Shown piece by piece: positions 1-64,000 of a stretch of DNA of 64,000 bases. The notes beneath the pieces were generated by a model. The model searched no databases and had not been told where the DNA came from. It worked only from the letters and a program-made list of their open reading frames with translations. Positions within the stretch are counted from its first letter, which is position 1. The number at the start of each line of letters is the position of its first letter. Location: positions 826,784 through 890,783 of the forward strand of contig NZ_SDMK01000002.1 of the NCBI RefSeq assembly GCF_004123295.1, given 5' to 3'. Position numbers and translations under genes: made by a program. This DNA is from Silvibacterium dinghuense (GTDB lineage: Bacteria; Acidobacteriota; Terriglobia; Terriglobales; Acidobacteriaceae).

Positions 1-1
1 C

Positions 2-328
2 GAATTAGGCAAATTCGCTTCCCTGCTGCTCAGCCTCCTCTCACTGGAGTCGCTGCTGGGGAGCGCCTTTCTCGTGCCTGGAATGGGATGGGAAGACCGG
101 CTGCTTCGCTCGCTGGGACGGATCGTTCTGGCAGGATGCGTCTGTTTTGCCAGCGGACTTCTTTTCGAACAACGGCCACCGGGGCATGGCCCCGGTGCAG
201 GGATTCTGCGCACTCTGCCAGTCCGGCTCTATCTCTGGTCTCTTGCCGGAATGGCAATCCTGTTCGTCCTGAGCTGGTATCTTGTGACCTATTATTTGCC
301 CACGATATGGAAAAATCAGCCATACTAA
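2..328 (+). CDS. Membrane protein, C-terminal part (5' truncated by window)
   Basis: The frame is open from the first bases of the window to a TAA at 326-328, so the start lies upstream. The visible ~108 residues hold a hydrophobic Leu-rich stretch at the beginning, a second around GRIVLAGCVCFASGLLF, and a third near the end (LYLWSLAGMAILFVLSWYLV), followed by a short basic/aromatic tail. This fits the end of a multi-pass inner-membrane protein. I do not recognise the family. It is followed by a 154-bp gap and then the diguanylate cyclase on the same strand; a functional link is unproven. Confidence 0.5.
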   Translation, partial: ELGKFASLLLSLLSLESLLGSAFLVPGMGWEDRLLRSLGRIVLAGCVCFASGLLFEQRPPGHGPGAGILRTLPVRLYLWSLAGMAILFVLSWYLVTYYLPTIWKNQPY

Positions 329-482
329 TTCGCTCACTTCTGCCCAATGCAGCACCGCACCACGCTGCGTCATCGTAGAAACGTTCGATCCACAAAAGGA
401 GGCTCTGCCTACATAGAGAAGATGGCGACTTCAAATTGGATTTTTCTGCAGAACCGCTTCATCGACACAAGCAGGGGCAGGG

Positions 483-2309
483 ATGGAAGCAAAACAGCTG
501 ACGCTCATGCGTGATTTAGTCCGGCTTGCTTTTCTGCTGATCCTGGCAGATCTCGCTGCTTCCCTGGTGAACCTGGCGAGCTGGCATGCAGGCGGCGTCA
601 CCGTTCTCTGGCCGACCAATGCCCTGTTGGCAGCATATCTGCTGAGCTCGCCCCGGGGATGGAAGCACGCATCGGCCTGTCTCGCACTGGGCTTCAGCAT
701 CGACCTCGCAGAGAATCTGGTGCTCGGCTGGCACCTGGAATCATCGTTTTATCTTGCCTGCTGCAATCTCATGGAAGTCGTCGTGGCATGGCTGCTGATC
801 CGCCGGGTCACGGGTTCGCGGCCGGATCTCACCAACCTGCGGCATCTGTTGGCCATGCTCCTCTATGGGGTGGGATTGGCCTCCGCCGCAACCGCCATAG
901 CAGCATCCTTCCTCACCAGCCCCCCATCGAGCACCCTCGCGACGCTGGTCACCGTGCGCAACTGGTATATGCCGGACATGCTGGGCATGGCGACGGTGCT
1001 GCCGCTTTATCTAAGCTACCGGCTGCGCACCGGCCTGCGACTCTGGTCCTGGACAGAAGCAGCCGGCCTGTTCTCACTGGTCATCGCGGCCACCCTCTTC
1101 GTCTTCGGGCAGAACCGGTATCCGCTGCTTTTCCTGCTGACGCCGGTACTGCTGTTCGTCGGAGTACGCATGGGACTGGCCGGATCGGCGATGGCCCTGC
1201 TGCTGATTGCCGTCATTGGAGGCATCCTCACCTCGCGCGGTCACGGGCCAACCATGCTGATCCATGGCGCCACCATCGCGCAGCGGGACATGGCGCTGCA
1301 AGCCTTCATTGCGCTCACCATGCTGACCCTCTATATCCTCGATGTCGTGGTGGTCAGCAGGCTGCGCCTGCAACAGAATCTCGATGTCAACGAGACCCGG
1401 TTCCGCATGCTGGCCGAATCCTCGCGCGACATCATCGTGCTCACCGATCTCGCAGGGAATCGGCAGTATGTCTCGCCCGCAGCGCTCGAAGTTCTCGGCT
1501 GGTCGCCCGAAGAGCTCATCGGCGGCTCTTACCAGGAACTGGTGCACACCGAAGACATAGAACTGTTCCAAAGGATGCTCGAGGATTGCCGGGAAGGTCG
1601 TCCCATGCCGCCTACGACCTATCGCCAGCGTGCGAAAAACGGAAGCTATCGCTGGCTGGAATCGAACCCGCGCCTGCTGCTCGATCCGGCAACCGGAGAA
1701 GCCACCGGCTATGTAGCCGTCGTGCGCGACATCACCGACCGCAAAAAAGTGGAAGAAGAACTGGCGCGAGCCTTTTCCCTGGTGGAGACACTGGCCAGCG
1801 TGGACGGCCTGACAGGATTGGCCAATCGGCGGCGTTTCGATGAAGTTCTGGAACAGGAGTGGCTGCGCACCGTACGGGAAGGCGGCCAGCTCTCGCTGCT
1901 CATGCTCGATGTCGATCACTTCAAGCATTACAACGATCTATACGGTCACCTCTCCGGCGATGAATGTCTGCGGCAGGTCGCCGAGGCCATCCAGGAGACC
2001 CTGAATCGTGCGACCGATCTTGCCGCACGCTACGGCGGCGAGGAGTTCGCGGTGATTCTTCCCAACACCGGCCACACCGGAGCGCTAATGGTCTGCAATG
2101 AGATTCTCAAAGCAGTCCGCCTGCGCGGTGTCGCACACAGCGCCAATCCTCCGGGAGTCGTCACGGTAAGCGCCGGCTGTGCCTCTATGAGCGCCACCGT
2201 TCATGGCAGCTGGCTCGCGCTGCTCCGGGCTGCCGACGCAGCTCTCTATCAGGCTAAGGCGCAAGGGCGCGATCAACTCCAGATCGCGGGAGACCTCGAA
2301 ACCGCCTGA
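483..2309 (+). CDS. MASE1-PAS-GGDEF diguanylate cyclase
   Basis: Predicted membrane-bound enzyme that makes c-di-GMP from two GTP. Residues ~1-290 are a multi-pass hydrophobic block with the WPTNALL and PDMLGMATVLP patterns of MASE1 sensor domains. A PAS domain follows (~300-420, ending in a DITDRKK linker), then a GGDEF domain from ~440 (DGLTGLANRRRF). The active site is GGEEF at ~518-522, a fully functional variant, and the inhibitory RxxD site (RATD) sits exactly five residues before it, so product inhibition is expected. Length (608 aa) suits this architecture. The start ATG follows a purine-rich AGGGGCAGGG stretch. The MASE1 ligand cannot be inferred. Confidence 0.92.
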   Translation: MEAKQLTLMRDLVRLAFLLILADLAASLVNLASWHAGGVTVLWPTNALLAAYLLSSPRGWKHASACLALGFSIDLAENLVLGWHLESSFYLACCNLMEVVVAWLLIRRVTGSRPDLTNLRHLLAMLLYGVGLASAATAIAASFLTSPPSSTLATLVTVRNWYMPDMLGMATVLPLYLSYRLRTGLRLWSWTEAAGLFSLVIAATLFVFGQNRYPLLFLLTPVLLFVGVRMGLAGSAMALLLIAVIGGILTSRGHGPTMLIHGATIAQRDMALQAFIALTMLTLYILDVVVVSRLRLQQNLDVNETRFRMLAESSRDIIVLTDLAGNRQYVSPAALEVLGWSPEELIGGSYQELVHTEDIELFQRMLEDCREGRPMPPTTYRQRAKNGSYRWLESNPRLLLDPATGEATGYVAVVRDITDRKKVEEELARAFSLVETLASVDGLTGLANRRRFDEVLEQEWLRTVREGGQLSLLMLDVDHFKHYNDLYGHLSGDECLRQVAEAIQETLNRATDLAARYGGEEFAVILPNTGHTGALMVCNEILKAVRLRGVAHSANPPGVVTVSAGCASMSATVHGSWLALLRAADAALYQAKAQGRDQLQIAGDLETA

Positions 2310-2318
2310 ATGAAACAA

Positions 2319-2343
2319 CCCGCATGGAGAACATCCATGCGGG
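2319..2343. terminator. Bidirectional hairpin terminator
   Basis: Perfect 10-bp stem CCCGCATGGA / TCCATGCGGG with a 5-nt loop, placed between the convergent cyclase and hexosaminidase genes. No long T tract. Confidence 0.6.
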
Positions 2344-2368
2344 CTATCTCATCCTGATTGCGGAACTC

Positions 2369-4450
2369 TTACTGCACGCTCTGCACCAGCTGCGTCAGCG
2401 GCTCCAGCACAGTAAAGCGCACCTTGCCGATCGGCTCCTTCGCGCTCTTCAACAGAGCCAGCGACTGATCCTTCCATCCCGCCGGTGCAGCCTGCTTCGC
2501 ATCCAGATACTTCAGCGCATCCAATCCAAGCTGCCCCAGTTGGCCGAACTGCTCAGCCTTGGGCGCGGCCTCCTGCAACAGAGGCGCCTTCATCAGCGGA
2601 GCCAGCTGTGGCGCAGTGGTTACCCACTGCTGGAACCACGCTTCAAGCTGCGCATGCGCAGGTGAATCGGCCGAAGGGTGCTTCAGATACTCAGCAACAG
2701 CCGCTTCCACCTCGAATCGCGAGGGTGGATCGGGGCGCACCGCATCGATGAGGTGATCCATCGGGGTGAGCTGCGAGGTATGCTGCAGCTGATAGCGTTC
2801 ATCGAATCCGACAGGCTGAAGCACGCTGGCGAAGATGCGCAACGGCGCCACCTGATCGGGAGTGGCAATCTCCGGAGCGGCGAGTTTGCGGAGCGCCATG
2901 TCTTCGGCAGAAAGATGCTGCAGGCCAAAGTCTTCCAGACGCACCGATTCCACCCAGAGGCGGCGATACATATCACTCACATCGCTCACCGACTGCGGCG
3001 ACCATAGCCGCTCCGCAACTACCGCAGTCCGCGGCCAGATGCGTGAATCGACGCTGCGCGGCGAGAGATGCTCGCTCCACATGCAGGCTTCGCCGCCGAA
3101 AATGCGCGCTGCCTGCTCGGCGGTCAGATCGCTGCCAGCGGGAATGGGATCGACTGCATAGTGCTGCTCGGCAGAATCGATGTGATCAAGATAGTAGCCG
3201 GCCGAGAGGATACCGCCGTAGCCTGCCTTCGCCGAAGCGGCCAGCGAATCGAAACCGCGCCACGACTGGATCACAGCATCCTTATCAAGGCCCGGTGCAA
3301 AAATCTCATCCCAGCCGATCATCTTCTTGTGGTTCTTCTTCAGAATCGGTAACAGTTTCTGGTTGAAATAGGTCTGCAGCGCCGCGGTGTCCTTCAGATC
3401 ATGCGCCTTCATAAAGGCCTGAATGCGCGGATTGTTCTTCCACTGCACGCCGTTGTTCTCGTCGCCGCCGACATGGAAGTACGGATCGGGAAAGAGCGCA
3501 GTCATCTCGCTGATGAACTTATCAAGGAACTGGTATGTACTTTCGCGCGTGGGATCGAGCACCGGATCGAAGACCCCATATTCGCGGCTGATGGCATACG
3601 GCCCCTGGTGATTTCCCTTGCCATCCGTGCCCACGCCGCTCGCGAGATCGGGATAACCGACCAGCCACGAAAGCGCGTGTCCAGGAATGTCGAACTCCGG
3701 CACCACACGGATGCCGCGATCCCGCGCATAAGCAATCACCGAGCGCACCTGGTCCTGCGTGTAGTAATCACCGTCTGAACCCAGCTCCTGCAGCTTGGGA
3801 AAGACCTTGCTCTCAATGCGGAAGCCCTGGTCGTCGCTGAGATGCCAGTGGAAGACATTCATCTTCACCGCAGCCATGCCGTCAAGCGTGCGATAGATCA
3901 CATCGATCGGAATCCAGTGACGGCTGGAGTCAATCATGAGACCACGCCAGCGAAAGCGCGGCGCATCCTGGATCGAAACCGCAGGCATCACCCATCCGTC
4001 GCCTGCCGCCTGAACAAGCTGGTAGACGGTGGCAAGACCATGAATCGCGCCCACCACGGTCGCGGCATGCAGATGCGCACCGTCCCCTGTCACTTCCAGC
4101 GAATAGGATTCGTCTTCATCATCCGACTGAATGGCTTCGCCTGCACCATCCACGCTTACGGTCAGCGTTGCCGAACATGCACCCGGAGCAGTAGCGATCT
4201 GCAAACCGGTCTCGCTCTTGAGCCGGACAAGCAGGCGGCTGACGGCGCGATCGAGACGGCCATCGTGAAATTTATCTTCGCAGGCCGTGAACTGCGTGCC
4301 GAGCGCGAGATTGCCGCTGCCCTCCGAGATGTGTGCGGGCTGAGGCATCAGCGTATTGACGAACGGCACCGGCTGAGCCTGCAGTGGGGTAAAACTCATG
4401 GCAAGTCCGATCAGAATACCGGCAGAACAAAAACGATCCAAAACGCGCAC
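2369..4450 (-). CDS. GH20 beta-N-acetylhexosaminidase, secreted
   Basis: Removes terminal N-acetylglucosamine/galactosamine from chitin oligomers, glycoconjugates or peptidoglycan fragments. A signal peptide ends near the AQPVPF segment (first ~27 residues). The N-terminal GH20b domain is followed by the catalytic barrel, with RFRWRGLMIDSSRHW and the catalytic Asp-Glu pair in HVGGDENNG at ~325-330. Further barrel motifs are FHWHLSDDQGFR and the Trp-rich MWSEH. About 170 residues at the C-terminus form an extra domain. At 693 aa it is typical of exo-acting periplasmic enzymes. It is the first of several exported hydrolases on this strand but stands behind its own terminator. Confidence 0.93.
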   Translation of the reverse strand: MRVLDRFCSAGILIGLAMSFTPLQAQPVPFVNTLMPQPAHISEGSGNLALGTQFTACEDKFHDGRLDRAVSRLLVRLKSETGLQIATAPGACSATLTVSVDGAGEAIQSDDEDESYSLEVTGDGAHLHAATVVGAIHGLATVYQLVQAAGDGWVMPAVSIQDAPRFRWRGLMIDSSRHWIPIDVIYRTLDGMAAVKMNVFHWHLSDDQGFRIESKVFPKLQELGSDGDYYTQDQVRSVIAYARDRGIRVVPEFDIPGHALSWLVGYPDLASGVGTDGKGNHQGPYAISREYGVFDPVLDPTRESTYQFLDKFISEMTALFPDPYFHVGGDENNGVQWKNNPRIQAFMKAHDLKDTAALQTYFNQKLLPILKKNHKKMIGWDEIFAPGLDKDAVIQSWRGFDSLAASAKAGYGGILSAGYYLDHIDSAEQHYAVDPIPAGSDLTAEQAARIFGGEACMWSEHLSPRSVDSRIWPRTAVVAERLWSPQSVSDVSDMYRRLWVESVRLEDFGLQHLSAEDMALRKLAAPEIATPDQVAPLRIFASVLQPVGFDERYQLQHTSQLTPMDHLIDAVRPDPPSRFEVEAAVAEYLKHPSADSPAHAQLEAWFQQWVTTAPQLAPLMKAPLLQEAAPKAEQFGQLGQLGLDALKYLDAKQAAPAGWKDQSLALLKSAKEPIGKVRFTVLEPLTQLVQSVQ

Positions 4451-4549
4451 ACTACCTCCGCACAGATGTTGGTGAATGGGGTTATTTTCGGCACGGACAG
4501 TATACCTGTCTAGACCTCGCAGGCTCTTTCGCAGCCAAAATCCTCCCTA

Positions 4550-4589
4550 AAGAGCACAGGCACATCGAATTCGATGTGCCTGTGCTCTT
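4550..4589. terminator. 40-bp perfect palindrome, terminator of the M1 peptidase gene
   Basis: Two 20-bp arms (AAGAGCACAGGCACATCGAA and its exact complement) meet with no spacer, 2 bp past the peptidase stop codon. A strong hairpin is expected on either strand. Confidence 0.65.
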
Positions 4590-4591
4590 CC

Positions 4592-6616
4592 CTACTCTGC
4601 CTTCTTCTCGTTATTACTGCGATCGTCATCGGGCAGAACATGATCGGGATCGATAAGCACCGAGGCGATTTTTTTGCCGTTATCCGGCGCCCACACCAAT
4701 GTACCCTTCGAGAGCCAGGTCTCGACCGGCAGCTGGTGGCGTTCGCTTGTGCCGTCGGCGAACTTCACCTCGAAGGTCGCCGGAAGAACAAGCTGTCCAC
4801 GATTGCTGATGGTGACCTTGTTATCCGCCACGCTGTCTACCGCAAGATCGAACTTCCAGTTGTTCATGTACCAGCCACGCCAGAAGTACGACAGGTCTTC
4901 CCCGCCCTCGCTTTGCATCTCGCGGAAGAAATCCGATGGAGAGGGGTGCTTGAATGCCCAGTCGCGAATGTACTTGCGGAAGGCCCAGTCGAAGCGCTCG
5001 GGACCGAGGATCTGTTCGCGCAGCAGCACCATGCCGTACGCGCCTTTGAAGTAGCTCACCGGATGGCCAAGCATCATTGGATAGCTGTCGGCCGTGGCCA
5101 TCACCGTCGGCGCATCGGGGTTGTCGAGCACCTTCAGGATCATGTCTGGCGGCTCGCCGCCGGCCGAGTATTCGGAGTCACGCTTCGGCCCATACTTACC
5201 GCCGGCAAAGGTCGCAGACTCGTCGATATCGATGAAGGTATTGAAGCCTTCATCCATGAAGGCATGGCGACGCTCGTTCGAGCCCACGATCATCGGGAAC
5301 CAGTCATGGCCGATCTCATGCGCCGTCACCCAGAAGAGAAACGCACCGCTGTCCGGAATGCCGTCGAAGACGATGCCCGGATACTCCATGCCCGTCGAGA
5401 AGCCCGCCACATTAATCGCCGCCGGCCACGGGTAGGGATACCACTGCTTCGAGAAGTGCTCGACCGTGTCCTTCACATATTCTGTCGAATGCGCCCACGC
5501 ATCCTCGCCTTTGCTGTTCGGACCCACACTCTCCGGCGGATAGAAGCTCATCGCAAGCGATGACTTGCCATCCGGAAGATTGATCCGTGCAGCATCCCAC
5601 ACGAAGACCGGCGAAGCCGACCATGCCACATCGCGCGTGTGTTCCATGCGGAAGTGCCAGGTCAAATCGCCTGACTGCTTCGGACGGCTCGCGGGCGAAG
5701 TGACTTCCGAAGCACCGCGAATCACGACGGTCTTGTCGCTCTTGCGCGCCTCGTCGAGCCGCGCCATCTCCTGGGCCGTGAGCACGTCCTTCGGGTTCAT
5801 CAGCTCACCCGATCCCGCAACAATCATGTTTGCAGGCACGGACACGTAGTAGTCGATGTTGCCGTACTCGAGATAGAACTCGCTGCCGATATAAGGCAGC
5901 GTGTCCCAGCCGCGAAGATCATCGTACACGCACATGCGGGGAAACCACTGCGCCATGTCGTAGATATCGCCCTTCGGCAAATTGCCAGGCTTGTCGTCCA
6001 CCGAACCCGTCGTTGTAGCCCATGAAGTGCGTCCACCCCACACACCAGGAATCTGATAGTGATAATCGATGCGGATACGAATCTGCGCGCCGTGTCCACG
6101 CAGCGGCTCAGGCAGACGCACCTGCATGCGCGTGTCGGAGACAACATAATCCACCTTCTCCGCTTTGCCCTGCGTCTCCACGGTGACCGAGTCGAGCACA
6201 TACCCGTCGGTTGAAGGCTGCGGACCATCCTCAGGCGTCGTCGCACGACGCCGCATCCGCATGCTGCCACTCATTTCATGTGCGCGCGAATCCTTCCGGT
6301 AGATGTTCTGGTCCAGCTGAATCCACAGGCTCGGCAGCGTATCCGGCGAGTTGTTGGTGTAGGTAATGACTTCATGCGTGTGCAGCACCTTCGCCGCCGT
6401 ATCCAGCTGCGCGTGCAGTTCGTAGTCGGCCTCATTTTGCCAGTACGCGGGCCCGGGTGCGCCATTGCTCGAGCGATAGACATTCACCGGATCGGGCAAT
6501 GCGAGCGGCGCAAAGGTAAGACGCGGATCATATGGATTCGCATTCTGCGCAAAGGCTGGAGCAACAAGACTACACGCAGCAACGAAGAAGAGCGGAAGCG
6601 AGCGGCGGTGCGGCAT
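4592..6616 (-). CDS. M1 family zinc metallopeptidase, secreted
   Basis: Predicted aminopeptidase-like zinc protease. A signal peptide (RSLPLFFVAACSLVAPAFA) precedes the mature N-terminus. The zinc site is HEIGH at 433-437 with the third ligand Glu456, i.e. the HExxH-x18-E pattern of family M1; the following WFPMIVGSNERRHAFMDEG matches the family helix. The upstream exopeptidase motif is not the classic GAMEN: the corresponding region reads AGFSTGMEYPGI, as in many bacterial M1 paralogues, so the substrate may not be a simple free N-terminus. Length 674 aa. It is followed at once by a perfect palindromic terminator. Confidence 0.92.
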   Translation of the reverse strand: MPHRRSLPLFFVAACSLVAPAFAQNANPYDPRLTFAPLALPDPVNVYRSSNGAPGPAYWQNEADYELHAQLDTAAKVLHTHEVITYTNNSPDTLPSLWIQLDQNIYRKDSRAHEMSGSMRMRRRATTPEDGPQPSTDGYVLDSVTVETQGKAEKVDYVVSDTRMQVRLPEPLRGHGAQIRIRIDYHYQIPGVWGGRTSWATTTGSVDDKPGNLPKGDIYDMAQWFPRMCVYDDLRGWDTLPYIGSEFYLEYGNIDYYVSVPANMIVAGSGELMNPKDVLTAQEMARLDEARKSDKTVVIRGASEVTSPASRPKQSGDLTWHFRMEHTRDVAWSASPVFVWDAARINLPDGKSSLAMSFYPPESVGPNSKGEDAWAHSTEYVKDTVEHFSKQWYPYPWPAAINVAGFSTGMEYPGIVFDGIPDSGAFLFWVTAHEIGHDWFPMIVGSNERRHAFMDEGFNTFIDIDESATFAGGKYGPKRDSEYSAGGEPPDMILKVLDNPDAPTVMATADSYPMMLGHPVSYFKGAYGMVLLREQILGPERFDWAFRKYIRDWAFKHPSPSDFFREMQSEGGEDLSYFWRGWYMNNWKFDLAVDSVADNKVTISNRGQLVLPATFEVKFADGTSERHQLPVETWLSKGTLVWAPDNGKKIASVLIDPDHVLPDDDRSNNEKKAE

Positions 6617-6752
6617 AGAGCAGGACTCTCTTTCTACAGAAATGAAATTCGATCAATAGAAGGAATGAAATAAAAACAGTTTCAAGAATGAGATAAGAAC
6701 AATTGCAGGAGGAGAAGATTCCGGCAACTATCCTCCATACTTCTTTCACTAC

Positions 6753-8834
6753 TTATTCCCCGTACTTCTTCAACCACTTCAACTCATCGCGAACCTTGAT
6801 GTACCCATGCCATGGATTCCTATCCAGCGGATGCCCTTCCCCCGGAAAGACCAGTAGCGTGTGCGGTACATTCAGCCGCTCGAGAGCGCGCTCAAGCACC
6901 ACCTGCTCAAAGTAGCTCACGCGAATATCGGCATTGCCGCCGACGATGTGCGTAGGCGTCGTGACTTTGTTCATCTGAAAGAGAGCCGCTTCCGACTGGT
7001 AAAGCTCCGGCTTCTCCCACGGCGCGCCGGAGAGATACCACGCATCGTCATAGGTCAGATCGTCGTTACCCCAATTCGCGGCATGCTCCACGGCACCTGC
7101 TCCGGTAACCGCAGCCTTGAAGCGTGTGGTCTGCGTGATCAGCCAGTTGGTCATGTAGCCACCGTAGCTATAGCCACCGATGGTCAGGTGATCGGGATCG
7201 GCGATGCCGTCCTTCACCAGCGCGTCCACGCCGGACAAAATATCCTGTCCCGGAGCCGAGACAAGATGCGGCTGAATCGCCAGCATGAAGGCATCCCCGT
7301 ATCCGGTCGATCCGCGATAATTCGGGCGAAATACGAGCCAGCCATTTGCAGCCGCAAGCGTTGCCCAGTCGTACCAGTCCGCGCCGAAGCGATCGCCGTC
7401 CGCATCCTCAGGGCCCCCATGGATCAACGTCAGCATTGGCAGATGCTTCGCATCCGTCTTTCCTGGCGGATAAATCAGCACGCCTTCCACACTGGTGCCA
7501 TCCGGAGACTTCCACCGATAAGGCTTCCAGCTCGCCTGAGCGCGCTGCTTGAAAACCGGATTGAACTCCGTCACGGCCTTCGCATCGTTCAACGCCGACG
7601 GTTGCGAAGCGACAAAGACCTGTGTGGGATCGTTGATGGCGGAATGGGTATAGAGAACGGCGGAACTGTTTCGCGCCGCCTCTAAATGCGCATCATTGCC
7701 CGGCTGCGAAGCAAGCAGAGTGAATTTGTCACCGTCGATGCGATAAATCTTCTGGTCCATTCCGGTTAGCCCGGTCGCCAGCACCTCATCCTTCGCCGTC
7801 AGCGTGAAGTCATCCCACGATCCCTGAAAATCAGTGCCCTGGCGCGTAATCTTCGTGGAAGCGGGATCGATGGAGTAGATTCTTCCCTGCACATCCTGAT
7901 ACGCGCCCTCCATCGAACCACCGCCTGCACGCACGGTGAAGTAGAGCTTGTTGCCGGCATGATTCCATTGCAGGTGGCCTTCGAGTCCCTGGTTATGCGT
8001 CAACTGGCGAAGGTCGCCGCCATGAGCAGGCACCATGTAGATCTCATAGTCTGCGGGGTTCTCCTCCCGGTGCGAGATCGGTCCCGACTCCACGGCGATC
8101 ACATCACCCTTGGGCGAAGGCGCGATCTCATCGATCTCCAGCGAGCTGTGGCCAATGGTCACGGCATCCGCCGGCAAAGCAGGCTTATCGGCTGGCGCAT
8201 CGTCCTTCGCATGTGCCTCAGGAGTAGCCTGGCTATGCCGGCGCGCCGCATCCACAGAGATCGAAAGCAGCAGGTCGCCGCGCTCCTGTTCGCGCCAGCG
8301 GATCACATCCTTCCATTCCGACTTATTGGCTTCTTCCTGATTTTTCGAGAGCGGCTCGGTGGACGAGAATAGAAGGCTCGTGCCATCCGCCGACCACGCA
8401 AGGGCATGAGCATCCAGCTTATCGGTGTAGAGCGGAAAGGCCTCGCCGCCATTGAGCGGCAGGATCCACACGCGGCTCGGCTCATCATCCTTGCCGGCAT
8501 TGTCTTCTTCTGCTGCAGCCACCGGCCGATCCGAGAGGAATGCAATGTACCGGCCATCGGGCGACCAGAGCGGCGAAGAATCATGGCCGGAATGCGTGAG
8601 CGAAATCAGCTTACCGCTCGCTTTCGACCACAGCCAGAGATCCTCGCGGAAGCGATTGTGCTGCCAGTCCGGCGCACCGGTAGCAACCACTGCGGCGCTG
8701 CCATCGGGTGCGATGCGGGCATCGCGAATCTCGGCGGCATTCATGAACTCGTCCAGCGAAATCGGCGCCTGGGCACGAGCGGCAAGCGGCAGAAACACCA
8801 GGGGCAGCAGAGGCAGCGCGTGAAAACTCTTCAT
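6753..8834 (-). CDS. S9 family prolyl-oligopeptidase-like serine peptidase, secreted
   Basis: Exported peptidase of the acylaminoacyl-peptidase/dipeptidyl-peptidase branch of S9. A signal peptide (LLPLVFLPLAARAQA) is followed by a WD/TolB-like beta-propeller (~25-430; repeats such as SPLWSPDGRYIAFLSDRP) and a C-terminal alpha/beta-hydrolase. The nucleophile is Ser556 in GGYSYGGYM; the Asp is in the VGGNADIRVSY segment and the His in FPGEGHPLDR near the C-terminus. The propeller gates entry of short peptides. It is on the same strand as the M1 peptidase gene but 136 bp apart, so it is probably a separate transcript. Confidence 0.93.
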   Translation of the reverse strand: MKSFHALPLLPLVFLPLAARAQAPISLDEFMNAAEIRDARIAPDGSAAVVATGAPDWQHNRFREDLWLWSKASGKLISLTHSGHDSSPLWSPDGRYIAFLSDRPVAAAEEDNAGKDDEPSRVWILPLNGGEAFPLYTDKLDAHALAWSADGTSLLFSSTEPLSKNQEEANKSEWKDVIRWREQERGDLLLSISVDAARRHSQATPEAHAKDDAPADKPALPADAVTIGHSSLEIDEIAPSPKGDVIAVESGPISHREENPADYEIYMVPAHGGDLRQLTHNQGLEGHLQWNHAGNKLYFTVRAGGGSMEGAYQDVQGRIYSIDPASTKITRQGTDFQGSWDDFTLTAKDEVLATGLTGMDQKIYRIDGDKFTLLASQPGNDAHLEAARNSSAVLYTHSAINDPTQVFVASQPSALNDAKAVTEFNPVFKQRAQASWKPYRWKSPDGTSVEGVLIYPPGKTDAKHLPMLTLIHGGPEDADGDRFGADWYDWATLAAANGWLVFRPNYRGSTGYGDAFMLAIQPHLVSAPGQDILSGVDALVKDGIADPDHLTIGGYSYGGYMTNWLITQTTRFKAAVTGAGAVEHAANWGNDDLTYDDAWYLSGAPWEKPELYQSEAALFQMNKVTTPTHIVGGNADIRVSYFEQVVLERALERLNVPHTLLVFPGEGHPLDRNPWHGYIKVRDELKWLKKYGE

Positions 8835-8940
8835 GGCGGAATGGAAACACTATAAATGCAGAGCACGGCGCAGGCGGATTGTTTGTTAGAGTGGCAAGCA
8901 ACCGATCCGGTTCAAGCAGGAAGCAGGAGACAACAGGCGA

Positions 8941-10407
8941 ATGGTACGAGGGAAACGGTTTTTTCTGGCGCGGGCGCTGCCCGCTGTAGCGCTGTGCACG
9001 TGGCTGGCGGGCAGCGCATCGATGCAGGCGCAGGCTCCGACCCCGCTCGATGCGGGCACGCGCAAGCTCGCGCATGACATCTTCCAGCAATTGATCGAGA
9101 TCAACACGACAGACTCGGTGGGCAACGTAACCACCGCCTCGAAGGCCATGCAACAGCGCCTGCTCGACGCGGGCTTTTCAAAAGACGACATGTTCCTCGG
9201 CGGCCCGAACGAGCGCAAAGAAAACCTCGTAGTGCGCTATCACGGCAGCGGCAAGAAGAAGCCGATTCTCTTCATCGGGCACCTCGACGTGGTCGAAGCC
9301 AAGCGCAGCGACTGGACTACCGATCCTTTCCAGTTTGTCGAAAAGGACGGCTTCTATTACGGACGCGGCACGCAGGATATGAAGGAGAGCGACGCTATCC
9401 TGGTAACGACCTTCATCCGTCTGAAGCAGGCGGGCTATGTGCCGGACCGCGACCTCATCCTGGCCCTGACCGCCGATGAAGAAGGCGGCAAGTCAAACGG
9501 CGTTGATTGGCTGGTGAAGCATCATCGCGACCTCATCGATGCTGAGTATGTACTCAACCCGGATGGCGGTGGCACGGATCTCGACCACGGCAAGCCGGTC
9601 TCGGTCGATATCGACGCGACCGAAAAGCTCTACGGCGACTATCAGCTGAGCGTGACCAATCCCGGGGGCCACAGCTCCCTGCCTGTGCCCGACAATGCGA
9701 TCTACCACCTTGCCGGAGCCCTCACCAACCTGCAGCATTATCAGTTTCCGTTCGAGCTCAATGCCGTCACGCGCGCTTATTTTCAAAAGCTGAGTACGCT
9801 CGAGCAAGGTCAGAAGGCCGCCGACCTCAAGGCCATGCTTGCCACTCCACCCGATACCGCGGCCATCGATCGCCTCTCCGCACAAAGCCCGGAGTGGAAC
9901 TCGATGATGCACACCACCTGCGTCGCTACACGCCTCGAAGCGGGCCATGCCAACAATGCACTGCCGCAACTGGCGCAGGCGAACGTCAACTGCCGCATCC
10001 TGCCCGGCTACACACTCGAAGACATCCGCCAGCAGCTCATCCACATCTTCAACGATCCAAAAGTGACGGTGCGCTATGTGGACGACGCTGGGAATGTCTA
10101 CGAGCACGCTCCAGACCGGAAGCAGCTGCCGCCTGCGGCGATCCATCCTGAAGTGATGTCTGCCATGGAGAAGCTGTCCGCCTCATTCTGGCCCGGAGCA
10201 CCGGTCATTCCCACGATGGCGACCGGCGCCTCCGACGGCGTCTACACCATGGCTGCCGGATTACCGACCTATGCCGTCTCCGGCATCGCTCTCGAAACGA
10301 ACGATGTCCGCGCACACGGGCAGGATGAGCGCCTGCCAGTCGAAGCCTACTATCGGGGCGTCGATTTTTACTATCAGCTGGTCAAGATGCTGACCAGCGG
10401 AGAATAA
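8941..10407 (+). CDS. M20 family metallopeptidase, secreted
   Basis: Predicted di-zinc amidohydrolase or carboxypeptidase of family M20. A signal peptide ends near AQAPTPL (~residue 30). Metal-binding motifs are visible: FIGHLDVVEA (His, then catalytic Asp), YGRGTQDMKES (bridging Asp), TADEEGG (catalytic Glu and ligand Glu), a later Asp in LNPDGGG, and a C-terminal His. The inserted dimerisation/lid domain occupies ~200-350. Length 488 aa. It is divergent from the S9 gene, with both promoters in the 106-bp gap, and is closed by a hairpin at 10433. It is likely part of the extracellular peptide-scavenging set in this region. Confidence 0.92.
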   Translation: MVRGKRFFLARALPAVALCTWLAGSASMQAQAPTPLDAGTRKLAHDIFQQLIEINTTDSVGNVTTASKAMQQRLLDAGFSKDDMFLGGPNERKENLVVRYHGSGKKKPILFIGHLDVVEAKRSDWTTDPFQFVEKDGFYYGRGTQDMKESDAILVTTFIRLKQAGYVPDRDLILALTADEEGGKSNGVDWLVKHHRDLIDAEYVLNPDGGGTDLDHGKPVSVDIDATEKLYGDYQLSVTNPGGHSSLPVPDNAIYHLAGALTNLQHYQFPFELNAVTRAYFQKLSTLEQGQKAADLKAMLATPPDTAAIDRLSAQSPEWNSMMHTTCVATRLEAGHANNALPQLAQANVNCRILPGYTLEDIRQQLIHIFNDPKVTVRYVDDAGNVYEHAPDRKQLPPAAIHPEVMSAMEKLSASFWPGAPVIPTMATGASDGVYTMAAGLPTYAVSGIALETNDVRAHGQDERLPVEAYYRGVDFYYQLVKMLTSGE

Positions 10408-10432
10408 CTATCCGTTACAGTGACAGATACAG

Positions 10433-10454
10433 AAGGCCGCCCTCAGGCGGCCTT
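10433..10454. terminator. Hairpin terminator between M20 and RibD-like genes
   Basis: 9-bp stem AAGGCCGCC / GGCGGCCTT with a CTCA loop, then TT; serves the M20 gene and probably the convergent reductase gene. Confidence 0.7.
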
Positions 10455-10470
10455 TTCTGCTACGCACGCC

Positions 10471-11115
10471 TCAGCTCTTCTTCAGAACCATGTGCGTGGC
10501 ATTTTCTCCAGGAAATGCCTCCACTTGCCCGAATCCCAGCTGCGGCAGGTTCAGTCCCCCAAAGAGATGCTCTCCTTCGCCTAAAAGAACGGGCGAGAGC
10601 ACCAGGTGCATCTCGTCGATCGCGCCCATTCGCAGATACCCGCGAATGGTGGAAACACCCCCACCAATGCGCACATCCTTTCCGTTGGCGGCCTCTCTTG
10701 CCTGCTCAAGCGCAGACTGCAGGCCGTCTGTAACGAAATAGAAAGTTGTGCCACCGTTCATCACCAGCGGGGCACGGGCATAATGCGTCAAAACGAAGAC
10801 CGGCGTGTGATAGGGCGGCGTATCTCCCCACCAGCCCTTCCAGGACTCATCTCCCCATGTGCCGCGGATCGGGCCAAACATGTTGCGGCCGAGAATCCAT
10901 GCCCCAACGTTCTCAAAAGCGCGGGATGCAAAGTCATTGTCGACTCCGGCCGCTCCTCCACTCTGACCATGCATGGCCTGAAAAACCTTTGTCTCAAAGA
11001 ACCAGCGCATGATCTCGAGCCCCCGCACTCCGATGGGATTCTCCAGATCCTGATGCAGTCCGGCTCCGTAGCCGTCAAGCGAAAGAGAAAATCCCGCGAC
11101 TCTGACTTTTCCCAT
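10471..11115 (-). CDS. RibD C-terminal/dihydrofolate-reductase-fold protein
   Basis: NADPH-dependent reductase fold as in RibD C-terminal and bacterial DHFR-like proteins. Visible motifs: VAGFSLSLDGYGAG at the N-terminus, RNMFGPIRG, the GGTTFYFVTDG segment, VRIGGGVSTIRGYL (nucleotide-binding loop) and MHLVLSPVLLGEGEHLFGGL at the C-terminus. The start at 11115 is chosen because GGAGG lies 4 nt before that ATG; an upstream in-frame ATG would add six residues. Solitary proteins of this family are not part of riboflavin operons and their substrate is unknown; nothing nearby suggests one. Confidence 0.85.
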   Translation of the reverse strand: MGKVRVAGFSLSLDGYGAGLHQDLENPIGVRGLEIMRWFFETKVFQAMHGQSGGAAGVDNDFASRAFENVGAWILGRNMFGPIRGTWGDESWKGWWGDTPPYHTPVFVLTHYARAPLVMNGGTTFYFVTDGLQSALEQAREAANGKDVRIGGGVSTIRGYLRMGAIDEMHLVLSPVLLGEGEHLFGGLNLPQLGFGQVEAFPGENATHMVLKKS

Positions 11116-11174
11116 GCTGCCTCCGCTGGCCATTTTATGCTGATGCAGAAGGCAAACAGTGAATCGCGACGACG

Positions 11175-11843
11175 CTACTTCCCTGTGTAGTTCTTGAAAA
11201 GCTCGGGAAACTGTTCCTTGAGCGCTTCAATCCTGGGGCGATCGCAGACCTGGATATAGGGATTGTCCGGATTGTGCAGCGCGTAGTCCTGGTGATAAGC
11301 CTCAGCCGTGTAAAAGGCCTTGAGCGGAACCACCTGCGTCACAATCGGCTTTGGAAAGACATGCTGTGCGTCGAGCTGCGCGATGTAGGCATCGGCAAGG
11401 TGGTGCTGCTGCTCATCCGCATAGAAGATCACCGAACGGTAGGAAGTGCCGATATCCGGCCCCTGGCGATTCAGCTGTGTCGGATCATGCGCGACCGAGA
11501 AAAAAATACGTAACAGTTGCCCGTACGTTATCTTTGCCGGGTCGTAGATGACCTTCACCGACTCCGCGTGGCCGGTCGTCTCCGAGGAGACTTGATCGTA
11601 AGTCGCCGTTGCAGCCGAACCTCCGGAGTAGCCGACGGTGGTATCGAGCACTCCCTTCACCCGCTCAAAGACTGACTGCGTACCCCAGAAACATCCCCCA
11701 GCGAAAACCGCAGTCGCGCGACCGGAGTGAGCTGCGAGGCTCGCATCGGCCTGGAGAGGAGGAATCGGAGGATGGGTGGCAGCACCGGCGCATCCAGCGA
11801 AAAGAAGCGCGGCGAACAGCGGCAGAATTCGAATCGATCTCAT
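11175..11843 (-). CDS. msrA: Peptide-methionine (S)-S-oxide reductase MsrA, lipoprotein form
   Basis: Repairs methionine-S-sulfoxide in oxidised proteins. The catalytic Cys51 lies in the canonical AVFAGGCFWGTQ motif; GYSGG, the ETTGHAESVKV segment and FFSVAHDPTQLNRQG are all MsrA signatures. The start at 11843 gives a lipoprotein signal (RILPLFAALLFAGC, Cys18), so the enzyme is probably anchored in the envelope; a longer reading would place a charged, non-signal stretch ahead of it. Length 222 aa. The resolving cysteine may be in the C-terminal IQVCDRPR segment. It lies 82 bp downstream of ccmD on the same strand and may belong to that transcript. Confidence 0.93.
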   Translation of the reverse strand: MRSIRILPLFAALLFAGCAGAATHPPIPPLQADASLAAHSGRATAVFAGGCFWGTQSVFERVKGVLDTTVGYSGGSAATATYDQVSSETTGHAESVKVIYDPAKITYGQLLRIFFSVAHDPTQLNRQGPDIGTSYRSVIFYADEQQHHLADAYIAQLDAQHVFPKPIVTQVVPLKAFYTAEAYHQDYALHNPDNPYIQVCDRPRIEALKEQFPELFKNYTGK

Positions 11844-11925
11844 CAGCAAAGAGCCCTCTGAGCGATAGGACGCACAATCCCGGCGGCGGTTACAGACTGC
11901 CCATGGCACGGTGAACCGCTGCGAA

Positions 11926-12042
11926 CTACTTGGTATTGCGCCACTTCCAGGCGACAAAGGCGAAGTAGGCCAACTGCACGGCCCAGGTGACGATATATGC
12001 AGCCACCAGATGGCGGTGAAAGAGTGCGTTCATATCGTTCAT
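11926..12042 (-). CDS. ccmD: CcmD-like small heme-exporter subunit (38 aa)
   Basis: A 38-codon gene that begins inside the ccmC stop codon (ATGA overlap), so translation is coupled. The product has one transmembrane helix (about residues 12-30, HLVAAYIVTWAVQLAYFAFV) followed by a short basic tail WKWRNTK, the topology expected of CcmD, which helps release holo-CcmE from the CcmABC exporter. The call rests on position and topology; CcmD proteins are too short and variable for a motif. Confidence 0.75.
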   Translation of the reverse strand: MNDMNALFHRHLVAAYIVTWAVQLAYFAFVAWKWRNTK

Positions 12043-12743
12043 GCGGCCTCCAGAGCTGCCACCGCGGCAGATTCCGCTCCACGCTGGGCGCGAATTTCAG
12101 CGGCGTATCGCAGGCTGACGATCAGGCATCCCCACATGATCCATCCGGCCATGTTCCAGAAGAGCGCGGGAAGCATGCTCGGGTCCAAACCCGTATTCGG
12201 CCCACCAAAAAAGACAGGCGCCGGATGCTGAGTACGGAACCAGCGGGTGGTCATGTAGACGATCGGAATATCCGCATACCCGAAGATCGCCAATACCGCG
12301 GCGAGGGTGCGCATTTCAGGGCCGGAAGCAAAGCGCCGGAGCAGCAGGTAGGCGATGTAAATCAGCCAAAGAATGAGAGTTGTGGTCAGGCGCGCGTCCC
12401 AGGTCCACCAGATGCCCCAGGCCGCCTTGCCCCAGATCGATCCGGTAGCCATGCCGATCAGGCAATACACCACGCCCATCTCGGCTGAAGACACCGCCAG
12501 CGCATCCGCGCGCAAGGCAAGACTGCGGTTACTTTGCCGCACCACGAGATACACGATTGAGCACAAAAGATTGATGGCAAAGAAGATCGCCATACCGCAC
12601 CAGGTGGGCACGTGATAGTAGAGGATGCGCGAAAGATCGCCCTGATCGCGATCCGCGGGAACTACATACATCGCTACCCGGAAGCCATTAGCCAGCACGG
12701 CCATCGTGACCACGGCCCACACCCAGCGAAACCACTTCATCAT
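12039..12743 (-). CDS. ccmC: Heme exporter/handling protein CcmC
   Basis: Polytopic heme-handling protein that attaches heme to CcmE in cytochrome c System I. Six hydrophobic segments are visible in 234 aa. The tryptophan-rich periplasmic heme motif reads AAWGIWWTWDARLTTT (WGxWWxWD), and conserved histidines flank it (YYHVPTWCGM before it). The start is a double ATG behind GAGGACGG. It overlaps ccmD by 4 bp. A 440-bp segment carrying a small opposite-strand gene separates it from ccmB, so it needs its own promoter. Confidence 0.93.
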   Translation of the reverse strand: MMKWFRWVWAVVTMAVLANGFRVAMYVVPADRDQGDLSRILYYHVPTWCGMAIFFAINLLCSIVYLVVRQSNRSLALRADALAVSSAEMGVVYCLIGMATGSIWGKAAWGIWWTWDARLTTTLILWLIYIAYLLLRRFASGPEMRTLAAVLAIFGYADIPIVYMTTRWFRTQHPAPVFFGGPNTGLDPSMLPALFWNMAGWIMWGCLIVSLRYAAEIRAQRGAESAAVAALEAA

Positions 12744-12863
12744 CCGTCCTCGAGTGCTTACTTTACAGAGTTTACCGGAACGGCTCAGCGCGCTTGCGCT
12801 TTTATGAAAAACCTGAATTTAGCCCTTTTCAACTCTTCGACGGAAGGAGTAGAAGATTCGGCC

Positions 12864-13076
12864 ATGGCATGGATGACCCTTATTATTGGCGGCATTATCC
12901 TGCTGGCCGGACTCGTCGGTCAGTACGTCTTTCTGCGGCACAGAGATCCCCGGCACCCTCACGATCGTCAGGCGCGGAGGCTGGTGGTCACCATCGGCTC
13001 AGCGGTTGTCGGCCTGTGGCTGGTTGCCTTCTCTGCAGTTCAATTACTTCACCTGCATCACACGGGCCACTGGTAA
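12864..13076 (+). CDS. Small two-helix membrane protein, unknown
   Basis: Predicted 70-aa protein with two transmembrane helices (MTLIIGGIILLAGLVGQYVFL and VTIGSAVVGLWLVAFSAVQLL) joined by a His/Arg-rich loop, with a His-rich tail LHLHHTGHW. The start at 12864 is preceded by GGAAGGAG, 14 nt upstream, which is rather long; an in-frame ATG at 12804 would add 20 polar residues. It sits alone on the plus strand between minus-strand ccmC and ccmB. The histidines could bind metal or heme, but that is speculation. Confidence 0.5.
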   Translation: MAWMTLIIGGIILLAGLVGQYVFLRHRDPRHPHDRQARRLVVTIGSAVVGLWLVAFSAVQLLHLHHTGHW

Positions 13077-13184
13077 ACAGCAAACCGCGGCAAGCCGTTG
13101 CGCTGAAAGAGCTGAGAAGATCAACGAGAGCGTTCTACGCGGGGATTGCCGCGGGTTTGCTTTAAAACATCAAGCAGGAAGAAC

Positions 13185-13859
13185 TTAATCCTCAGCCTGG
13201 AGGATGGTTTCAAACAGCATCACACTGAGCAGCGTGAAGATCATGTCGTAACCGACAAGAATTTTGATCCAGAGTGATGGGTCTGTTTCTCCGCTCAGGA
13301 TCGCGCTGATCGCCTGCACCATGGCCAGCAACGCCGGCAGGAAGATCGGAAAGAGGATCAGCGGCAGCAGAAGTTCCCGATTGCGCGCTCGAATCGAGAG
13401 CGCAGCAAAGAATGTGCCGTTCACCAGGATGGCCCAGGTGCCAAGCGGCACCGCGAGCAGCAGCAGCCACGTCTGCCCCAGCGCATGCAGGTTGTAGAAA
13501 ATCACGAACAGCGGCGCCAGCACTGCTTCCACCACTGAGACAAACAGAAAGTTCGCGATGACCTTGCCCAGAAAGAGCGACCCGGCAGGCGCCGGTGCCA
13601 TGCGGTGCGCTTCGAGCACGTTGTGCCGCAGCTCCCGCGCCCAGGTCTGATTCAACGCGCTCACCGCCGCAAACAGAATCGCCACGCAGAGCACGGGCGA
13701 GGCAATCTGCCGCGCGAAGGAACGCGTCGGATCGAAGGCCAGCGAGAAGATGACCACCACCAACAGTGCGAAAAACAGCATGGAGTTAATCGCATCGCGC
13801 GACCGCCACTCCAGGCGCAGGTCCTTGCGCAGGTGGATGAGGAACCAGGGCTGCTTCAC
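13185..13859 (-). CDS. ccmB: Heme exporter permease CcmB
   Basis: Membrane subunit of the CcmAB ATP-driven complex. The 224-aa product has six hydrophobic segments and the family's starting pattern (LIHLRKDLRLEWRSRDAINSMLFFALLVV). The ALNQTWARELRHNVLEAHRMAPAPAGSLFLGK cytoplasmic coupling region and LPLILFPIFLPALLAMVQA are typical of CcmB. The start codon overlaps the ybaK stop by 4 bp (ATGA), so it is translationally coupled to that gene, and through it to ccmA. Confidence 0.9.
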   Translation of the reverse strand: MKQPWFLIHLRKDLRLEWRSRDAINSMLFFALLVVVIFSLAFDPTRSFARQIASPVLCVAILFAAVSALNQTWARELRHNVLEAHRMAPAPAGSLFLGKVIANFLFVSVVEAVLAPLFVIFYNLHALGQTWLLLLAVPLGTWAILVNGTFFAALSIRARNRELLLPLILFPIFLPALLAMVQAISAILSGETDPSLWIKILVGYDMIFTLLSVMLFETILQAED

Positions 13860-14368
13860 GCCCAGCTTCCTCCTGCAGGCTGCGGGTCTTTGGTGATGCC
13901 TGCGATCTCGGCTCCGAGAGCACGCGCATTCGCAGCACGCAGGTAGTCTTCCGGCGAAAGAAGCATCTGCAGTCCGCGTGTACCGGCTGAAACCGAGATG
14001 ACGTCGAAGAGCTCCAGCGTCTCGTCGACATACGCCGCATAATCCTTGCGCGCGCCGAAAATCGTGACGCCGCCGCGAATGTAGCCAGTGAGTGGTTCGA
14101 CCTCTTTCAACCCCACCATCTCGGCCTTGCGCGCCCCCGCGGCACGGGCCAGCTTCTTGAAATCCAGCTCCTCATTGCCGGGAACGACGGCAAAGACATG
14201 CTCGCGCTCACCGGTCATGCATAGCAGGGTCTTGAACACCTGCTCCGGCGGCAAACCAATCTTCTCCGCAACCACAATGGCCGAAAACTCCTCCGGCGCG
14301 ACCTGGTATTCGCGGAGCTCGTAAGGAATCTTCAAGGAGTCGAGAAAGCGCGCAGCATTCGTTTTCAT
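13856..14368 (-). CDS. ybaK: YbaK/EbsC family Cys-tRNA(Pro) deacylase-like protein
   Basis: Member of the trans-editing family that hydrolyses mischarged aminoacyl-tRNA, classically Cys-tRNA(Pro). The length (170 aa) is that of stand-alone YbaK. Family motifs are visible: IPYELREYQ, the IGLPPEQVFKTLL segment, FAVVPGNEELDFKKLA with the catalytic-pocket Lys, the GYIRGGVTIFGARK loop, and SAGTRGLQMLLSPEDYL. The gene is wedged between ccmA (2-bp gap) and ccmB (4-bp overlap). Nothing in the family ties it to heme export; editing of cysteine charging could indirectly suit a c-type cytochrome locus, but that is inference. Confidence 0.9.
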   Translation of the reverse strand: MKTNAARFLDSLKIPYELREYQVAPEEFSAIVVAEKIGLPPEQVFKTLLCMTGEREHVFAVVPGNEELDFKKLARAAGARKAEMVGLKEVEPLTGYIRGGVTIFGARKDYAAYVDETLELFDVISVSAGTRGLQMLLSPEDYLRAANARALGAEIAGITKDPQPAGGSWA

Positions 14369-14370
14369 AT

Positions 14371-15066
14371 CTATATATGAGCTTCAGTGTTTCTCGTGTG
14401 CAGGCGCCCGTTCGCCGCTCCGGCAAGCAGCGATGCCACGCGGCCAGCCTGTAGTGTAAGCAGAAAATCAGCCACCGGCTCAGCCAGCTCACGCTGGTGC
14501 GTCGTCAGCAGGATCGTCTTGCCCGCGGCACGCAGCCCCGCGACGAGAGCCAGCATCTGGCGGGCACTGGCCGCATCCATATTCGAAAAGGGTTCGTCGA
14601 GCAGAAGCAGCTCGGGTTTGGACAAGAGCACACGGGCCAGCGACGCACGCTGCCGCATGCCCTGCGAGAACTGGCCGACCGCACGTGGAAGCGCCGGATC
14701 AAGTCCGACGGCGCGCAGAGCCTCCTCAGGAGCGAGGCAGGCCTGCTCGCGATACAGGCTGGCAAAGTATTGCATGTTTTCAAGCGCAGTGAGTTCTTCG
14801 TAGAGCATCGGCGCATGGCTCATGTAGCCAATGGAGTGACGGGCCGCGGCCGGCGGCTGCACAGCCGCATCGCGCACAATATGGACCGAGCCATAGGTAG
14901 GCCGCAGCAGCCCCGCAACCATGCGCAGGAGCGTCGACTTCCCTGCTCCGTTTTCTCCGAGAAGCACATAGCAGCAGCCAGCCTCGAAGCGCAGCGAGAC
15001 CTTGCGCAGCGCGGCAAAGCTGCCGTAGACCTTGGAAACCTCTTGCAACTCAACCGCGCAGGACAT
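14371..15066 (-). CDS. ccmA: Heme exporter ATP-binding protein CcmA
   Basis: ABC ATPase that powers release of heme-loaded CcmE. All motifs are intact: Walker A GENGAGKST, a Q-loop region, signature FSQGMRQR, Walker B LLLLDEPFSNMD and switch-His TTHQRE. Length 231 aa. It heads the tightly packed ccmA-ybaK-ccmB unit. Its start codon lies in the 3' arm of a 10-bp inverted repeat (15061-15093). The ccmA call over a generic ABC ATPase is based on the coupled ccmB and the nearby ccmC, ccmD and ccmE. Confidence 0.88.
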   Translation of the reverse strand: MSCAVELQEVSKVYGSFAALRKVSLRFEAGCCYVLLGENGAGKSTLLRMVAGLLRPTYGSVHIVRDAAVQPPAAARHSIGYMSHAPMLYEELTALENMQYFASLYREQACLAPEEALRAVGLDPALPRAVGQFSQGMRQRASLARVLLSKPELLLLDEPFSNMDAASARQMLALVAGLRAAGKTILLTTHQRELAEPVADFLLTLQAGRVASLLAGAANGRLHTRNTEAHI

Positions 15067-15093
15067 GCTCTTCGGAGTATACCGAGCATGTCC
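15061..15093 (-). promoter_or_regulatory. Inverted repeat overlapping the ccmA start codon
   Basis: Arms GGACATGCTC and GAGCATGTCC (10/10 bp) are separated by 13 nt. The ATG of ccmA is inside the arm nearest the gene, and TATACT, a good -10 hexamer, sits in the loop on the minus strand. It could act as an operator, as a terminator of the upstream ClC gene, or as a start-codon-masking hairpin. Confidence 0.4.
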
Positions 15094-15126
15094 TGCGCAT
15101 ATCCGTCAGTGCAGGGCTAACTGGCT

Positions 15127-16740
15127 CTATATCCCCACTTCCGGCGGCACATAGCCGAAGAGCCGCAGGCGCTCGCGTTCCCGGCCAATCGACCGCGCTC
15201 TCACGCCGATCAGGTTTCGAAGCGATAACTCCCCGCATACCAGTCCGGTCGCGCGATCCACCACCGCAAGTGTCTCCAACCCTTCGGTCGCCATGATCTC
15301 CGCAGCGCCTCGCGTCGTGGAATCCTCATACGTAAACGCAGTCAGGGTCGAAGCAGGAACAGGAGCCTCCGAATCACGAGGCGACATCACCTCGCGCACC
15401 AGCACCAGTTCCAGCGGATCAACACCGTATTCGCGGCTCAGATGCGTGCCCCGGCGGCCAAGCTTCTCAGTGAGAATCGACCGCGGCATGATGAGCGCCG
15501 TCACCAGGTACGACGCAATGCAGGCCACCGCCAGCGGCAGCAGCGCGGGCAGGCAGTGCGTCACTTCCAGGCTGAAGAGAATCGCAGTAAGAGGAACGCC
15601 CAGTGCACCCGCCAGCATCGCTCCCATGCCGATCAACGCCCAGAATGCCTGCGTCTCAACCGGTGCATGAGCCAGATGTCCAACCAGTGCCCCGACGGCG
15701 CCGCCAATCATGAGCAGCGGCGCGAGCACGCCGCCGGAGGTTCCCGAGCCCAGAGAAACAGCCCACATCAGCGACTTCGCCAGCAGGATACCGACAATCA
15801 GCCCGATGGTCGCATTTCCATGCAGCAGCTCTGCAATGTTGTCGTAGCCGACGCCAAGGCCGCGCGGGAAGAAGAGTCCGCCGATGCCGATGCCGATGCC
15901 GCCGACCGCCGGCCACCACATCCAGTGAAGATGCAGGTGCTCGAAGAGGTCTTCGATGGCATACATCATGCGGCTCATCACCGCGGCAACAAGTCCCACC
16001 ACCGCGCCAAGAAAGAGTGCCCCGACGACAAAGGAAGCGTGCGGTGTGCCGATCCCAACGGGCATCCCAAAGAGCGGCCCTGAACCAAGCCAGTAAGTGC
16101 GAAGCAGCGCGGCGGTCACGCTGGCCATCGCCACAGGAACCAGGCTTCTCGGCCTCCACTCGAAGAGCAGCAGCTCCACGGCCAGCAGAATCGCCGCAAC
16201 CGGCGTGGCAAAGACCGCCGACATGCCCGCCGCTGCTCCGGCAACCAGCAGCGTGGTCCTTTCCGCGTCGGTTACATGCATCCACTGGCCGATCAGCGAC
16301 CCGGCAGCGCCGCCCGTCATAATGATGGGACCTTCCGCGCCGAAGGGTCCGCCCGAACCGATGGCCACGGCCGCAGAAACAGGCTTCAGCAGCGCGATCT
16401 TCGGAGCAACCTTGGCGCGATTCAGCAGGATCGCCTCAATGGCCTCCGGAATGCCGTGTCCGCGGATCTTGTCCGAGCCGAACCGCGCCATCAGGCCGAC
16501 AATCAGTCCTCCGATCACCGGAACAACCACCATCCAGTACCCCAGCGGGCTGCCTGCCGGAGACACCGGAGCGATGCTGAAGCGGTGGTAATAGAACAGG
16601 TTGGTCGAGAATGCGATACAGCGCAGCAGGAAGACGGCCAACAGGGTTGCGATGGCGCCAATGCCAACAGCCACGCCGGAAAGTAACCAGACCCGTTTGT
16701 TGACCGTGAAGTCCCTGAGTATGGATGGTTCTGCTTGCAA
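15127..16740 (-). CDS. ClC family chloride channel/antiporter with C-terminal CBS segment
   Basis: Multi-pass ClC protein. Selectivity-filter motifs appear in order: GHGIPEAIEA (GxGIP), GSGGPFGAEGPI with the gating glutamate (GxEGP) kept, and GSGTSGGVLAPLL (GxFxP variant). The retained glutamate allows either a channel or a Cl-/H+ antiporter. After the membrane domain, residues ~430-537 contain CBS-like sequence (LVREVMSPRDSEAPVPAS). There is no ATG at the 5' end. TTG at 16740 is preferred because AGAGGA lies 5 nt before it; an upstream TTG at 16801-16803 lacks a ribosome-binding site. It lies 74 bp after marR, so it is a likely target of that regulator. Confidence 0.92.
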   Translation of the reverse strand: MQAEPSILRDFTVNKRVWLLSGVAVGIGAIATLLAVFLLRCIAFSTNLFYYHRFSIAPVSPAGSPLGYWMVVVPVIGGLIVGLMARFGSDKIRGHGIPEAIEAILLNRAKVAPKIALLKPVSAAVAIGSGGPFGAEGPIIMTGGAAGSLIGQWMHVTDAERTTLLVAGAAAGMSAVFATPVAAILLAVELLLFEWRPRSLVPVAMASVTAALLRTYWLGSGPLFGMPVGIGTPHASFVVGALFLGAVVGLVAAVMSRMMYAIEDLFEHLHLHWMWWPAVGGIGIGIGGLFFPRGLGVGYDNIAELLHGNATIGLIVGILLAKSLMWAVSLGSGTSGGVLAPLLMIGGAVGALVGHLAHAPVETQAFWALIGMGAMLAGALGVPLTAILFSLEVTHCLPALLPLAVACIASYLVTALIMPRSILTEKLGRRGTHLSREYGVDPLELVLVREVMSPRDSEAPVPASTLTAFTYEDSTTRGAAEIMATEGLETLAVVDRATGLVCGELSLRNLIGVRARSIGRERERLRLFGYVPPEVGI

Positions 16741-16814
16741 GTGTTCCTCTTTTATCTGCGAAATATTTACCGCAAGTCTTATCTGCGGGATACCGGCCCG
16801 CAAACCGTTTACGG

Positions 16815-17228
16815 TTAGGCGTTGCGAATGCGCGTGAGCGCCTGGATCAGGTCCGGCGCCAGCTCGCGGAGCTGCTGTGCATGCACATCGGAGAGCTGAC
16901 GCAGAGCGCGTTGCCCCTGCGCTGTCAGTTCCAGCAGCACGCAGCGGCGATCGGCCGCATCATGCGTTCTGCGCACCAGGCCAGCTGCTTCGCACCGCTT
17001 GCTCAGCTCCACTACGCTGTGGTGCCGAAGCCCCATCATTTCTGCGATATGGCCGACTGTCACCATGGTGCCGTCCGGCGCTCCGGCAATCTGCAGGAGC
17101 ATCTGGTGTTGCTGTGGCTGCAGGCCGGCGGCGGTGGCAGCCTGTTCGCTGAACTGCAGAAACCGCCGGATTTCGCGGCGGAATTTCGCCAGAAGCTGAA
17201 TTTCGTCATGTTCAAGCGCAGTCGTCAT
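16815..17228 (-). CDS. MarR family transcriptional regulator
   Basis: Winged-helix repressor of 137 aa. The DNA-binding region reads TVGHIAEMMGLRHHSVVELSKRCEAAGLVRRTHDAADRR, with the wing Asp-Arg pair (DRRCVLLELTAQG) that marks MarR proteins. Flanking helices form the dimer interface. The start at 17228 is the first ATG after a perfect 16-bp inverted repeat (17230-17266), which ends one base before the start codon and is therefore a probable self-binding operator. No clear Shine-Dalgarno sequence is present. The ClC gene follows on the same strand. Confidence 0.92.
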   Translation of the reverse strand: MTTALEHDEIQLLAKFRREIRRFLQFSEQAATAAGLQPQQHQMLLQIAGAPDGTMVTVGHIAEMMGLRHHSVVELSKRCEAAGLVRRTHDAADRRCVLLELTAQGQRALRQLSDVHAQQLRELAPDLIQALTRIRNA

Positions 17229-17229
17229 C

Positions 17230-17266
17230 TTCACTATAAATATCGTATCACGATATTTATAGTGAA
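17230..17266. promoter_or_regulatory. Perfect 16-bp inverted repeat, probable MarR operator
   Basis: Arms TTCACTATAAATATCG and CGATATTTATAGTGAA are exact complements around a TATCA spacer. TATAAAT within the arm could be the marR -10 box. The repeat stands one base upstream of the marR start codon, the classic place for autorepression. Confidence 0.8.
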
Positions 17267-17276
17267 ACGAAACTGA

Positions 17277-17309
17277 GTGCCCCGCCCAAGCAGAGCTTGG
17301 ACGGGACAC
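17277..17309. repeat. Dispersed palindromic repeat, copy A
   Basis: 15-bp arms GTGCCCCGCCCAAGC and GCTTGGACGGGACAC around AGA (two G-T mismatches). The pattern GTGxCCCxxxCAAGC...GCTTGGGxGGG recurs at 28008, 51178 and 56281. It lies between ccmE and marR and may also terminate ccmE. Confidence 0.6.
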
Positions 17310-17336
17310 CCATGGTTTCGAAAGGGAAAGAATGCT

Positions 17337-17801
17337 CTAACGCGCAGCCGGTAGAACCACGGCAGCAGTACTCGCCGGAGCAGCGGCAGCACCCGGCTTG
17401 GAACCCGGAGCGGGAGCATATTTTGAAGCGCACTTGGCCTGCAGCTGCGTGGCGTGGAAGACGCCATCGCGGCCATAAGTACCGATCGCCAGCGCCTGCG
17501 AGTCGTCTTTGAAGGTATCCGGTGGCGGCTCATCGCCTTCGTAGGAGACACGGAGCTGGTTGGCATTCTCCACCAGAACAAAATCGGCATTGGCGCCGTT
17601 GTGCACGATCGAGCCGGGTAGAACATTGCCTGCCACGCGCAGGTTCCGCGTATAGGCCTTGCCGCCCATGGCGTGCAGTTCCTGGATGGTGACGTAATAG
17701 CTCTTGGTCGCGTTGGCGCCGGTGACGGCGAGCCACGCGACGACGCCGAGAATGACGACGACGGCGGCGCCAATCTTGATTTGGGGTTTGGTCAGGGCCA
17801 T
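17337..17801 (-). CDS. ccmE: Heme chaperone CcmE, cysteine (CxxxY) type
   Basis: Periplasmic heme chaperone tethered by one N-terminal helix (~10-27). The OB-fold is recognisable from YYVTIQELHAMGGKAYTRNLRVAGNVLPGS and VSYEGDEPPPDTFKDDSQALAIGTYGRDGVFHATQLQAKC. The residue that binds heme covalently in classical CcmE is a histidine in HxxxY; here it is Cys124, followed by Tyr128 (CASKY). That is the variant described for the System I* machinery of some Deltaproteobacteria and archaea. A low-complexity Ala/Pro tail follows. Length 154 aa. It is divergent from thiC and upstream of marR, not fused to the ccmAB operon. Confidence 0.88.
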   Translation of the reverse strand: MALTKPQIKIGAAVVVILGVVAWLAVTGANATKSYYVTIQELHAMGGKAYTRNLRVAGNVLPGSIVHNGANADFVLVENANQLRVSYEGDEPPPDTFKDDSQALAIGTYGRDGVFHATQLQAKCASKYAPAPGSKPGAAAAPASTAAVVLPAAR

Positions 17802-17811
17802 CTGCTGGTAG

Positions 17812-19500
<1,689 letters not shown>

Positions 19501-19523
19501 TCTTTCTGCATTTCCAAAACGCG

Positions 19524-19550
19524 CAGGCCCGGCTTTCACCGCCGGGCCTG
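19524..19550 (+). terminator. thiC terminator hairpin
   Basis: 10-bp perfect stem CAGGCCCGGC / GCCGGGCCTG with a 7-nt loop, 23 bp after the thiC stop. Confidence 0.65.
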
Positions 19551-19668
19551 TGCCTGTTTACGGCTCAAAATGGCATAGTACGCGCGAAAATCAGGCCGAT
19601 CCTGCAACCCCTGGGTGGCTGCGGCGTATCTCAATGCGGGTATAGCTAAATGTGAAAGGAGCGCCATC

Positions 19669-19938
19669 ATGAATGCGATCAAGTTCTGGGCAGTGTTTAC
19701 CGTGGGGGTGGCCGCCGGCGCGGCCGTTGCGTTGATCTATGCGCCGCAGTCGGGAGAAAAGACCCGGCGTCAGCTCAAACGCAACTTCGAGGATGCAACG
19801 GACTACATCAAGGACGCAGCCGACACCCTCGGCGATCACGCGGAAAAGTATGTGAAAAAGGGCAAGGGGCTGGTAGATGACGTCGTGGACTCCGCCTCGA
19901 ACGCTGTCAGCGCGGCAAAGAAGGTTGTACAGATTTAA
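19669..19938 (+). CDS. YtxH domain-containing small membrane protein
   Basis: 89-aa protein with one N-terminal helix (FWAVFTVGVAAGAAVALIYAP) that ends in the YtxH/gas-vesicle-like signature APQSGEKTRRQLKRN. It continues as a charged amphipathic helix with repeating Ala/Asp/Lys (FEDATDYIKDAADTLGDHAEKY). Family members are usually general-stress envelope proteins of unknown action. The start at 19669 is supported by GAAAGGAG 7 nt upstream. It is monocistronic, closed by a 50-bp palindrome. Confidence 0.88.
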   Translation: MNAIKFWAVFTVGVAAGAAVALIYAPQSGEKTRRQLKRNFEDATDYIKDAADTLGDHAEKYVKKGKGLVDDVVDSASNAVSAAKKVVQI

Positions 19939-19953
19939 TGCCGAAAGCGCTCG

Positions 19954-20003
19954 CAGAAAACAGAAAAGCCAGACCCGCGCGGGTCTGGCTTTTCTGTTTT
20001 CTG
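19954..20003. terminator. 50-bp perfect palindrome, bidirectional terminator
   Basis: 25-bp arms starting CAGAAAACAGAAAAGCCAG and meeting at CGCG with no spacer. Because of the A- and T-rich outer arms, it reads as stem plus U-tract on both strands. It separates two convergent small membrane-protein genes. Confidence 0.8.
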
Positions 20004-20018
20004 TTTGAAGACGTTGCG

Positions 20019-20204
20019 CTACGAGACCTGTTGGACTGGTTCCTGTTTTACGCTGGCCACGCGCGAAGCCGCCACCGACTGCGCATGGGCGCGAAAGACG
20101 GTGAAGGCCAGCCTGCAAATCCCGTAGGCCGCCAGGACCCCCAGGGCCAACGAGGCGACACTGGCACATACAAGCATCAGGGTATTCATCGCATCCTGCA
20201 TCAT
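20019..20204 (-). CDS. Small single-helix membrane protein, unknown
   Basis: 61-aa product with one clear transmembrane segment (LMLVCASVASLALGVLAAYGICRL) and a positively charged C-terminal tail. It is convergent with the YtxH gene and shares its palindromic terminator, which favours a real gene. The ribosome-binding site is weak (GGAAGTT before a double ATG). No family recognised. Confidence 0.5.
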   Translation of the reverse strand: MMQDAMNTLMLVCASVASLALGVLAAYGICRLAFTVFRAHAQSVAASRVASVKQEPVQQVS

Positions 20205-20495
20205 AACTTCCGACTCTGCCTTTGTTCTGCTCGTCCGTAAATGTCCGATCCACCCACAGGCCGGATCGCGGCAGGTTTCTCCGTCTCAACAGAGAGCCTT
20301 ACCCCTTACGATGACATTGTGGCAGAGAGAGTGCTCCGGGCGGCTATAAATTGACCCAACTTTCTGTTGCCGAATAAGATACCGGAAGGGGATCTGAGGC
20401 CATCTTCAAGCTTCCGCTGAAGTTTTGCAACGTCCTGAACCGCCTTCCAGCGCGTGTCGACGAAAATTCATAATCGCCGGGTCCCGATCAATTCC

Positions 20496-23335
<2,840 letters not shown>

Positions 23336-23339
<4 letters not shown>

Positions 23340-24280
23340 CGCCGCTCGAGGATGACCTGCAGACAGAACATCCCCAGGAAGCCTCCGGCTTCCCTGCTGT
23401 AGCCGTTCCCACGCCCACATTTGGCACTGTATCCGGCGAGAACGTGCCACCATTCCCCGCCGAGTTCTTCCGTCCGCGGATGACCCCCAACATCGGCCAC
23501 ACCGCACTCTTTTTCTTGCTCGCGTTTATCGCGCTGCTCATCGGCCAGAGCCTTGGGATATTCCTCTTCCAGCAGCTGCATTTCTTCGGCCACCAGACAC
23601 TCCGCCAGCTGGCGAATGCCGCGCAGGACGATCCACGTGTCAGCCTGCCGGTGCAGGGCTTCTCTTACGCGCTGGTTGCACTCGTGGTGATTCCCACCTT
23701 CTCCCTGCTGTGGCATGAGCCATTTCGCATCGGCATTCACTGGAACGCCGACGTCGCCCGGCGGCGTTTCCTCATACTTGCCCTCGGCGGACTCGGTTCG
23801 GGCTTCGGTATCGGTCTCCTCGGCAACTTTCTACCCATGCCGAAAGATCCGCCCATCATGCAGGACATCATGCATTCGCCCCTCGGCGCATGGATGATGC
23901 TCATCTTCGGAGTCACCATCGCGCCATTGCTCGAAGAGCTGGCCTTCCGCGGCTTCCTGCTGCCCAGCCTGGTCAACGGCGTCCGCTGGCTCGAGCGCGA
24001 GCAGATCATCGGCCCGGCAGCGGCACGCCTCGTCGGCATCCCTGTCTCCATATTGATCACCAGCCTCGGCTTTGCCATCATGCACTCGCCGCAGGTTTCG
24101 CATGCCTGGGGACCGCTGGTGCTCATCGGCGGCGTCAGCATTGTGCTGTGCATCGTGCGCCTCACCCTCGACTCGCTTGCCGCCTCCGTAGTCGTGCACG
24201 CGGCCTACAACTTCACCCTCTTCGCGGGCATGATCGCCGCTACCGGCGGCTTCCGGCACCTCGAACGGCTTACGACGTAA
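23336..24280 (+). CDS. CPBP family intramembrane metalloprotease
   Basis: Membrane-embedded protease of the CAAX-processing/bacteriocin-protection (ABI) family. Eight or so hydrophobic segments follow a Pro-rich cytoplasmic N-terminus. The glutamate motif is [15 protein letters not shown] (EExxxR), and the second and third motifs are [11 protein letters not shown] and VVHAAYNF, supplying the metal-binding histidines and asparagine. Length 314 aa. The ATG overlaps the uvrA stop (ATGA), so it is cotranslated with uvrA. pyrE follows 26 bp later. No substrate can be inferred. Confidence 0.92.
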
Positions 24281-24306
24281 ACCTGCGCCGGGCTACAATT
24301 TCTCTG

Positions 24307-24912
24307 ATGACTACCAGCAACCGCGACGCGCTTCTGCACCTGCTCTCCCGGATTTCCTTCAAGCTTGGCGATTTCACGCTCTCTTCCGGCGCGAAGAGCG
24401 ACTATTACATCGACTGCCGCATCACCACACTGCACGCTGAGGGAGCGCGCCTCACCGGCCTGGCGCTGCTCGACCTGCTGCACCAGCACAAGCTGAGCCC
24501 AGCAGCCGTGGGCGGCCTCACCATGGGCGCCGATCCGGTCGTCTCCGCCGTCTCGATCGCCAGTGCGTGGCGCGCCGCCGAACACCCCAACAACCATCAT
24601 CCGCTGATACACGGTTTCCTCGTGCGCAAGGCCGAGAAAGCCCACGGCACCGGCCGCCGCATCGAAGGCTTCTTTGAAGAAGGCGCCCCCGTAGTCATCG
24701 TCGATGACGTCTGCACCACCGGCGCTTCCACCATCAACGCGATTGATGCCGCGAAGCAGGCTGGCATGAAGGTGATCGGCGCTCTCTGCCTGGTCGAGCG
24801 TGAAGCCAAAGGCCGCGCCGCGGTCGAGGCCGCCTGCGAAGGTGCGCCCTTCCTCAGCCTCTACACTGCGAACGATGTCCGTGCCGCGCACGTAGCGCAA
24901 CTCGCGATGTAG
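24307..24912 (+). CDS. pyrE: Orotate phosphoribosyltransferase PyrE
   Basis: Converts orotate and PRPP to orotidine 5'-phosphate in pyrimidine synthesis. The type-I PRTase PRPP loop is VVIVDDVCTTGAST (~136-149), and FTLSSGAKSDYYIDCR near the N-terminus is the PyrE signature. A catalytic Lys/Arg loop (VRKAEKAHGTGRRIEGF) precedes the PRPP loop. Length 201 aa. The start ATG at 24307 is set by alignment with the family N-terminus; it has no strong ribosome-binding site. Probably cotranscribed with uvrA and the CPBP gene, ending at the hairpin at 24928. Confidence 0.94.
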   Translation: MTTSNRDALLHLLSRISFKLGDFTLSSGAKSDYYIDCRITTLHAEGARLTGLALLDLLHQHKLSPAAVGGLTMGADPVVSAVSIASAWRAAEHPNNHHPLIHGFLVRKAEKAHGTGRRIEGFFEEGAPVVIVDDVCTTGASTINAIDAAKQAGMKVIGALCLVEREAKGRAAVEAACEGAPFLSLYTANDVRAAHVAQLAM

Positions 24913-24927
24913 TCTGCCTCTAAAAGC

Positions 24928-24972
24928 AAAAAGAAAGCGGGGCGCCGGTGACCGGCGCCCCGCTTTCTTTTT
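24928..24972. terminator. Strong bidirectional terminator
   Basis: Arms of about 22 bp (from AAAAAGAAAGCGGGGCGCC) pair around a one-base centre. A-rich and T-rich flanks give a U-tract on either strand, between convergent pyrE and the OmpA-like gene. Confidence 0.85.
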
Positions 24973-24996
24973 CTCTCAACACGCTCTTACAAGGCC

Positions 24997-25764
24997 CTAC
25001 TGATTGCTGCTTTCTGCAGGCATCCTCAGGCTGCTCGTCTGCGCGGGAGCTGTAGGCTCCTGCCCAGTCATGTTCGAGAGAAGCTGAATGTCGACACGGC
25101 GATTCTTGGCCCGTCCTGCGGCCGTGGAGTTGGTAGCAACCTCCTTATCCTTGCCGATACCGATCAGGTAGAACTTATGTGCCGGAACGTTGTACTTCGA
25201 CGCAAGATACTGCACCACCGCCTGGGCGCGGCGCTGGCTCAGATCGTAGTTGTAGGCCGCGGAACCCGTCGAGTCGGTGCCGCCGGTGACCTCGAGGATG
25301 TAGCCCTTCACGCCCTGCAGTTGCCCGGCAAACTGGTCGAGCTGCTGCTTATCGACTCGCGTCAACTCCGCCTTGTCGAAGCCGAAGTTCACCGAGGCCG
25401 CCGTCACCTGCTGATAGCTGTCGAGGTTCGCCACCACGCTGGCCAGTGAATCCGCGCGGTTCACTGCATCCTGCGCCGACTGCTGTGCCTGTCCTGCAGC
25501 CTGGTTCGCGGTTTGTGCCTGCTGGTTGGCCTGGTTCGCAGAGTTCTGCGCCTGCGCGATGCCCGCCTGTGCGCGCTGGTCCACGTCATGGATATTGCGG
25601 TTGTTGCGGGCGGTGGCGTCGTCCAGCTCGTTGGTCTGCTGGATGATGGGGGTCGTCTGGCTGCGGACGTAATTCTTGGTGGTGCAGCCGGTCACCAGGA
25701 AGAGAGAAAGTGCTCCCAATGCAGAGGCGCTGAAAAGACCTGGGATGTGCTGGCTACGAGTCAT
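24997..25764 (-). CDS. OmpA family peptidoglycan-associated lipoprotein
   Basis: Outer-membrane lipoprotein that grips peptidoglycan. The lipobox is FLVTGC (Cys27). Residues ~50-110 form a Gln/Ala-rich coiled coil with short repeats (AQNSANQANQQAQTANQAAG), resembling an Lpp-like rod. The C-terminal OmpA domain (~125-240) begins VNFGFDKAELTRVDKQQLDQF and contains GTDSTGSAAYNYDLSQRRAQAVVQYL and the closing RAKNRRVDIQL. A Ser/Pro-rich tail ends the 255 residues. Unlike Pal, no tol genes are adjacent. Confidence 0.92.
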   Translation of the reverse strand: MTRSQHIPGLFSASALGALSLFLVTGCTTKNYVRSQTTPIIQQTNELDDATARNNRNIHDVDQRAQAGIAQAQNSANQANQQAQTANQAAGQAQQSAQDAVNRADSLASVVANLDSYQQVTAASVNFGFDKAELTRVDKQQLDQFAGQLQGVKGYILEVTGGTDSTGSAAYNYDLSQRRAQAVVQYLASKYNVPAHKFYLIGIGKDKEVATNSTAAGRAKNRRVDIQLLSNMTGQEPTAPAQTSSLRMPAESSNQ

Positions 25765-26082
25765 CTTGTCTCACTCCATTCTCCGCGGCTTCTTTCGTCG
25801 CGCCGCGCGAGTCTTATTCGTTCGGACCCTCCCTGTCTTGCATCCCGTTGATTGGAAACACACCAACGGCCGCAGGGTGCCCGTTGCCAATATGAGATGC
25901 ACGACTCGGGCCAAAAAGAGAATGCTCTTATTAACTTCTTTTTCATGTATTAGATACACAAAATGACAGGTAACAGTACTACGCCCGGCTCGCCTTTATG
26001 ACCGGTAATTTTTACCTGATTGATGGCAGAGTGTGCGCGAATCTCTCCCTATCGGCTCGGTCTACACTGGAAGAGAAGGCGA
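25765..26082. other. Divergent intergenic region, ompA-like gene / uvrC
   Basis: 318 bp. The middle (25915-25975) is clearly AT-richer than the surroundings and probably holds the promoters of both genes, but I could not pick convincing -35/-10 pairs. No coding sequence, repeat or RNA was recognised. Confidence 0.5.
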
Positions 26083-27981
26083 ATGGATCTCGAGCAGAAA
26101 ATCCGGACACTGCCGGCAAAACCCGGCGTTTACCTCTATAAAAATGCCGAGGGCGAGGTCATCTACGTCGGGAAGGCTAAGAACCTCCGCTCCCGCGTCC
26201 GCTCCTACCTGCTCGAAGCCTCGCAGGCCAATGCCAAAACCGGCTCGCTCATGCGCGAGGCCGTCGACGTCGACTACATCATGGTTGCCAACGAGCACGA
26301 GGCCCTCGCGCTCGAAAACAACCTCATCAAGCAGCGTAAGCCGCGCTTCAACATCCTGCTGCGCGATGACAAGACCTATCCGTACGTAAAGCTCACGCTC
26401 GCCGACCGCTATCCCAAGGTCTTCGTCACCCGCCGCCTGCGCAAGGACGGCGGCGCCTATTACGGTCCGTACTTCCCCGGCAATCTCGCCTACCGCATTG
26501 CCGAGCTCATCCATCGCAGCTTCCTGCTGCCCAGCTGCAAGCTCGACCTGCGCCGCTACTACCCGCGCCCCTGCCTGCAGTACTACATCAAGCGCTGTCT
26601 CGGCCCCTGCGTCGAGGGCCTGACTACTCCCGAGGCCTACCGCGAGTCCGTCCGCGATGCGCAGATGTTTCTCGAAGGCCGTGCCGACGATCTTGAGAAA
26701 TCCTTACAACAGCGCATGGAAGAAGCCGCCATGGCCGAGCAGTACGAATTGGCGGCCAAGTACCGCGACCTGCTCATCACCATCAGCCAATTGCAGGAAA
26801 AGCAGCGTATCGCCACAGTCGAGAACGATGACGCCGATGTCTTCGGCTATCACTACGAGAACGGCATGCTCGCCGTGAACCTCTTCCATATGCGCGGCGG
26901 CAAGATCGTCGATCGGCGCGAGTTTTTCTGGGAAGACCTGCAGGAGCTCGAGCTTTTCGAGTCCGCAATAGAGGAAGACGAAGAACAGCCGGCCATGGCG
27001 GCATCAACCGATTTCCAGGCTGGAGCCGTCTTCTCCGCACTGCTCAAGCAGCTCTACATCGATCAGAATTACGTGCCACGTACGGTATATCTGCCGGTGG
27101 AGTTTGCCGACCGCCCCGCGCTCGCGGCTTTACTTGCTGAGCACTCCGGCCATCGCGTCGATATCGCTGTGCCGGTGCGCGGCGAGCGCCGCTCGCTCGT
27201 CGACCTCGCCGGTCAGAATGCCAAGCAGAGCTACGACCAGCGCTTTCGCGTGATGCAGCCGACCGAGAAGCTGATTCAGGAATCGCTGCAGGACATCCTC
27301 ATGCTGCCCGAGCTGCCGCGCCGCATCGAGTGCTTCGACATTTCTCACATCCAGGGAGCGGAAACCGTCGCCTCCATGGTGGTGTGGGAGAGCGGCGGCA
27401 TGAAGAAATCCGACTACCGCAAGTTCAAGATCAAAACCGTCGAAGGCGTTGACGATTTCGCCTCCATGCGCGAAGTCATCACGCGCCGCTACAAGCGGCT
27501 TCAGGAAGAAAATCAGCCGATGCCCAGCCTGATTCTCGTCGACGGCGGCCTCGGCCAATTGCACGCCGCCGCGGAGGCGCTCGAGGATCTGGGCCTCACC
27601 ACGCAACCGCTCGCATCCATCGCGAAACGCGAAGAGCTGATCTATCTCTACGGCCAGGAGGACGAGCCCATCGTCCTCGAGCGCCGGTCGCCTGTGTTGC
27701 ACTTAATCCAGCGCGTGCGCGACGAATCGCACCGCTTCGCCATCACCTACCATCGCAAGCGCCGCGAGATGCGCGACCGCGATTCGGAACTGCTTGGCAT
27801 CCCCGGTGTCGGCGCGCGCACCCGCACCCGCCTCATCGAACACTTCGGCAGCCTGCGCAGCGTACAGCAGGCCGACCTCGCCGCCCTCACCGCAGTCGTG
27901 CCGCAGAAAATTGCTGAAGCGATCTATGCGCACTTCCATGCGGAGGAAGCAGAGGCCACGCTGCCGATTCTCGGTCAATAA
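26083..27981 (+). CDS. uvrC: Excinuclease ABC subunit UvrC
   Basis: Dual-incision nuclease of nucleotide excision repair. N-terminal GIY-YIG domain: PAKPGVYLYKNAEGEVIYVGKAKNLRSRVRSYL. Next come a Cys cluster (LPSCKLDLRRYYPRPCLQYYIKRCLGPC), a UVR motif for UvrB contact (~200-235), an RNase H-like 3' nuclease domain (IECFDISHIQGAETVASMVV and LILVDGGLGQL with acidic residues), and C-terminal helix-hairpin-helix motifs (LLGIPGVGARTRTRLIEHFGS). Start 26083 follows AGAAGG by a suitable distance. Length 632 aa. Confidence 0.97.
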   Translation: MDLEQKIRTLPAKPGVYLYKNAEGEVIYVGKAKNLRSRVRSYLLEASQANAKTGSLMREAVDVDYIMVANEHEALALENNLIKQRKPRFNILLRDDKTYPYVKLTLADRYPKVFVTRRLRKDGGAYYGPYFPGNLAYRIAELIHRSFLLPSCKLDLRRYYPRPCLQYYIKRCLGPCVEGLTTPEAYRESVRDAQMFLEGRADDLEKSLQQRMEEAAMAEQYELAAKYRDLLITISQLQEKQRIATVENDDADVFGYHYENGMLAVNLFHMRGGKIVDRREFFWEDLQELELFESAIEEDEEQPAMAASTDFQAGAVFSALLKQLYIDQNYVPRTVYLPVEFADRPALAALLAEHSGHRVDIAVPVRGERRSLVDLAGQNAKQSYDQRFRVMQPTEKLIQESLQDILMLPELPRRIECFDISHIQGAETVASMVVWESGGMKKSDYRKFKIKTVEGVDDFASMREVITRRYKRLQEENQPMPSLILVDGGLGQLHAAAEALEDLGLTTQPLASIAKREELIYLYGQEDEPIVLERRSPVLHLIQRVRDESHRFAITYHRKRREMRDRDSELLGIPGVGARTRTRLIEHFGSLRSVQQADLAALTAVVPQKIAEAIYAHFHAEEAEATLPILGQ

Positions 27982-28007
27982 GCGGTAAACAGAGCCGGAC
28001 CAAACGG

Positions 28008-28040
28008 GTGGCCAACTCAAGCCTCTGCTGCTTGAGTGGT
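28008..28040. repeat. Dispersed palindromic repeat, copy B
   Basis: GTGGCCAACTCAAGC, 7 nt, then GCTTGAGTGGT. It matches copies at 17277, 51178 and 56281, and lies just after the uvrC stop. Confidence 0.6.
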
Positions 28041-28082
28041 GAAGCACGAACCCCAACACAAACCCTGGTTCAGAGATTCAGG

Positions 28083-28133
28083 CCCGTTGGTCCCCCACAT
28101 CTCAAAGAGCACGAGATGTGGGGGACCAACGGG
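28083..28133. terminator. Long hairpin between uvrC and the PIN toxin gene
   Basis: Perfect 21-bp arms beginning CCCGTTGGTCCCCCACATC around a 9-nt loop, ending 1 bp before the toxin stop codon. Probably terminates both convergent transcripts; it could also be a mobile palindromic unit. Confidence 0.65.
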
Positions 28134-28134
28134 T

Positions 28135-28560
28135 TTAGAGCATTGGGTTGTCAAAGTCCGCGATGAATTGGATTCCCTGAATATGTAACCGATGCAGTTG
28201 CTTATCGCCGGTCAAGAAAAGGTCGATCCCAGCTGAAGCAGCGCAGGCCAGGTGAATGGCATCCGGAGCTTTCAGCTTGTGCGTGGCCCGCAGTTCGCTG
28301 AAAGGTTCAACCGCACCTTCATCAAACGGCAGGTATACAAAGCCCATTTCATCCAACGTCGCGCGGATCAACTTGCGCCGCCCCTCATCCTTAGACTTCG
28401 AGCTGCCTGCCATGATCTCTCCGAGAGCCAGGTAGCTCGTATAGAGCCGATCTCCCCGTTCGTAGGCGCGCTTCAGGAGGTGAGCCATCCGAAGCCTATG
28501 CTTCGGATGGTCCTCCAGGATATAAATCAGCATCATCGTGTCCCAGTAGATGCGGCTCAT
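28135..28560 (-). CDS. PIN-domain (VapC-like) ribonuclease toxin
   Basis: 141-aa PIN nuclease, probably the toxin of a type II pair. The first acidic residue is in IYWDTMMLIYILE (Asp7), a conserved Glu in SYLALGEIMAGSSKSK, and the later Asp residues in KAPDAIHLACAASAGIDLFLTGDKQL, which is the typical PIN C-terminal motif. Such proteins cleave tRNA, rRNA or mRNA when freed from the antitoxin. The start overlaps the upstream gene by 4 bp (ATGA), the usual antitoxin-toxin arrangement. It ends next to a long hairpin. Confidence 0.88.
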   Translation of the reverse strand: MSRIYWDTMMLIYILEDHPKHRLRMAHLLKRAYERGDRLYTSYLALGEIMAGSSKSKDEGRRKLIRATLDEMGFVYLPFDEGAVEPFSELRATHKLKAPDAIHLACAASAGIDLFLTGDKQLHRLHIQGIQFIADFDNPML

Positions 28561-29021
28561 CGTGCGTCCTCATCCTCCTCCGAGCGCACCCAGCGGATGA
28601 AGCCCTCCGCGCCGCCATAGCTGGCAATCTCGTCACGCAAGACGCCGCGAATCTTTGCAATGAGCCGGTCAGCCTTGTCCTTAGGCGTTTCAATGATGGA
28701 AGAGTCAGAAGGTGGCATAATCGATCTTGAAATGGAGCCTCCATTCTCCCGAATCACACGGTAATGCACGACTACCGTAGTCCCCTGCTTTTTTTCAGGC
28801 CCGTCCACACGAACAATTTCGAGATTTTGTTCGCGCAGAAACTTCTGCGCCTGAATGGCGCTGCATATCTGAGGAATGTGATTTCTGGGAAAACCCTCCC
28901 CGTCCAGTGTTTCGCTTAATCCGCGCACAGGAATCGAGAATTCGTTCTTCCCCGACTTACGTGCGGGCCGGATATACATCGAAACTGCCACTTCACGCAC
29001 TTTATCGCTGAGCTTCGACAT
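28557..29021 (-). CDS. Putative antitoxin partner of the PIN toxin, unknown family
   Basis: 154-aa protein translated just ahead of the PIN toxin with overlapping stop/start. ATG at 29021 has an ideal ribosome-binding site (GCAGGAGGAG, 8 nt away), so longer readings are unlikely. I see no AbrB, RHH, Phd or MerR pattern. The N-terminal half (LSDKVREVAVSMYIRPARKSGKNEFSI, then GEGFPRNHIPQICSAIQAQKFLRE) looks like a compact alpha/beta fold. The C-terminal half is charged and ends in an acidic tail RSEEDEDAR that could cap the basic toxin surface. At twice the usual VapB size, it is either a new antitoxin type or a non-antitoxin partner. Confidence 0.7.
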   Translation of the reverse strand: MSKLSDKVREVAVSMYIRPARKSGKNEFSIPVRGLSETLDGEGFPRNHIPQICSAIQAQKFLREQNLEIVRVDGPEKKQGTTVVVHYRVIRENGGSISRSIMPPSDSSIIETPKDKADRLIAKIRGVLRDEIASYGGAEGFIRWVRSEEDEDAR

Positions 29022-29063
29022 TACTCGCTCCTCCTGCAGGTAGCCTTCCGATAAGACAGTCTC

Positions 29064-29097
29064 ATACATACAGTATTTTGTCAAAAAATATATGTAT
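29064..29097 (-). promoter_or_regulatory. AT-rich control region of the toxin-antitoxin pair
   Basis: Inverted arms ATACATA and TATGTAT, 20 nt apart, flank a minus-strand TTGACA (29079-29084) about 60 bp upstream of the antitoxin start. A matching -10 box is not clear, so this is a candidate operator/promoter only. Confidence 0.35.
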
Positions 29098-29143
29098 ATG
29101 TTTTATATGGAACCATCCGGGAGGCACACTCGTACTGGAGCGA

Positions 29144-30724
29144 GTGACCGAATCCCGACTACCGCAGCCCCAACTCCGCGCCATCCTCCCGCTCGCGCTC
29201 GCCTTCGCCGCGCTGAAGATCGCCATCCACATCGTGACCAACGTGATGGCACAGCGCGCCGGCTACGGCATCTTCCGCGACGAAATGTACTACCTGATGT
29301 GCGGGCGCCACCTGGCTTTCGGCTATGTCGACCAACCACCGCTCGTCGCAGTCATGGCTCGCGCGACGGACATACTCTTCGGCTATCAGCACATGTGGTC
29401 GCTGCGGCTTTTTCCGGCCATCGCCGGCGGGGTCAAGGTGCTGCTCACCGGCCTCATGGTCTGGGCACTCGGCGGAGAACGCCGTGCAGCCGCGCTGGCC
29501 ATGCTTGGCGTGACGGTTTCTGCGATCTACCTCGGAATCGACAGCTTCCTCTCCATGAACTGCCTCGACCCGATGTTCTGGCTGGCCTGCATGCTGGCTC
29601 TCCTGCGCATCGTGCAGGCGGAGTCGCCGGTTGCAGTGCGGAACTGGTGGCTGGTGCTTGGCGTGAGCGCCGGGCTCGGGCTCGAGAGCAAGGTCTCCGA
29701 AGTCTTCTTCCTCGTCTGCACGCTTATTGCGCTGCTGCTCACGCCGCAACGCCGCATTCTCTTCAACCGCTGGTTTGCCGCAGCCGTGGGCCTCATTGTG
29801 CTGCTCGCACTGCCCAACCTGCTCTGGCAGATCCACTACCACTTCCCCACTCTCGAATGGCTACGCACGGTCTCTCACAGCGACAAGGACGTGATCCTCT
29901 CCCCACTCGCCTTCCTCCAGGCACAGTGGATCATGCTGCTACCCTCCACCGTGCTGCTCTGGCTGCCGGGTGCGCTCTGGCTGCTCTTCGCACGGGCGGC
30001 CAGGCCTTTCCGCTTTGCGGGAATCACTTATGTTCTCTTCCTGCCGCTGATGATCGCACTGCACGCCAAAGACTATTACCTGGCACCGATTTACCCGGTG
30101 TATTTCGCGGCGGGCGCCGTGGCATGGTTTCGCTGGACCGGCAGGAGCCGCTGGCGTAATGCGCTGGCCGGAGCCTATGCGGCTCTCATGGTCTTCGGCT
30201 TCTTCGTCGCCTTGCCGCTCTCGATCCCCGTACTTCCGCCGCAGCAGTTCATCGCGTATGAAAAGAAGATCGGCTTCGCGCCCAAGGATGCAGAGAATCA
30301 CGCTCCCACCGTGCTGCCACAGTTCTACGCCGACCGCTTCGGATGGACCGATCTCGTCGCGCAGGTCAACACCATCTATCACGCCTTGCCGCCTGCCGAA
30401 CAGGCGCGAACCGGAATTCTTGCGCAGAACTATGGCCAGGCCAGCGCCATCAACATCCTTGGTGAACACGATGGCCTGCCCACCGCCATCAGCGGCCATC
30501 AAAACTATTGGCTCTGGGGCCCGCGCGGATACACCGGCGAGGAGATGATTGTGCTTTCAAAAGCCTCTCTCGCCGAGATGCAGGAGAATTATGCGTCCTG
30601 CAAGGTCGTCGGCATGCGCGATCATCCCCTGGCCATGCCCTGGGAGCGCGGACCGATCTACCTTTGCTATGGCAGGAAAACGACGTATGCGGCAGACTGG
30701 AATGAGCTTAAGTACTACTACTGA
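29144..30724 (+). CDS. GT39/PMT-like membrane glycosyltransferase
   Basis: Polytopic enzyme of the dolichyl/undecaprenyl-phosphate-sugar glycosyltransferase family (ArnT/PMT_2 type). The first periplasmic loop carries the acidic catalytic motif IFRDEMYYLMCGRHLAFGYVDQPPLVA. About ten hydrophobic segments follow, then a soluble C-terminal domain (~380-526) that ends AYCYGRKT-like with aromatic residues. GTG at 29144 is favoured because GGAG precedes it by 4 nt and it gives a short cytoplasmic lead; a TTG at 29078 lies inside the AT-rich toxin promoter region. The acceptor (lipid A, protein or polysaccharide) is unknown. Confidence 0.85.
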   Translation: MTESRLPQPQLRAILPLALAFAALKIAIHIVTNVMAQRAGYGIFRDEMYYLMCGRHLAFGYVDQPPLVAVMARATDILFGYQHMWSLRLFPAIAGGVKVLLTGLMVWALGGERRAAALAMLGVTVSAIYLGIDSFLSMNCLDPMFWLACMLALLRIVQAESPVAVRNWWLVLGVSAGLGLESKVSEVFFLVCTLIALLLTPQRRILFNRWFAAAVGLIVLLALPNLLWQIHYHFPTLEWLRTVSHSDKDVILSPLAFLQAQWIMLLPSTVLLWLPGALWLLFARAARPFRFAGITYVLFLPLMIALHAKDYYLAPIYPVYFAAGAVAWFRWTGRSRWRNALAGAYAALMVFGFFVALPLSIPVLPPQQFIAYEKKIGFAPKDAENHAPTVLPQFYADRFGWTDLVAQVNTIYHALPPAEQARTGILAQNYGQASAINILGEHDGLPTAISGHQNYWLWGPRGYTGEEMIVLSKASLAEMQENYASCKVVGMRDHPLAMPWERGPIYLCYGRKTTYAADWNELKYYY

Positions 30725-30750
30725 TCCACCTGCCGGAGCTCCCGACCGCA

Positions 30751-32133
30751 TTGAACGAAGCAACGCCGACGCCCGTCCACAACGAGGCTCACACCCACGA
30801 GCTTCCCCGCGTGCTGCGCACCTCGCACGCTACCGCCATTGTCGTCGGCACGCTGATCGGCAGCGGCATCTTTCTCGTCCCGCACGAGATGATGCAGGCT
30901 ACCGGCTCCTCCGGTCTCGTCTATCTGGCGTGGATCGTAGGTGGCCTGCTTTCGCTCTTCGGCGCCATGACCTACGCCGAGCTGAGCACGCTGCAGCCCT
31001 ACACCGGCGGCGAATACGTCTACCTGCGCGGCGCCTACGGCGATCTCACAGCGTTTCTCTACATGTGGACATGGTTCGCCGTCGCCAAGCCCGCCTCGAT
31101 CGCCAGCGTCACCACCGGCCTCGCGCGCACGCTCGCTATTTTCCATGCCTTCGCATGGCTGCCCGCTGTCGCCGTGCGCATTCCCTTTGACGTCACCTGG
31201 GCGCAGCTCTTCGCCATCGCCGCCACCTGGGGCATCACCGGACTCAATTATCTTGGCATCAAGAAAGCGGGTGACTTCCAGCTCGTCTTCACCTGGCTCA
31301 AGGGCCTGCTCATCCTTGTCATTGCCGGATTCTGTTTTGCCTCCGGCATGGGGCACTGGACAAACTTCACCACCGTCTTTACTGGCGCGCATGGCGGCTT
31401 CAGCGGATTCATGGTCGCGCTCATCGCTGCGCTCTGGGCCTATGACGGCTGGAATGACCTGACCATGGTCTCAGGCGAAATCCAGCAGCCGGAAAAGAGC
31501 CTGCCTATCGCGCTCATCGCCGGTCTCGGCATCGTTGGCGTGCTGTACATGGCGACGAATGCGGCCATCCAGTACATTCTCCCGGCATCAGCCATCGCCG
31601 CCGCGCCACGGCCGGCGGTCTCCGCCCTAGCGCTGGTCACCGGACACTGGGGCGCCGCGCTCGTCTCGGCCGTCATGGCGCTGAGCATCTTCGTTACGCT
31701 CAACGGCACCATCATGTCCGGCGCGCGCATCCCTTTCGCCGCAGCCAGGGATGGCCTCTTCTTTCGCCGCATGGCGGACATCCATCCGCGCTACCAGAGC
31801 CCCTCGACCTCGCTGATCGTGCAGGCGCTGCTGACCACCGGGCTGCTGCTTGCGGTCGGACGCTTTCAGCAGCTCTTCGAGCTGGCTATCTTCGCGGAGT
31901 GGCTCTTCTACATGATCACCGCCACAACCATCTTTCACTACCGGAAGAGCGTACCGGAAGCGAAGACCTTCCGCGCCTGGGGATACCCGGTGGTGCCGCT
32001 GCTCTTTGTCGCCGCAGCCGCGGTGCTGCTCTACTTCTCCTACGTCGAGAACCTGATGAGTTCACTCCTCGGCACGGCGATCATTCTGCTCGGCATCCCG
32101 CTTTTCTTCATCATCCGCCGCAGGATGAACTAA
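30751..32133 (+). CDS. APC superfamily amino-acid permease
   Basis: Twelve-helix transporter close to the LAT/SLC7 branch. The first helix holds the substrate-binding GSG loop (VVGTLIGSGIFLVPHEMM), and helix 2-3 contains YAELSTLQPYTGGEYVYL, the glycine/tyrosine pattern of serine-threonine exchangers and related permeases. The unwound helix 6 region is LIAALWAYDGWNDLTMVSGE. Length 460 aa. The start is a TTG about 11 nt after GGAG. It lies 26 bp after the glycosyltransferase gene and converges on the ornithine cyclodeaminase-like gene with overlapping stop codons. Confidence 0.9.
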   Translation: MNEATPTPVHNEAHTHELPRVLRTSHATAIVVGTLIGSGIFLVPHEMMQATGSSGLVYLAWIVGGLLSLFGAMTYAELSTLQPYTGGEYVYLRGAYGDLTAFLYMWTWFAVAKPASIASVTTGLARTLAIFHAFAWLPAVAVRIPFDVTWAQLFAIAATWGITGLNYLGIKKAGDFQLVFTWLKGLLILVIAGFCFASGMGHWTNFTTVFTGAHGGFSGFMVALIAALWAYDGWNDLTMVSGEIQQPEKSLPIALIAGLGIVGVLYMATNAAIQYILPASAIAAAPRPAVSALALVTGHWGAALVSAVMALSIFVTLNGTIMSGARIPFAAARDGLFFRRMADIHPRYQSPSTSLIVQALLTTGLLLAVGRFQQLFELAIFAEWLFYMITATTIFHYRKSVPEAKTFRAWGYPVVPLLFVAAAAVLLYFSYVENLMSSLLGTAIILLGIPLFFIIRRRMN

Positions 32134-33014
32134 GCGAGCGCCTCATACACCAACCGTGCCGCGGCAAGGTCTTCTGCCGCGACACCGAGCGACTTGTACA
32201 CCACGCGGCTTCTCGCAGGCCTGGCAACCGTCCCCGCCAGAATCTCTCCCAGCTCTGCATAGATCGGTGCGCCAGAGCTGAGAATGTCACCGGATTCCCT
32301 GAGAGCAGCCTCGCGCGACTCCACCACGACCGGCGCCCGCATAGCCTCATCGTCGAGCTCCCGCTTTGCCGGACCGATGGCCCCCACCGCAGCGACAAAT
32401 GTCTCCGCGCCCAGCCATGCACCGCGGATGAGTGGCTCCGAGAGATTCGCAACACCGAAGACGATATCTGCACCACGCACAGCCTCTTCCGCGCTCATAG
32501 CCCGGCCACCGCACTCTGCCGCAAAGCGAACGGCATGTTCCAGAGTCCGGCTCCAAATGCGCACCTCCCGCACTTCACGCACCTGCCGGATCGCCTCCAG
32601 GTGTGCGCGCGCCTGCACACCGGACCCGAGAATCGCAACCACACCCGGCACCGCGCGGCTAAAGAGACGCGCTGCGATGGCAGAAACTGCGGCCGTGCGC
32701 ATCTCCGTGATCAGGCGCCCGTTCATTACCGCCAGAGGCTCTCCCGTCGATGCGCGGAAGAGCTGAATCACCGCCTGATGTGTCGGCAGGTGATGATTGT
32801 GCTCGTACACGGTAACCATCTTGAGCCCCATCAGGTCGCCGTCTACTGCGGGCATGAGCCCCATCAGCCCATGGTGCTCTGCAACGGGCAGGAGCGTTCG
32901 TACCGGTTGGCGAATCTGTCCCGTAGAAAGCCGGACAAGGGCTGCTTCCAGCGCTGGTAAAAGAGTTTCGTAGCGCAGATGCGGTCGAATCTGGGATTCC
33001 GACAGGACAAGCAT
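32130..33014 (-). CDS. Ornithine cyclodeaminase/mu-crystallin family protein
   Basis: NAD(P)-dependent enzyme of the OCD/alanine dehydrogenase/ketimine reductase family. The Rossmann loop is VAILGSGVQARAHLEAI, the substrate lysine lies in LMGLKMVTVYEHN, and the arginine in TEMRTAAVSAIAARL. VWSRT-like IWSRTLEHA follows the second strand. Length 294 aa, slightly shorter than ornithine cyclodeaminases (~330-350). Substrate cannot be read from the sequence; ketimine or imine reduction, L-ornithine or L-alanine are options. The convergent amino-acid permease is suggestive of amino-acid metabolism. Confidence 0.87.
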   Translation of the reverse strand: MLVLSESQIRPHLRYETLLPALEAALVRLSTGQIRQPVRTLLPVAEHHGLMGLMPAVDGDLMGLKMVTVYEHNHHLPTHQAVIQLFRASTGEPLAVMNGRLITEMRTAAVSAIAARLFSRAVPGVVAILGSGVQARAHLEAIRQVREVREVRIWSRTLEHAVRFAAECGGRAMSAEEAVRGADIVFGVANLSEPLIRGAWLGAETFVAAVGAIGPAKRELDDEAMRAPVVVESREAALRESGDILSSGAPIYAELGEILAGTVARPARSRVVYKSLGVAAEDLAAARLVYEALA

Positions 33015-33429
33015 GGACTTTCAACATAGCAGGACATCTTTTCGCAGTGCAGCACCTCAGACCGGAAGTGTGCTCAGGCTTTCAGAAACAATCATCACGC
33101 TGCAGAAAAGAGCCGAAATCGCCAGAAAAATGCAATTCGATGACAAACCATATCTTCGCTCCGCAGTCGATATCACAGAGCAAAACGGAGTTCAAGAATC
33201 ACTGGAAGCGATCTCAATTCCCCATGCAATTCTGTTGACTTTCCCTTCTATGCCTTCCATGCTGAAGAAGTAAGCTCTAATAACTTGTTGTTAGGGCTTT
33301 CATAAAAGCGGATTCGCCGAAAACCGGCAGAATCCCTCTGCGGTACAGAAGTCCCTTTTCCGATTGCTGTCGTGGCACTCACCATCACTGCAACGGTTCT
33401 CGTAACACTGCTGCCAGGAAACATCTCGC
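33015..33429. other. Intergenic region without a convincing gene
   Basis: 415 bp with lower GC than average. A plus-strand reading of 86 codons (33013-33273) has no family resemblance and no ribosome-binding site, so it is not called. The last ~130 bp probably hold the promoter of the MHYT gene. Confidence 0.5.
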
Positions 33430-36006
33430 ATGAAGCTTCCGTACCTCTTCAGACCGGACCTGATCGCACTCTCCGTGCTTCTGACCATGGTCTCTTCCTA
33501 TACGGCCTTTGGCTTCATCGACATCCTTTCGACGACCACGGGACGGCGCCGTCATCTCTGGCTGGTAGCCAGTGCCGCCGCCATGGGCTTCGGCATCTGG
33601 TCGATGCACTTTCTCGGCGTGCAGGCCTTTCTTCCTCACGAATCCGCCACGTATTCCATCCCGCTGGTGCTCGTCTCGCTGGGCGGCGCGGTGTTTACCG
33701 CTCTTACGGCGCTCTTCGCCGTCGTCCGCAGAACACAAACACCCTTGGTTCAGCTGACCGGCGCCCTGCTCATGGCCGGCGGCATCTTCACGATGCACAT
33801 CGCCGGCGTAGCGGCCATTCAGGCTTCCCCCGCAGTGTCCTTTCATCCGACCGCGGCCCTGCTTACGGCTCTGGTTACGATTGTCGGCTGTGGAGTGGGC
33901 ATCAAGCTGGCCGCGCATTCCCAGACGGATCGGGGGAAAGCTCTCCTTTCAAGGAGCATCGGCGCCGTCTTTGCCGGGCTGGGCATGGCTGGCCTGCTTT
34001 TCCTGTGCCTGGTCACTGTGTCCCTGCCTGCGCAGTTTGCGCCCCTGCTCCAGCCCTGGATGGGAAGCGCCGACTCACTGAGTGTCGTCGGAGTGGCCGG
34101 AGTGACAGCGCTGATCGCTGCCGCTGCCCTGCTCTCTACCTCGATGGACCGGTACCTGGACAAGGAAGCCCGGATCAAGACGGCGATGATCGCCCAGCTG
34201 CAAAAGTCGAATGCGCTGCGTGAGGCAATCGTAGACAGCGCTCTGCTGGCCATCATCTCCACCGACTCCAACGGCGTCATCCGTTCCGTCAACCGCGCTG
34301 CCGTGCAGATGCTGGGTTATACCGCGGAAGAGATGGTCGGCGGTATGTCCATCCTGCAGTTTCACGATCCTGCCGAGGTGGAAGAGCAGGCCATCCGGCT
34401 CAGCGTGCAGTTGCAGCGCGGCATTCCTGCGGATTTCGAAGCGATCACCACACTCACCGGCGACCAGCTGCTGGACGAACGGGAGTGGACCTACCGGTGC
34501 TGCGACGGTCACACCGTACCGGTGCGTCTCTCGGTGAGCCCTCTGCAAACCGGCAATCAGCAGAGCGGCGACATGCCCGGCGATCATGGATTTCTCGTCA
34601 TTGCCCAGGACATTACCGCCCAGAAAAATGCGGAGCAGACCATGCGGCGCATGGCGCTGTACGATCCGCTCACCGGACTGCCCAATCGCACGCTCCTCGA
34701 AGAACAGATCATGCGCTCGCTGGCCCTGGCCGGACGCCATCGGCTCCAGGTCTCGCTGGCGGTGATCGATCTGGACCGCTTCAAGCAGATCAACGACTCC
34801 CTGGGACGACTGGCCGGCGATGAGGTGCTTCTCGTGCTGGCCCGGAGGCTGGAAGAGGCCGTCCGGACATCGGACATGGTCGTACGCCTGGGCAGCGATG
34901 AATTTGTGGTCCTGATGCCCGGCATCGTACACCCCCGCCAGTCACAGGACGTAATGCAGCGCGTACTGCAAGCCCTGTCGGAGCCGATCTTCCTCGAAGG
35001 TCAGGAGCTCTACGTCACACCCAGCATCGGCATCAGTGCCTTCCCGAATGACGGGCACGATCTGAACACCCTGCTGCGCAAGGCAGACCGCGCCATGTAC
35101 AAGGCCAAGTCCAGGGGCCGGAACGCCGTTGCCGTCTTTTCCAGCGAGATCGAAAGTGAGCCGTCCAGCCTGCTGGCCATGGACAGCGCACTGCGGCGTG
35201 CGATCAAGCGCAATGAATTCTTCCTCGTCTACCAGCCGATCTTCCACATCGCTACCGGCAATGTCGTCGGCGTGGAAGCCTTGATCCGCTGGCAGCAGCC
35301 GGACGGCTCGGTGCTCTCTCCGGTTGAATTTATCCCTCTGGCCGAAGAAACCGGGCTCATCTTCAAGATTGGCGAATGGGTGCTGCGCACCGCATGCGCA
35401 AAGATTGGGATGTTCTCGCGGGCAGCCCGCGGCCCGCTGCGGATGGCGGTCAATATCTCGCCCTATCAGTTCCGTGATCCTCAACTGCTGAGCTGTGTGA
35501 AGGACACGATGGAGTCTACGGGCATCGAACCGGCTCAGCTCGAGCTGGAGATCACCGAAGGCGTGCTCCTCGATGACAGCAGCGAGGCGGAAGAGACCAT
35601 TCACAGGCTGCGCGCACTGGGTGTGCAGATTGCCATGGACGACTTCGGCACCGGCTATTCCAGCCTTGGCTATCTGAAGCGCTTCCCTATCGATCGCCTG
35701 AAGATCGACCGCTCTTTCGTGACCGGAATGGAAAGCACGCGGAATGACCAGACGCTCACCGAAGCGGTGATCAAGATGGGACACAGCCTGAATGCGCAGG
35801 TAACCGCCGAAGGCGTTGAAACAGCGCTTCAGTGGCAGTATCTGCACGAGCAGGGATGCGACGACGCGCAGGGCTTCCACCTCGCCCGGCCGATGCGGGC
35901 CGAACAGCTGCTGGAGTTTTTGCTGGACCGGGCTGCACGTGCAGGGGAACAGGAAGCAACCGGCATTCTGGCGCACCTTCCAATCGCCGGCTTTGATGTA
36001 AACTAA
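33430..36006 (+). CDS. MHYT-PAS-GGDEF-EAL c-di-GMP signalling protein
   Basis: 858-aa membrane sensor. Residues ~1-240 form an MHYT-type domain with seven helices; the repeats read WSMHFLG and FTMHIAGV, i.e. MH-x-x with the Met/His pair kept. A PAS domain (~265-395) leads to GGDEF (~405-565, YDPLTGLPNRTLLEEQ) whose signature is GSDEF at ~487, a degenerate form likely poor in cyclase activity. The EAL domain (~590-845) is intact: VEALIRW, MAVNISPYQFRD, ELEITEGVLL, MDDFGTGYSSLGYLKRFPID and VTAEGVE. It is therefore best read as a phosphodiesterase, with the GGDEF part possibly sensing GTP. Confidence 0.93.
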   Translation: MKLPYLFRPDLIALSVLLTMVSSYTAFGFIDILSTTTGRRRHLWLVASAAAMGFGIWSMHFLGVQAFLPHESATYSIPLVLVSLGGAVFTALTALFAVVRRTQTPLVQLTGALLMAGGIFTMHIAGVAAIQASPAVSFHPTAALLTALVTIVGCGVGIKLAAHSQTDRGKALLSRSIGAVFAGLGMAGLLFLCLVTVSLPAQFAPLLQPWMGSADSLSVVGVAGVTALIAAAALLSTSMDRYLDKEARIKTAMIAQLQKSNALREAIVDSALLAIISTDSNGVIRSVNRAAVQMLGYTAEEMVGGMSILQFHDPAEVEEQAIRLSVQLQRGIPADFEAITTLTGDQLLDEREWTYRCCDGHTVPVRLSVSPLQTGNQQSGDMPGDHGFLVIAQDITAQKNAEQTMRRMALYDPLTGLPNRTLLEEQIMRSLALAGRHRLQVSLAVIDLDRFKQINDSLGRLAGDEVLLVLARRLEEAVRTSDMVVRLGSDEFVVLMPGIVHPRQSQDVMQRVLQALSEPIFLEGQELYVTPSIGISAFPNDGHDLNTLLRKADRAMYKAKSRGRNAVAVFSSEIESEPSSLLAMDSALRRAIKRNEFFLVYQPIFHIATGNVVGVEALIRWQQPDGSVLSPVEFIPLAEETGLIFKIGEWVLRTACAKIGMFSRAARGPLRMAVNISPYQFRDPQLLSCVKDTMESTGIEPAQLELEITEGVLLDDSSEAEETIHRLRALGVQIAMDDFGTGYSSLGYLKRFPIDRLKIDRSFVTGMESTRNDQTLTEAVIKMGHSLNAQVTAEGVETALQWQYLHEQGCDDAQGFHLARPMRAEQLLEFLLDRAARAGEQEATGILAHLPIAGFDVN

Positions 36007-36158
36007 TAGCTGCGAGTCCGATGGTCTTCACGATCCTCCCCGGTCGAATCCCTGCCGCAATCAGGTAGCACGAAGGGTTAAGATTTCGAAGTCCGGCCGC
36101 AGTGCGCCGCGCGAACGCGTGCGCCCGACCAGTTTGCTTTGATGAGGAGACGCCTTTC

Positions 36159-36338
36159 ATGGCCAAGATCGCCAAAACCGCAGATCGTAAGAAAGTAATG
36201 GACACGTCCAAGAGCACGGATTGTCCGAAGTGCAGCAAGCCGACCCGGATTGTGAAGCGGGTGAAGGACCGTGAGCGCGGCACCCCCGGCGGTGTTTACA
36301 TTTCCTGCTCGGCCTGCGACTTCTACGAGAAGCTGTAG
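36159..36338 (+). CDS. Small zinc-ribbon protein
   Basis: 59-aa basic protein with two CxxC knuckles, DCPKCSKP and SCSACDFYEKL, 28 residues apart, a rubredoxin/zinc-ribbon spacing. A Lys-rich N-terminus and GTPGGVYISCS resemble the nucleic-acid-binding ribbon of topoisomerase I C-terminal repeats. GAGGAG lies 9 nt before the ATG at 36159. It is monocistronic with its own hairpin terminator. Role unknown; DNA or RNA contact is plausible. Confidence 0.8.
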   Translation: MAKIAKTADRKKVMDTSKSTDCPKCSKPTRIVKRVKDRERGTPGGVYISCSACDFYEKL

Positions 36339-36363
36339 TCCCGGCTGGTGAAGTTCCCAAGCA

Positions 36364-36390
36364 AAAAGCCCGGCTTATCGCCGGGCTTTT
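36364..36390. terminator. Bidirectional hairpin terminator
   Basis: AAAAGCCCGGC / GCCGGGCTTTT, perfect 11-bp stem with a TTATC loop, between the convergent zinc-ribbon and Lgt-like genes. Confidence 0.85.
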
Positions 36391-36406
36391 CTGTTTGGAA
36401 AACCTG

Positions 36407-37207
36407 CTAAGGAGTCACCGCAGGAGCCGTCTCCACCTCTGAGCCAATGTGCAGGAATACATCCCTGCGGCGCGCCCAGAGCACGAGCGCGGCTCCGGCT
36501 ACGACCGAACCGATGCTGGCCATCTGCGCATTCGTCAGCCCCCAGTAGATCGGCGGATTGATGCGGATGAACTCGACCAGGAAGCGGGCGATGCCGGTCA
36601 GGATCAGGTATTCACCCGTAAGCTGCCCGATCGGCTTCGGACGCTCGGGAGCGCCACGGCGCCACAGAAGCCACGCAATGAAGAGCGCAGCAATCAGCTC
36701 ATAGATCGGCGTGGGATGAACCCGCACTCCGGCCGGCGTAGGAACCAGCCCATTGGGGAAACCCATGCCCCAGGGCAGCGTTGTGGGCTTGCCATAGTCG
36801 CCGTCGCCGGAGACCAGGCAGCCGATGCGGCCCACGCCATAACCCACCGCGGCGCATGACGTAGCCAGATCGAGCATCGCCAGCCTGCCGATGCCATAGC
36901 TGCGCCCCTGCCACATGAGAGCCAGTATCCCGACGACAAGGCCGCCGAACCAGGCGAATCCGGCGCGGTCAAAGATCGTCGCCAGCGGATGAGCCATGAG
37001 CTCATGCGGCTCCTGCAGCACATGCCAGAGCTTGGAACCGATTACGCCGGCCACCGTGCACAGCGCCACGATCCCGATCGCATCGGCATTGATCTTCCAG
37101 CGGCGGAAGTTACGGTGGAGCACGAGGCAGGCGCAGACCGCCGCCAGCCAGAGCAGAATTCCGAAGGTGCCGATGCTGAATCGGCCGATATGAATAAAGG
37201 GATACAT
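36407..37207 (-). CDS. lgt: Prolipoprotein diacylglyceryl transferase family protein (divergent Lgt)
   Basis: Seven-helix membrane protein of 266 aa in the Lgt family, which moves diacylglycerol to the lipobox cysteine of prolipoproteins. The family core reads VGYGVGRIGCLVSGDGDYGKPT, whereas Escherichia coli Lgt has GRIGNFINGELWG: Arg143 is kept, Asn146 becomes Cys and Glu151 becomes Asp. The HGG motif reads WFGGLVVG, so the functionally important His is replaced. This GRIGC variant is, from memory, common in Acidobacteriota and deltaproteobacteria. Several lipoproteins in the window need an Lgt, but whether this copy is the working one is uncertain. Confidence 0.82.
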   Translation of the reverse strand: MYPFIHIGRFSIGTFGILLWLAAVCACLVLHRNFRRWKINADAIGIVALCTVAGVIGSKLWHVLQEPHELMAHPLATIFDRAGFAWFGGLVVGILALMWQGRSYGIGRLAMLDLATSCAAVGYGVGRIGCLVSGDGDYGKPTTLPWGMGFPNGLVPTPAGVRVHPTPIYELIAALFIAWLLWRRGAPERPKPIGQLTGEYLILTGIARFLVEFIRINPPIYWGLTNAQMASIGSVVAGAALVLWARRRDVFLHIGSEVETAPAVTP

Positions 37208-37320
37208 CAGGAGTCTACTGTCTCAAGTATAGCTTTCTTCTTTCAGATATCCTAAGACGGTCGGCAGCCCCATTCCGTGAGCAGCGCTGCTGGCATACTC
37301 TTCCCTCGGAGACTCGAACG

Positions 37321-37875
37321 GTGAGCTCGACCTTGATCCACAAGGATTTTCCTGTCCTGTTCAGCGAAGAACAGATCCACCAGCGCATCGCTGAAATCGG
37401 TAAACAGATCGATGCCGATTACGCGGGCAAGAGTGTCGTGCTGATCGGCGTCCTGAAAGGCGCAGCCATCTTTCTCTCCGATCTCGCCCGGGCCATCACC
37501 GTGCAATGCACCTTCGACTTCGTCGCAGTCTCGAGCTATGGCAAGGGACAGCGCACCAGCGGCGCGGTCAAGCTCATCAAAGACCTCGACCAGCCGATCG
37601 AAGGCAAGCACATCATCGTCGTCGAGGACATCCTGGACACAGGACTGACGCTGAACTTTCTGCGTAGTCTTTTTGGACAGCACCGCCCAGCCAGCCTGCG
37701 CATCGCAGCGCTTCTCGATAAGCCCTCGCGCCGCCTCGAACAGATCGAGGCCGACTATGTCGGATTCAAGATTCCGAATCACTTTGTCATCGGCTACGGC
37801 ATGGATTACGCCGAACGCTTCCGCAACGTGCCCGATATCCGGCTGATGCCCCCAGACTATCCCGAACTGCACTAA
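37321..37875 (+). CDS. hpt: Hypoxanthine phosphoribosyltransferase
   Basis: Purine salvage enzyme converting hypoxanthine or guanine plus PRPP to IMP or GMP. The PRPP loop is IIVVEDILDTGLTL; VLIGVLKGAAIFLSDL and FVAVSSYGKGQRTSG (flexible catalytic loop) are family blocks, and DYVGFKIPNHFVIGYGMDYAERFRN is the C-terminal base-binding hood. Length 184 aa is standard. It starts with GTG. deoC follows 42 bp downstream, making a small nucleoside-salvage unit. Confidence 0.95.
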   Translation: MSSTLIHKDFPVLFSEEQIHQRIAEIGKQIDADYAGKSVVLIGVLKGAAIFLSDLARAITVQCTFDFVAVSSYGKGQRTSGAVKLIKDLDQPIEGKHIIVVEDILDTGLTLNFLRSLFGQHRPASLRIAALLDKPSRRLEQIEADYVGFKIPNHFVIGYGMDYAERFRNVPDIRLMPPDYPELH

Positions 37876-37917
37876 CGCCGGAAAGGCTTCAGGCGCGGTC
37901 CGGACAGGAGTTGTTAT

Positions 37918-38679
37918 ATGTCCACCTCTACCCTCGCATCCCAGCAACTGGAATCCGGTGAATTTCCTTCTTATGACGCCGAGGCCTTTGCCCGGCAGGC
38001 ATTGAGCAGCCCGGCCGCACTGGCTGCGGTCATCGACCACACCCTGCTCAAGCCCGAAGCCACGCGCGAGCAGGCTCTGAAGCTCGCCCGCGAAGCCGCC
38101 GAATTTCGCTTCGCCTGCGCCATGGTGAATCCGGTCTGGACAGGACTGGTAGCCGCTGAACTTGCCGGAACTGGTATCCCCGTAGGCGTGGTGGTCGGCT
38201 TTCCTCTCGGTGCGAACCTGACCAGCACCAAGCGCGAAGAGACGTCCGCCCTGCTGCGGCTCGGCGCGAAGGAAATCGACATGGTACTGAGCATCGGACT
38301 GTTGAAGTCCGGCGAGACGACACGGGTCGCACGCGATATCGAAGCTGTCGTCGAAGTCAGCCATGATGCCGGCGCCATCGTGAAGGTCATCCTCGAAACC
38401 TGCCTGCTGACCACCGAAGAAAAGATTCTCGCCTCTGAGATTGCCTGCGCGGCCGGTGTGGATTTCCTCAAGACCAGCACCGGCTTCTCAACCTCCGGAG
38501 CCACAGCACAGGATGTAGCCCTGCTGCGCGGTGTGGCGGGCTCACGCTGCGGTGTGAAGGCCTCCGGCGGCATCCGCACGCTGGCCGACGCGCGCACCAT
38601 GCTCGAAGCCGGCGCTAACCGGATCGGCGCCAGCGCGAGCGTGGCCATTGTGCAGGCACTCACAAGCCAGGCAATCTGA
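37918..38679 (+). CDS. deoC: Deoxyribose-phosphate aldolase DeoC
   Basis: Class I aldolase that splits 2-deoxyribose 5-phosphate into glyceraldehyde 3-phosphate and acetaldehyde. The Schiff-base lysine is in VDFLKTSTGFSTSGA, the partner lysine in CGVKASGGIRT, and the proton-relay Asp in KEIDMVLSIG. DHTLLKPEATREQ opens the barrel. Length 253 aa. AGGAG lies a few bases upstream of the ATG. Together with hpt it recycles nucleosides, although no nucleoside phosphorylase is in the window. Confidence 0.95.
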   Translation: MSTSTLASQQLESGEFPSYDAEAFARQALSSPAALAAVIDHTLLKPEATREQALKLAREAAEFRFACAMVNPVWTGLVAAELAGTGIPVGVVVGFPLGANLTSTKREETSALLRLGAKEIDMVLSIGLLKSGETTRVARDIEAVVEVSHDAGAIVKVILETCLLTTEEKILASEIACAAGVDFLKTSTGFSTSGATAQDVALLRGVAGSRCGVKASGGIRTLADARTMLEAGANRIGASASVAIVQALTSQAI

Positions 38680-38717
38680 GCGTTCCCTTTCAGCCCGCTT
38701 CTATTGCGTATCCAGAC

Positions 38718-38746
38718 CGATGAGGACGCTTGCCGCGTCCTCATCG
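38718..38746 (+). terminator. deoC terminator
   Basis: 12-bp perfect stem CGATGAGGACGC / GCGTCCTCATCG with a TTGCC loop, followed by TATTTT. Confidence 0.85.
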
Positions 38747-38805
38747 TATTTTCCCTGCCTGCGCATTGACTCTGCAGCGTCCTGCCTCCGCAGAATGCTG
38801 TGTCC

Positions 38806-40722
38806 ATGCTTTATGATGGCTCGTCTGGAGAGTTTTCCCCCCGGCCTCGCGGTTCTGCCACAGAGCAGGCGAAGATACCTGCGCAGCACCGGGCGCATGA
38901 CAGGAAACCTGTGATCGAAGAACCGGCACCGACATCTGCTCCCCACGAGGCCTACGAGGGCGATTACCGCCCCAGCGCAGCCTCGTCCGCACAGACCCAG
39001 GTGCGTGTCGAGCCGATGTCCACAGAATTCCTGATCCGTCTTGCCGACGCGCTCAACACGACGCTCGACCTCCAGACCCTGCTGCGCCGCACCGCGGACC
39101 TTGTCCGCGCAGTCATCGATTACCGCATCTTCGCCATCCTGCTGCTGAACGACCGCACGCACGATCTCCGCATGCGCTTTCAGATCGGTCACACGCCGGA
39201 GATCGAGCGCATGCGCATCAAAACCGGCCAGGGTGTCGTCGGGCAGGTCGCGCAGGAACGCCACGCCATCCTGATCAACGACGTCACGCAGTACGCGAAT
39301 TACATCAACGCAAATCCCGATGTCCGCTCCGAGCTCGCCGTACCGCTGATCGTCAAGAATCGCCTCATCGGCGTCATCGATATTCAGTCCGAGCAGCCGA
39401 ATTACTTCTCGCAGGAGCACCAGCGGCTGCTGATGCTCACGGCCTCGCGCGTGGGCCAGGCCATCGAAAATGCGCGGCTCTACACACGCGTTGCCCGCCA
39501 GGCGCAGACGCTCGAAGTGCTGAACGAAATCAGCCGCGAGCTCACCTCTATCCTCGACGTCGATGCCCTGCTCGAGCGCGTAGGACAGCTGATCCGCCGC
39601 ATCATTGACTTCCAGATGTTTTCCGTGTGGCTGGTTAACGAAAGCGACAAAGTGCTTGAGAACCGCTACGCGGTGCGCTTCGGCGAGCGCTTCTATCCCG
39701 GAGAAAAGATTCCTCTCGACCGCGGACTGGTCGGAGCGGCCATGGCAGGCAGGCATCTCGTACATGTCTCGGACGTGCGCAAAGACAAGCGGTACCACAT
39801 GATCAATCCCGAGACCCGCTCAGAAATGGCGGTGCCGCTGATCTACAAGGGCAAGGTGATCGGGGTTCTGGACATCGAGCACACCCGCACCCACTACTTC
39901 AACGAAGACCACGAGCGGGCGCTCTCGACCCTCGCTGCGCAGATCGCGATCTCCATCGAAAATGCGCAGCTCTATCAGCGCGTCATGCAGCAGGAGCAGC
40001 GGCTGGAGCGCGATCTGGCCATGGCGCGCGAGGTGCAGCTGCGCCTGCTGCCGCCGGCCAAGCCGCAGCATGAGCATGCCGAGTTCTCTGCCCGCTTCGT
40101 CCCCGCCCGCACCATCGGCGGCGATCTCTATGACTTTCTGCCCTACGATGCAAACCGCAGCGCCATCGCGCTCGGCGATGTAAGCGGCAAAGCCGCACCG
40201 GCCGCGCTCTATGCTGCGCTGGTCAGCGGCATCATGCGCAGTGAAGCAAGCCAGTATCTTTCGCCCTCCGAGCTGCTCGAAGCACTCAATGAAGCGCTGC
40301 AGGAGCGGAAAGTGGCTTCGCAGTATGTCGCCATGGTCTACGCGCTCTGGAACGACGAAAATCGCACGCTGCAGATAGCCAATGCCGGCGCAGTCCAACC
40401 GTTATTCTGTCGCAGCGGCGAGGTCGATACGATCCACGCCGAGGGCTTCCCTCTCGGCATGTTTCCGGGCGTGAAGTACGAAGAGTTCTCGCTCGCAACC
40501 CAGCCCGGCGACTCGCTGATCTTCTTCAGCGACGGCATTGTCGATGCGCAGAATATGACAGGCGAGATGTTCGGCGACGAGCGCCTGCGCACTGTGGTCA
40601 TGAAGAACCACCAGAAAACTGCTTCCAAGATCGCCGATGCCATCCTCGCCGAAGTTGGAAAATTCCAGGGCGGCCGCGAACGCTTCGACGATGAAACCGT
40701 ACTGGTGCTCAAAGTCCTCTAA
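38806..40722 (+). CDS. GAF-GAF-PP2C (RsbU/SpoIIE-type) serine phosphatase
   Basis: Cytosolic sensor phosphatase of 638-640 aa, probably acting on an anti-sigma-factor antagonist in a partner-switching system. Two GAF domains (~70-220 and ~230-385) precede a short coiled coil (RVMQQEQRLERDLAMAREVQLRLLPP), the usual linker to PP2C. The phosphatase domain shows RTIGGDLYDFLP, GDVSGKAAPAALYAAL, IFFSDGIVDAQN and DDETVLVLKVL, all metal-binding motifs intact. The start could be GTG 38800 or ATG 38806; neither has a strong ribosome-binding site. No anti-sigma or STAS partner is adjacent. Confidence 0.92.
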   Translation: MLYDGSSGEFSPRPRGSATEQAKIPAQHRAHDRKPVIEEPAPTSAPHEAYEGDYRPSAASSAQTQVRVEPMSTEFLIRLADALNTTLDLQTLLRRTADLVRAVIDYRIFAILLLNDRTHDLRMRFQIGHTPEIERMRIKTGQGVVGQVAQERHAILINDVTQYANYINANPDVRSELAVPLIVKNRLIGVIDIQSEQPNYFSQEHQRLLMLTASRVGQAIENARLYTRVARQAQTLEVLNEISRELTSILDVDALLERVGQLIRRIIDFQMFSVWLVNESDKVLENRYAVRFGERFYPGEKIPLDRGLVGAAMAGRHLVHVSDVRKDKRYHMINPETRSEMAVPLIYKGKVIGVLDIEHTRTHYFNEDHERALSTLAAQIAISIENAQLYQRVMQQEQRLERDLAMAREVQLRLLPPAKPQHEHAEFSARFVPARTIGGDLYDFLPYDANRSAIALGDVSGKAAPAALYAALVSGIMRSEASQYLSPSELLEALNEALQERKVASQYVAMVYALWNDENRTLQIANAGAVQPLFCRSGEVDTIHAEGFPLGMFPGVKYEEFSLATQPGDSLIFFSDGIVDAQNMTGEMFGDERLRTVVMKNHQKTASKIADAILAEVGKFQGGRERFDDETVLVLKVL

Positions 40723-40748
40723 GCCCGTTTTCAGCTTCCGCTCAAGAG

Positions 40749-40782
40749 AAATGCCCGCCCCGGAAATAAGGAGCGGGCATTT
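40749..40782. terminator. Bidirectional hairpin terminator
   Basis: AAATGCCCGC / GCGGGCATTT, perfect 10-bp stem with a 14-nt loop between the convergent phosphatase and S10 peptidase genes. Confidence 0.75.
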
Positions 40783-40795
40783 GTGCCTGTGACAG

Positions 40796-42412
40796 TTACT
40801 TGTTTCCGACTTCCGTGCTGCGGATGAAGGCAGCCACGCGATCGTGCAGCTTGGCGAGAGACGCATCGTTCACGTACACCATGTGGCCCGATTCATACCA
40901 GTCGAACTCGATGTTCGAAGTAAGTGCCTGCGGGATCGGCAGATGCTTGTCCTCATAGTAGGCCGCGTAGAACGGCGTGGCCAGATCGTAGTAGCCGCCG
41001 TTGACCATGACCTTAAGCCGCGGATTGGTCTTCATCGCCGTGGCCAGATCGCCGCTCACATTCACACCGATCGGATTGCCGTTGTGCTTCATATCCCACT
41101 CGTGGCTGCCGAAGTCGGCCTCAGGCAGATAGGTCTGGCCCTCGCCATACTTCAGATCGCGGCGCACATAGTCGTTGAAGAGCGCAACGTAAGCCGAGGA
41201 GATCGCCGAGCTCTGCGGATCATACTCCGACTCTTCGCTCAGAGGATTCAGAGAAGGCCCGGAGAAGCGTGTATCAAGGCGGCCCGTCGTCAGGTCATCA
41301 TCGTCCTGGAGGTTCTTCGTGAAGCCGCCGCCGCTCACCCGCAGATCGGCCTTGAGCAGATAGGCCACGGAAAGTCCGGTGTACTCATGCAGCTTCTCCG
41401 CTACCTGCTGCTTTTCCGCCGCAGGCAGATCGGAACCCAACGCCAGGGCATGCGCGTACTCGCCAAAGGCATAGTCTTCGACTTCCTTGAGGAAGGGCTC
41501 AAGCGCAGCCGGCTGGCTCGGCAGCTTGTGGTGATACCAGGCTGTCGCAGCATAGGTCGGCAGGCCGGTTTCGAAGGGGAGATCGATGCCGGGGTTCATG
41601 CGGGCAGCATCGATATCCGCATTGAAGTTGAAGATCTGCGAGAGCAGGATGACGCCGTTGAGATCAATATCCTTCTCGTTCTCGAGAATGTTCGAGACCA
41701 CGGCCGAGCGCGTAGTACCGTAGCTCTCACCAAACAGGTACTTCGGCGAATTCCAGCGGTTGTACTTGCTGATAAAGCGGGCGATGAAGCGGGCAAACGC
41801 ATGGCCGTCTTCATCGATGCCCCAGAACGCCTTCTCCTTATCCTTACCGACCAGCCGGCCAAAGCCCGTACCCGGCATATCGATGAACACCAGGTCTGTG
41901 GTGTCGAGCAGACTGTATTCGTTGTCCACCAGTTTGTAGGGAGCTGCGGGCAGATGCTGGTCCGTCGCTGTCACCACATGCTTCGGCCCAAACGATCCCA
42001 TGTGCAGCCACACCGTCGAGCTGCCGGGACCACCGTTGTAGAGGAAGGTGACCGGGCGATCTTCAGGATGAGCAACATCCTTCTTGAAATAGGCGACATA
42101 GAAGATGCGCGCCACCGGAGGCTTCTCCTTCGCGTCCTTGTCGGAGGCGGCATCGAGAGCGGCCTGCGTGCCGGCCAGCGGATTTCCATCCGCGCCCAGC
42201 TGTGCGTCTTCTTCTTCGGTTGCGCCGACCGTCAGAGTGCCGGCGACGGCGGTGTAAGCGATGCGCTGACCGCCTACGGTCACAGTGCCGTCCGTGCTGG
42301 AGTCCGCCGTGACAGCAGGAGCCTTGGCTGGTGTGGAGTCGTCAGCAGCGAGAGCGGAGGCAGTCAGGGCCACGCCAAGCAGCGCGGCAAAGAGTGGAGC
42401 AGATTTCGCCAT
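40796..42412 (-). CDS. S10 family serine carboxypeptidase-like protein, secreted
   Basis: Exported member of the S10 carboxypeptidase family. The start at 42412 gives a signal peptide (SAPLFAALLGVALTASALA) behind GAGGAAG; a longer reading adds 21 non-signal residues. The catalytic triad is Ser230 in LFGESYGTTR, an Asp in NGGYYDLATPF and a His in YESGHMVYV. The oxyanion/substrate region is FLYNGGPGSSTVWLHMGSFGP. A low-complexity acidic stretch precedes the catalytic domain. Length 537 aa. Function is probably extracellular peptide degradation, in line with the other secreted proteases in the window. Confidence 0.92.
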   Translation of the reverse strand: MAKSAPLFAALLGVALTASALAADDSTPAKAPAVTADSSTDGTVTVGGQRIAYTAVAGTLTVGATEEEDAQLGADGNPLAGTQAALDAASDKDAKEKPPVARIFYVAYFKKDVAHPEDRPVTFLYNGGPGSSTVWLHMGSFGPKHVVTATDQHLPAAPYKLVDNEYSLLDTTDLVFIDMPGTGFGRLVGKDKEKAFWGIDEDGHAFARFIARFISKYNRWNSPKYLFGESYGTTRSAVVSNILENEKDIDLNGVILLSQIFNFNADIDAARMNPGIDLPFETGLPTYAATAWYHHKLPSQPAALEPFLKEVEDYAFGEYAHALALGSDLPAAEKQQVAEKLHEYTGLSVAYLLKADLRVSGGGFTKNLQDDDDLTTGRLDTRFSGPSLNPLSEESEYDPQSSAISSAYVALFNDYVRRDLKYGEGQTYLPEADFGSHEWDMKHNGNPIGVNVSGDLATAMKTNPRLKVMVNGGYYDLATPFYAAYYEDKHLPIPQALTSNIEFDWYESGHMVYVNDASLAKLHDRVAAFIRSTEVGNK

Positions 42413-42481
42413 CGGAATTCTTCCTCGATCGGTTGCGGAATGGAAATGCAGGTCGTCGTACGAATTGTTACGCAAAGTATA

Positions 42482-42526
42482 AAGCGGCCATTCCAGTGCC
42501 CGATTCTGGACACCGGAAGGCCGCTT
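42482..42526. terminator. Hairpin downstream of the DinB gene
   Basis: AAGCGGCC and GGCCGCTT close a stem with an inner CCAG/CTGG pair, between dinB-like 42550 and the S10 gene, both on the minus strand. Confidence 0.55.
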
Positions 42527-42549
42527 CCGATCAGGAATGAAGCTGAAAT

Positions 42550-43044
42550 CTAATCGTGCCAGGCGCCGAGCTGCTTGCGGATCAGCGCCAGCTGGCCGAG
42601 GTGGTAGCTATTGTGATCAGCTGCCAGCAAAACCTCGCGCAAATACGTCTGCCCGTCGCCCCAGGGAATCTTGGCGCCGAGATCCCTCTCCGGATCGCGA
42701 ACCATGGCCTCGAACCCGGCCAGGAGCGTCTTCACCGCCTTCACCGAGTCCTGCCACGCCTCTTCCGTAGGAACAACGCCTTCACCGGGCCAGTAATCGT
42801 CCGGCCAGTTGGGAGCGACATATTTCGGATCGGTACAGAAGATCAGCAGATCATGCAGCGTAAACCGGATATGCTCCAGCAACTGCCATGCATGATGAGG
42901 TGCGCCCTCAGGCCGGCGGGTATAAAACTCGGGGGCAAGACCACTCACGCAGGTGTCGAAGTCTGCATGCGCGCTGCCTCCGCGCAGCAGTTCCAGCAAT
43001 TGATCGCGCAACACCGCATCCGCGACGGAAGATACTTCCGGCAT
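42550..43044 (-). CDS. DinB family protein
   Basis: 164-aa four-helix-bundle protein of the DinB/YfiT family, a metal-binding fold used in thiol-dependent transferases and other unknown reactions. Candidate metal histidines lie in PHHAWQLLEHIRF and in LLAADHNSYHLGQLALIRKQLG, the two family motifs. It is shielded by hairpins on both sides and so probably monocistronic. Substrate unknown. A second DinB protein occurs at 56327. Confidence 0.85.
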   Translation of the reverse strand: MPEVSSVADAVLRDQLLELLRGGSAHADFDTCVSGLAPEFYTRRPEGAPHHAWQLLEHIRFTLHDLLIFCTDPKYVAPNWPDDYWPGEGVVPTEEAWQDSVKAVKTLLAGFEAMVRDPERDLGAKIPWGDGQTYLREVLLAADHNSYHLGQLALIRKQLGAWHD

Positions 43045-43188
43045 ATGTCCTCCTCAAAACGTTTCAACCTGGAAATCGATTACGGCACTTCTTCTTATTC
43101 GCTTGGGATGCGGGATTGCGAGAGCAGGATTCGCTGATCCTTGCTCCCTGAGGATTTCCATCGAAGAAAAGCGTGGTGAGATGAAAAA

Positions 43189-43215
43189 GCCCGTTCCTCC
43201 GATGGAAGAACGGGC
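43189..43215 (-). terminator. murA terminator
   Basis: GCCCGTTC / GAACGGGC with inner TCC/GGA pairing, 21 bp past the murA stop; on the minus strand it is followed by TTTTTC. Confidence 0.8.
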
Positions 43216-43235
43216 CTGCGAAAGTCAGATCGGTT

Positions 43236-44537
43236 CTAGACAGCAACCGCATCGCGCTTGCTGTTGAAGACATTGCCCATGCGGCGAATCTGCGCACCGA
43301 CGCCGCGCAGCTTCTCCTCGATGTGCTCGTATCCGCGATCGATGTGATACACGCGATCGAGGATCGATTCCCCATCTGCCACCAGCGCCGCCAGCACCAG
43401 CGAAGCGGAAGCGCGAAGATCGGAGCACATCACCGCGGCTGAGGACAGCGGAGACTTGCCGCGAATGGTAGCCGTGCGGCCGTCGACCTTGATGTTCGCT
43501 CCCATGCGGATCAGTTCCTGCACGTGCATGTAGCGGTTTTCGAAGATGTTCTCAACTACGACCGAAGTGCCCTCGGCCTGCGTCGCCAGCGTCATGTACT
43601 GCGCCTGCATGTCCGTCGGGAAGCCGGGATACTCCTCGGTGGACATATCCGCAGCCCTCAGATTGCCTTCGCTGCGCACGCGGATCGAATCCTTGCCGAT
43701 CAGCTCGATGCGCGCCCCGCACTCTTCCAGCTTGGAGATCACCGCGCCAAGATGCGCCGGGTTGCAGCTTGAAACGCAGAGATCGCCACCCGAGATGGCC
43801 CCGGCAATCAGGAAGGTTCCGGCTTCAATGCGGTCCGGGTTGATGCGATGCTTCGCGCCGTGCAGCTTGTCAACGCCTTGCACCTTGATGACCGACGTGC
43901 CCGCGCCTTCGATCTTCGCGCCCATGGCCGTCAGCAGCGCTGCCAGATCGGTGACCTCAGGCTCGCGGGCGCAGTTCTCCAGCACCGTCTCGCCCTCGGC
44001 CAGCACCGCGGCCATCAGCAGGTCTTCGGTGCCGGTCACTGTGATCTTGTCAAAGTGAATGTGTGCGCCCTTGAGCCGCTCGGCACGGGCCTCAATATAG
44101 CCGTGCTCGTAGCTGATCTTCGCGCCCATCGTCTCCAGACCCTTGATGTGCAGGTCGATCGGGCGTCCGCCAATGGCACAACCGCCGGGCATCGCCACGC
44201 GGGCCATACCCGTGCGGGCGACCAGCGGCCCAAGCACCAGTGAGGAGGCGCGCATTGTCTTGACGATCTCGTACTTGGCCACCGGGTCGGAAAGCAGGCG
44301 GCAGCTGATGCTGGTGCGATGTTGAGCGCGGCCATAGCCAAGCTCGACTTCGGCGCCCATGGAAACCAGCAGCTTGCGCTCGGTCTCAATATCCTGGACC
44401 TGCGGAATATTCTCGAGCACAACCTCTTCTTCGGTGAGGATGGCAGCAGCCATACAGGGGAGAGCCGAGTTCTTCGCACCGCTGACGCGGATCGTACCGA
44501 GCAGCGGATTGCCGCCGCGAATGACAAATTTATCCAT
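43236..44537 (-). CDS. murA: UDP-N-acetylglucosamine 1-carboxyvinyltransferase MurA
   Basis: First committed step of peptidoglycan synthesis (PEP plus UDP-GlcNAc). The catalytic cysteine targeted by fosfomycin is present (Cys120 in [15 protein letters not shown]). The opening [24 protein letters not shown] and [15 protein letters not shown] near the C-terminus are MurA hallmarks. ATG at 44537 matches the family N-terminus; 433 aa is a little longer than usual. murQ is three genes away, so synthesis and recycling of MurNAc are close together. Confidence 0.97.
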
Positions 44538-44680
44538 AATTCTCCAAGACCAGCAGAACGGGGACCACCTTCCGGCTGCTTTTCCCTCTTCCAGTCGAGT
44601 GTAAATCGATTCGTGCGGTGGAGAACGAACCGCGGCGGTGGCGACCTTGAGGCCCCCGCCTGCAGGAACATAAACCGGAC

Positions 44681-45847
44681 TCAAGGCTGCGGCGCAGGCG
44701 GCTCCTGAGATGACGACGGCTGCCCGGGCGGCTCCACCCAGTAGGCGCGCCGCGCAGTCACAACGAGCTTCGGATAATCCTTGAGCTTCACCTCGATCGC
44801 GTGCGGCCCCGGTGCCGGAGACTGCGGCCGGAAGGTCAGCACATAGCGGTTCGGAACATGGTTCGAGATCGTCGCCAGGTCCGATTGCAGATTTTTCTCA
44901 TTGCTGAACTTGAAGTACTCGCCGCCGGTCATACCGGCAATGCTTTCCGGCACATTGCGCTTCAGCCCATCGATGCCCAATGCGACCACGAGCTGCGCCG
45001 CCTTCAGCGGCGGCGCGAGCAGACCAAGGCAATTCCAGAACTGCACCAGCCGATTCGGATTCTTCTCTTCGTCCGGATACTTGCCCATGCAGCCATGCGG
45101 CGGTCCCGGACGATCGTCCTGCACAATACGCGGAGCCTGTGTCTTGAAATCGCTCTTGAGCGAAGAGAAGGCCACGCTGTACACGATGGTGTTCGTATCG
45201 CTGATCGCACGCACCGTTTCGACGAGGCCGGCCTGGCTGCCGTGATCGTTGGTCTCGCTAAGCAGCAGGATCACCCGGCGATACTGCGGCGACTGGCTGC
45301 GCAGCAGATCGACCGCATACGAAACCCCGTCAAAGATGGCCGCGCCATTGTCGCCCGGCTGCAGCGAGTTCATCGTCGCGGAGATTTCCTGCCACGAAGG
45401 CGTAAACGGCTGCAACAGATAAACATGGCTGTCAAAGCCGACCACCGCAACCGTATGCGGCACAGCTCCGATCAGCCCTTCGATCAACGGCTCAAGCTGC
45501 GGATAGAGATCCATCTTGAGCACGCCGGAGCCGCCCGTCTCGATCGCCACCACCAGCGCAATCGGCTGCGAGTCATTGCCTTCTTCCAGATGGACCGTCT
45601 GCGGCGCACCGTTGTCGGTGAGCGTAAAGTCCTGCGCCGTCAGCGTGTAGACAGGATGGCCGGATTTCTCCCGGACGAGCGTGGGCACGATGACCAGAGA
45701 GGTTTCGGCATGGAATGTCGTCTGGCCGGCAGCAGCCTGATCCTGTGTCGCCTGTTCAGGCGAGGACTGCGCGTTCTGAGCGAAAGCAGCAGGCACAAAG
45801 GTGAAGACGAGTGCAAGGAGCAGGCTCGCAACCGGCGGCTTGGTCAT
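44681..45847 (-). CDS. Secreted VWA (VWFA-related) domain protein
   Basis: 388-aa exported protein of the VWFA-related type widespread in Acidobacteriota. Start 45847 gives a clean signal peptide (VASLLLALVFTFVPAAFA); longer readings lack one. The N-terminal beta segment LVIVPTLVREKSGHPVYTLTAQDFTLTDNGAPQ is typical. The VWA domain begins IALVVAIETGGSG, so the MIDAS DxSxS is replaced by ETGGS, implying weak or no metal binding. It continues with VVGFDSHVYLLQPF and VILLLSETNDHGS. A Pro-rich tail ends the chain. Function unknown; adhesion or scaffold roles are guesses. Confidence 0.85.
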   Translation of the reverse strand: MTKPPVASLLLALVFTFVPAAFAQNAQSSPEQATQDQAAAGQTTFHAETSLVIVPTLVREKSGHPVYTLTAQDFTLTDNGAPQTVHLEEGNDSQPIALVVAIETGGSGVLKMDLYPQLEPLIEGLIGAVPHTVAVVGFDSHVYLLQPFTPSWQEISATMNSLQPGDNGAAIFDGVSYAVDLLRSQSPQYRRVILLLSETNDHGSQAGLVETVRAISDTNTIVYSVAFSSLKSDFKTQAPRIVQDDRPGPPHGCMGKYPDEEKNPNRLVQFWNCLGLLAPPLKAAQLVVALGIDGLKRNVPESIAGMTGGEYFKFSNEKNLQSDLATISNHVPNRYVLTFRPQSPAPGPHAIEVKLKDYPKLVVTARRAYWVEPPGQPSSSQEPPAPQP

Positions 45848-45883
45848 GAATAGACTCGCAACCTTTCTCAGAAACCAGCAGAA

Positions 45884-45922
45884 AGGCAGAACCCGCCGCT
45901 GATCACGCGGCGGGTTCTGCCT
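45884..45922 (-). terminator. murQ terminator
   Basis: 16-bp perfect stem AGGCAGAACCCGCCGC / GCGGCGGGTTCTGCCT with a 7-nt loop, between murQ and the VWA gene. Confidence 0.8.
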
Positions 45923-45972
45923 GGAAAAAAGACCATCTGGAATAAGGCCAAACGGCGAATCGGATATCCGTA

Positions 45973-46947
45973 TCAAAGTTCCGAGGAGTTGTCTTCGATT
46001 GCCTGCCGCACATTCCCGTTCGAATGCGTCAGACGCCGCACCGCTTCCGGCTTATCGACACCGGCCTTGAGCATCACAAGCGCCACCGGCACGCTGCGGC
46101 CGGCAGACTTGATCACTTCTACTGCCCGCTCGCGCGTAATGGCGCAGGCGCGCATCAGGATGCCGATGCCGCGTTCTACCAGCTTCGAGTTCTGCATGTG
46201 CACGTTGACCATCAGGTTCTCGTACACATAGCCAAGGCGGGTCATCGCGCCGGTGGTGATCATGTTGCAGATCATCTTCTGCGCGGTCGCGGCCTTCATG
46301 CGGGTCGAGCCGGAGATCACCTCGGGGCCGACATCGGCAATGATGGCAATATCCGATGCCTGGGCCAGCGGCGTATCCGCATTGCAGGTGATGCAGGCCG
46401 TCTTCGCGCCGCGTGCGCGGGCATAGGCCACGGCCGCAACAACATAAGGAGTCCGGCCGCTCGAAGACAGGCCGATCACCACATCCTTGCGCGTGGGACG
46501 ACGACGGGCGATATCGCGCTGGCCCAATTCTTCGGAGTCCTCGTTCACCTCTACCGGCGAAGCAAGAGCCTTCGGACCGCCGGCCATGATGTACTGCACG
46601 GTCTGCGGAGAAGTCGAGAAATAGGGCGGGCACTCGCAGGCATCGAGCGAAGCGATGCGGCCGCTCGAGCCGGCTCCAATGTAGATGAGCCGGCCACCGT
46701 CCCGCAGACTTCGGGCCACGGCGTCGATCACCTGGGCAACTTCAGGCAGTGCCTTCTTGACCGCTGCGGCCACCTTGGCGTCTTCCTGGTTAATGATGCG
46801 TGCAATCTCGAGAGCCGATTTCGTATCAAAGCCCTGGGAGGCCTCGTTCGGTCTCTCGGTAACCAGATCATGAAGCTTCGGCTGAGTATGCGCCGGCGAA
46901 GCGTTGGGGACCTTCAAGCCAGCCTGGGGTTCCGTCATGGTGACCAT
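45973..46947 (-). CDS. murQ: N-acetylmuramic acid 6-phosphate etherase MurQ
   Basis: Cleaves the lactyl ether of MurNAc-6-phosphate during cell-wall recycling. A SIS fold is visible: GGRLIYIGAGSSGRIASLDACECPP and VVIGLSSSGRTPYVVAA; ISGSTRMKAATAQKM is the family signature and EDSEELGQRDIARR contains catalytic acidic residues. The ATG at 46947 has GAAGG 5 nt upstream; a GTG two codons earlier is possible. About 324 aa. The penicillin-binding-fold hydrolase upstream (47067) is on the same strand, 119 bp away, and may supply muropeptides. Confidence 0.95.
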   Translation of the reverse strand: MVTMTEPQAGLKVPNASPAHTQPKLHDLVTERPNEASQGFDTKSALEIARIINQEDAKVAAAVKKALPEVAQVIDAVARSLRDGGRLIYIGAGSSGRIASLDACECPPYFSTSPQTVQYIMAGGPKALASPVEVNEDSEELGQRDIARRRPTRKDVVIGLSSSGRTPYVVAAVAYARARGAKTACITCNADTPLAQASDIAIIADVGPEVISGSTRMKAATAQKMICNMITTGAMTRLGYVYENLMVNVHMQNSKLVERGIGILMRACAITRERAVEVIKSAGRSVPVALVMLKAGVDKPEAVRRLTHSNGNVRQAIEDNSSEL

Positions 46948-47066
46948 TTTCACCTTCAGCGAACGTACGTTTGCTGCCCCATTCTAGCGCCAAAATGCAT
47001 CTCTGGCATCGGAAAAGGGGCTTTGTCTAAACCGGCAGTGCAAAATGCACCGCTAAACCACAACTG

Positions 47067-48200
47067 TTAGTCAGATGCGGAAACGGCTTCGAGGAGCGCA
47101 TCGTGAAAGCGAGGTCGAACCTGCTGAATCGCTTTTGTTTGCCGATTCGGCCATGTGCGGTTCGTAAGCAGCACCGCAGCCAGGCTGCGATCCCGGTCAA
47201 TCCACAGCGAAGTACCCGCATAGCCGAGATGCCCGATAGAATGCGGACCAAAATAATTTCCCGATGACGAAGGCTGGCTCGGCGTATCCCAGCCCAGCGC
47301 GCGCGAGGTCCCAGGCGGTTCCGGCTGGCGAGCAGAGAAAAGATCCACAGTCATACCCGAAAAAAGCTGCCCCCCGTGAGAGGTTCGCCCCCCGGCAAGC
47401 ATGCAGGCAGCAAATCGCAATACATCCTGCACATGCGCAAACAGACCGGCATGGCCGCTCACTCCGCCCAGCGCGTGGCAGTTCTCATCCTGCACCTCGC
47501 CCTGGATCGCGCGATGGCGATACCACGTGTCCAGTTCCGTCGGCGGAATCAAGGAACGCCAATCCTGCGGAGGATTGTACCGCGCGCTTCCGAGCCCGAG
47601 CGGTGCGGCAATCTCTCGCGCAAAGAGCGCGTCCAGGCTTTCTCCAGCAAGCACCTCCAGCGCCTTGCCAAGAAGCATAAATCCAATATCGGAATACTCC
47701 ACGCGCGTGCCGGGCTCGGCTTCGAGCGGCATCTCCAGCGCAGCCCGCATCATCGCAGACGGAGTCCCGTTCTGCTCGAAGAGGCGGCCGTATCCGGGCA
47801 GCCCGGAAGCATGCGCCAACAGATGGCGCAACGTCACACGAACACGCCGCGGATCATGATGGCCACCGACGACAAAACCGGGCAGCACCTCGCCCAGCGC
47901 AAGATCGAGATCCAGGCGCCGGCGGTCATAGAGCCACATCGCAATCGCCGTCGTAGCCATCACCTTGGAGACGCTGGCCAGATCGTAGATCGTATCGTGC
48001 ATGACAGCCGGCGAATCCGGCTCATAGGTAAAGCGGCCAACCGCATCGAGCGCAAGCACTTCGCCCTGATAAAGCAGGCCATAGGCCGCTCCCGGAAAGG
48101 CTTGCTCCGTAACCGCCTGCTCCAGCAAGGCGCGAGCCGCGGCAAAGCGCGTGCGGCCTGCGGCTGCGGACTCCGGGATGGGCTCGCGTAGCGCCGTCAT
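47067..48200 (-). CDS. Serine hydrolase of the beta-lactamase/penicillin-binding fold (class C-like)
   Basis: 377-aa protein of the AmpC/DD-peptidase/esterase superfamily. The nucleophile motif is SVSK (Ser76, Lys79) and the tyrosine motif is YSD (VEYSDIGFMLLGKALE), YxN in true AmpC. A C-terminal HSIGHLGYAGTSLW contains the HxG-type third motif. There is no convincing signal peptide. ATG at 48200 is preferred because the sequence beyond 48207 belongs to an inserted repeat element; longer readings start inside that element. Next to murQ, a role in muropeptide trimming is plausible but unproven. Confidence 0.85.
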   Translation of the reverse strand: MTALREPIPESAAAGRTRFAAARALLEQAVTEQAFPGAAYGLLYQGEVLALDAVGRFTYEPDSPAVMHDTIYDLASVSKVMATTAIAMWLYDRRRLDLDLALGEVLPGFVVGGHHDPRRVRVTLRHLLAHASGLPGYGRLFEQNGTPSAMMRAALEMPLEAEPGTRVEYSDIGFMLLGKALEVLAGESLDALFAREIAAPLGLGSARYNPPQDWRSLIPPTELDTWYRHRAIQGEVQDENCHALGGVSGHAGLFAHVQDVLRFAACMLAGGRTSHGGQLFSGMTVDLFSARQPEPPGTSRALGWDTPSQPSSSGNYFGPHSIGHLGYAGTSLWIDRDRSLAAVLLTNRTWPNRQTKAIQQVRPRFHDALLEAVSASD

Positions 48201-48207
48201 CGGACTA

Positions 48208-48489
48208 GAGCCTGTTATGAACTTTCCGGCGGCCATCGCTGGGCGCCAATTTTTCTGAGGTCGAGGAGCGAGTTGCGACGGATATCGGGTTATCTCCTAG
48301 CAGCGAGCGACGAAGAGATCGGGAAAATTGGCCCCAGCCCCCTGAAAACGAATATTGGGGGGTGCGGTGAAAATCGGCCCATACTGCGTTGTCGTCCTCG
48401 CCTTGGAATGGCCAAAGCCTTCGTCCTCCGCCTCGTCTCGGCCAATTTTCTCCAGCAACGACGGCCACCCGAAAGTCCATAACAGGCTC
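48208..48489. mobile_element. 282-bp MITE-like element with terminal inverted repeats
   Basis: The ends pair over 34 positions with 5 mismatches (both begin GAGCCTGTTATG, then A/G, ACTTTC). TA flanks each end (48206-48207 and 48490-48491), consistent with a 2-bp target duplication. The inside is non-coding and carries several GAAAATTGGC/GCCAATTTTC motifs in both orientations, so it can fold back on itself. The ends recall IS5-family (IS427 group) termini from memory. It sits 8 bp upstream of one hydrolase start and 14 bp upstream of the divergent one, so both genes probably depend on promoters inside it. Confidence 0.75.
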
Positions 48490-48502
48490 TATATTAGCGG
48501 AC

Positions 48503-49477
48503 ATGTGTGCGAAGCTTTCAACCCTATTGTTGCTCCTCCTCAGTGCTTCTCTGCCCTGCACCCTGGCCGCCCAGCAACCGGACGCAGCCGCGCCTCACAC
48601 CATGGCCGAAGATGCTCCACTCGAAGCCGCACTGCATGCTGCGATTGCAAGCCATAACGGCCACGTCGCAGTCTTCGCGGAAGACCTGGCCACCGGGCGC
48701 ACGGTCGCCATCGATGCGGACACGCCGGTGCAGACAGCATCGGTGATCAAACTGGCAATCCTCTACACCGCACTCGAAGAGATTCGTGATGGCAAGGCGC
48801 ACTTTGAAGACAAGCTGACATTGAAGCACAGCGACCAGGTGGCAGGTTCGGGCGTGCTGACCTTCTTCGATACACCGGTGACACTGACACTCAAAGACGC
48901 GCTCACCATGATGATCATCATGAGCGACAACACAGCCACGAACCTCGCCATCGATCATCTCGGCCTCAAAAACATCGATGACCAGATCCTCGCACTCGGC
49001 CTCAAGAACACCTGGCTCTACAAGAAGGTTTTTCTCCCTGCCGACGGACCTATGCCTGCCGACCAAAAGCAGTTCGGTCTCGGCAAAACAACTGCGAGAG
49101 AGATGGCTTCCCTCTTCGAGCGCTTCGTCACCTGCAACCTCAATCCGCCAGGAACAAACACAGCGGCAACCGCTGACGATCACGCCCTCTGCAATGCAGC
49201 CATGCACATGCTGAGCAACCAATTTTATCGCGACAGCATTCCCCGCTATCTCGAGGCGCAGGATGCAACGGAAGCACCGTCGGAGATTGCCAATAAAACC
49301 GGCGCGCTCGATGCGGTGCGCAATGACGTCGGCGTAGTCTTCACCAAAGCCGGACCGGTCGTCATCTCGATGTTTACCTGGGGCAACAAGGACACCAGCT
49401 GGACAGTGGATAACCAGGCCGAGGTCCTAATGGCGAAACTGGCCAAACAGATCGTGGGCACCTGGAGCTCGAAGTAA
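48503..49477 (+). CDS. Class A beta-lactamase-like serine hydrolase lacking the omega-loop glutamate
   Basis: 324-aa exported protein (signal peptide LSTLLLLLLSASLPCTLAA). The three core motifs are intact: SVIK (Ser80, Lys83), SDN (141-143) and KTG (265-267). In true class A enzymes an ExxLN loop with Glu166 follows SDN by about 35 residues; the matching stretch here (KNTWLYKKVFLPADGPMPADQ) has no glutamate. Deacylation of a beta-lactam should therefore be slow, and the protein may instead be a peptidoglycan hydrolase or a penicillin-binding sensor. The transcription signals may lie in the adjacent MITE. Confidence 0.87.
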   Translation: MCAKLSTLLLLLLSASLPCTLAAQQPDAAAPHTMAEDAPLEAALHAAIASHNGHVAVFAEDLATGRTVAIDADTPVQTASVIKLAILYTALEEIRDGKAHFEDKLTLKHSDQVAGSGVLTFFDTPVTLTLKDALTMMIIMSDNTATNLAIDHLGLKNIDDQILALGLKNTWLYKKVFLPADGPMPADQKQFGLGKTTAREMASLFERFVTCNLNPPGTNTAATADDHALCNAAMHMLSNQFYRDSIPRYLEAQDATEAPSEIANKTGALDAVRNDVGVVFTKAGPVVISMFTWGNKDTSWTVDNQAEVLMAKLAKQIVGTWSSK

Positions 49478-49582
49478 CAAATAGAAATAGCTTTGCCAGA
49501 AAGACAAAGAAGACGGCTTGAAAGTCCGTTCAATGAACGGATGCGCTTGCCTTCCCCAGCCCCGGAGAACTATAGAAGGAAC

Positions 49583-50407
49583 ATGCGCTGGCAGCGACTG
49601 ACAATCTCCGCGGTTCTATCAACAACTTGTTGCGCGTTCACCCTCGCGCAGGATCAGGCCACACCGGCATCCACGGCACCGGCTGCTGCTCCTGCCGCGC
49701 AGGCGGCAACACCGCCGACTCCCGTGGTGCAGACCGAGGGCAAGGTTGTAGTTCCGGCAGGCACCAAAGTTCTGCTCTCGCTCAAGGCCGCCGTGGACAC
49801 CAAGACTGCGCAGCCCGGCGATCCGATCTTTCTGACCTCCACCTTTCCTGTCATTGTGGGTGACCGCGTCATCATCCCGACAGGCATGGATGTACAGGGA
49901 GTTATCGATAGCGTGGAGCGCCCCGGCAAAGTAAAAGGCCGCGCCAAGGTGACCATGCATCTGACCACGCTGGTCTTTCCCAACGGCTCGGTCGTACAGA
50001 TTCCGGCAAGCGTGAACGCAGTGCCAGGAGCCGACGGGGCCAAGGTCCACGGCAAAGAAAACACCATTGAGCAGGATCCCGGCAACGTGCAGGACGCTAA
50101 GAATGTCGAGCACACCACCATGACTACCGCAGGCCTCGGCGGCCTCGCCACCGTCGGCGGAGGGAACACGGGTGCGGGCGTCGGATACGGCGCGCTCGCC
50201 GGCAGTGTTGGCGGCGTGGCCTACACTCTCCTCACCCGCGGCAAGGATGTGGTGCTGCCCGTGGGGCAGCCGCTCGAAATGGCGCTGCAAAGGCCGCTCA
50301 TTCTCGATAAGCAGAATGTCTACGTGCCTCCGGTGAGCACCGGGGTGCAATATGTTCCGTCTCCCAACCAGCCCAAACCTCTGCCCAAGCCCAGCCCTCA
50401 GGATTAG
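49583..50407 (+). CDS. Secreted Ala/Pro-rich protein with VirB10/TrbI-like beta domain, unknown
   Basis: 274-aa protein with a signal peptide (ISAVLSTTCCAFTLA) and an Ala/Pro/Thr-rich linker. The folded core starts GKVVVPAGTKVLLSLKAAVDTKTAQPGDPIFLTS and continues DRVIIPTGMDVQGVIDSVERPGKVKGRAKVTMHLTTLVFPNGS. This G-D...P.G....G.V pattern resembles the C-terminal barrel of VirB10/TrbI proteins and recurs in Acidobacteriota hypotheticals. A Gly-rich segment (~205-235) and a Pro-rich tail follow. AGAAGGA precedes ATG 49583. No secretion-system genes are nearby, so an envelope role is all that can be said. Confidence 0.75.
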   Translation: MRWQRLTISAVLSTTCCAFTLAQDQATPASTAPAAAPAAQAATPPTPVVQTEGKVVVPAGTKVLLSLKAAVDTKTAQPGDPIFLTSTFPVIVGDRVIIPTGMDVQGVIDSVERPGKVKGRAKVTMHLTTLVFPNGSVVQIPASVNAVPGADGAKVHGKENTIEQDPGNVQDAKNVEHTTMTTAGLGGLATVGGGNTGAGVGYGALAGSVGGVAYTLLTRGKDVVLPVGQPLEMALQRPLILDKQNVYVPPVSTGVQYVPSPNQPKPLPKPSPQD

Positions 50408-50467
50408 GCTATTCACACCACATGCACGACAAACGTCGTAAAATAAAGATGGAGTCATAGGGCAGAA

Positions 50468-51055
50468 ATGAGCGAGTCGAATCAGGAGACGCAGACGCCG
50501 GAACAAAGCGCAGACGGCGCTGCCGCAGCGGCCAATCGCGCCACTCCTTCGCATCTTCGCCTCTGGATTCGCGATGTGCTGGTCTCCGTCGCCGCCTCAT
50601 TCCTGATCATCACGTTTCTCTATCAGCCGGTGCGCGTGGAAGGCACCAGCATGCAGCCCGAGCTGCGCGATCAGGACCGCCTCTTCATCAACAAGTTCGC
50701 CTATCGTTTTGAAAGCATCTCACGCGGCGACGTCGTGGTTTTTCACTATCCCCGCGATCCGCAGAAGAGCTACATCAAGCGCGTCATTGCTCTACCCGGC
50801 GACTCACTGCGCATCGATGACGGCCGCGTATTCGTGAACGGCAACCGCGTCAGCGAACCCTATGTTCCGCTCCGCTATCAGGACGAGCGCTCCATGCCTG
50901 AGATCGTGATTCCCCGCGATGCGTACTTCGTCATGGGCGATCATCGTTCCATCTCGAGCGACAGCCGCGACTTCGGCCCCGTCGATCGCGAGCTCATCTA
51001 CGGCAAAGCTGCCTTCATCTACTGGCCCGCCGACAACATCGGCCTCATCCACTGA
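50468..51055 (+). CDS. lepB: Signal peptidase I
   Basis: Removes signal peptides at the outer face of the membrane. The catalytic dyad is Ser61 (VEGTSMQPEL) and Lys104 (YIKRVIALPGD); box D reads GDHRSISSDSRDFG, with GDHR for the usual GDNR. One N-terminal transmembrane helix (VLVSVAASFLIITFLYQPV) follows a ~33-residue polar cytoplasmic tail. Length 195 aa. It probably processes the many exported enzymes encoded here. It ends at a strong hairpin (51123). Confidence 0.95.
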   Translation: MSESNQETQTPEQSADGAAAAANRATPSHLRLWIRDVLVSVAASFLIITFLYQPVRVEGTSMQPELRDQDRLFINKFAYRFESISRGDVVVFHYPRDPQKSYIKRVIALPGDSLRIDDGRVFVNGNRVSEPYVPLRYQDERSMPEIVIPRDAYFVMGDHRSISSDSRDFGPVDRELIYGKAAFIYWPADNIGLIH

Positions 51056-51122
51056 ACTTACCGCTCAGGTATCCGCCTTCGGCACCCGCTCCAAATGTCT
51101 CACCGCAGCTCTAATAATGCAG

Positions 51123-51147
51123 AAAGGGTGCGCTAGGCGCACCCTTT
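51123..51147 (+). terminator. lepB terminator
   Basis: 11-bp perfect stem AAAGGGTGCGC / GCGCACCCTTT with a TAG loop, then GCTTTT. Confidence 0.85.
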
Positions 51148-51177
51148 GCTTTTGCGGATCGATTGTCATCCTGCCGA

Positions 51178-51213
51178 GTGGCCCATCCAAGCCCGAAGTT
51201 GGCTTGGGTGGGC
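51178..51213. repeat. Dispersed palindromic repeat, copy C
   Basis: GTGGCCCATCCAAGC, 9 nt, then GCTTGGGTGGGC. It is preceded by TGTCATCCTGCCGAG, which parallels the TGTCATTCCGACCGG next to copy D, so the two copies share a longer composite structure. Confidence 0.65.
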
Positions 51214-51283
51214 AGGCATGAACCTCAGCAGGCAATCTCCAGCTCTCACGAGAGTTTCCATCACGCGACCAGCGGGAGCGCGT

Positions 51284-51341
51284 GCCGAAGGCGATTCGCC
51301 CTGCGCGCAGCAGCCGAAGGCAATTCGCCCTGCGCGAAGCA
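51284..51341. repeat. 29-bp tandem repeat, two units
   Basis: GCCGAAGGCGATTCGCCCTG...GCAGCA at 51284-51312 is followed directly by a second unit with two substitutions (51313-51341). Each unit holds the short palindrome CGAAGGCGATTCG. The array ends 1 bp before the aroA stop codon. Confidence 0.7.
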
Positions 51342-51342
51342 G

Positions 51343-52647
51343 CTATCTTTCTGCGACACGATCCAGCAGATCGAAAAACTCGGGGAACGAGATCGCTGCC
51401 GATTCGGCGCCACGGATGACGGTCTCACCCTCGGCACGCAGCGCCGCAACCGAGAAGGCCATCGCAATGCGATGGTCGCCGCCCGCGTCGATCACCGCGC
51501 CGCGCAGCTTCTGGCCGCCTGGCACATCGAGACCGTCTTCGAACTCCTCGACCTCGGCCCCCATGGCACGCAGATTCTTCGCAACCAGAGCGATACGGTC
51601 CGACTCCTTCACGCGCAGCTCCTTCGCGTCGCGAATGCGGATGCCGTTCTTCGTGTAAGGCGCAATCGCCGAGATGACCGGCAGCTCATCGATCAGCTGC
51701 GCCGCCAGCGCGCCCGAAATCGTCGTGCCTGTGAGGCCGTCCGCCGGCGCATTGACCTGCACCGTGCCGACCAGCTCGCCGTGCTTGTCTTCCAGGTTCA
51801 ACACACCGATGTGCGCGCCCAGAGCGGTCAGCACATCGAGCAGCGTGGCACGCGTCGGGTTCATGCCCAGGCCGTCAAAGATCAGGTTCGACTGCGGAAA
51901 GAGCGCCGCCGCGCACAGAAAGAATGCCGCCGAGGACATATCCCCCGGCACCGCCGCTTCGATCGCCTGCAGCTTCTGCCCGCCGACAATCGAGACGGAC
52001 TCAAGCGTGCGCTCCACCTGCGCCCCGAAGGCCCGCAGAGCCAGCTCGCTGTGGTCGCGCGTGCGCACGGCTTCACGCACAATCGTCGTGCCCTCCGCCT
52101 GCAGCCCGGCAAACAGAACCGCCGACTTCACCTGCGCGCTTGGCACCGGCGTGGTGTAGTCCATTGCCTTGAGAGCCTTGCCGTGGATCGTCACCGGCGC
52201 GTGCCCTTCGGTGAGCTCGATCTCCGCGCCCATCTGCGAGAGCGGCTTACGCACGCGCTCCATCGGACGGCGTGTCAGCGAGGCATCACCGATCAGCGTG
52301 AAGCTGCCCTGCTGCGGAGCCAGAAGTCCAGCGAGCATGCGCATGGTCGATCCCGAGTTTCCGCAGTCGAGCGGGTTCGAAGACGGCGTAAACACACCGC
52401 CGACACCTTCCACTTCAATCGCCTCCGCCGTGCGCGTCACCTTCGCGCCGAGCGCCTCGACGCAGGCCAGGCTGCTGGCGCAGTCCGCGCCGCTCGAAAA
52501 GTTCGTAAAGCGCGACTTGCCCGCGGCCAAGCCGCCCAACAATGCGTAACGGTGAGAGATACTCTTGTCGCCGGGCAGGCGCAGGCTGCCGAGAATGTTG
52601 CGGGCGGGGGCGACGATGCGTTCGGTCTGGACTTCGGTCGAGGACAA
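51343..52647 (-). CDS. aroA: 3-phosphoshikimate 1-carboxyvinyltransferase (EPSP synthase)
   Basis: Sixth step of the shikimate pathway. The N-terminal LRLPGDKSISHRYALLGGLA holds the catalytic lysine, and LDCGNSGSTMRMLAGLL and RVKESDRIALVAKNLRAMG are the two PROSITE-type signatures of the family. FTLIGDASLTRRPMERV binds shikimate 3-phosphate. Length 434 aa. It is a stand-alone aro gene here. The 3' end is bounded by a tandem repeat and a palindromic repeat. Confidence 0.97.
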   Translation of the reverse strand: MSSTEVQTERIVAPARNILGSLRLPGDKSISHRYALLGGLAAGKSRFTNFSSGADCASSLACVEALGAKVTRTAEAIEVEGVGGVFTPSSNPLDCGNSGSTMRMLAGLLAPQQGSFTLIGDASLTRRPMERVRKPLSQMGAEIELTEGHAPVTIHGKALKAMDYTTPVPSAQVKSAVLFAGLQAEGTTIVREAVRTRDHSELALRAFGAQVERTLESVSIVGGQKLQAIEAAVPGDMSSAAFFLCAAALFPQSNLIFDGLGMNPTRATLLDVLTALGAHIGVLNLEDKHGELVGTVQVNAPADGLTGTTISGALAAQLIDELPVISAIAPYTKNGIRIRDAKELRVKESDRIALVAKNLRAMGAEVEEFEDGLDVPGGQKLRGAVIDAGGDHRIAMAFSVAALRAEGETVIRGAESAAISFPEFFDLLDRVAER

Positions 52648-52785
52648 TGCGATCTCCGGAAAAAATCTTCCTCTTATCCTAAATGCTTACGCTCCGGACC
52701 TGGGAGCAGCCGCCCTTCTCCTTCAACCCGGCCGCGCCACAAAATCTGCTTCGCCATCGGGCACCGCCGCCTTTACACTCCCGCC

Positions 52786-54561
52786 ATGCTGAAGATTCGC
52801 CCTGCCTCGCTCGCTGCCGTCTTCGCCCTCTGCCTGCCCTTTCTCACACACGCGCAATCGGCCCGATTTTCGGTGACCTTCCCCGCCTCGCAGAGCGCCC
52901 AGCCTCTCGATGGACGCCTGCTTCTGCTGCTCTCGAACAACACGGCAGAGGAACCGCGCAACCAGATCGATGACACGCCAAAATCGCAAATGGTCTTCGG
53001 CGTAACCGTCGATCACTGGAAACCGGGCGAGCCCGTCCTCGTCGATGAGCGCGCCTTCGGCTACCCGGTCCGCAGCCTGAGAGACGTCCCCGCATCCGAT
53101 GCATCGCGGCCTCGCCCCGCAGGCGCGCTGCCACCCGGTGAATACATGGTGCAAGCCGTACTCAACCGGTATGAGACCTTCCACCGCGCCGATGGCACCA
53201 CCGTAAAACTCCACATGGATCAGGGTGAGGGCCAGCACTGGAACATCTCCCCCGGCAATCTCTACAGCAAACCGCAGCGCATCACCCTCAACGAGCTGGC
53301 AGGGTTACGAAAGCCCTTCAGCCTCACGCTCGATCAGCAGATCCCGCCCATTCCCGAGCCCAAAGATACGAAGTACATCCGGCACATCAAAATCCAGAGC
53401 GCGCTGCTGACAAAGTTCTGGGGACGGCCCATGTATCTCTCCGCCATCGTGCTCGTGCCCTGGGGCTTCGACGAGCATCCCGACGCGCACTTCCCGCTCA
53501 TCATTTTTCACGATCACTTCGTCGACGGTTTCGACAACTTCCGCACCGAACCGCCCGATCCGAACCTGAAACCCGACTACTCCGACCGCTTTCACATCGC
53601 CGGATACAACCGCATCCAGCAGGAAGAGGCGTACAAGTTTTACCAGCAGTGGATCAGCCCCAAGTTCCCGCGCGTGCTCATCGTCAAAATCCAGCACGCG
53701 AACCCGTACTATGACGATTCCTACGCCGTGAACTCGGCCAACGTCGGCCCCTACGGAGATGCCATCGAGACCGAGCTGATCCCGGCCATCGAGAAGCAGT
53801 TCCGCGGCCTCGGCGCAGGCTGGTCTCGCTTCGTCTACGGTGGTTCCACCGGCGGATGGGAATCGCTCGCCGTGCAGGTCTTCTATCCCGACCACTACAA
53901 CGGAGCCTTCGCCGCCTGCCCCGACCCCATCGACTTCCACGCCTATACCAATATCGATCTCTACCACGACAAGAACGCCTTCTATCTCTACGGCGCGAAT
54001 AAAACCGTCGAGCAGCCCGCCATGCGCGACTACCTCGGCCACACCACCATCACAACGAAGCAGGTCAACGAATACGAGCTCGCCCTCGGCGATCACGGCC
54101 GCTCAGGCGAGCAGTTCGATATCTGGCAGGCCATCTACGGCCCCGTCGGCAAGGACGGCTACCCGCAGCCCATCTTCAACAAGGAGACCGGCGAGATCGA
54201 TCACCAGACCGCCGAATACTGGCGTCAGCACTACGACCTCGAGCACATCCTCGAAACCAACTGGAGCACCCTCGGACCGAAGCTCCAGGGCAAGATCCAC
54301 ATCTACGTCGGCAGCGACGACACCTACTTCCTGAACGATGCTGTCTATCGCATGGAAGACTTCCTGAAATCCACCAGCAACCCGCCATACGACGGCGAAG
54401 TGACCTACGGCCCACGCGCCGAGCACTGCTGGAATGGCGATCCCACGCAACCCAACTACCTCTCACGCCTGCACTACAACACCATGTACCTGCCCAAGAT
54501 CCTCGATCGCATCGAGAAAACCGCCCCTGCGGGCGCTGACCTCACCAGCTGGCGGTATTAG
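52786..54561 (+). CDS. Secreted esterase-like alpha/beta-hydrolase
   Basis: 591-aa exported protein (signal peptide RPASLAAVFALCLPFLTHAQ). The N-terminal ~170 residues form a beta-rich domain (ARFSVTFPASQSAQPLDGRLLLL), followed by a putative esterase domain. The nucleophile elbow appears to be YGGSTGGWESLAVQ (GxSxG form GGSTGG), with the His near the end in GPRAEHCWNGD and an Asp in IYVGSDDTYFLND. It resembles the Fes/feruloyl-esterase-like proteins with an Ig-type leader seen in Acidobacteriota. Substrate unknown. The ATG at 52786 fixes the signal peptide; upstream sequence in the same frame is antisense to aroA. Confidence 0.8.
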   Translation: MLKIRPASLAAVFALCLPFLTHAQSARFSVTFPASQSAQPLDGRLLLLLSNNTAEEPRNQIDDTPKSQMVFGVTVDHWKPGEPVLVDERAFGYPVRSLRDVPASDASRPRPAGALPPGEYMVQAVLNRYETFHRADGTTVKLHMDQGEGQHWNISPGNLYSKPQRITLNELAGLRKPFSLTLDQQIPPIPEPKDTKYIRHIKIQSALLTKFWGRPMYLSAIVLVPWGFDEHPDAHFPLIIFHDHFVDGFDNFRTEPPDPNLKPDYSDRFHIAGYNRIQQEEAYKFYQQWISPKFPRVLIVKIQHANPYYDDSYAVNSANVGPYGDAIETELIPAIEKQFRGLGAGWSRFVYGGSTGGWESLAVQVFYPDHYNGAFAACPDPIDFHAYTNIDLYHDKNAFYLYGANKTVEQPAMRDYLGHTTITTKQVNEYELALGDHGRSGEQFDIWQAIYGPVGKDGYPQPIFNKETGEIDHQTAEYWRQHYDLEHILETNWSTLGPKLQGKIHIYVGSDDTYFLNDAVYRMEDFLKSTSNPPYDGEVTYGPRAEHCWNGDPTQPNYLSRLHYNTMYLPKILDRIEKTAPAGADLTSWRY

Positions 54562-54676
54562 AGCCGTTCTCCTGAAGAGATAAAGTATGGCAAGATCGCC
54601 AGTGCCATTTTCTTTCAGAGAAAACGGCACCGGCACACTCTCTGGAGACTACGAAGCATCAGGAGAAAGGCTCTCA

Positions 54677-55438
54677 ATGGTTACTTTTATGGCTGTGACT
54701 CTCGGACTCGTTCTCCTGCTCATCGCCTGCCTTGAAGCGGGCCGTCGCCTGCGCATGCGGCATACCGCAGACGAAGCCAGCTCGGGCCTCGGCGTCATCG
54801 ACGGCGCCATCTTCGGCCTCCTCGGACTGCTGCTGGCCTTCGCCTTCTCCGGGGCTGACTCACGCTACGAAGCCCGCCGCCAGCTCATTGTCACGGAGAC
54901 CAATGCCATCGGCACCGCGTGGCTGCGCATCGACCTTCTGCCCGCCGAAGCTCAGCCCGCGATTCGCCAGGATATGCGCTCGTATGTCGACGCCCGCATC
55001 GCCTTCTATCGCGACCTCAACGATAATCCAGCCCGCGCCCGGCAGGACGCGGCGGCCACCACTGCTCTGCAGACAAAGATCTGGGGCGAATCCACTGCGG
55101 CTGCCAGGCAATCTCCATTGGCTTCCACACTGCCACTCGTCGCGCAGTCGCTCAATGACATGATCGACATCACCACCACGCGCTCGGTCGCACTCAACAC
55201 CCACCCGCCGCTCGCCATCTACATTCTGCTGCTGGTGCTCGCTGTAGCCGCCTCGCTGGTCGCCGGCTACGGCATGGGAGACAGGCGCAGACGGTCATGG
55301 CTGCATACGCTGGTTTACGCGGCTGCGCTGACGATGACCATCTACACCATCCTCGATCTCGAGTTCCCGCGCATCGGGCTCGTCCGCATCGACCGCTACG
55401 ACAAGGTGCTGGTCGATCAACGCGGCAGCATGAACTAG
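54677..55438 (+). CDS. DUF4239-like (bestrophin-like) membrane protein
   Basis: 253-aa protein with two N-terminal helices (VTLGLVLLLIACLEAG; VIDGAIFGLLGLLLAFAFSGA), a soluble helical middle (~60-180, SRYEARRQLIVTETNAIGTAWLRIDLLP) and two C-terminal helices (LAIYILLLVLAVAASLVAGYGMG; LVYAAALTMTIYTILDLEFPR). The DSRYEARRQLIVTETNAIGTAWLR block matches DUF4239-type proteins, distantly related to bestrophin channels. ATG 54677 has AAAGG 6 nt upstream; an ATG at 54587 would add 30 polar residues. Converges on the TrmJ-like gene with a 4-bp overlap. Confidence 0.78.
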   Translation: MVTFMAVTLGLVLLLIACLEAGRRLRMRHTADEASSGLGVIDGAIFGLLGLLLAFAFSGADSRYEARRQLIVTETNAIGTAWLRIDLLPAEAQPAIRQDMRSYVDARIAFYRDLNDNPARARQDAAATTALQTKIWGESTAAARQSPLASTLPLVAQSLNDMIDITTTRSVALNTHPPLAIYILLLVLAVAASLVAGYGMGDRRRRSWLHTLVYAAALTMTIYTILDLEFPRIGLVRIDRYDKVLVDQRGSMN

Positions 55439-56163
55439 TCGCGCTCCGCTTTATAGCGGATCTTGGCCAGCATGCCGGTCAGCGTCTCGGCATCTTTCGA
55501 GATCGGATTCAGCCGCCGCATCATGCGCCGCGTCTTCTCGGCCGTCGCCTCTTCGGTGTGCGGTTTCGTGTAGCCGCTGGTCGCCAGCAAATCGAGCAGC
55601 ATTGCCGTCAGCCGCTCCAGTTCTTCCCCGCTCGCCGGCTTGCGCTCGGGTACAACCGGTGGCGCGGTCGCCTCCCGCGCCAGTTCGTAGAGCGTCACCG
55701 CTACGGCCTGCCCCAGGTTCATCGATTCATGCGCCGGCCGCGTGGGAATATGCATCAGCCAGTGGCACCGGTCGATGTCGTCATTCGAGAGCCCGCGCTT
55801 TTCCGATCCGAAAAGAATAGCCGCCGGCGTATGCTGCACATGTTCACGAATCAGCCCTGCGCCGTCATCCAGCCGACGCACCGGTACCTCGACCTGCCGA
55901 GGCCCCAATCCCGCCGTCCCCACCACCAGCGAGCAGTCGGCAATCGCATCATCGAGCGAATCGAAGAGTTCGGCCTCGCGCAGCAGCTCGGAGGCGCCCA
56001 CTGCGGACTTCGCCTCGCGGAACGAGGCTTCCCAGGGCTGCACCACACGCAGACGGCGAAAGCCGAAGTTGCTCATCGCGCGCGCCGCCGCGCCAATGTT
56101 CAAAGGATTGCGCGTGGCCACCAGCACCACGCGCAGACGATCGCTGTGTTCTTCAGGAAGCAA
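55435..56163 (-). CDS. TrmJ-like SPOUT RNA methyltransferase
   Basis: S-adenosylmethionine-dependent 2'-O-methyltransferase of the SpoU/TrmH class. The trefoil-knot motifs are RVVLVATRNPLNIGAAARAMSNFG at the N-terminus, AAILFGSEKRGLSNDDID in the middle and SMNLGQAVAVTLYEL at the end, the arrangement found in TrmJ, which modifies position 32 of tRNAs. A C-terminal helical extension (~175-242) fits TrmJ. The start is a TTG without a clear ribosome-binding site, so the N-terminus could be a few residues shorter. Length 242 aa. Confidence 0.9.
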   Translation of the reverse strand: MLPEEHSDRLRVVLVATRNPLNIGAAARAMSNFGFRRLRVVQPWEASFREAKSAVGASELLREAELFDSLDDAIADCSLVVGTAGLGPRQVEVPVRRLDDGAGLIREHVQHTPAAILFGSEKRGLSNDDIDRCHWLMHIPTRPAHESMNLGQAVAVTLYELAREATAPPVVPERKPASGEELERLTAMLLDLLATSGYTKPHTEEATAEKTRRMMRRLNPISKDAETLTGMLAKIRYKAERD

Positions 56164-56215
56164 ACTACGAGTGTACGAGAATCACCCGCACCGCCCCAAC
56201 TCCGCCCCCACACAC

Positions 56216-56314
56216 TGTCATTCCGACCGGAGCGAAGTGGGGGAACCTGCAAGTTTGCCCGCACAGGCACAAACCCGACGGTGGCCCACTCAAGCATCTT
56301 TTGCTTGGGTGGGG
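56216..56314. repeat. Composite intergenic repeat including palindromic copy D
   Basis: TGTCATTCCGACCGGAGCG...GGGAACCTGCA (56216-56250), a sequence type I recognise as recurrent between acidobacterial genes, is followed by the palindrome GTGGCCCACTCAAGC, 7 nt, GCTTGGGTGGGG (56281-56314). The block ends 12 bp before the DinB stop codon. Confidence 0.65.
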
Positions 56315-56326
56315 AACATCCCACCA

Positions 56327-56812
56327 CTACATCGGACGCTCCCAAAATGGCGGAGGCTCAATCCCCAGCACGCGCAGATACACATATCCCTGCCCGCGAT
56401 GGTGGATCTCGTTGTCGATCGCATACTGAATCGTCGCAATTCCTGCATTCTTCCACTGGCCGAATGCCACATCCACTTCGCTGAACCGATGCGGCGGAAT
56501 CTTCGGGAACTTCTCATCCAGCTCTGCGGTCTGCTCATCCCACAGCCGCAGCAGCTCGCTCTTGGTCGTGGGCTTCTCCGCCTTCAGCTCTTCCCACTTA
56601 CCCGTGGCCACGCCATCCACAATCGGCACCGCCATGCGGATGAATTCCCACGCCATCTCCGAAAACGGCCGCATACGCCCCACTGAGAACGAAAACAGGT
56701 CATCCTCCGGGAGTGCCTCGATCACCCGGCGCGTCAGCCCTCTGTGTCCCTGCCAGTGCTTCAGAACTCCCTCAGCCGTCAGTGCGCTTACTTCCATCGT
56801 TTCCGTCGCCAT
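56327..56812 (-). CDS. DinB family protein
   Basis: 161-aa DinB/YfiT-fold protein. Family histidines are in GVLKHWQGHRGLTRR and in IDNEIHHRGQGYVYLRVLG, which would bind a divalent metal. It is divergent from a WYL-domain regulator, a pairing seen repeatedly in bacteria, which suggests that the regulator controls this gene through the palindrome at 56876. Biochemical function is unknown. Confidence 0.87.
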   Translation of the reverse strand: MATETMEVSALTAEGVLKHWQGHRGLTRRVIEALPEDDLFSFSVGRMRPFSEMAWEFIRMAVPIVDGVATGKWEELKAEKPTTKSELLRLWDEQTAELDEKFPKIPPHRFSEVDVAFGQWKNAGIATIQYAIDNEIHHRGQGYVYLRVLGIEPPPFWERPM

Positions 56813-56875
56813 GCCCTTCCTCCTTGTGATTCCTGGCCCTTTTGTGGGCTCAAACGAAGACTATCCACCATTCCC

Positions 56876-56888
56876 GACAGAACCTGTC
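56876..56888. promoter_or_regulatory. Candidate operator between dinB-like and WYL genes
   Basis: Inverted repeat GACAG-AAC-CTGTC in the 103-bp divergent gap, 27 bp upstream of the regulator start. Its size and place fit a homodimeric helix-turn-helix site. Confidence 0.5.
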
Positions 56889-56915
56889 GTAAATTCAAAG
56901 AAGAATTGAAATTGT

Positions 56916-57887
56916 ATGTATGACCCGATCATGCGCGTGCTCACGGTGCTGGAGATCCTCCAGGCACGCGACCATGTCACCGGGGCCGAGCTGGCCGAGC
57001 GTCTCGAAGTCGACCTGCGCACCGTGCAGCGTTACATCGTTCGCCTCAAGGACCTGCACATCCCCGTCGATTCCTCGCCCGGCGTCGGCGGCTCCTATCG
57101 CCTGAAGCCCGGCTTCCGCCTGCCGCCGCTGCTGCTCACCAATGAGGAAGCTTTTGCGTTATCCCTGGGCCTGCGCGCCTTGCGCCAGATCGGCCTCTCG
57201 GCCTTCGCTCCAGCCACGGGAAGTGCACTGGAGAAGCTGGGGCGCGTATTGCCCGACACGCTCCGCGACAGCATCCACACCGTAGAGAACGTGATCGCCA
57301 TCGAGCCGGGGCCCTGGGTCGTTCCCACCTCGGTCGAATGTCTCATCCGCGCGGCCTCGGCCATCCGCACCTCGAAGAGAATCCGCTTCGGCTATCAATC
57401 GCATCTGGAAGCGATCACCAACCGCCATATCGAGCCATATGCAGTCCTCCACACCGACGGACGCTGGTACCTGATCGGTCATTGCCTCTCGCGCAAAGCG
57501 CTGCGCACATTCCGGCTCGATCGAGTCACGGACCTGGAAGTCAGCGCTGTCGGCTTTCGCCGTCCCGATGACTTCGACGCGCGCAGCTACCTGCGGGAAC
57601 GCATGCCCTTCGTGCAGTCCGAATACCAGGTGGATGTATGGATCGACATGCCTCTCGAAGAGGCCGGGCGCATGTTTGGCCCCATGCGGGTAGTCGCCGA
57701 GGCGGAAAATGGAGGCACGCGCCTGCGCTGTGGCCGCGACCGGCTGGAGATGTTCGCCGCCCTGCTGCTGGCGATGAACCGCAGGATCATCGTCCACAGC
57801 CCACCCGAGTTGAGCGACACATTCCGGGCACTGGCACAGAGGGCGATAGAGGTCGCGGAGGAATCGAGGACTCAACCGCTCTCATAG
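56916..57887 (+). CDS. HTH + WYL domain transcriptional regulator (YafY type)
   Basis: 323-aa regulator. The N-terminal winged helix reads LTVLEILQARDHVTGAELAERLEVDLRTVQRYIVRLKDL, followed by GGSYRLKPGFRLPPLLLTNEEA. The WYL ligand-binding domain (~140-220) contains HIEPYAVLHTDGRWYLIGHC, with WYL preserved, and a C-terminal WCX extension. Such proteins respond to nucleic-acid fragments or unknown ligands, often linked to DNA damage. Divergent transcription with a DinB protein and a palindrome between them indicate local control. Confidence 0.92.
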   Translation: MYDPIMRVLTVLEILQARDHVTGAELAERLEVDLRTVQRYIVRLKDLHIPVDSSPGVGGSYRLKPGFRLPPLLLTNEEAFALSLGLRALRQIGLSAFAPATGSALEKLGRVLPDTLRDSIHTVENVIAIEPGPWVVPTSVECLIRAASAIRTSKRIRFGYQSHLEAITNRHIEPYAVLHTDGRWYLIGHCLSRKALRTFRLDRVTDLEVSAVGFRRPDDFDARSYLRERMPFVQSEYQVDVWIDMPLEEAGRMFGPMRVVAEAENGGTRLRCGRDRLEMFAALLLAMNRRIIVHSPPELSDTFRALAQRAIEVAEESRTQPLS

Positions 57888-57931
57888 AAACAGTGGGAAT
57901 CGAACCGTTCCCCGGCTTATGACTGCAAACA

Positions 57932-57960
57932 GAAATCCCCCGGCGATGCCGGGGGATTTC
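57932..57960. terminator. Bidirectional hairpin terminator
   Basis: GAAATCCCCCGGC / GCCGGGGGATTTC, perfect 13-bp stem with a GAT loop between convergent WYL and mscL genes. Confidence 0.85.
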
Positions 57961-57974
57961 GCTGTAACGAGTGA

Positions 57975-58385
57975 CTAGGCAGCAGCCACAGGCTGCGCGC
58001 AGTGGCTGCAGCGCCTCGCCGCCACCGGAATATCCGCCAGGCACTCCGGGCAGGGGCGCGTCTGCGGCGGTTCTGCAGCCTTGGCCGGGAAGAACTTTGC
58101 CATGAGCTTGTTGATGGGCAGTACGAAGAAGAAGTAGACGGCAGCCGCGATCAGGACGAACGAGATTACATCGTTCAGAAAGGTCCCATAAGTGATGTTG
58201 CTGCCATTCAGATCCAGCTTCAGGAAGGAAAGGTCCGGCTTCTTGACGATGGCTGCAATCAGCGGGTTAAGCAGATTCTTCACCAGTGAATTCACGATGT
58301 TGGTGAAGGCCGCACCGACGACCACGGCGACCGCCAGATCGATCACATTGCCCCTGAGAATAAAATCCCGAAATCCCTTCAGCAT
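57975..58385 (-). CDS. mscL: Large-conductance mechanosensitive channel MscL with C-terminal zinc ribbon
   Basis: Emergency osmotic valve. The MscL core is clear: GFRDFILRGNVIDLAVAVVVGAAFTNIVNSLVKNLLNPLI (amphipathic helix and TM1), a periplasmic loop, and TM2 (TFLNDVISFVLIAAAVYFFFVLPINKLMA). Instead of the usual charged cytoplasmic helix, the C-terminus carries a zinc ribbon, PCPECLADIPVAARRCSHC (Cys112, 115, 126, 129). Length 136 aa, normal for the channel. The ribbon may tune gating or assembly. Confidence 0.95.
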   Translation of the reverse strand: MLKGFRDFILRGNVIDLAVAVVVGAAFTNIVNSLVKNLLNPLIAAIVKKPDLSFLKLDLNGSNITYGTFLNDVISFVLIAAAVYFFFVLPINKLMAKFFPAKAAEPPQTRPCPECLADIPVAARRCSHCAQPVAAA

Positions 58386-58608
58386 TTCCCTATGAACCTC
58401 TTTGTAAAATTTGCCCGGATACGGCCAATCCGCCGCTGGTCGCTGTCATCCTATCGCAGTCTACGGCTGACTCCGAATAGTTTTCCTGCAAAGATACTCC
58501 GGAACTCTGCGCCGTTGGATGCACAAATGGCTGAAAGGCTGGCCGAGCCAGTAAAAATTCGCGTATCCTGCCTCGTTCCGGCTGCGCCGGTAAAAGGAGA
58601 CTGTTTTC

Positions 58609-59322
58609 TTGAACAAGATTGTTGCCTCAGCCGACGAGGCGGTTGCTGATATCCCCGATGACTCCATATTGATGATCGGCGGCTTCGGACTCTGCGGCAT
58701 CCCGGAGAACCTGATCGACGCCCTGGTCCGCTGCCACGTCGGTCGCAATCTGCACGGTCTGCGGACCATCAGCAACAATATGGGAGTAGACGGCTATGGC
58801 ATGGGCCGCATGCTCGAAGCAGGCATGATCGTAGCCCATACCGGCAGCTACGTCGGAGAAAACAAGCGCCTCGAGCAGAAGGTTCTCGCCGGCGAACTTG
58901 ACCTAACGCTCATCCCGCAAGGTACGCTTGCCGAGCGCATCCGCGCCGGCGGCGCCGGCATTCCCGCCTTCTATACCCCGGCGGGGGTCGGCACTCTCGT
59001 CGCCGAAGGCAAGGAGACACGTGACTTCGACGGCAAACCATACCTGCTGGAACGCTGGCTGCGTGCCGACTTCGCCCTCGTCAAAGCCTGGAAAGGCGAC
59101 CGCCACGGCAACCTCGTCTATCGCAAAACCGCGCGCAATTTCAATCCGATGATGGCCACGGCAGCAAAAATCACCATCGCCGAAGTGGAAGAGCTCGTCG
59201 AACCCGGCGAGCTCAACCCAGACCTCATCCACACCCCCGGCATCTACGTGCAGCGCATCCTGCAAGGCCCGGTTTACACGAAGCACATCGAGCGCAGAAC
59301 CGTACGGCAGAACAAAGGATAA
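58609..59322 (+). CDS. scoA: 3-oxoacid CoA-transferase subunit A (orphan)
   Basis: 237-aa alpha subunit of the succinyl-CoA:3-ketoacid CoA-transferase type I family. The CoA-binding glycine loop is LMIGGFGLCGIPENLIDAL; ENKRLEQKVLAGELDLTLIPQGTLAERIRAGGAGIPAFYTP is the family signature. The start is TTG, with AAGGAG about 10 nt before it. The catalytic glutamate is in subunit B, which normally follows directly; here the next gene is an unrelated YdeI protein on the other strand, so subunit B must lie elsewhere or the protein is inactive. Confidence 0.92.
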   Translation: MNKIVASADEAVADIPDDSILMIGGFGLCGIPENLIDALVRCHVGRNLHGLRTISNNMGVDGYGMGRMLEAGMIVAHTGSYVGENKRLEQKVLAGELDLTLIPQGTLAERIRAGGAGIPAFYTPAGVGTLVAEGKETRDFDGKPYLLERWLRADFALVKAWKGDRHGNLVYRKTARNFNPMMATAAKITIAEVEELVEPGELNPDLIHTPGIYVQRILQGPVYTKHIERRTVRQNKG

Positions 59323-59335
59323 GAGCGCCTATCCC

Positions 59336-60028
59336 CTACACCTCGCCTCCTGTACCCTTCTTTGCGATCCGCACGGCCTCGTCAATGGCCTTCTGCGCGC
59401 GTTTCTGCCGGCTCTCCGGCGACTTGTAGTAGAAGATGCCCCACAGGTGTCCGCGCCGCTGTGCCGGGGTCATCTTTTCCCAGCCCGCGCGCGCCAGCGG
59501 AGTCCGTACAAATGCTGCTTCGAGAATCGGGGGCGTCTCGCGCTCGCCCTCCATCATGTTCAGCAGAATCTCCCCAAAGTCCTCCGCACGCCTCCTGCGC
59601 GCCGCTTCGCTCTTCGGAGCGGCTACCTGATCTGCAACATACTTGTGAAAGCTGTACGGCAGCTTCTCCCACCAGCGCCGCAGCGCTGCCTCGCCCTGAA
59701 GCACGCGCTTCATCTCCGCGGGAACCACCACCGTCCGCTCGTCTTCGTCGAGCTCCAGCGTGAACTCGGCCAGAGCCCCGGCCACAACCTTTGCCTCTTT
59801 CTGCATCCGCTTGTTTACCAACAGATAGAGCGCGCCCTTGCCATTTGAGAACAGCGAGGTCCGGAACGCGAAGCCATTGATCTCACCACGGACCTTCGGC
59901 GTCGCACCGGCATCCCAGTCGTCGGTGAACCCCGCAGGCAGATAGGCGACCGTCCAGCCGAGTCCCGATTTTTCTGCCACCAGCGTGGCCTTGAAACGCT
60001 TCTTTGCGGCCTTTGTCATGGTCGTCAC
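59336..60028 (-). CDS. DUF1905 + YdeI family protein
   Basis: 230-aa two-domain protein. The N-terminal DUF1905 beta-barrel (~10-95) includes GWTVAYLPAGF, KVRGEINGFAFRTSLFSNGKGALYLLVNK and the ELDEDERTVVVP strand. The C-terminal YdeI/bacteriocin-protection helices (~105-225) contain ALRRWWEKLPYSFHKYVADQV and KSPESRQKRAQKAIDEAVR. The pairing is common in stand-alone proteins of unknown function. Start at 60028 or nine bases later. It lies downstream of the structured RNA on the same strand, but a hairpin separates them. Confidence 0.87.
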   Translation of the reverse strand: MTTMTKAAKKRFKATLVAEKSGLGWTVAYLPAGFTDDWDAGATPKVRGEINGFAFRTSLFSNGKGALYLLVNKRMQKEAKVVAGALAEFTLELDEDERTVVVPAEMKRVLQGEAALRRWWEKLPYSFHKYVADQVAAPKSEAARRRRAEDFGEILLNMMEGERETPPILEAAFVRTPLARAGWEKMTPAQRRGHLWGIFYYKSPESRQKRAQKAIDEAVRIAKKGTGGEV

Positions 60029-60055
60029 TTTAGCCTAGCGACCGCCAAAATGTGA

Positions 60056-60322
60056 AAGGCCCGCTGCCAGATTCGGCAAAGCGGGCCTTGATCACCGGTG
60101 AACTGTGGAGATTGACCTGAGGCGCCCTCGCTATCCCTTCTGCGCTAACAGGGTGGGCCTCGGCGAGATGGTTGCTGTTCGCCAGGACTTGGGCCGCTGC
60201 CCGCAGGCGGCGGTCCCTTCAGGAGCCGAAGGCGGCTCTAAGCCTCAGTCACCTCACGTTGGGTCATGCAACTGCTACTGTCAGAAATTTTCATAGGCTG
60301 GATCATCCTCCTTTCCCGTGTA
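60056..60322 (-). ncRNA. Candidate structured RNA with leader peptide and own promoter
   Basis: A free-standing unit between the carbonic anhydrase and YdeI genes: promoter (60328-60356), an 18-codon reading frame with an extended Shine-Dalgarno sequence, a folded core, and a terminator-like hairpin (60056-60089, AAGGCCCGCT/AGCGGGCCTT). The core (60113-60251) is closed by UGACUGAGGC paired with GCCUCAGGUCA. Inside are GAGCCG-CCUU-CGGCUC, a GC-rich hairpin capped by UGCG, GGCGA...UCGCC with a 12-nt loop, and a longer GCCC...GGGC arm: a multi-branch junction typical of riboswitches or regulatory RNAs. It does not match 6S, RNase P, SRP, tmRNA or the riboswitch cores I know. Confidence 0.5.
60238..60294 (-). 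CDS. 18-aa leader-peptide candidate
   Basis: Reads MKISDSSSCMTQREVTEA and stops inside the 5' strand of the RNA's closing helix. The sequence upstream (60296-60315) is, apart from one inserted base, complementary to 19 nt of the conserved 16S rRNA 3' end, far more than a usual ribosome-binding site; AGGAGG is 12 nt from the ATG. Translation to the stop would open the closing helix. Confidence 0.4.
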   Translation of the reverse strand: MKISDSSSCMTQREVTEA

Positions 60323-60327
60323 CGAGC

Positions 60328-60356
60328 AGGCTAGTCCAGGCCGGAAAACAGGTCAA
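60328..60356 (-). promoter_or_regulatory. Promoter of the structured RNA
   Basis: TTGACC, 17 bp, TAGCCT on the minus strand, placing the transcript start around 60320. Five of six bases match at -35, three at -10. Confidence 0.55.
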
Positions 60357-60381
60357 GACGCAAGCCTGATACGCGAGCCGC

Positions 60382-61110
60382 CTATCCCTCCAGCAGCGTC
60401 ACCCGGCCCGTGCCGAGGTCATAGGTGCCTGCCACGATCTTCAGATGGTCTTCACGAACCATTTCAGCCAGCACTGGCGATGCTTCGCGCAGCAGCGTGG
60501 CCTGAATCCTCGCATTCTCCGCAATCGCCATCTCGAGGTCATGTCCCGCCTTGTCCACTGCCGGCTGAATATGCGGAAACAGCGAGCTGATCTGTCCCGG
60601 CACCGCTTTGCCCTGCATCGTCGCCTTCACGGCACCGCAACTCGCATGTCCCAGAACCAGGATCACCTTTGTCCCCAACACGGCCGCGCCGTACTCCAGG
60701 CTGCCGATGATCTCCGGCGTCGCCATATTCCCCGCCACACGGGTCACAAACAGATGCCCGATGCTCTGATCGAAGATCAGCTCCACCGGAACGCGTGAGT
60801 CCGCACAGGAGAGCAGAGCGGCGAAAGGCTCCTGCTTGTCCACGGTGTGGCTCTTCAATATCTGCAGGTCGTGCTCGAAGCTCGTCAGCCGCCCTTCGAC
60901 AAACCGCGCATTGCCGTCCATCAGCTCTTTCAGTGCTTCGTCAGGGGTCAGCGGTGTCTGTGCAGAAGCTCGGGGTGCAAATGCCTCTTCCGCGGCCAGG
61001 CCCGCAATCAGCGATGCCACGCCACCCGCCAGCCCGGTGCCCAGAAAACTGCGCCGGGAGGTTCGGAAAGCCTCATTCCGTCCTTGCGCAACGCCATCAT
61101 TGCATTCCAT
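60382..61110 (-). CDS. Beta-class carbonic anhydrase, Tat-exported
   Basis: Zinc enzyme interconverting CO2 and bicarbonate. Zinc ligands and the Asp-Arg dyad are present: Cys102 and Asp104-Arg106 in SCADSR, His155 and Cys158 in GHASCG. Start 61110 has GGAG upstream and yields a twin-arginine signal, TSRRSFLGTGLAGGVASLIAGLAA, so the folded metalloenzyme is exported to the periplasm. Length 242 aa. Most beta carbonic anhydrases are cytoplasmic; the Tat form is a known minority. The structured RNA follows 26 bp after the stop, with its own promoter. Confidence 0.94.
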   Translation of the reverse strand: MECNDGVAQGRNEAFRTSRRSFLGTGLAGGVASLIAGLAAEEAFAPRASAQTPLTPDEALKELMDGNARFVEGRLTSFEHDLQILKSHTVDKQEPFAALLSCADSRVPVELIFDQSIGHLFVTRVAGNMATPEIIGSLEYGAAVLGTKVILVLGHASCGAVKATMQGKAVPGQISSLFPHIQPAVDKAGHDLEMAIAENARIQATLLREASPVLAEMVREDHLKIVAGTYDLGTGRVTLLEG

Positions 61111-61181
61111 AGGAGATCTCCGTGCTTCGAGGTAAATGCGCCACATCATAGCCCGGAATGGCTCGAAAGATCGCCGCAAAA

Positions 61182-61215
61182 AGCAAAAGGCAGACCCGGA
61201 GGTCTGCCTTTTGCT
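61182..61215. terminator. Hairpin terminator of secG
   Basis: 15-bp perfect stem AGCAAAAGGCAGACC / GGTCTGCCTTTTGCT with a CGGA loop, 18 bp after the secG stop. Confidence 0.85.
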
Positions 61216-61232
61216 ACGAAATCTCTATGCCG

Positions 61233-61538
61233 TTACTTCTTCGCCGGAGCACTCTGCGTCGTCGGCGTGCCCTCGAGCACCGAGTGGCCCGACCCTGCAT
61301 GCTTCTGCATCAGGATGGTGAGACCGATCGAGGTAACCATGAAGATGACCGCGGCCCAGGTCGTGGTGCGCGTCAGCAGGTTGGCCGCCGAGCGGGGACC
61401 GAAGGCTGTCTGCGAACCCTGTCCACCGAAAGCACCGGCCAGATCAGCGCTCTTGCCCTGCTGCAGCAGAATGACTGCAATCAGGAACAGGCACACAATC
61501 ACATGGACCACAATGAAAAGGTAATACAGGAAGGTCAT
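61233..61538 (-). CDS. secG: Protein translocase subunit SecG
   Basis: 101-aa SecYEG accessory subunit. Two helices (YLFIVVHVIVCLFLIAVILLQ and TTTWAAVIFMVTSIGLTILMQ) flank the conserved cytoplasmic loop LLQQGKSADLAGAFGGQGSQTAFGPRSAANLLTR, the family signature. A Ser/Thr/Pro tail follows. It lies 76 bp downstream of tRNA-Leu on the same strand; secG and tRNA-Leu are neighbours in many bacteria. Confidence 0.95.
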   Translation of the reverse strand: MTFLYYLFIVVHVIVCLFLIAVILLQQGKSADLAGAFGGQGSQTAFGPRSAANLLTRTTTWAAVIFMVTSIGLTILMQKHAGSGHSVLEGTPTTQSAPAKK

Positions 61539-61614
61539 CGAATCGCTTTTCTGAGCCTGCGTTCCGGTCTCGCCCGTTGCCGCAGTTCGTGCAAATTAGA
61601 CGGTCAGATGTCTT

Positions 61615-61699
61615 TGGTGCGGAAGGGGGGACTTGAACCCCCACGCCTCTCGGCGCCACCCCCTCAAGATGGTGTGTCTGCCAATTTCACCACTTCCGC
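61615..61699 (-). tRNA. tRNA-Leu (anticodon GAG)
   Basis: 85 nt including an encoded CCA. The acceptor stem GCGGAAG/CTTCCGC is perfect. The D arm contains AAATTGGCAGAC, the anticodon loop is TTGAGGG (GAG at 34-36) on the stem CCATC/GGTGG, the long variable arm CGCCGAGAGGCG marks a class II tRNA, and the T arm is GGGGGTTCAAGTCCCCC. Confidence 0.97.
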
Positions 61700-61760
61700 A
61701 TTCCGGTGAACTTCTGTCCTGAGAAGAGTATAGCAAAGATTCTGTGGATTTGTGACCCGT

Positions 61761-62477
61761 TCAGAAATGCTTGAGCAATTCCGCAAAATTCCTTAAATCC
61801 AACAACTTCTGCTCTGCGCCCGGCTTTGTCAGCGCATCCTGTTCCAGCACCCAGGTACCAGGGTGGTGGATGTAGATCGCATGCAGTCCCGCGGAAAGCG
61901 CCGGATTGATGTCCGACTTCGGGCTGTTTCCGATCATCCAGGTCGAGTGCGGCGCGAGCTCATACTTCGCCACCACGGCATGGTAGGCGGCCGCATTCTT
62001 TTCCTTCGGAATCTCGACGCCGGTAAAGTAGCTCGCCAGCCCGGAGCGTGTCAGTTTGTCTGCCTGCTCGGCCTCTGCGCCTTTGGTCATCAGAATCAGC
62101 CGGTGGCGGCTGGCCAGCTCCGGAATCGTCTCGGCGACACCCGGTAGCAGCTCAATCTCCTGATCTGCAATCGACTGTACGAAGCTCACAATCCGCTCAT
62201 GCTTTTCCGGGGTGATGGACTCGCCGGAGAGCCGCTCGAAACAGGTCACCAGCGATTGCCGGAAACTGGTCAGCCCATACCCGTGCAGGCGTGTATTCTC
62301 GCGCTCCACTTCGTTGAGCTTCTCCCGAACCTCTTCGCGGGAGTACTCATGGTGATCCACATAAGAGATAAATGCGGCAATCGAGCGCTCAAAATAGATA
62401 TTGTTTTCCCAGAGGGTGTCGTCGGCGTCCACCAGCAGCGTCTGCCCCGATGCGTATTTCCGGAAGTCTGTCGACAT
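61761..62477 (-). CDS. HAD superfamily hydrolase
   Basis: 238-aa phosphatase-like protein. Motif I is LLVDADDTLWENN (nucleophile Asp and general-acid Asp), motif II is LILMTKGAEAEQ (Thr), motif III a Lys in IPKEKNAAAY, and motif IV is WMIGNSPKSDINPALSAGL. A helical cap (~35-110) inserted after motif I is of C1 type. The start at 62477 aligns with the family; longer readings add 33 unrelated residues. Substrate unknown; such enzymes often act on sugar or nucleotide phosphates. Confidence 0.9.
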   Translation of the reverse strand: MSTDFRKYASGQTLLVDADDTLWENNIYFERSIAAFISYVDHHEYSREEVREKLNEVERENTRLHGYGLTSFRQSLVTCFERLSGESITPEKHERIVSFVQSIADQEIELLPGVAETIPELASRHRLILMTKGAEAEQADKLTRSGLASYFTGVEIPKEKNAAAYHAVVAKYELAPHSTWMIGNSPKSDINPALSAGLHAIYIHHPGTWVLEQDALTKPGAEQKLLDLRNFAELLKHF

Positions 62478-62685
62478 GTGCTTCGAGCTTATCAAACGGC
62501 TGCGAACGCCCTGAAGCAAAGGCTTCTCCCTCCCGCCAAACCATGTTGCATCTAAAAAATCACCGGATGAGGCCATCTTTTCCGGACGATACGGGTTTGT
62601 ATGAACATCCGGCAGTGACCGGAGTGTTTTCGTTCCTGTATTACCAGGCTGCTCATAACGAGTGTCTTACGTTTTAACGAGGCTG

Positions 62686-63741
62686 ATGATACGAAAACTA
62701 CAACTCTTTGCTGTATTTCTTTTCACCGTCGCCCTGCTCCCCTCCATGGCGAGAGCGGGAGATGTTGCCTTGCTTCTCGAAGAACCCTACGGCGAGTTCG
62801 GGTTCTTTAATCCCACCGGCCACGCCGCGATCTACCTCAGCGACGTCTGCGCCGAAACGCCCACCCGGCTTCGCCGTTGCCAGCCGGGCGAGACCGGTGT
62901 CGTCCTCAGCCGGTATCACGCCGTAGGCGGATACGATTGGCTCGCCGTACCGCTGATTCCCTACCTCTACGCCGTCGATGATCCCGAACAGATTCCTGAA
63001 TCCGCCGATCAGAAGATGGTGCTCCGTCTCCGCGACCGTTACCGCCGCCATCACCTTGCCGATATCGTGCCGGACGACCCAAAGCATGAGATCCCCAAGG
63101 GCGACTGGACCCAGCTCGTAGGCGAATCCTATGACCGCCGGATGTATGGCTTCGCGGTAAAAACGACAGAGGAACAGGACGGCGCGTTGATCGCCGAGTT
63201 CAACGACCGGGATAACACTTCACACTTCAACCTCTTTTTCCGCAACTGCGCCAACTTCTCCGAGGGCGTCATCAACTTTTACTACCCGCATGCCATCCAT
63301 CGGAACTTCATCGCCGACGCCGGCCTGATGACACCGAAGCAGGCAGCGCGCTCACTGAACAGTTACGCAAAGAAGCATCCGGAGATGGACCTGCGCACCT
63401 TTGTGATCCCGCAGGTGCCGGGCTCGATCCGGCGCAGCACGCCGGTGGATGGCGTTGTCGAATCGCTCGTCAAGAGCAAGAAATACGTGCTGCCGCTGGC
63501 TTTCCTGCATCCCGTAGTCACCGGCACTCTGGTCGCGGTCTACTGGGGCGATGGGCGCTTCCACCCTGACCCCAAGTCGGCGGTCTTCGAGCCGACCCGC
63601 GATGAAACGCCGGTGAGCGCCTCGACGCAAACTGCCAGCTCGCAACCTGTCAACATCACCGCGACCGTGGTTCCTGTTTCCACGACGTCCGGCGAAGCCA
63701 CCATCGTTCGCACCACATACCAGACCGGCGGGCAGAACTAA
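62686..63741 (+). CDS. Secreted LRAT/NlpC-like permuted papain-fold protein, unknown
   Basis: 351-aa exported protein with a signal peptide (LQLFAVFLFTVALLPSMARA). A histidine block NPTGHAAIYLSDVC (His46) comes before a cysteine block FFRNCANFSEGVINF (Cys188), the order expected of circularly permuted NlpC/P60 and LRAT-like thiol enzymes (H-x-x-IY then NC-x-x-F). Further Cys residues (Cys55, Cys65) may form a disulfide. After ~275 a hydrophobic stretch (YVLPLAFLHPVVTGTLVAVYW) and a Ser/Thr-rich tail follow. It may cut a peptide or acyl bond in the envelope. The family assignment is motif-based inference. Confidence 0.65.
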   Translation: MIRKLQLFAVFLFTVALLPSMARAGDVALLLEEPYGEFGFFNPTGHAAIYLSDVCAETPTRLRRCQPGETGVVLSRYHAVGGYDWLAVPLIPYLYAVDDPEQIPESADQKMVLRLRDRYRRHHLADIVPDDPKHEIPKGDWTQLVGESYDRRMYGFAVKTTEEQDGALIAEFNDRDNTSHFNLFFRNCANFSEGVINFYYPHAIHRNFIADAGLMTPKQAARSLNSYAKKHPEMDLRTFVIPQVPGSIRRSTPVDGVVESLVKSKKYVLPLAFLHPVVTGTLVAVYWGDGRFHPDPKSAVFEPTRDETPVSASTQTASSQPVNITATVVPVSTTSGEATIVRTTYQTGGQN

Positions 63742-63767
63742 TTTCTCAAGACCAGGCTCTCAAGCAC

Positions 63768-63797
63768 AAAACGGCTCCGCGCTTGCGGAGCCGTTTT
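63768..63797. terminator. Bidirectional hairpin terminator
   Basis: AAAACGGCTCCGC / GCGGAGCCGTTTT, perfect 13-bp stem, GCTT loop, then TATTTG, between the LRAT-like and bacilliredoxin genes. Confidence 0.88.
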
Positions 63798-63819
63798 TAT
63801 TTGATTCGAAAGAAGAAGC

Positions 63820-64000
63820 TTACGCCGTGGTCTTCGCGCAGTATTCGTTGAAGGCGCGAGCCAGTTCGCCCGCAATGGCCGGCGCCGTGTTCGACTCGAT
63901 GACGAAGCGCTGCATCAGGTACACCAGCTTGCCGTCGCGCAGAATGGCCACAGCCGGCGAGGTCGGCGGATTGCCGTCGAAATACGAGCGGGCGCGCTCG
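63820..64000 (-). CDS. BrxA/BrxB family bacilliredoxin, C-terminal part (truncated by window)
   Basis: The 60 residues before the TAA at 63820 read ARSYFDGNPPTSPAVAILRDG, then KLVYLMQRFVIESNT and LARAFNEYC, closely resembling the C-terminus of the YphP/YqiW family, thioredoxin-fold proteins that reduce bacillithiol mixed disulfides. The catalytic CGC-type motif lies outside the window. A cis-proline (TSPAVAIL) is visible. Confidence 0.85.
   Translation of the reverse strand, partial: ERARSYFDGNPPTSPAVAILRDGKLVYLMQRFVIESNTAPAIAGELARAFNEYCAKTTA

Follow-up and report, generated by a model that had tools for sequence, protein, structure and literature searches.

A conserved small RNA of Acidobacteriota, very probably translated and read as a diverged branch of the Ms_IGR-5 superfamily

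A small RNA gene lies on the minus strand of the window (the whole stretch of 64,000 nucleotides analysed here), at about 60322-60056. We conclude that it probably specifies a translated, structured RNA that is remodelled by the ribosome it recruits. In the fuller reading that we prefer, to which we give an even chance, it is a free-standing sRNA gene of the Acidobacteriota branch of the Ms_IGR-5 family, translated, ribosome-remodelled and acting in trans. An earlier reading of the locus from its letters (hereafter the sequence-only reading) had proposed an undescribed structured RNA with a leader peptide. The RNA that it noticed is real and proves to be conserved, and its interpretation is partly supported. 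The RNA is not without relatives; what is new is the reach of the finding, which takes in a second phylum and supplies an orphan sRNA family with an ORF and a structure of which we found no description.

The gene carries its own signals. The promoter noticed in the sequence-only reading is present on the minus strand (60328-60356) and is of sigma-70 type as read from the sequence, with TTGACC at 60356-60351, a spacer of 17 bp and TAGCCT at 60333-60328. It is conserved in homologues: hexamer scores of at least 8 out of 12 occurred in 88/105 homologous loci versus 36/525 shuffled stretches, and scores of at least 9 in 43 loci versus 4 shuffled stretches. The terminator-like hairpin, AAGGCCCGCT...AGCGGGCCTT, likewise stands at 60089-60056 of the minus strand (arms 60089-60080 and 60065-60056). 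Just three Us directly follow it in the window copy, a poor U-tract; a strict terminator was found in 79/101 homologous loci and in 11/303 shuffled ones. Comparison with homologues thus shows that the window RNA has a predicted promoter and terminator of its own, and that both are conserved. By inspection, the minus-strand gene upstream (60382-61179) seems to encode a beta-carbonic anhydrase that bears a signal of the twin-arginine type, and the minus-strand gene downstream (59336-60028) looks YdeI-like.

Homologues are widespread in the phylum. When 100 related genomes were searched at the DNA level, long matches turned up in part of the window's family and in two genomes outside it; both RNA ends are conserved, and the middle is variable. 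A pattern scan of named genomes returned at least 119 stretches. Among the 80 matches listed, 78 came from records named as Acidobacteriota, and Granulicella, Edaphobacter, Terracidiphilus, Terriglobus, Occallatibacter, Bryocella, Korobacter and Angelobacter all occur among them. A covariance model (R1), built from an alignment of 74 sequences (A1), matched 59/396 Acidobacteriota genomes, including 42/44 of the window's family. A second model that included distant members (R2) matched 84 of the same 396 genomes, about 20 of them weakly (E 0.0006 to 0.007), and again 42/44 of the family. Among the 100 nearest relatives R2 matched 77: 52/60 in the family, 10/14 in the sister family f2 and 15/26 in the rest of the class. 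With both sets joined (ten genomes are in both), 85/94 distinct family genomes were matched, and five of the nine without an R2 match are incomplete (74-89%). Within the window's genus, 4/8 other genomes gave no match, all four of them incomplete (74-89%). The family genomes G020, G426, G047 and G054 are 93-100% complete and have no R2 match; G020 is just 2.4 Mb.

Beyond the window's family (f1), R2 reached at least 18 other Acidobacteriota families: f6, f27, f29, f30, f39, f48, f50, f56, f57, f63, f74, f79 and f82 in the 396-genome set, and f2, f3, f5, f8 and f10 in the nearest-relative set. Sequences were inspected for the 13 families of the larger set and for f10; f2, f3, f5 and f8 are included by model match. 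Within the same class, f3, f5, f6, f8 and f10 were all matched, and none of 11 genomes of f4, f7, f9 and f11 gave an R2 match, which reflects either loss or divergence past the reach of the model. A plain pattern, free of model assumptions, was found in 44/396 genomes and its reversed control in 6; matches in G192 and G415 were judged coincidences. The RNA is usually single-copy, with one R2 match per genome in the 396-genome set. Second copies were seen as a weak second R1 match in G225 and as two R2 matches in G019 and in G044 (76% complete, 6% contamination). Viral contigs, searched with one pattern, and plasmids gave no match to the RNA.

The homologues support a set of helices that tie both ends of the RNA to its short ORF. 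In the helix P0, the 5'-end CACN pairs with N'GTG within the ORF; in the window copy these are CACG (60317-60320), close to where the RNA probably starts, and CGTG (60255-60258), on the minus strand as are all window features below. P0 is 100% paired in the 40 rows of alignment A3, where one pair takes all four Watson-Crick types (GC 28, UA 9, CG 2, AU 1) and another takes two (AU 37, GC 3). It is paired in 54/55 rows of alignment A2 (broken in L029; with a GU in L032), and, in a tree computed by FastTree with the P0 columns left out, its pair type changed about 10 times; both alignments were fitted to R1, which already contained P0. P0 is not clearly retained in A4 among its ten most distant rows, which as aligned pair at 2-4 of the 4 positions (one row at all four).

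A second helix, P1, pairs GGTGnCTG with CAGnnCACC and joins the last codons to the 3' end. Its strands are GGTGA-CTG (60246-60253) and CAG-T-TCACC (60097-60105) in the window copy; 94.8% of A3 cells are paired, with AU, GC and GU at the variable pair. The same CTG has another partner in P1b, which pairs CTGAGGC (60242-60248) with GCCTCAG (60117-60123) and scores similarly to P1. This is the helix that the sequence-only reading had drawn over the end of the frame; we count 7 contiguous pairs overlapping the last ORF codons, compared with its 10 bp. In A3, the cells paired and the covariation score are clearly above those of shuffles and of slid partners. The number of pair types was matched by 91/500 shuffles and the other measures by 0 to 7; in a further covariation test, which took in P2 and P3, pairs changed on both sides were matched by 55/500 shuffles and the other measures by 0 to 7. 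Two hairpins, each with covariation and compensatory changes, lie further along: P2 (GAGCCG/CGGCTC, 60223-60238, 81.1% of cells paired), whose first base is also the final one of the stop codon, and P3 (CCTGGCG...CGCCgAGG, 60158-60186, 84.3%). Covariation in homologues was one of the checks that the sequence-only reading had proposed for its structured RNA; it is present, and the proposal stands.

The stop-codon region has a further candidate partner. P1c would pair CGCCTTCG (60227-60234) with CGAGGGCG (60123-60130) in competition with P2, and the long-range complementarity is kept across lineages. In a register-free test, complementarity between the stop-codon region and the strand before GCCTCAG was far above chance (17.26 versus 13.3, sd 0.48) in a thinned set of 38 sequences, an outcome that would be the same for a pseudoknot or for an extension of P1. 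The starting set of 102 lost 3 sequences removed by hand, 2 without an anchor and 1 without the 5' motif, leaving 96, of which 85 were distinct and 38 were kept after thinning. We rejected a fixed-register pseudoknot in which the P2 loop would pair with the strand that precedes GCCTCAG: all four positions pair in 31/74 A1 rows.

Folding energy is not exceptional (z = -1.35 for the minus strand and -1.54 for the plus strand). The RNA stands above chance because promoter, terminator, ORF frame and covariation are conserved. Single-sequence folding gave mean pairing probabilities of 0.13 for P0 and 0.15 for P1a (85 of 102 sequences scorable). At such low values, P0 and P1 would need help or be transient. 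Covariation and the energy model are thus at odds, and we trust covariation more for the existence of the helices and less for their persistence.

The ORF, MKISDSSSCMTQREVTEA*, occupies 60294-60238. The 18-codon frame seen in the sequence-only reading is therefore present, and we conclude that it is very probably translated, since stops are absent from the Glu-Val frame across homologues and frequent in the other two. The comparative tests used 105 loci, the distinct cores from 108 examined in the window's lineage (the 3' motif is absent in 3 of the 105, and a few of the remaining matches are weak). Between start and Glu-Val, no locus has an in-frame stop, whereas stops interrupt the other two frames in 93 and 97 loci. 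An ATG follows the ribosome-binding site in 104 loci, and in every one of them the first such ATG is in phase with Glu-Val; this test is free of choice, whereas the start-to-Glu distance takes seven values that are multiples of three by choice of start. A stop follows 5-6 codons from Glu in 104 of the loci; in L044 it is gone from the usual place. Distant members agree: an open in-frame start exists in 36/36 loci, the first ATG or GTG is in phase in 32/33 distinct loci, and all ORFs read ...Glu-Val-x-x-x-stop. Their other two frames are closed in 29 and 24 of the 33 distinct loci; their starts were picked as open in frame, so the zero in-frame stops are there by construction.

Codon usage within the ORF is unusual. 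AGT makes up 55% of Ser codons in homologous ORFs, compared with 6% when 32 long ORFs from the window are counted. In A1 ORFs, AGT and TGT are far commoner than AGC and TGC, a preference that also puts many stops into both other frames and that may serve slow wobble decoding or the suppression of frame slips.

One alternative is that the RNA is a small mRNA whose functional part is a Ser/Cys-rich micropeptide, its structure merely tuning expression. The ORF is kept in the lineages examined, selection on it is modestly purifying (pN/pS of 0.59 in frame versus 0.94 and 0.88 out of frame, over 220 overlapping pairs), and Ser and Cys account for 27% and 13% of its variable codons in the window's lineage. 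Yet sequence and length drift freely: members run from 11 to 22 codons, with the Glu-Val-x-x-x-stop ending in nearly all of those examined, and several, such as L025, L068 and L106, lack Cys. Moreover, the residues that vary least, Glu-Val, come from a stretch of RNA that also takes part in P0/P1. We therefore consider a functional micropeptide unlikely, while leaving it a real chance.

Just upstream of the start, the window copy carries an extended Shine-Dalgarno region, GAAAGGAGGATGATCCAGCC (60296-60315). The 3' end of the 16S rRNA from the same genome (L157) reads ...GCGGCTGGATCACCTCCTTTCT / GGCTGGATCACCTCCTTTCT, and the region complements 19 nt of this tail with one extra A, in agreement with the sequence-only reading. 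The complementary stretch is conserved in A1 and in distant members, where the extra base is usually absent. The longest unbroken match to 16S (10 nt) is within the range of shuffles, so the case for pairing is made by two adjoining tail blocks together with their conservation. Complementarity of the RNA to 23S rRNA was not above that of shuffles.

Such a long complementarity near the 5' end, seen in the window copy, A1 and distant members, could also suit a decoy that titrates 30S subunits or the 16S tail, with translation incidental. A decoy, however, has no need of an open frame, and stops are excluded from one frame and no other; tail pairing would also be equally good without the extended structure. 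We hold a decoy to be quite unlikely.

The genes behind the RNA differ between loci. A ThiG-like ORF lies downstream in 26/105 loci (first in 21, second in 5), a RuvC-like ORF in 10 and a YdeI-like ORF in 3 (L001, L012 and L014), and otherwise the neighbours are varied. These names come from reading the sequences, and the counts are lower bounds, as 13/105 loci have less than 900 nt behind the ORF. A constant gene directly downstream, which a cis attenuator or leader should have, was not found among the 105 loci. Because the downstream genes differ, we regard the RNA as a free-standing gene. Of the leader peptide proposed earlier, the short translated ORF thus finds support in the comparative tests, and its role as a leader in cis does not.

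In translated leader attenuators, competing hairpins follow a short ORF whose codons are unusual, and dual-function sRNAs combine an ORF and a regulatory structure in one RNA. The window RNA differs from both in having no constant downstream gene and in having its own terminator. Its order of ribosome-binding site, short ORF with special codons, alternative hairpins and terminator is leader-like, and the ThiG-like neighbour recurs; even so, the diversity of the remaining downstream ORFs makes a transcription attenuator or leader of a downstream gene very unlikely, and no antiterminator for the terminator was found by eye. A plain untranslated sRNA or a chance structure, which the ordinary fold stability would allow, is extremely improbable given the frame, covariation and distribution results.

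We return to the free-standing, translated RNA and its relatives. Rfam at gathering thresholds found nothing in the window, and at E<=10 the region 60000-60400 gave two chance-level matches (E 0.74 and 2.3). The Rfam check proposed in the sequence-only reading thus left the window copy without a family, and in this respect 'undescribed' holds; it does not hold for remote homologues, which match Ms_IGR-5 (RF02471). Scored with this model, the distant Acidobacteriota members L206 (50.6 bits) and L194 (47.3 bits) exceed its gathering cut-off, which is 45. In whole genomes RF02471 matched 18/396 at E<=0.01, with G300 (50.3) and G232 (50.6) over the cut-off and G248, the genome of L194, just under it (44.5). 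The window's genome is absent from these 18, and the window copy itself gave no match up to E 10. Three genomes of its own family (G207, G058 and G348) reach 23.6-26.4 bits (E 7e-4 to 3e-3), at the same place as the RNA found by R1. The model gave no match in 14 control genomes, Corynebacterium glutamicum included.

The likeness extends to the order of landmarks. In model alignments, the Ms_IGR-5 family has an ACAC at its 5' end, followed by GGAAGGAGGUGGUCC, then GUGAGGUGgCug, then AAUnCC..CAGnCACC and finally a terminator, as do the homologues. The order ACAC, GGAAGGAGGUGGUCC, GUGAGGUGGCUG, AAUnCC..CAGnCACC, terminator is kept in homologue alignments and in A3 rows, and the window copy shows the extra base and AAUCUCCACAGUUCACC. 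The Rfam consensus line can also be read in frame as ...CysGluValAlaAlaArg-stop, a property of the consensus. The window copy differs in the extra base of its 16S-complementary stretch and in a middle part of its own (P1b, P2, P1c and P3), and the structure drawn in Rfam is unlike the P0/P1 structure. The actinobacterial side of this comparison consists of the Rfam model and published papers. We read the window RNA as a diverged branch of the Ms_IGR-5 superfamily; it is not filed as a member of RF02471 because its score was tested and stays below the cut-off.

Published passages describe the actinobacterial relatives. In both M. abscessus and M. smegmatis, Ms_IGR-5 homologues are reported to carry footprints of ribosomes, with the caution of the authors that most characterised noncoding RNAs in E. 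coli data show footprints too (passages of PMC4974804). Transcripts of the family are described in Streptomyces (passages of PMC8079986 and PMC8780764), and the M. smegmatis ncMSMEG15794c overlaps IGR-5 (from part of PMC10454040). We found no functional study of Ms_IGR-5/RF02471, or of the Caulobacter sRNA CC2171, in the open literature, most subscription papers being outside our scope.

How could such an RNA work? The long 16S pairing would capture 30S subunits. In a closed form, P0 would hold the 5' end against the middle of the ORF and P1 would hold its last codons against the 3' end, and the stop-codon region would have two competing partners, P2 and P1c. Translation up to the stop codon would pull P0 and P1 apart. 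The ORF is AGU/UGU-rich in the window's lineage, and we take these codons to be slow there. A ribosome paused on Ser/Cys codons would cover P0 and P1 and leave P2 or P1c free; a ribosome at the stop would cover P1b, P2 and P1c. How the RNA divides between closed and open shapes would in that case be a readout of ribosome availability or decoding speed. Our guess is that, in one of these shapes, either the whole RNA or its 3' strand, which is rich in C and A (AAUCYCAACAG), acts in trans. Translation-dependent refolding is plausible, as it fits two mutually exclusive predicted pairings around the stop codon.

A broader claim is tentative. The RNA may belong to a deeply conserved class of ribosome-gated sRNAs in at least Acidobacteriota and Actinobacteria, defined by 16S-tail pairing, 11-22 translated codons and switching between closed and open forms by ribosome position. 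If true, it would act in trans, as a housekeeping gauge of ribosome supply or decoding, and would not attenuate a neighbouring gene. The comparison itself links an orphan sRNA of Actinobacteria to a gene widely kept in a second phylum, and it gives this sRNA a covariation-supported structure (P0/P1) and an ORF with strong comparative support. An sRNA without known function thus becomes a testable ribosome-coupled RNA. This relative is open to easier genetics in laboratory strains of Mycobacterium smegmatis or Streptomyces, and the results could carry over to soil Acidobacteriota.

Two other Rfam families were considered and rejected. CC2171 (RF01867) shares, in our reading of the alignment, a 5' end with GAAAGGAGGUGAUCCAG followed by a possible GUG-started frame. 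The window scores 12.3 bits (E 2.3) against a gathering threshold of 75; the best homologue, L200, reached 24.7 bits (E 0.09), and a further search gave 18.2 or less. The resemblance to the window copy is mostly in the ribosome-binding region and could be convergent. The Betaproteobacteria toxic small RNA (RF02278) is described as a short conserved sRNA of unknown function (in part of PMC4603805). It is like the window RNA in being short and conserved and differs in its 64-position model; it has no match at the locus, and its best score elsewhere in the window's genome is 18.5 bits (gathering 50).

Some loci have an unusual form or label. Two MAG contigs labelled Verrucomicrobia and Rhodanobacteraceae (L080 and L108) carry a Granulicella-like form of the RNA and are probably misbinned Acidobacteriaceae. 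In L014 (1253-1589, genome G006), P2 and P3 are set apart by an extra block of ~115 nt that by eye resembles a repeat element inserted into the variable middle. By eye also, L235-L243 and L246, from several distant families, show a GC-rich hairpin ~60 nt upstream of the RNA, and an upstream GGGCG, a potential pairing partner of the 5' CGCCC. The TTGAC promoter is not evident at its usual place in these loci, and the RNA may be longer there.
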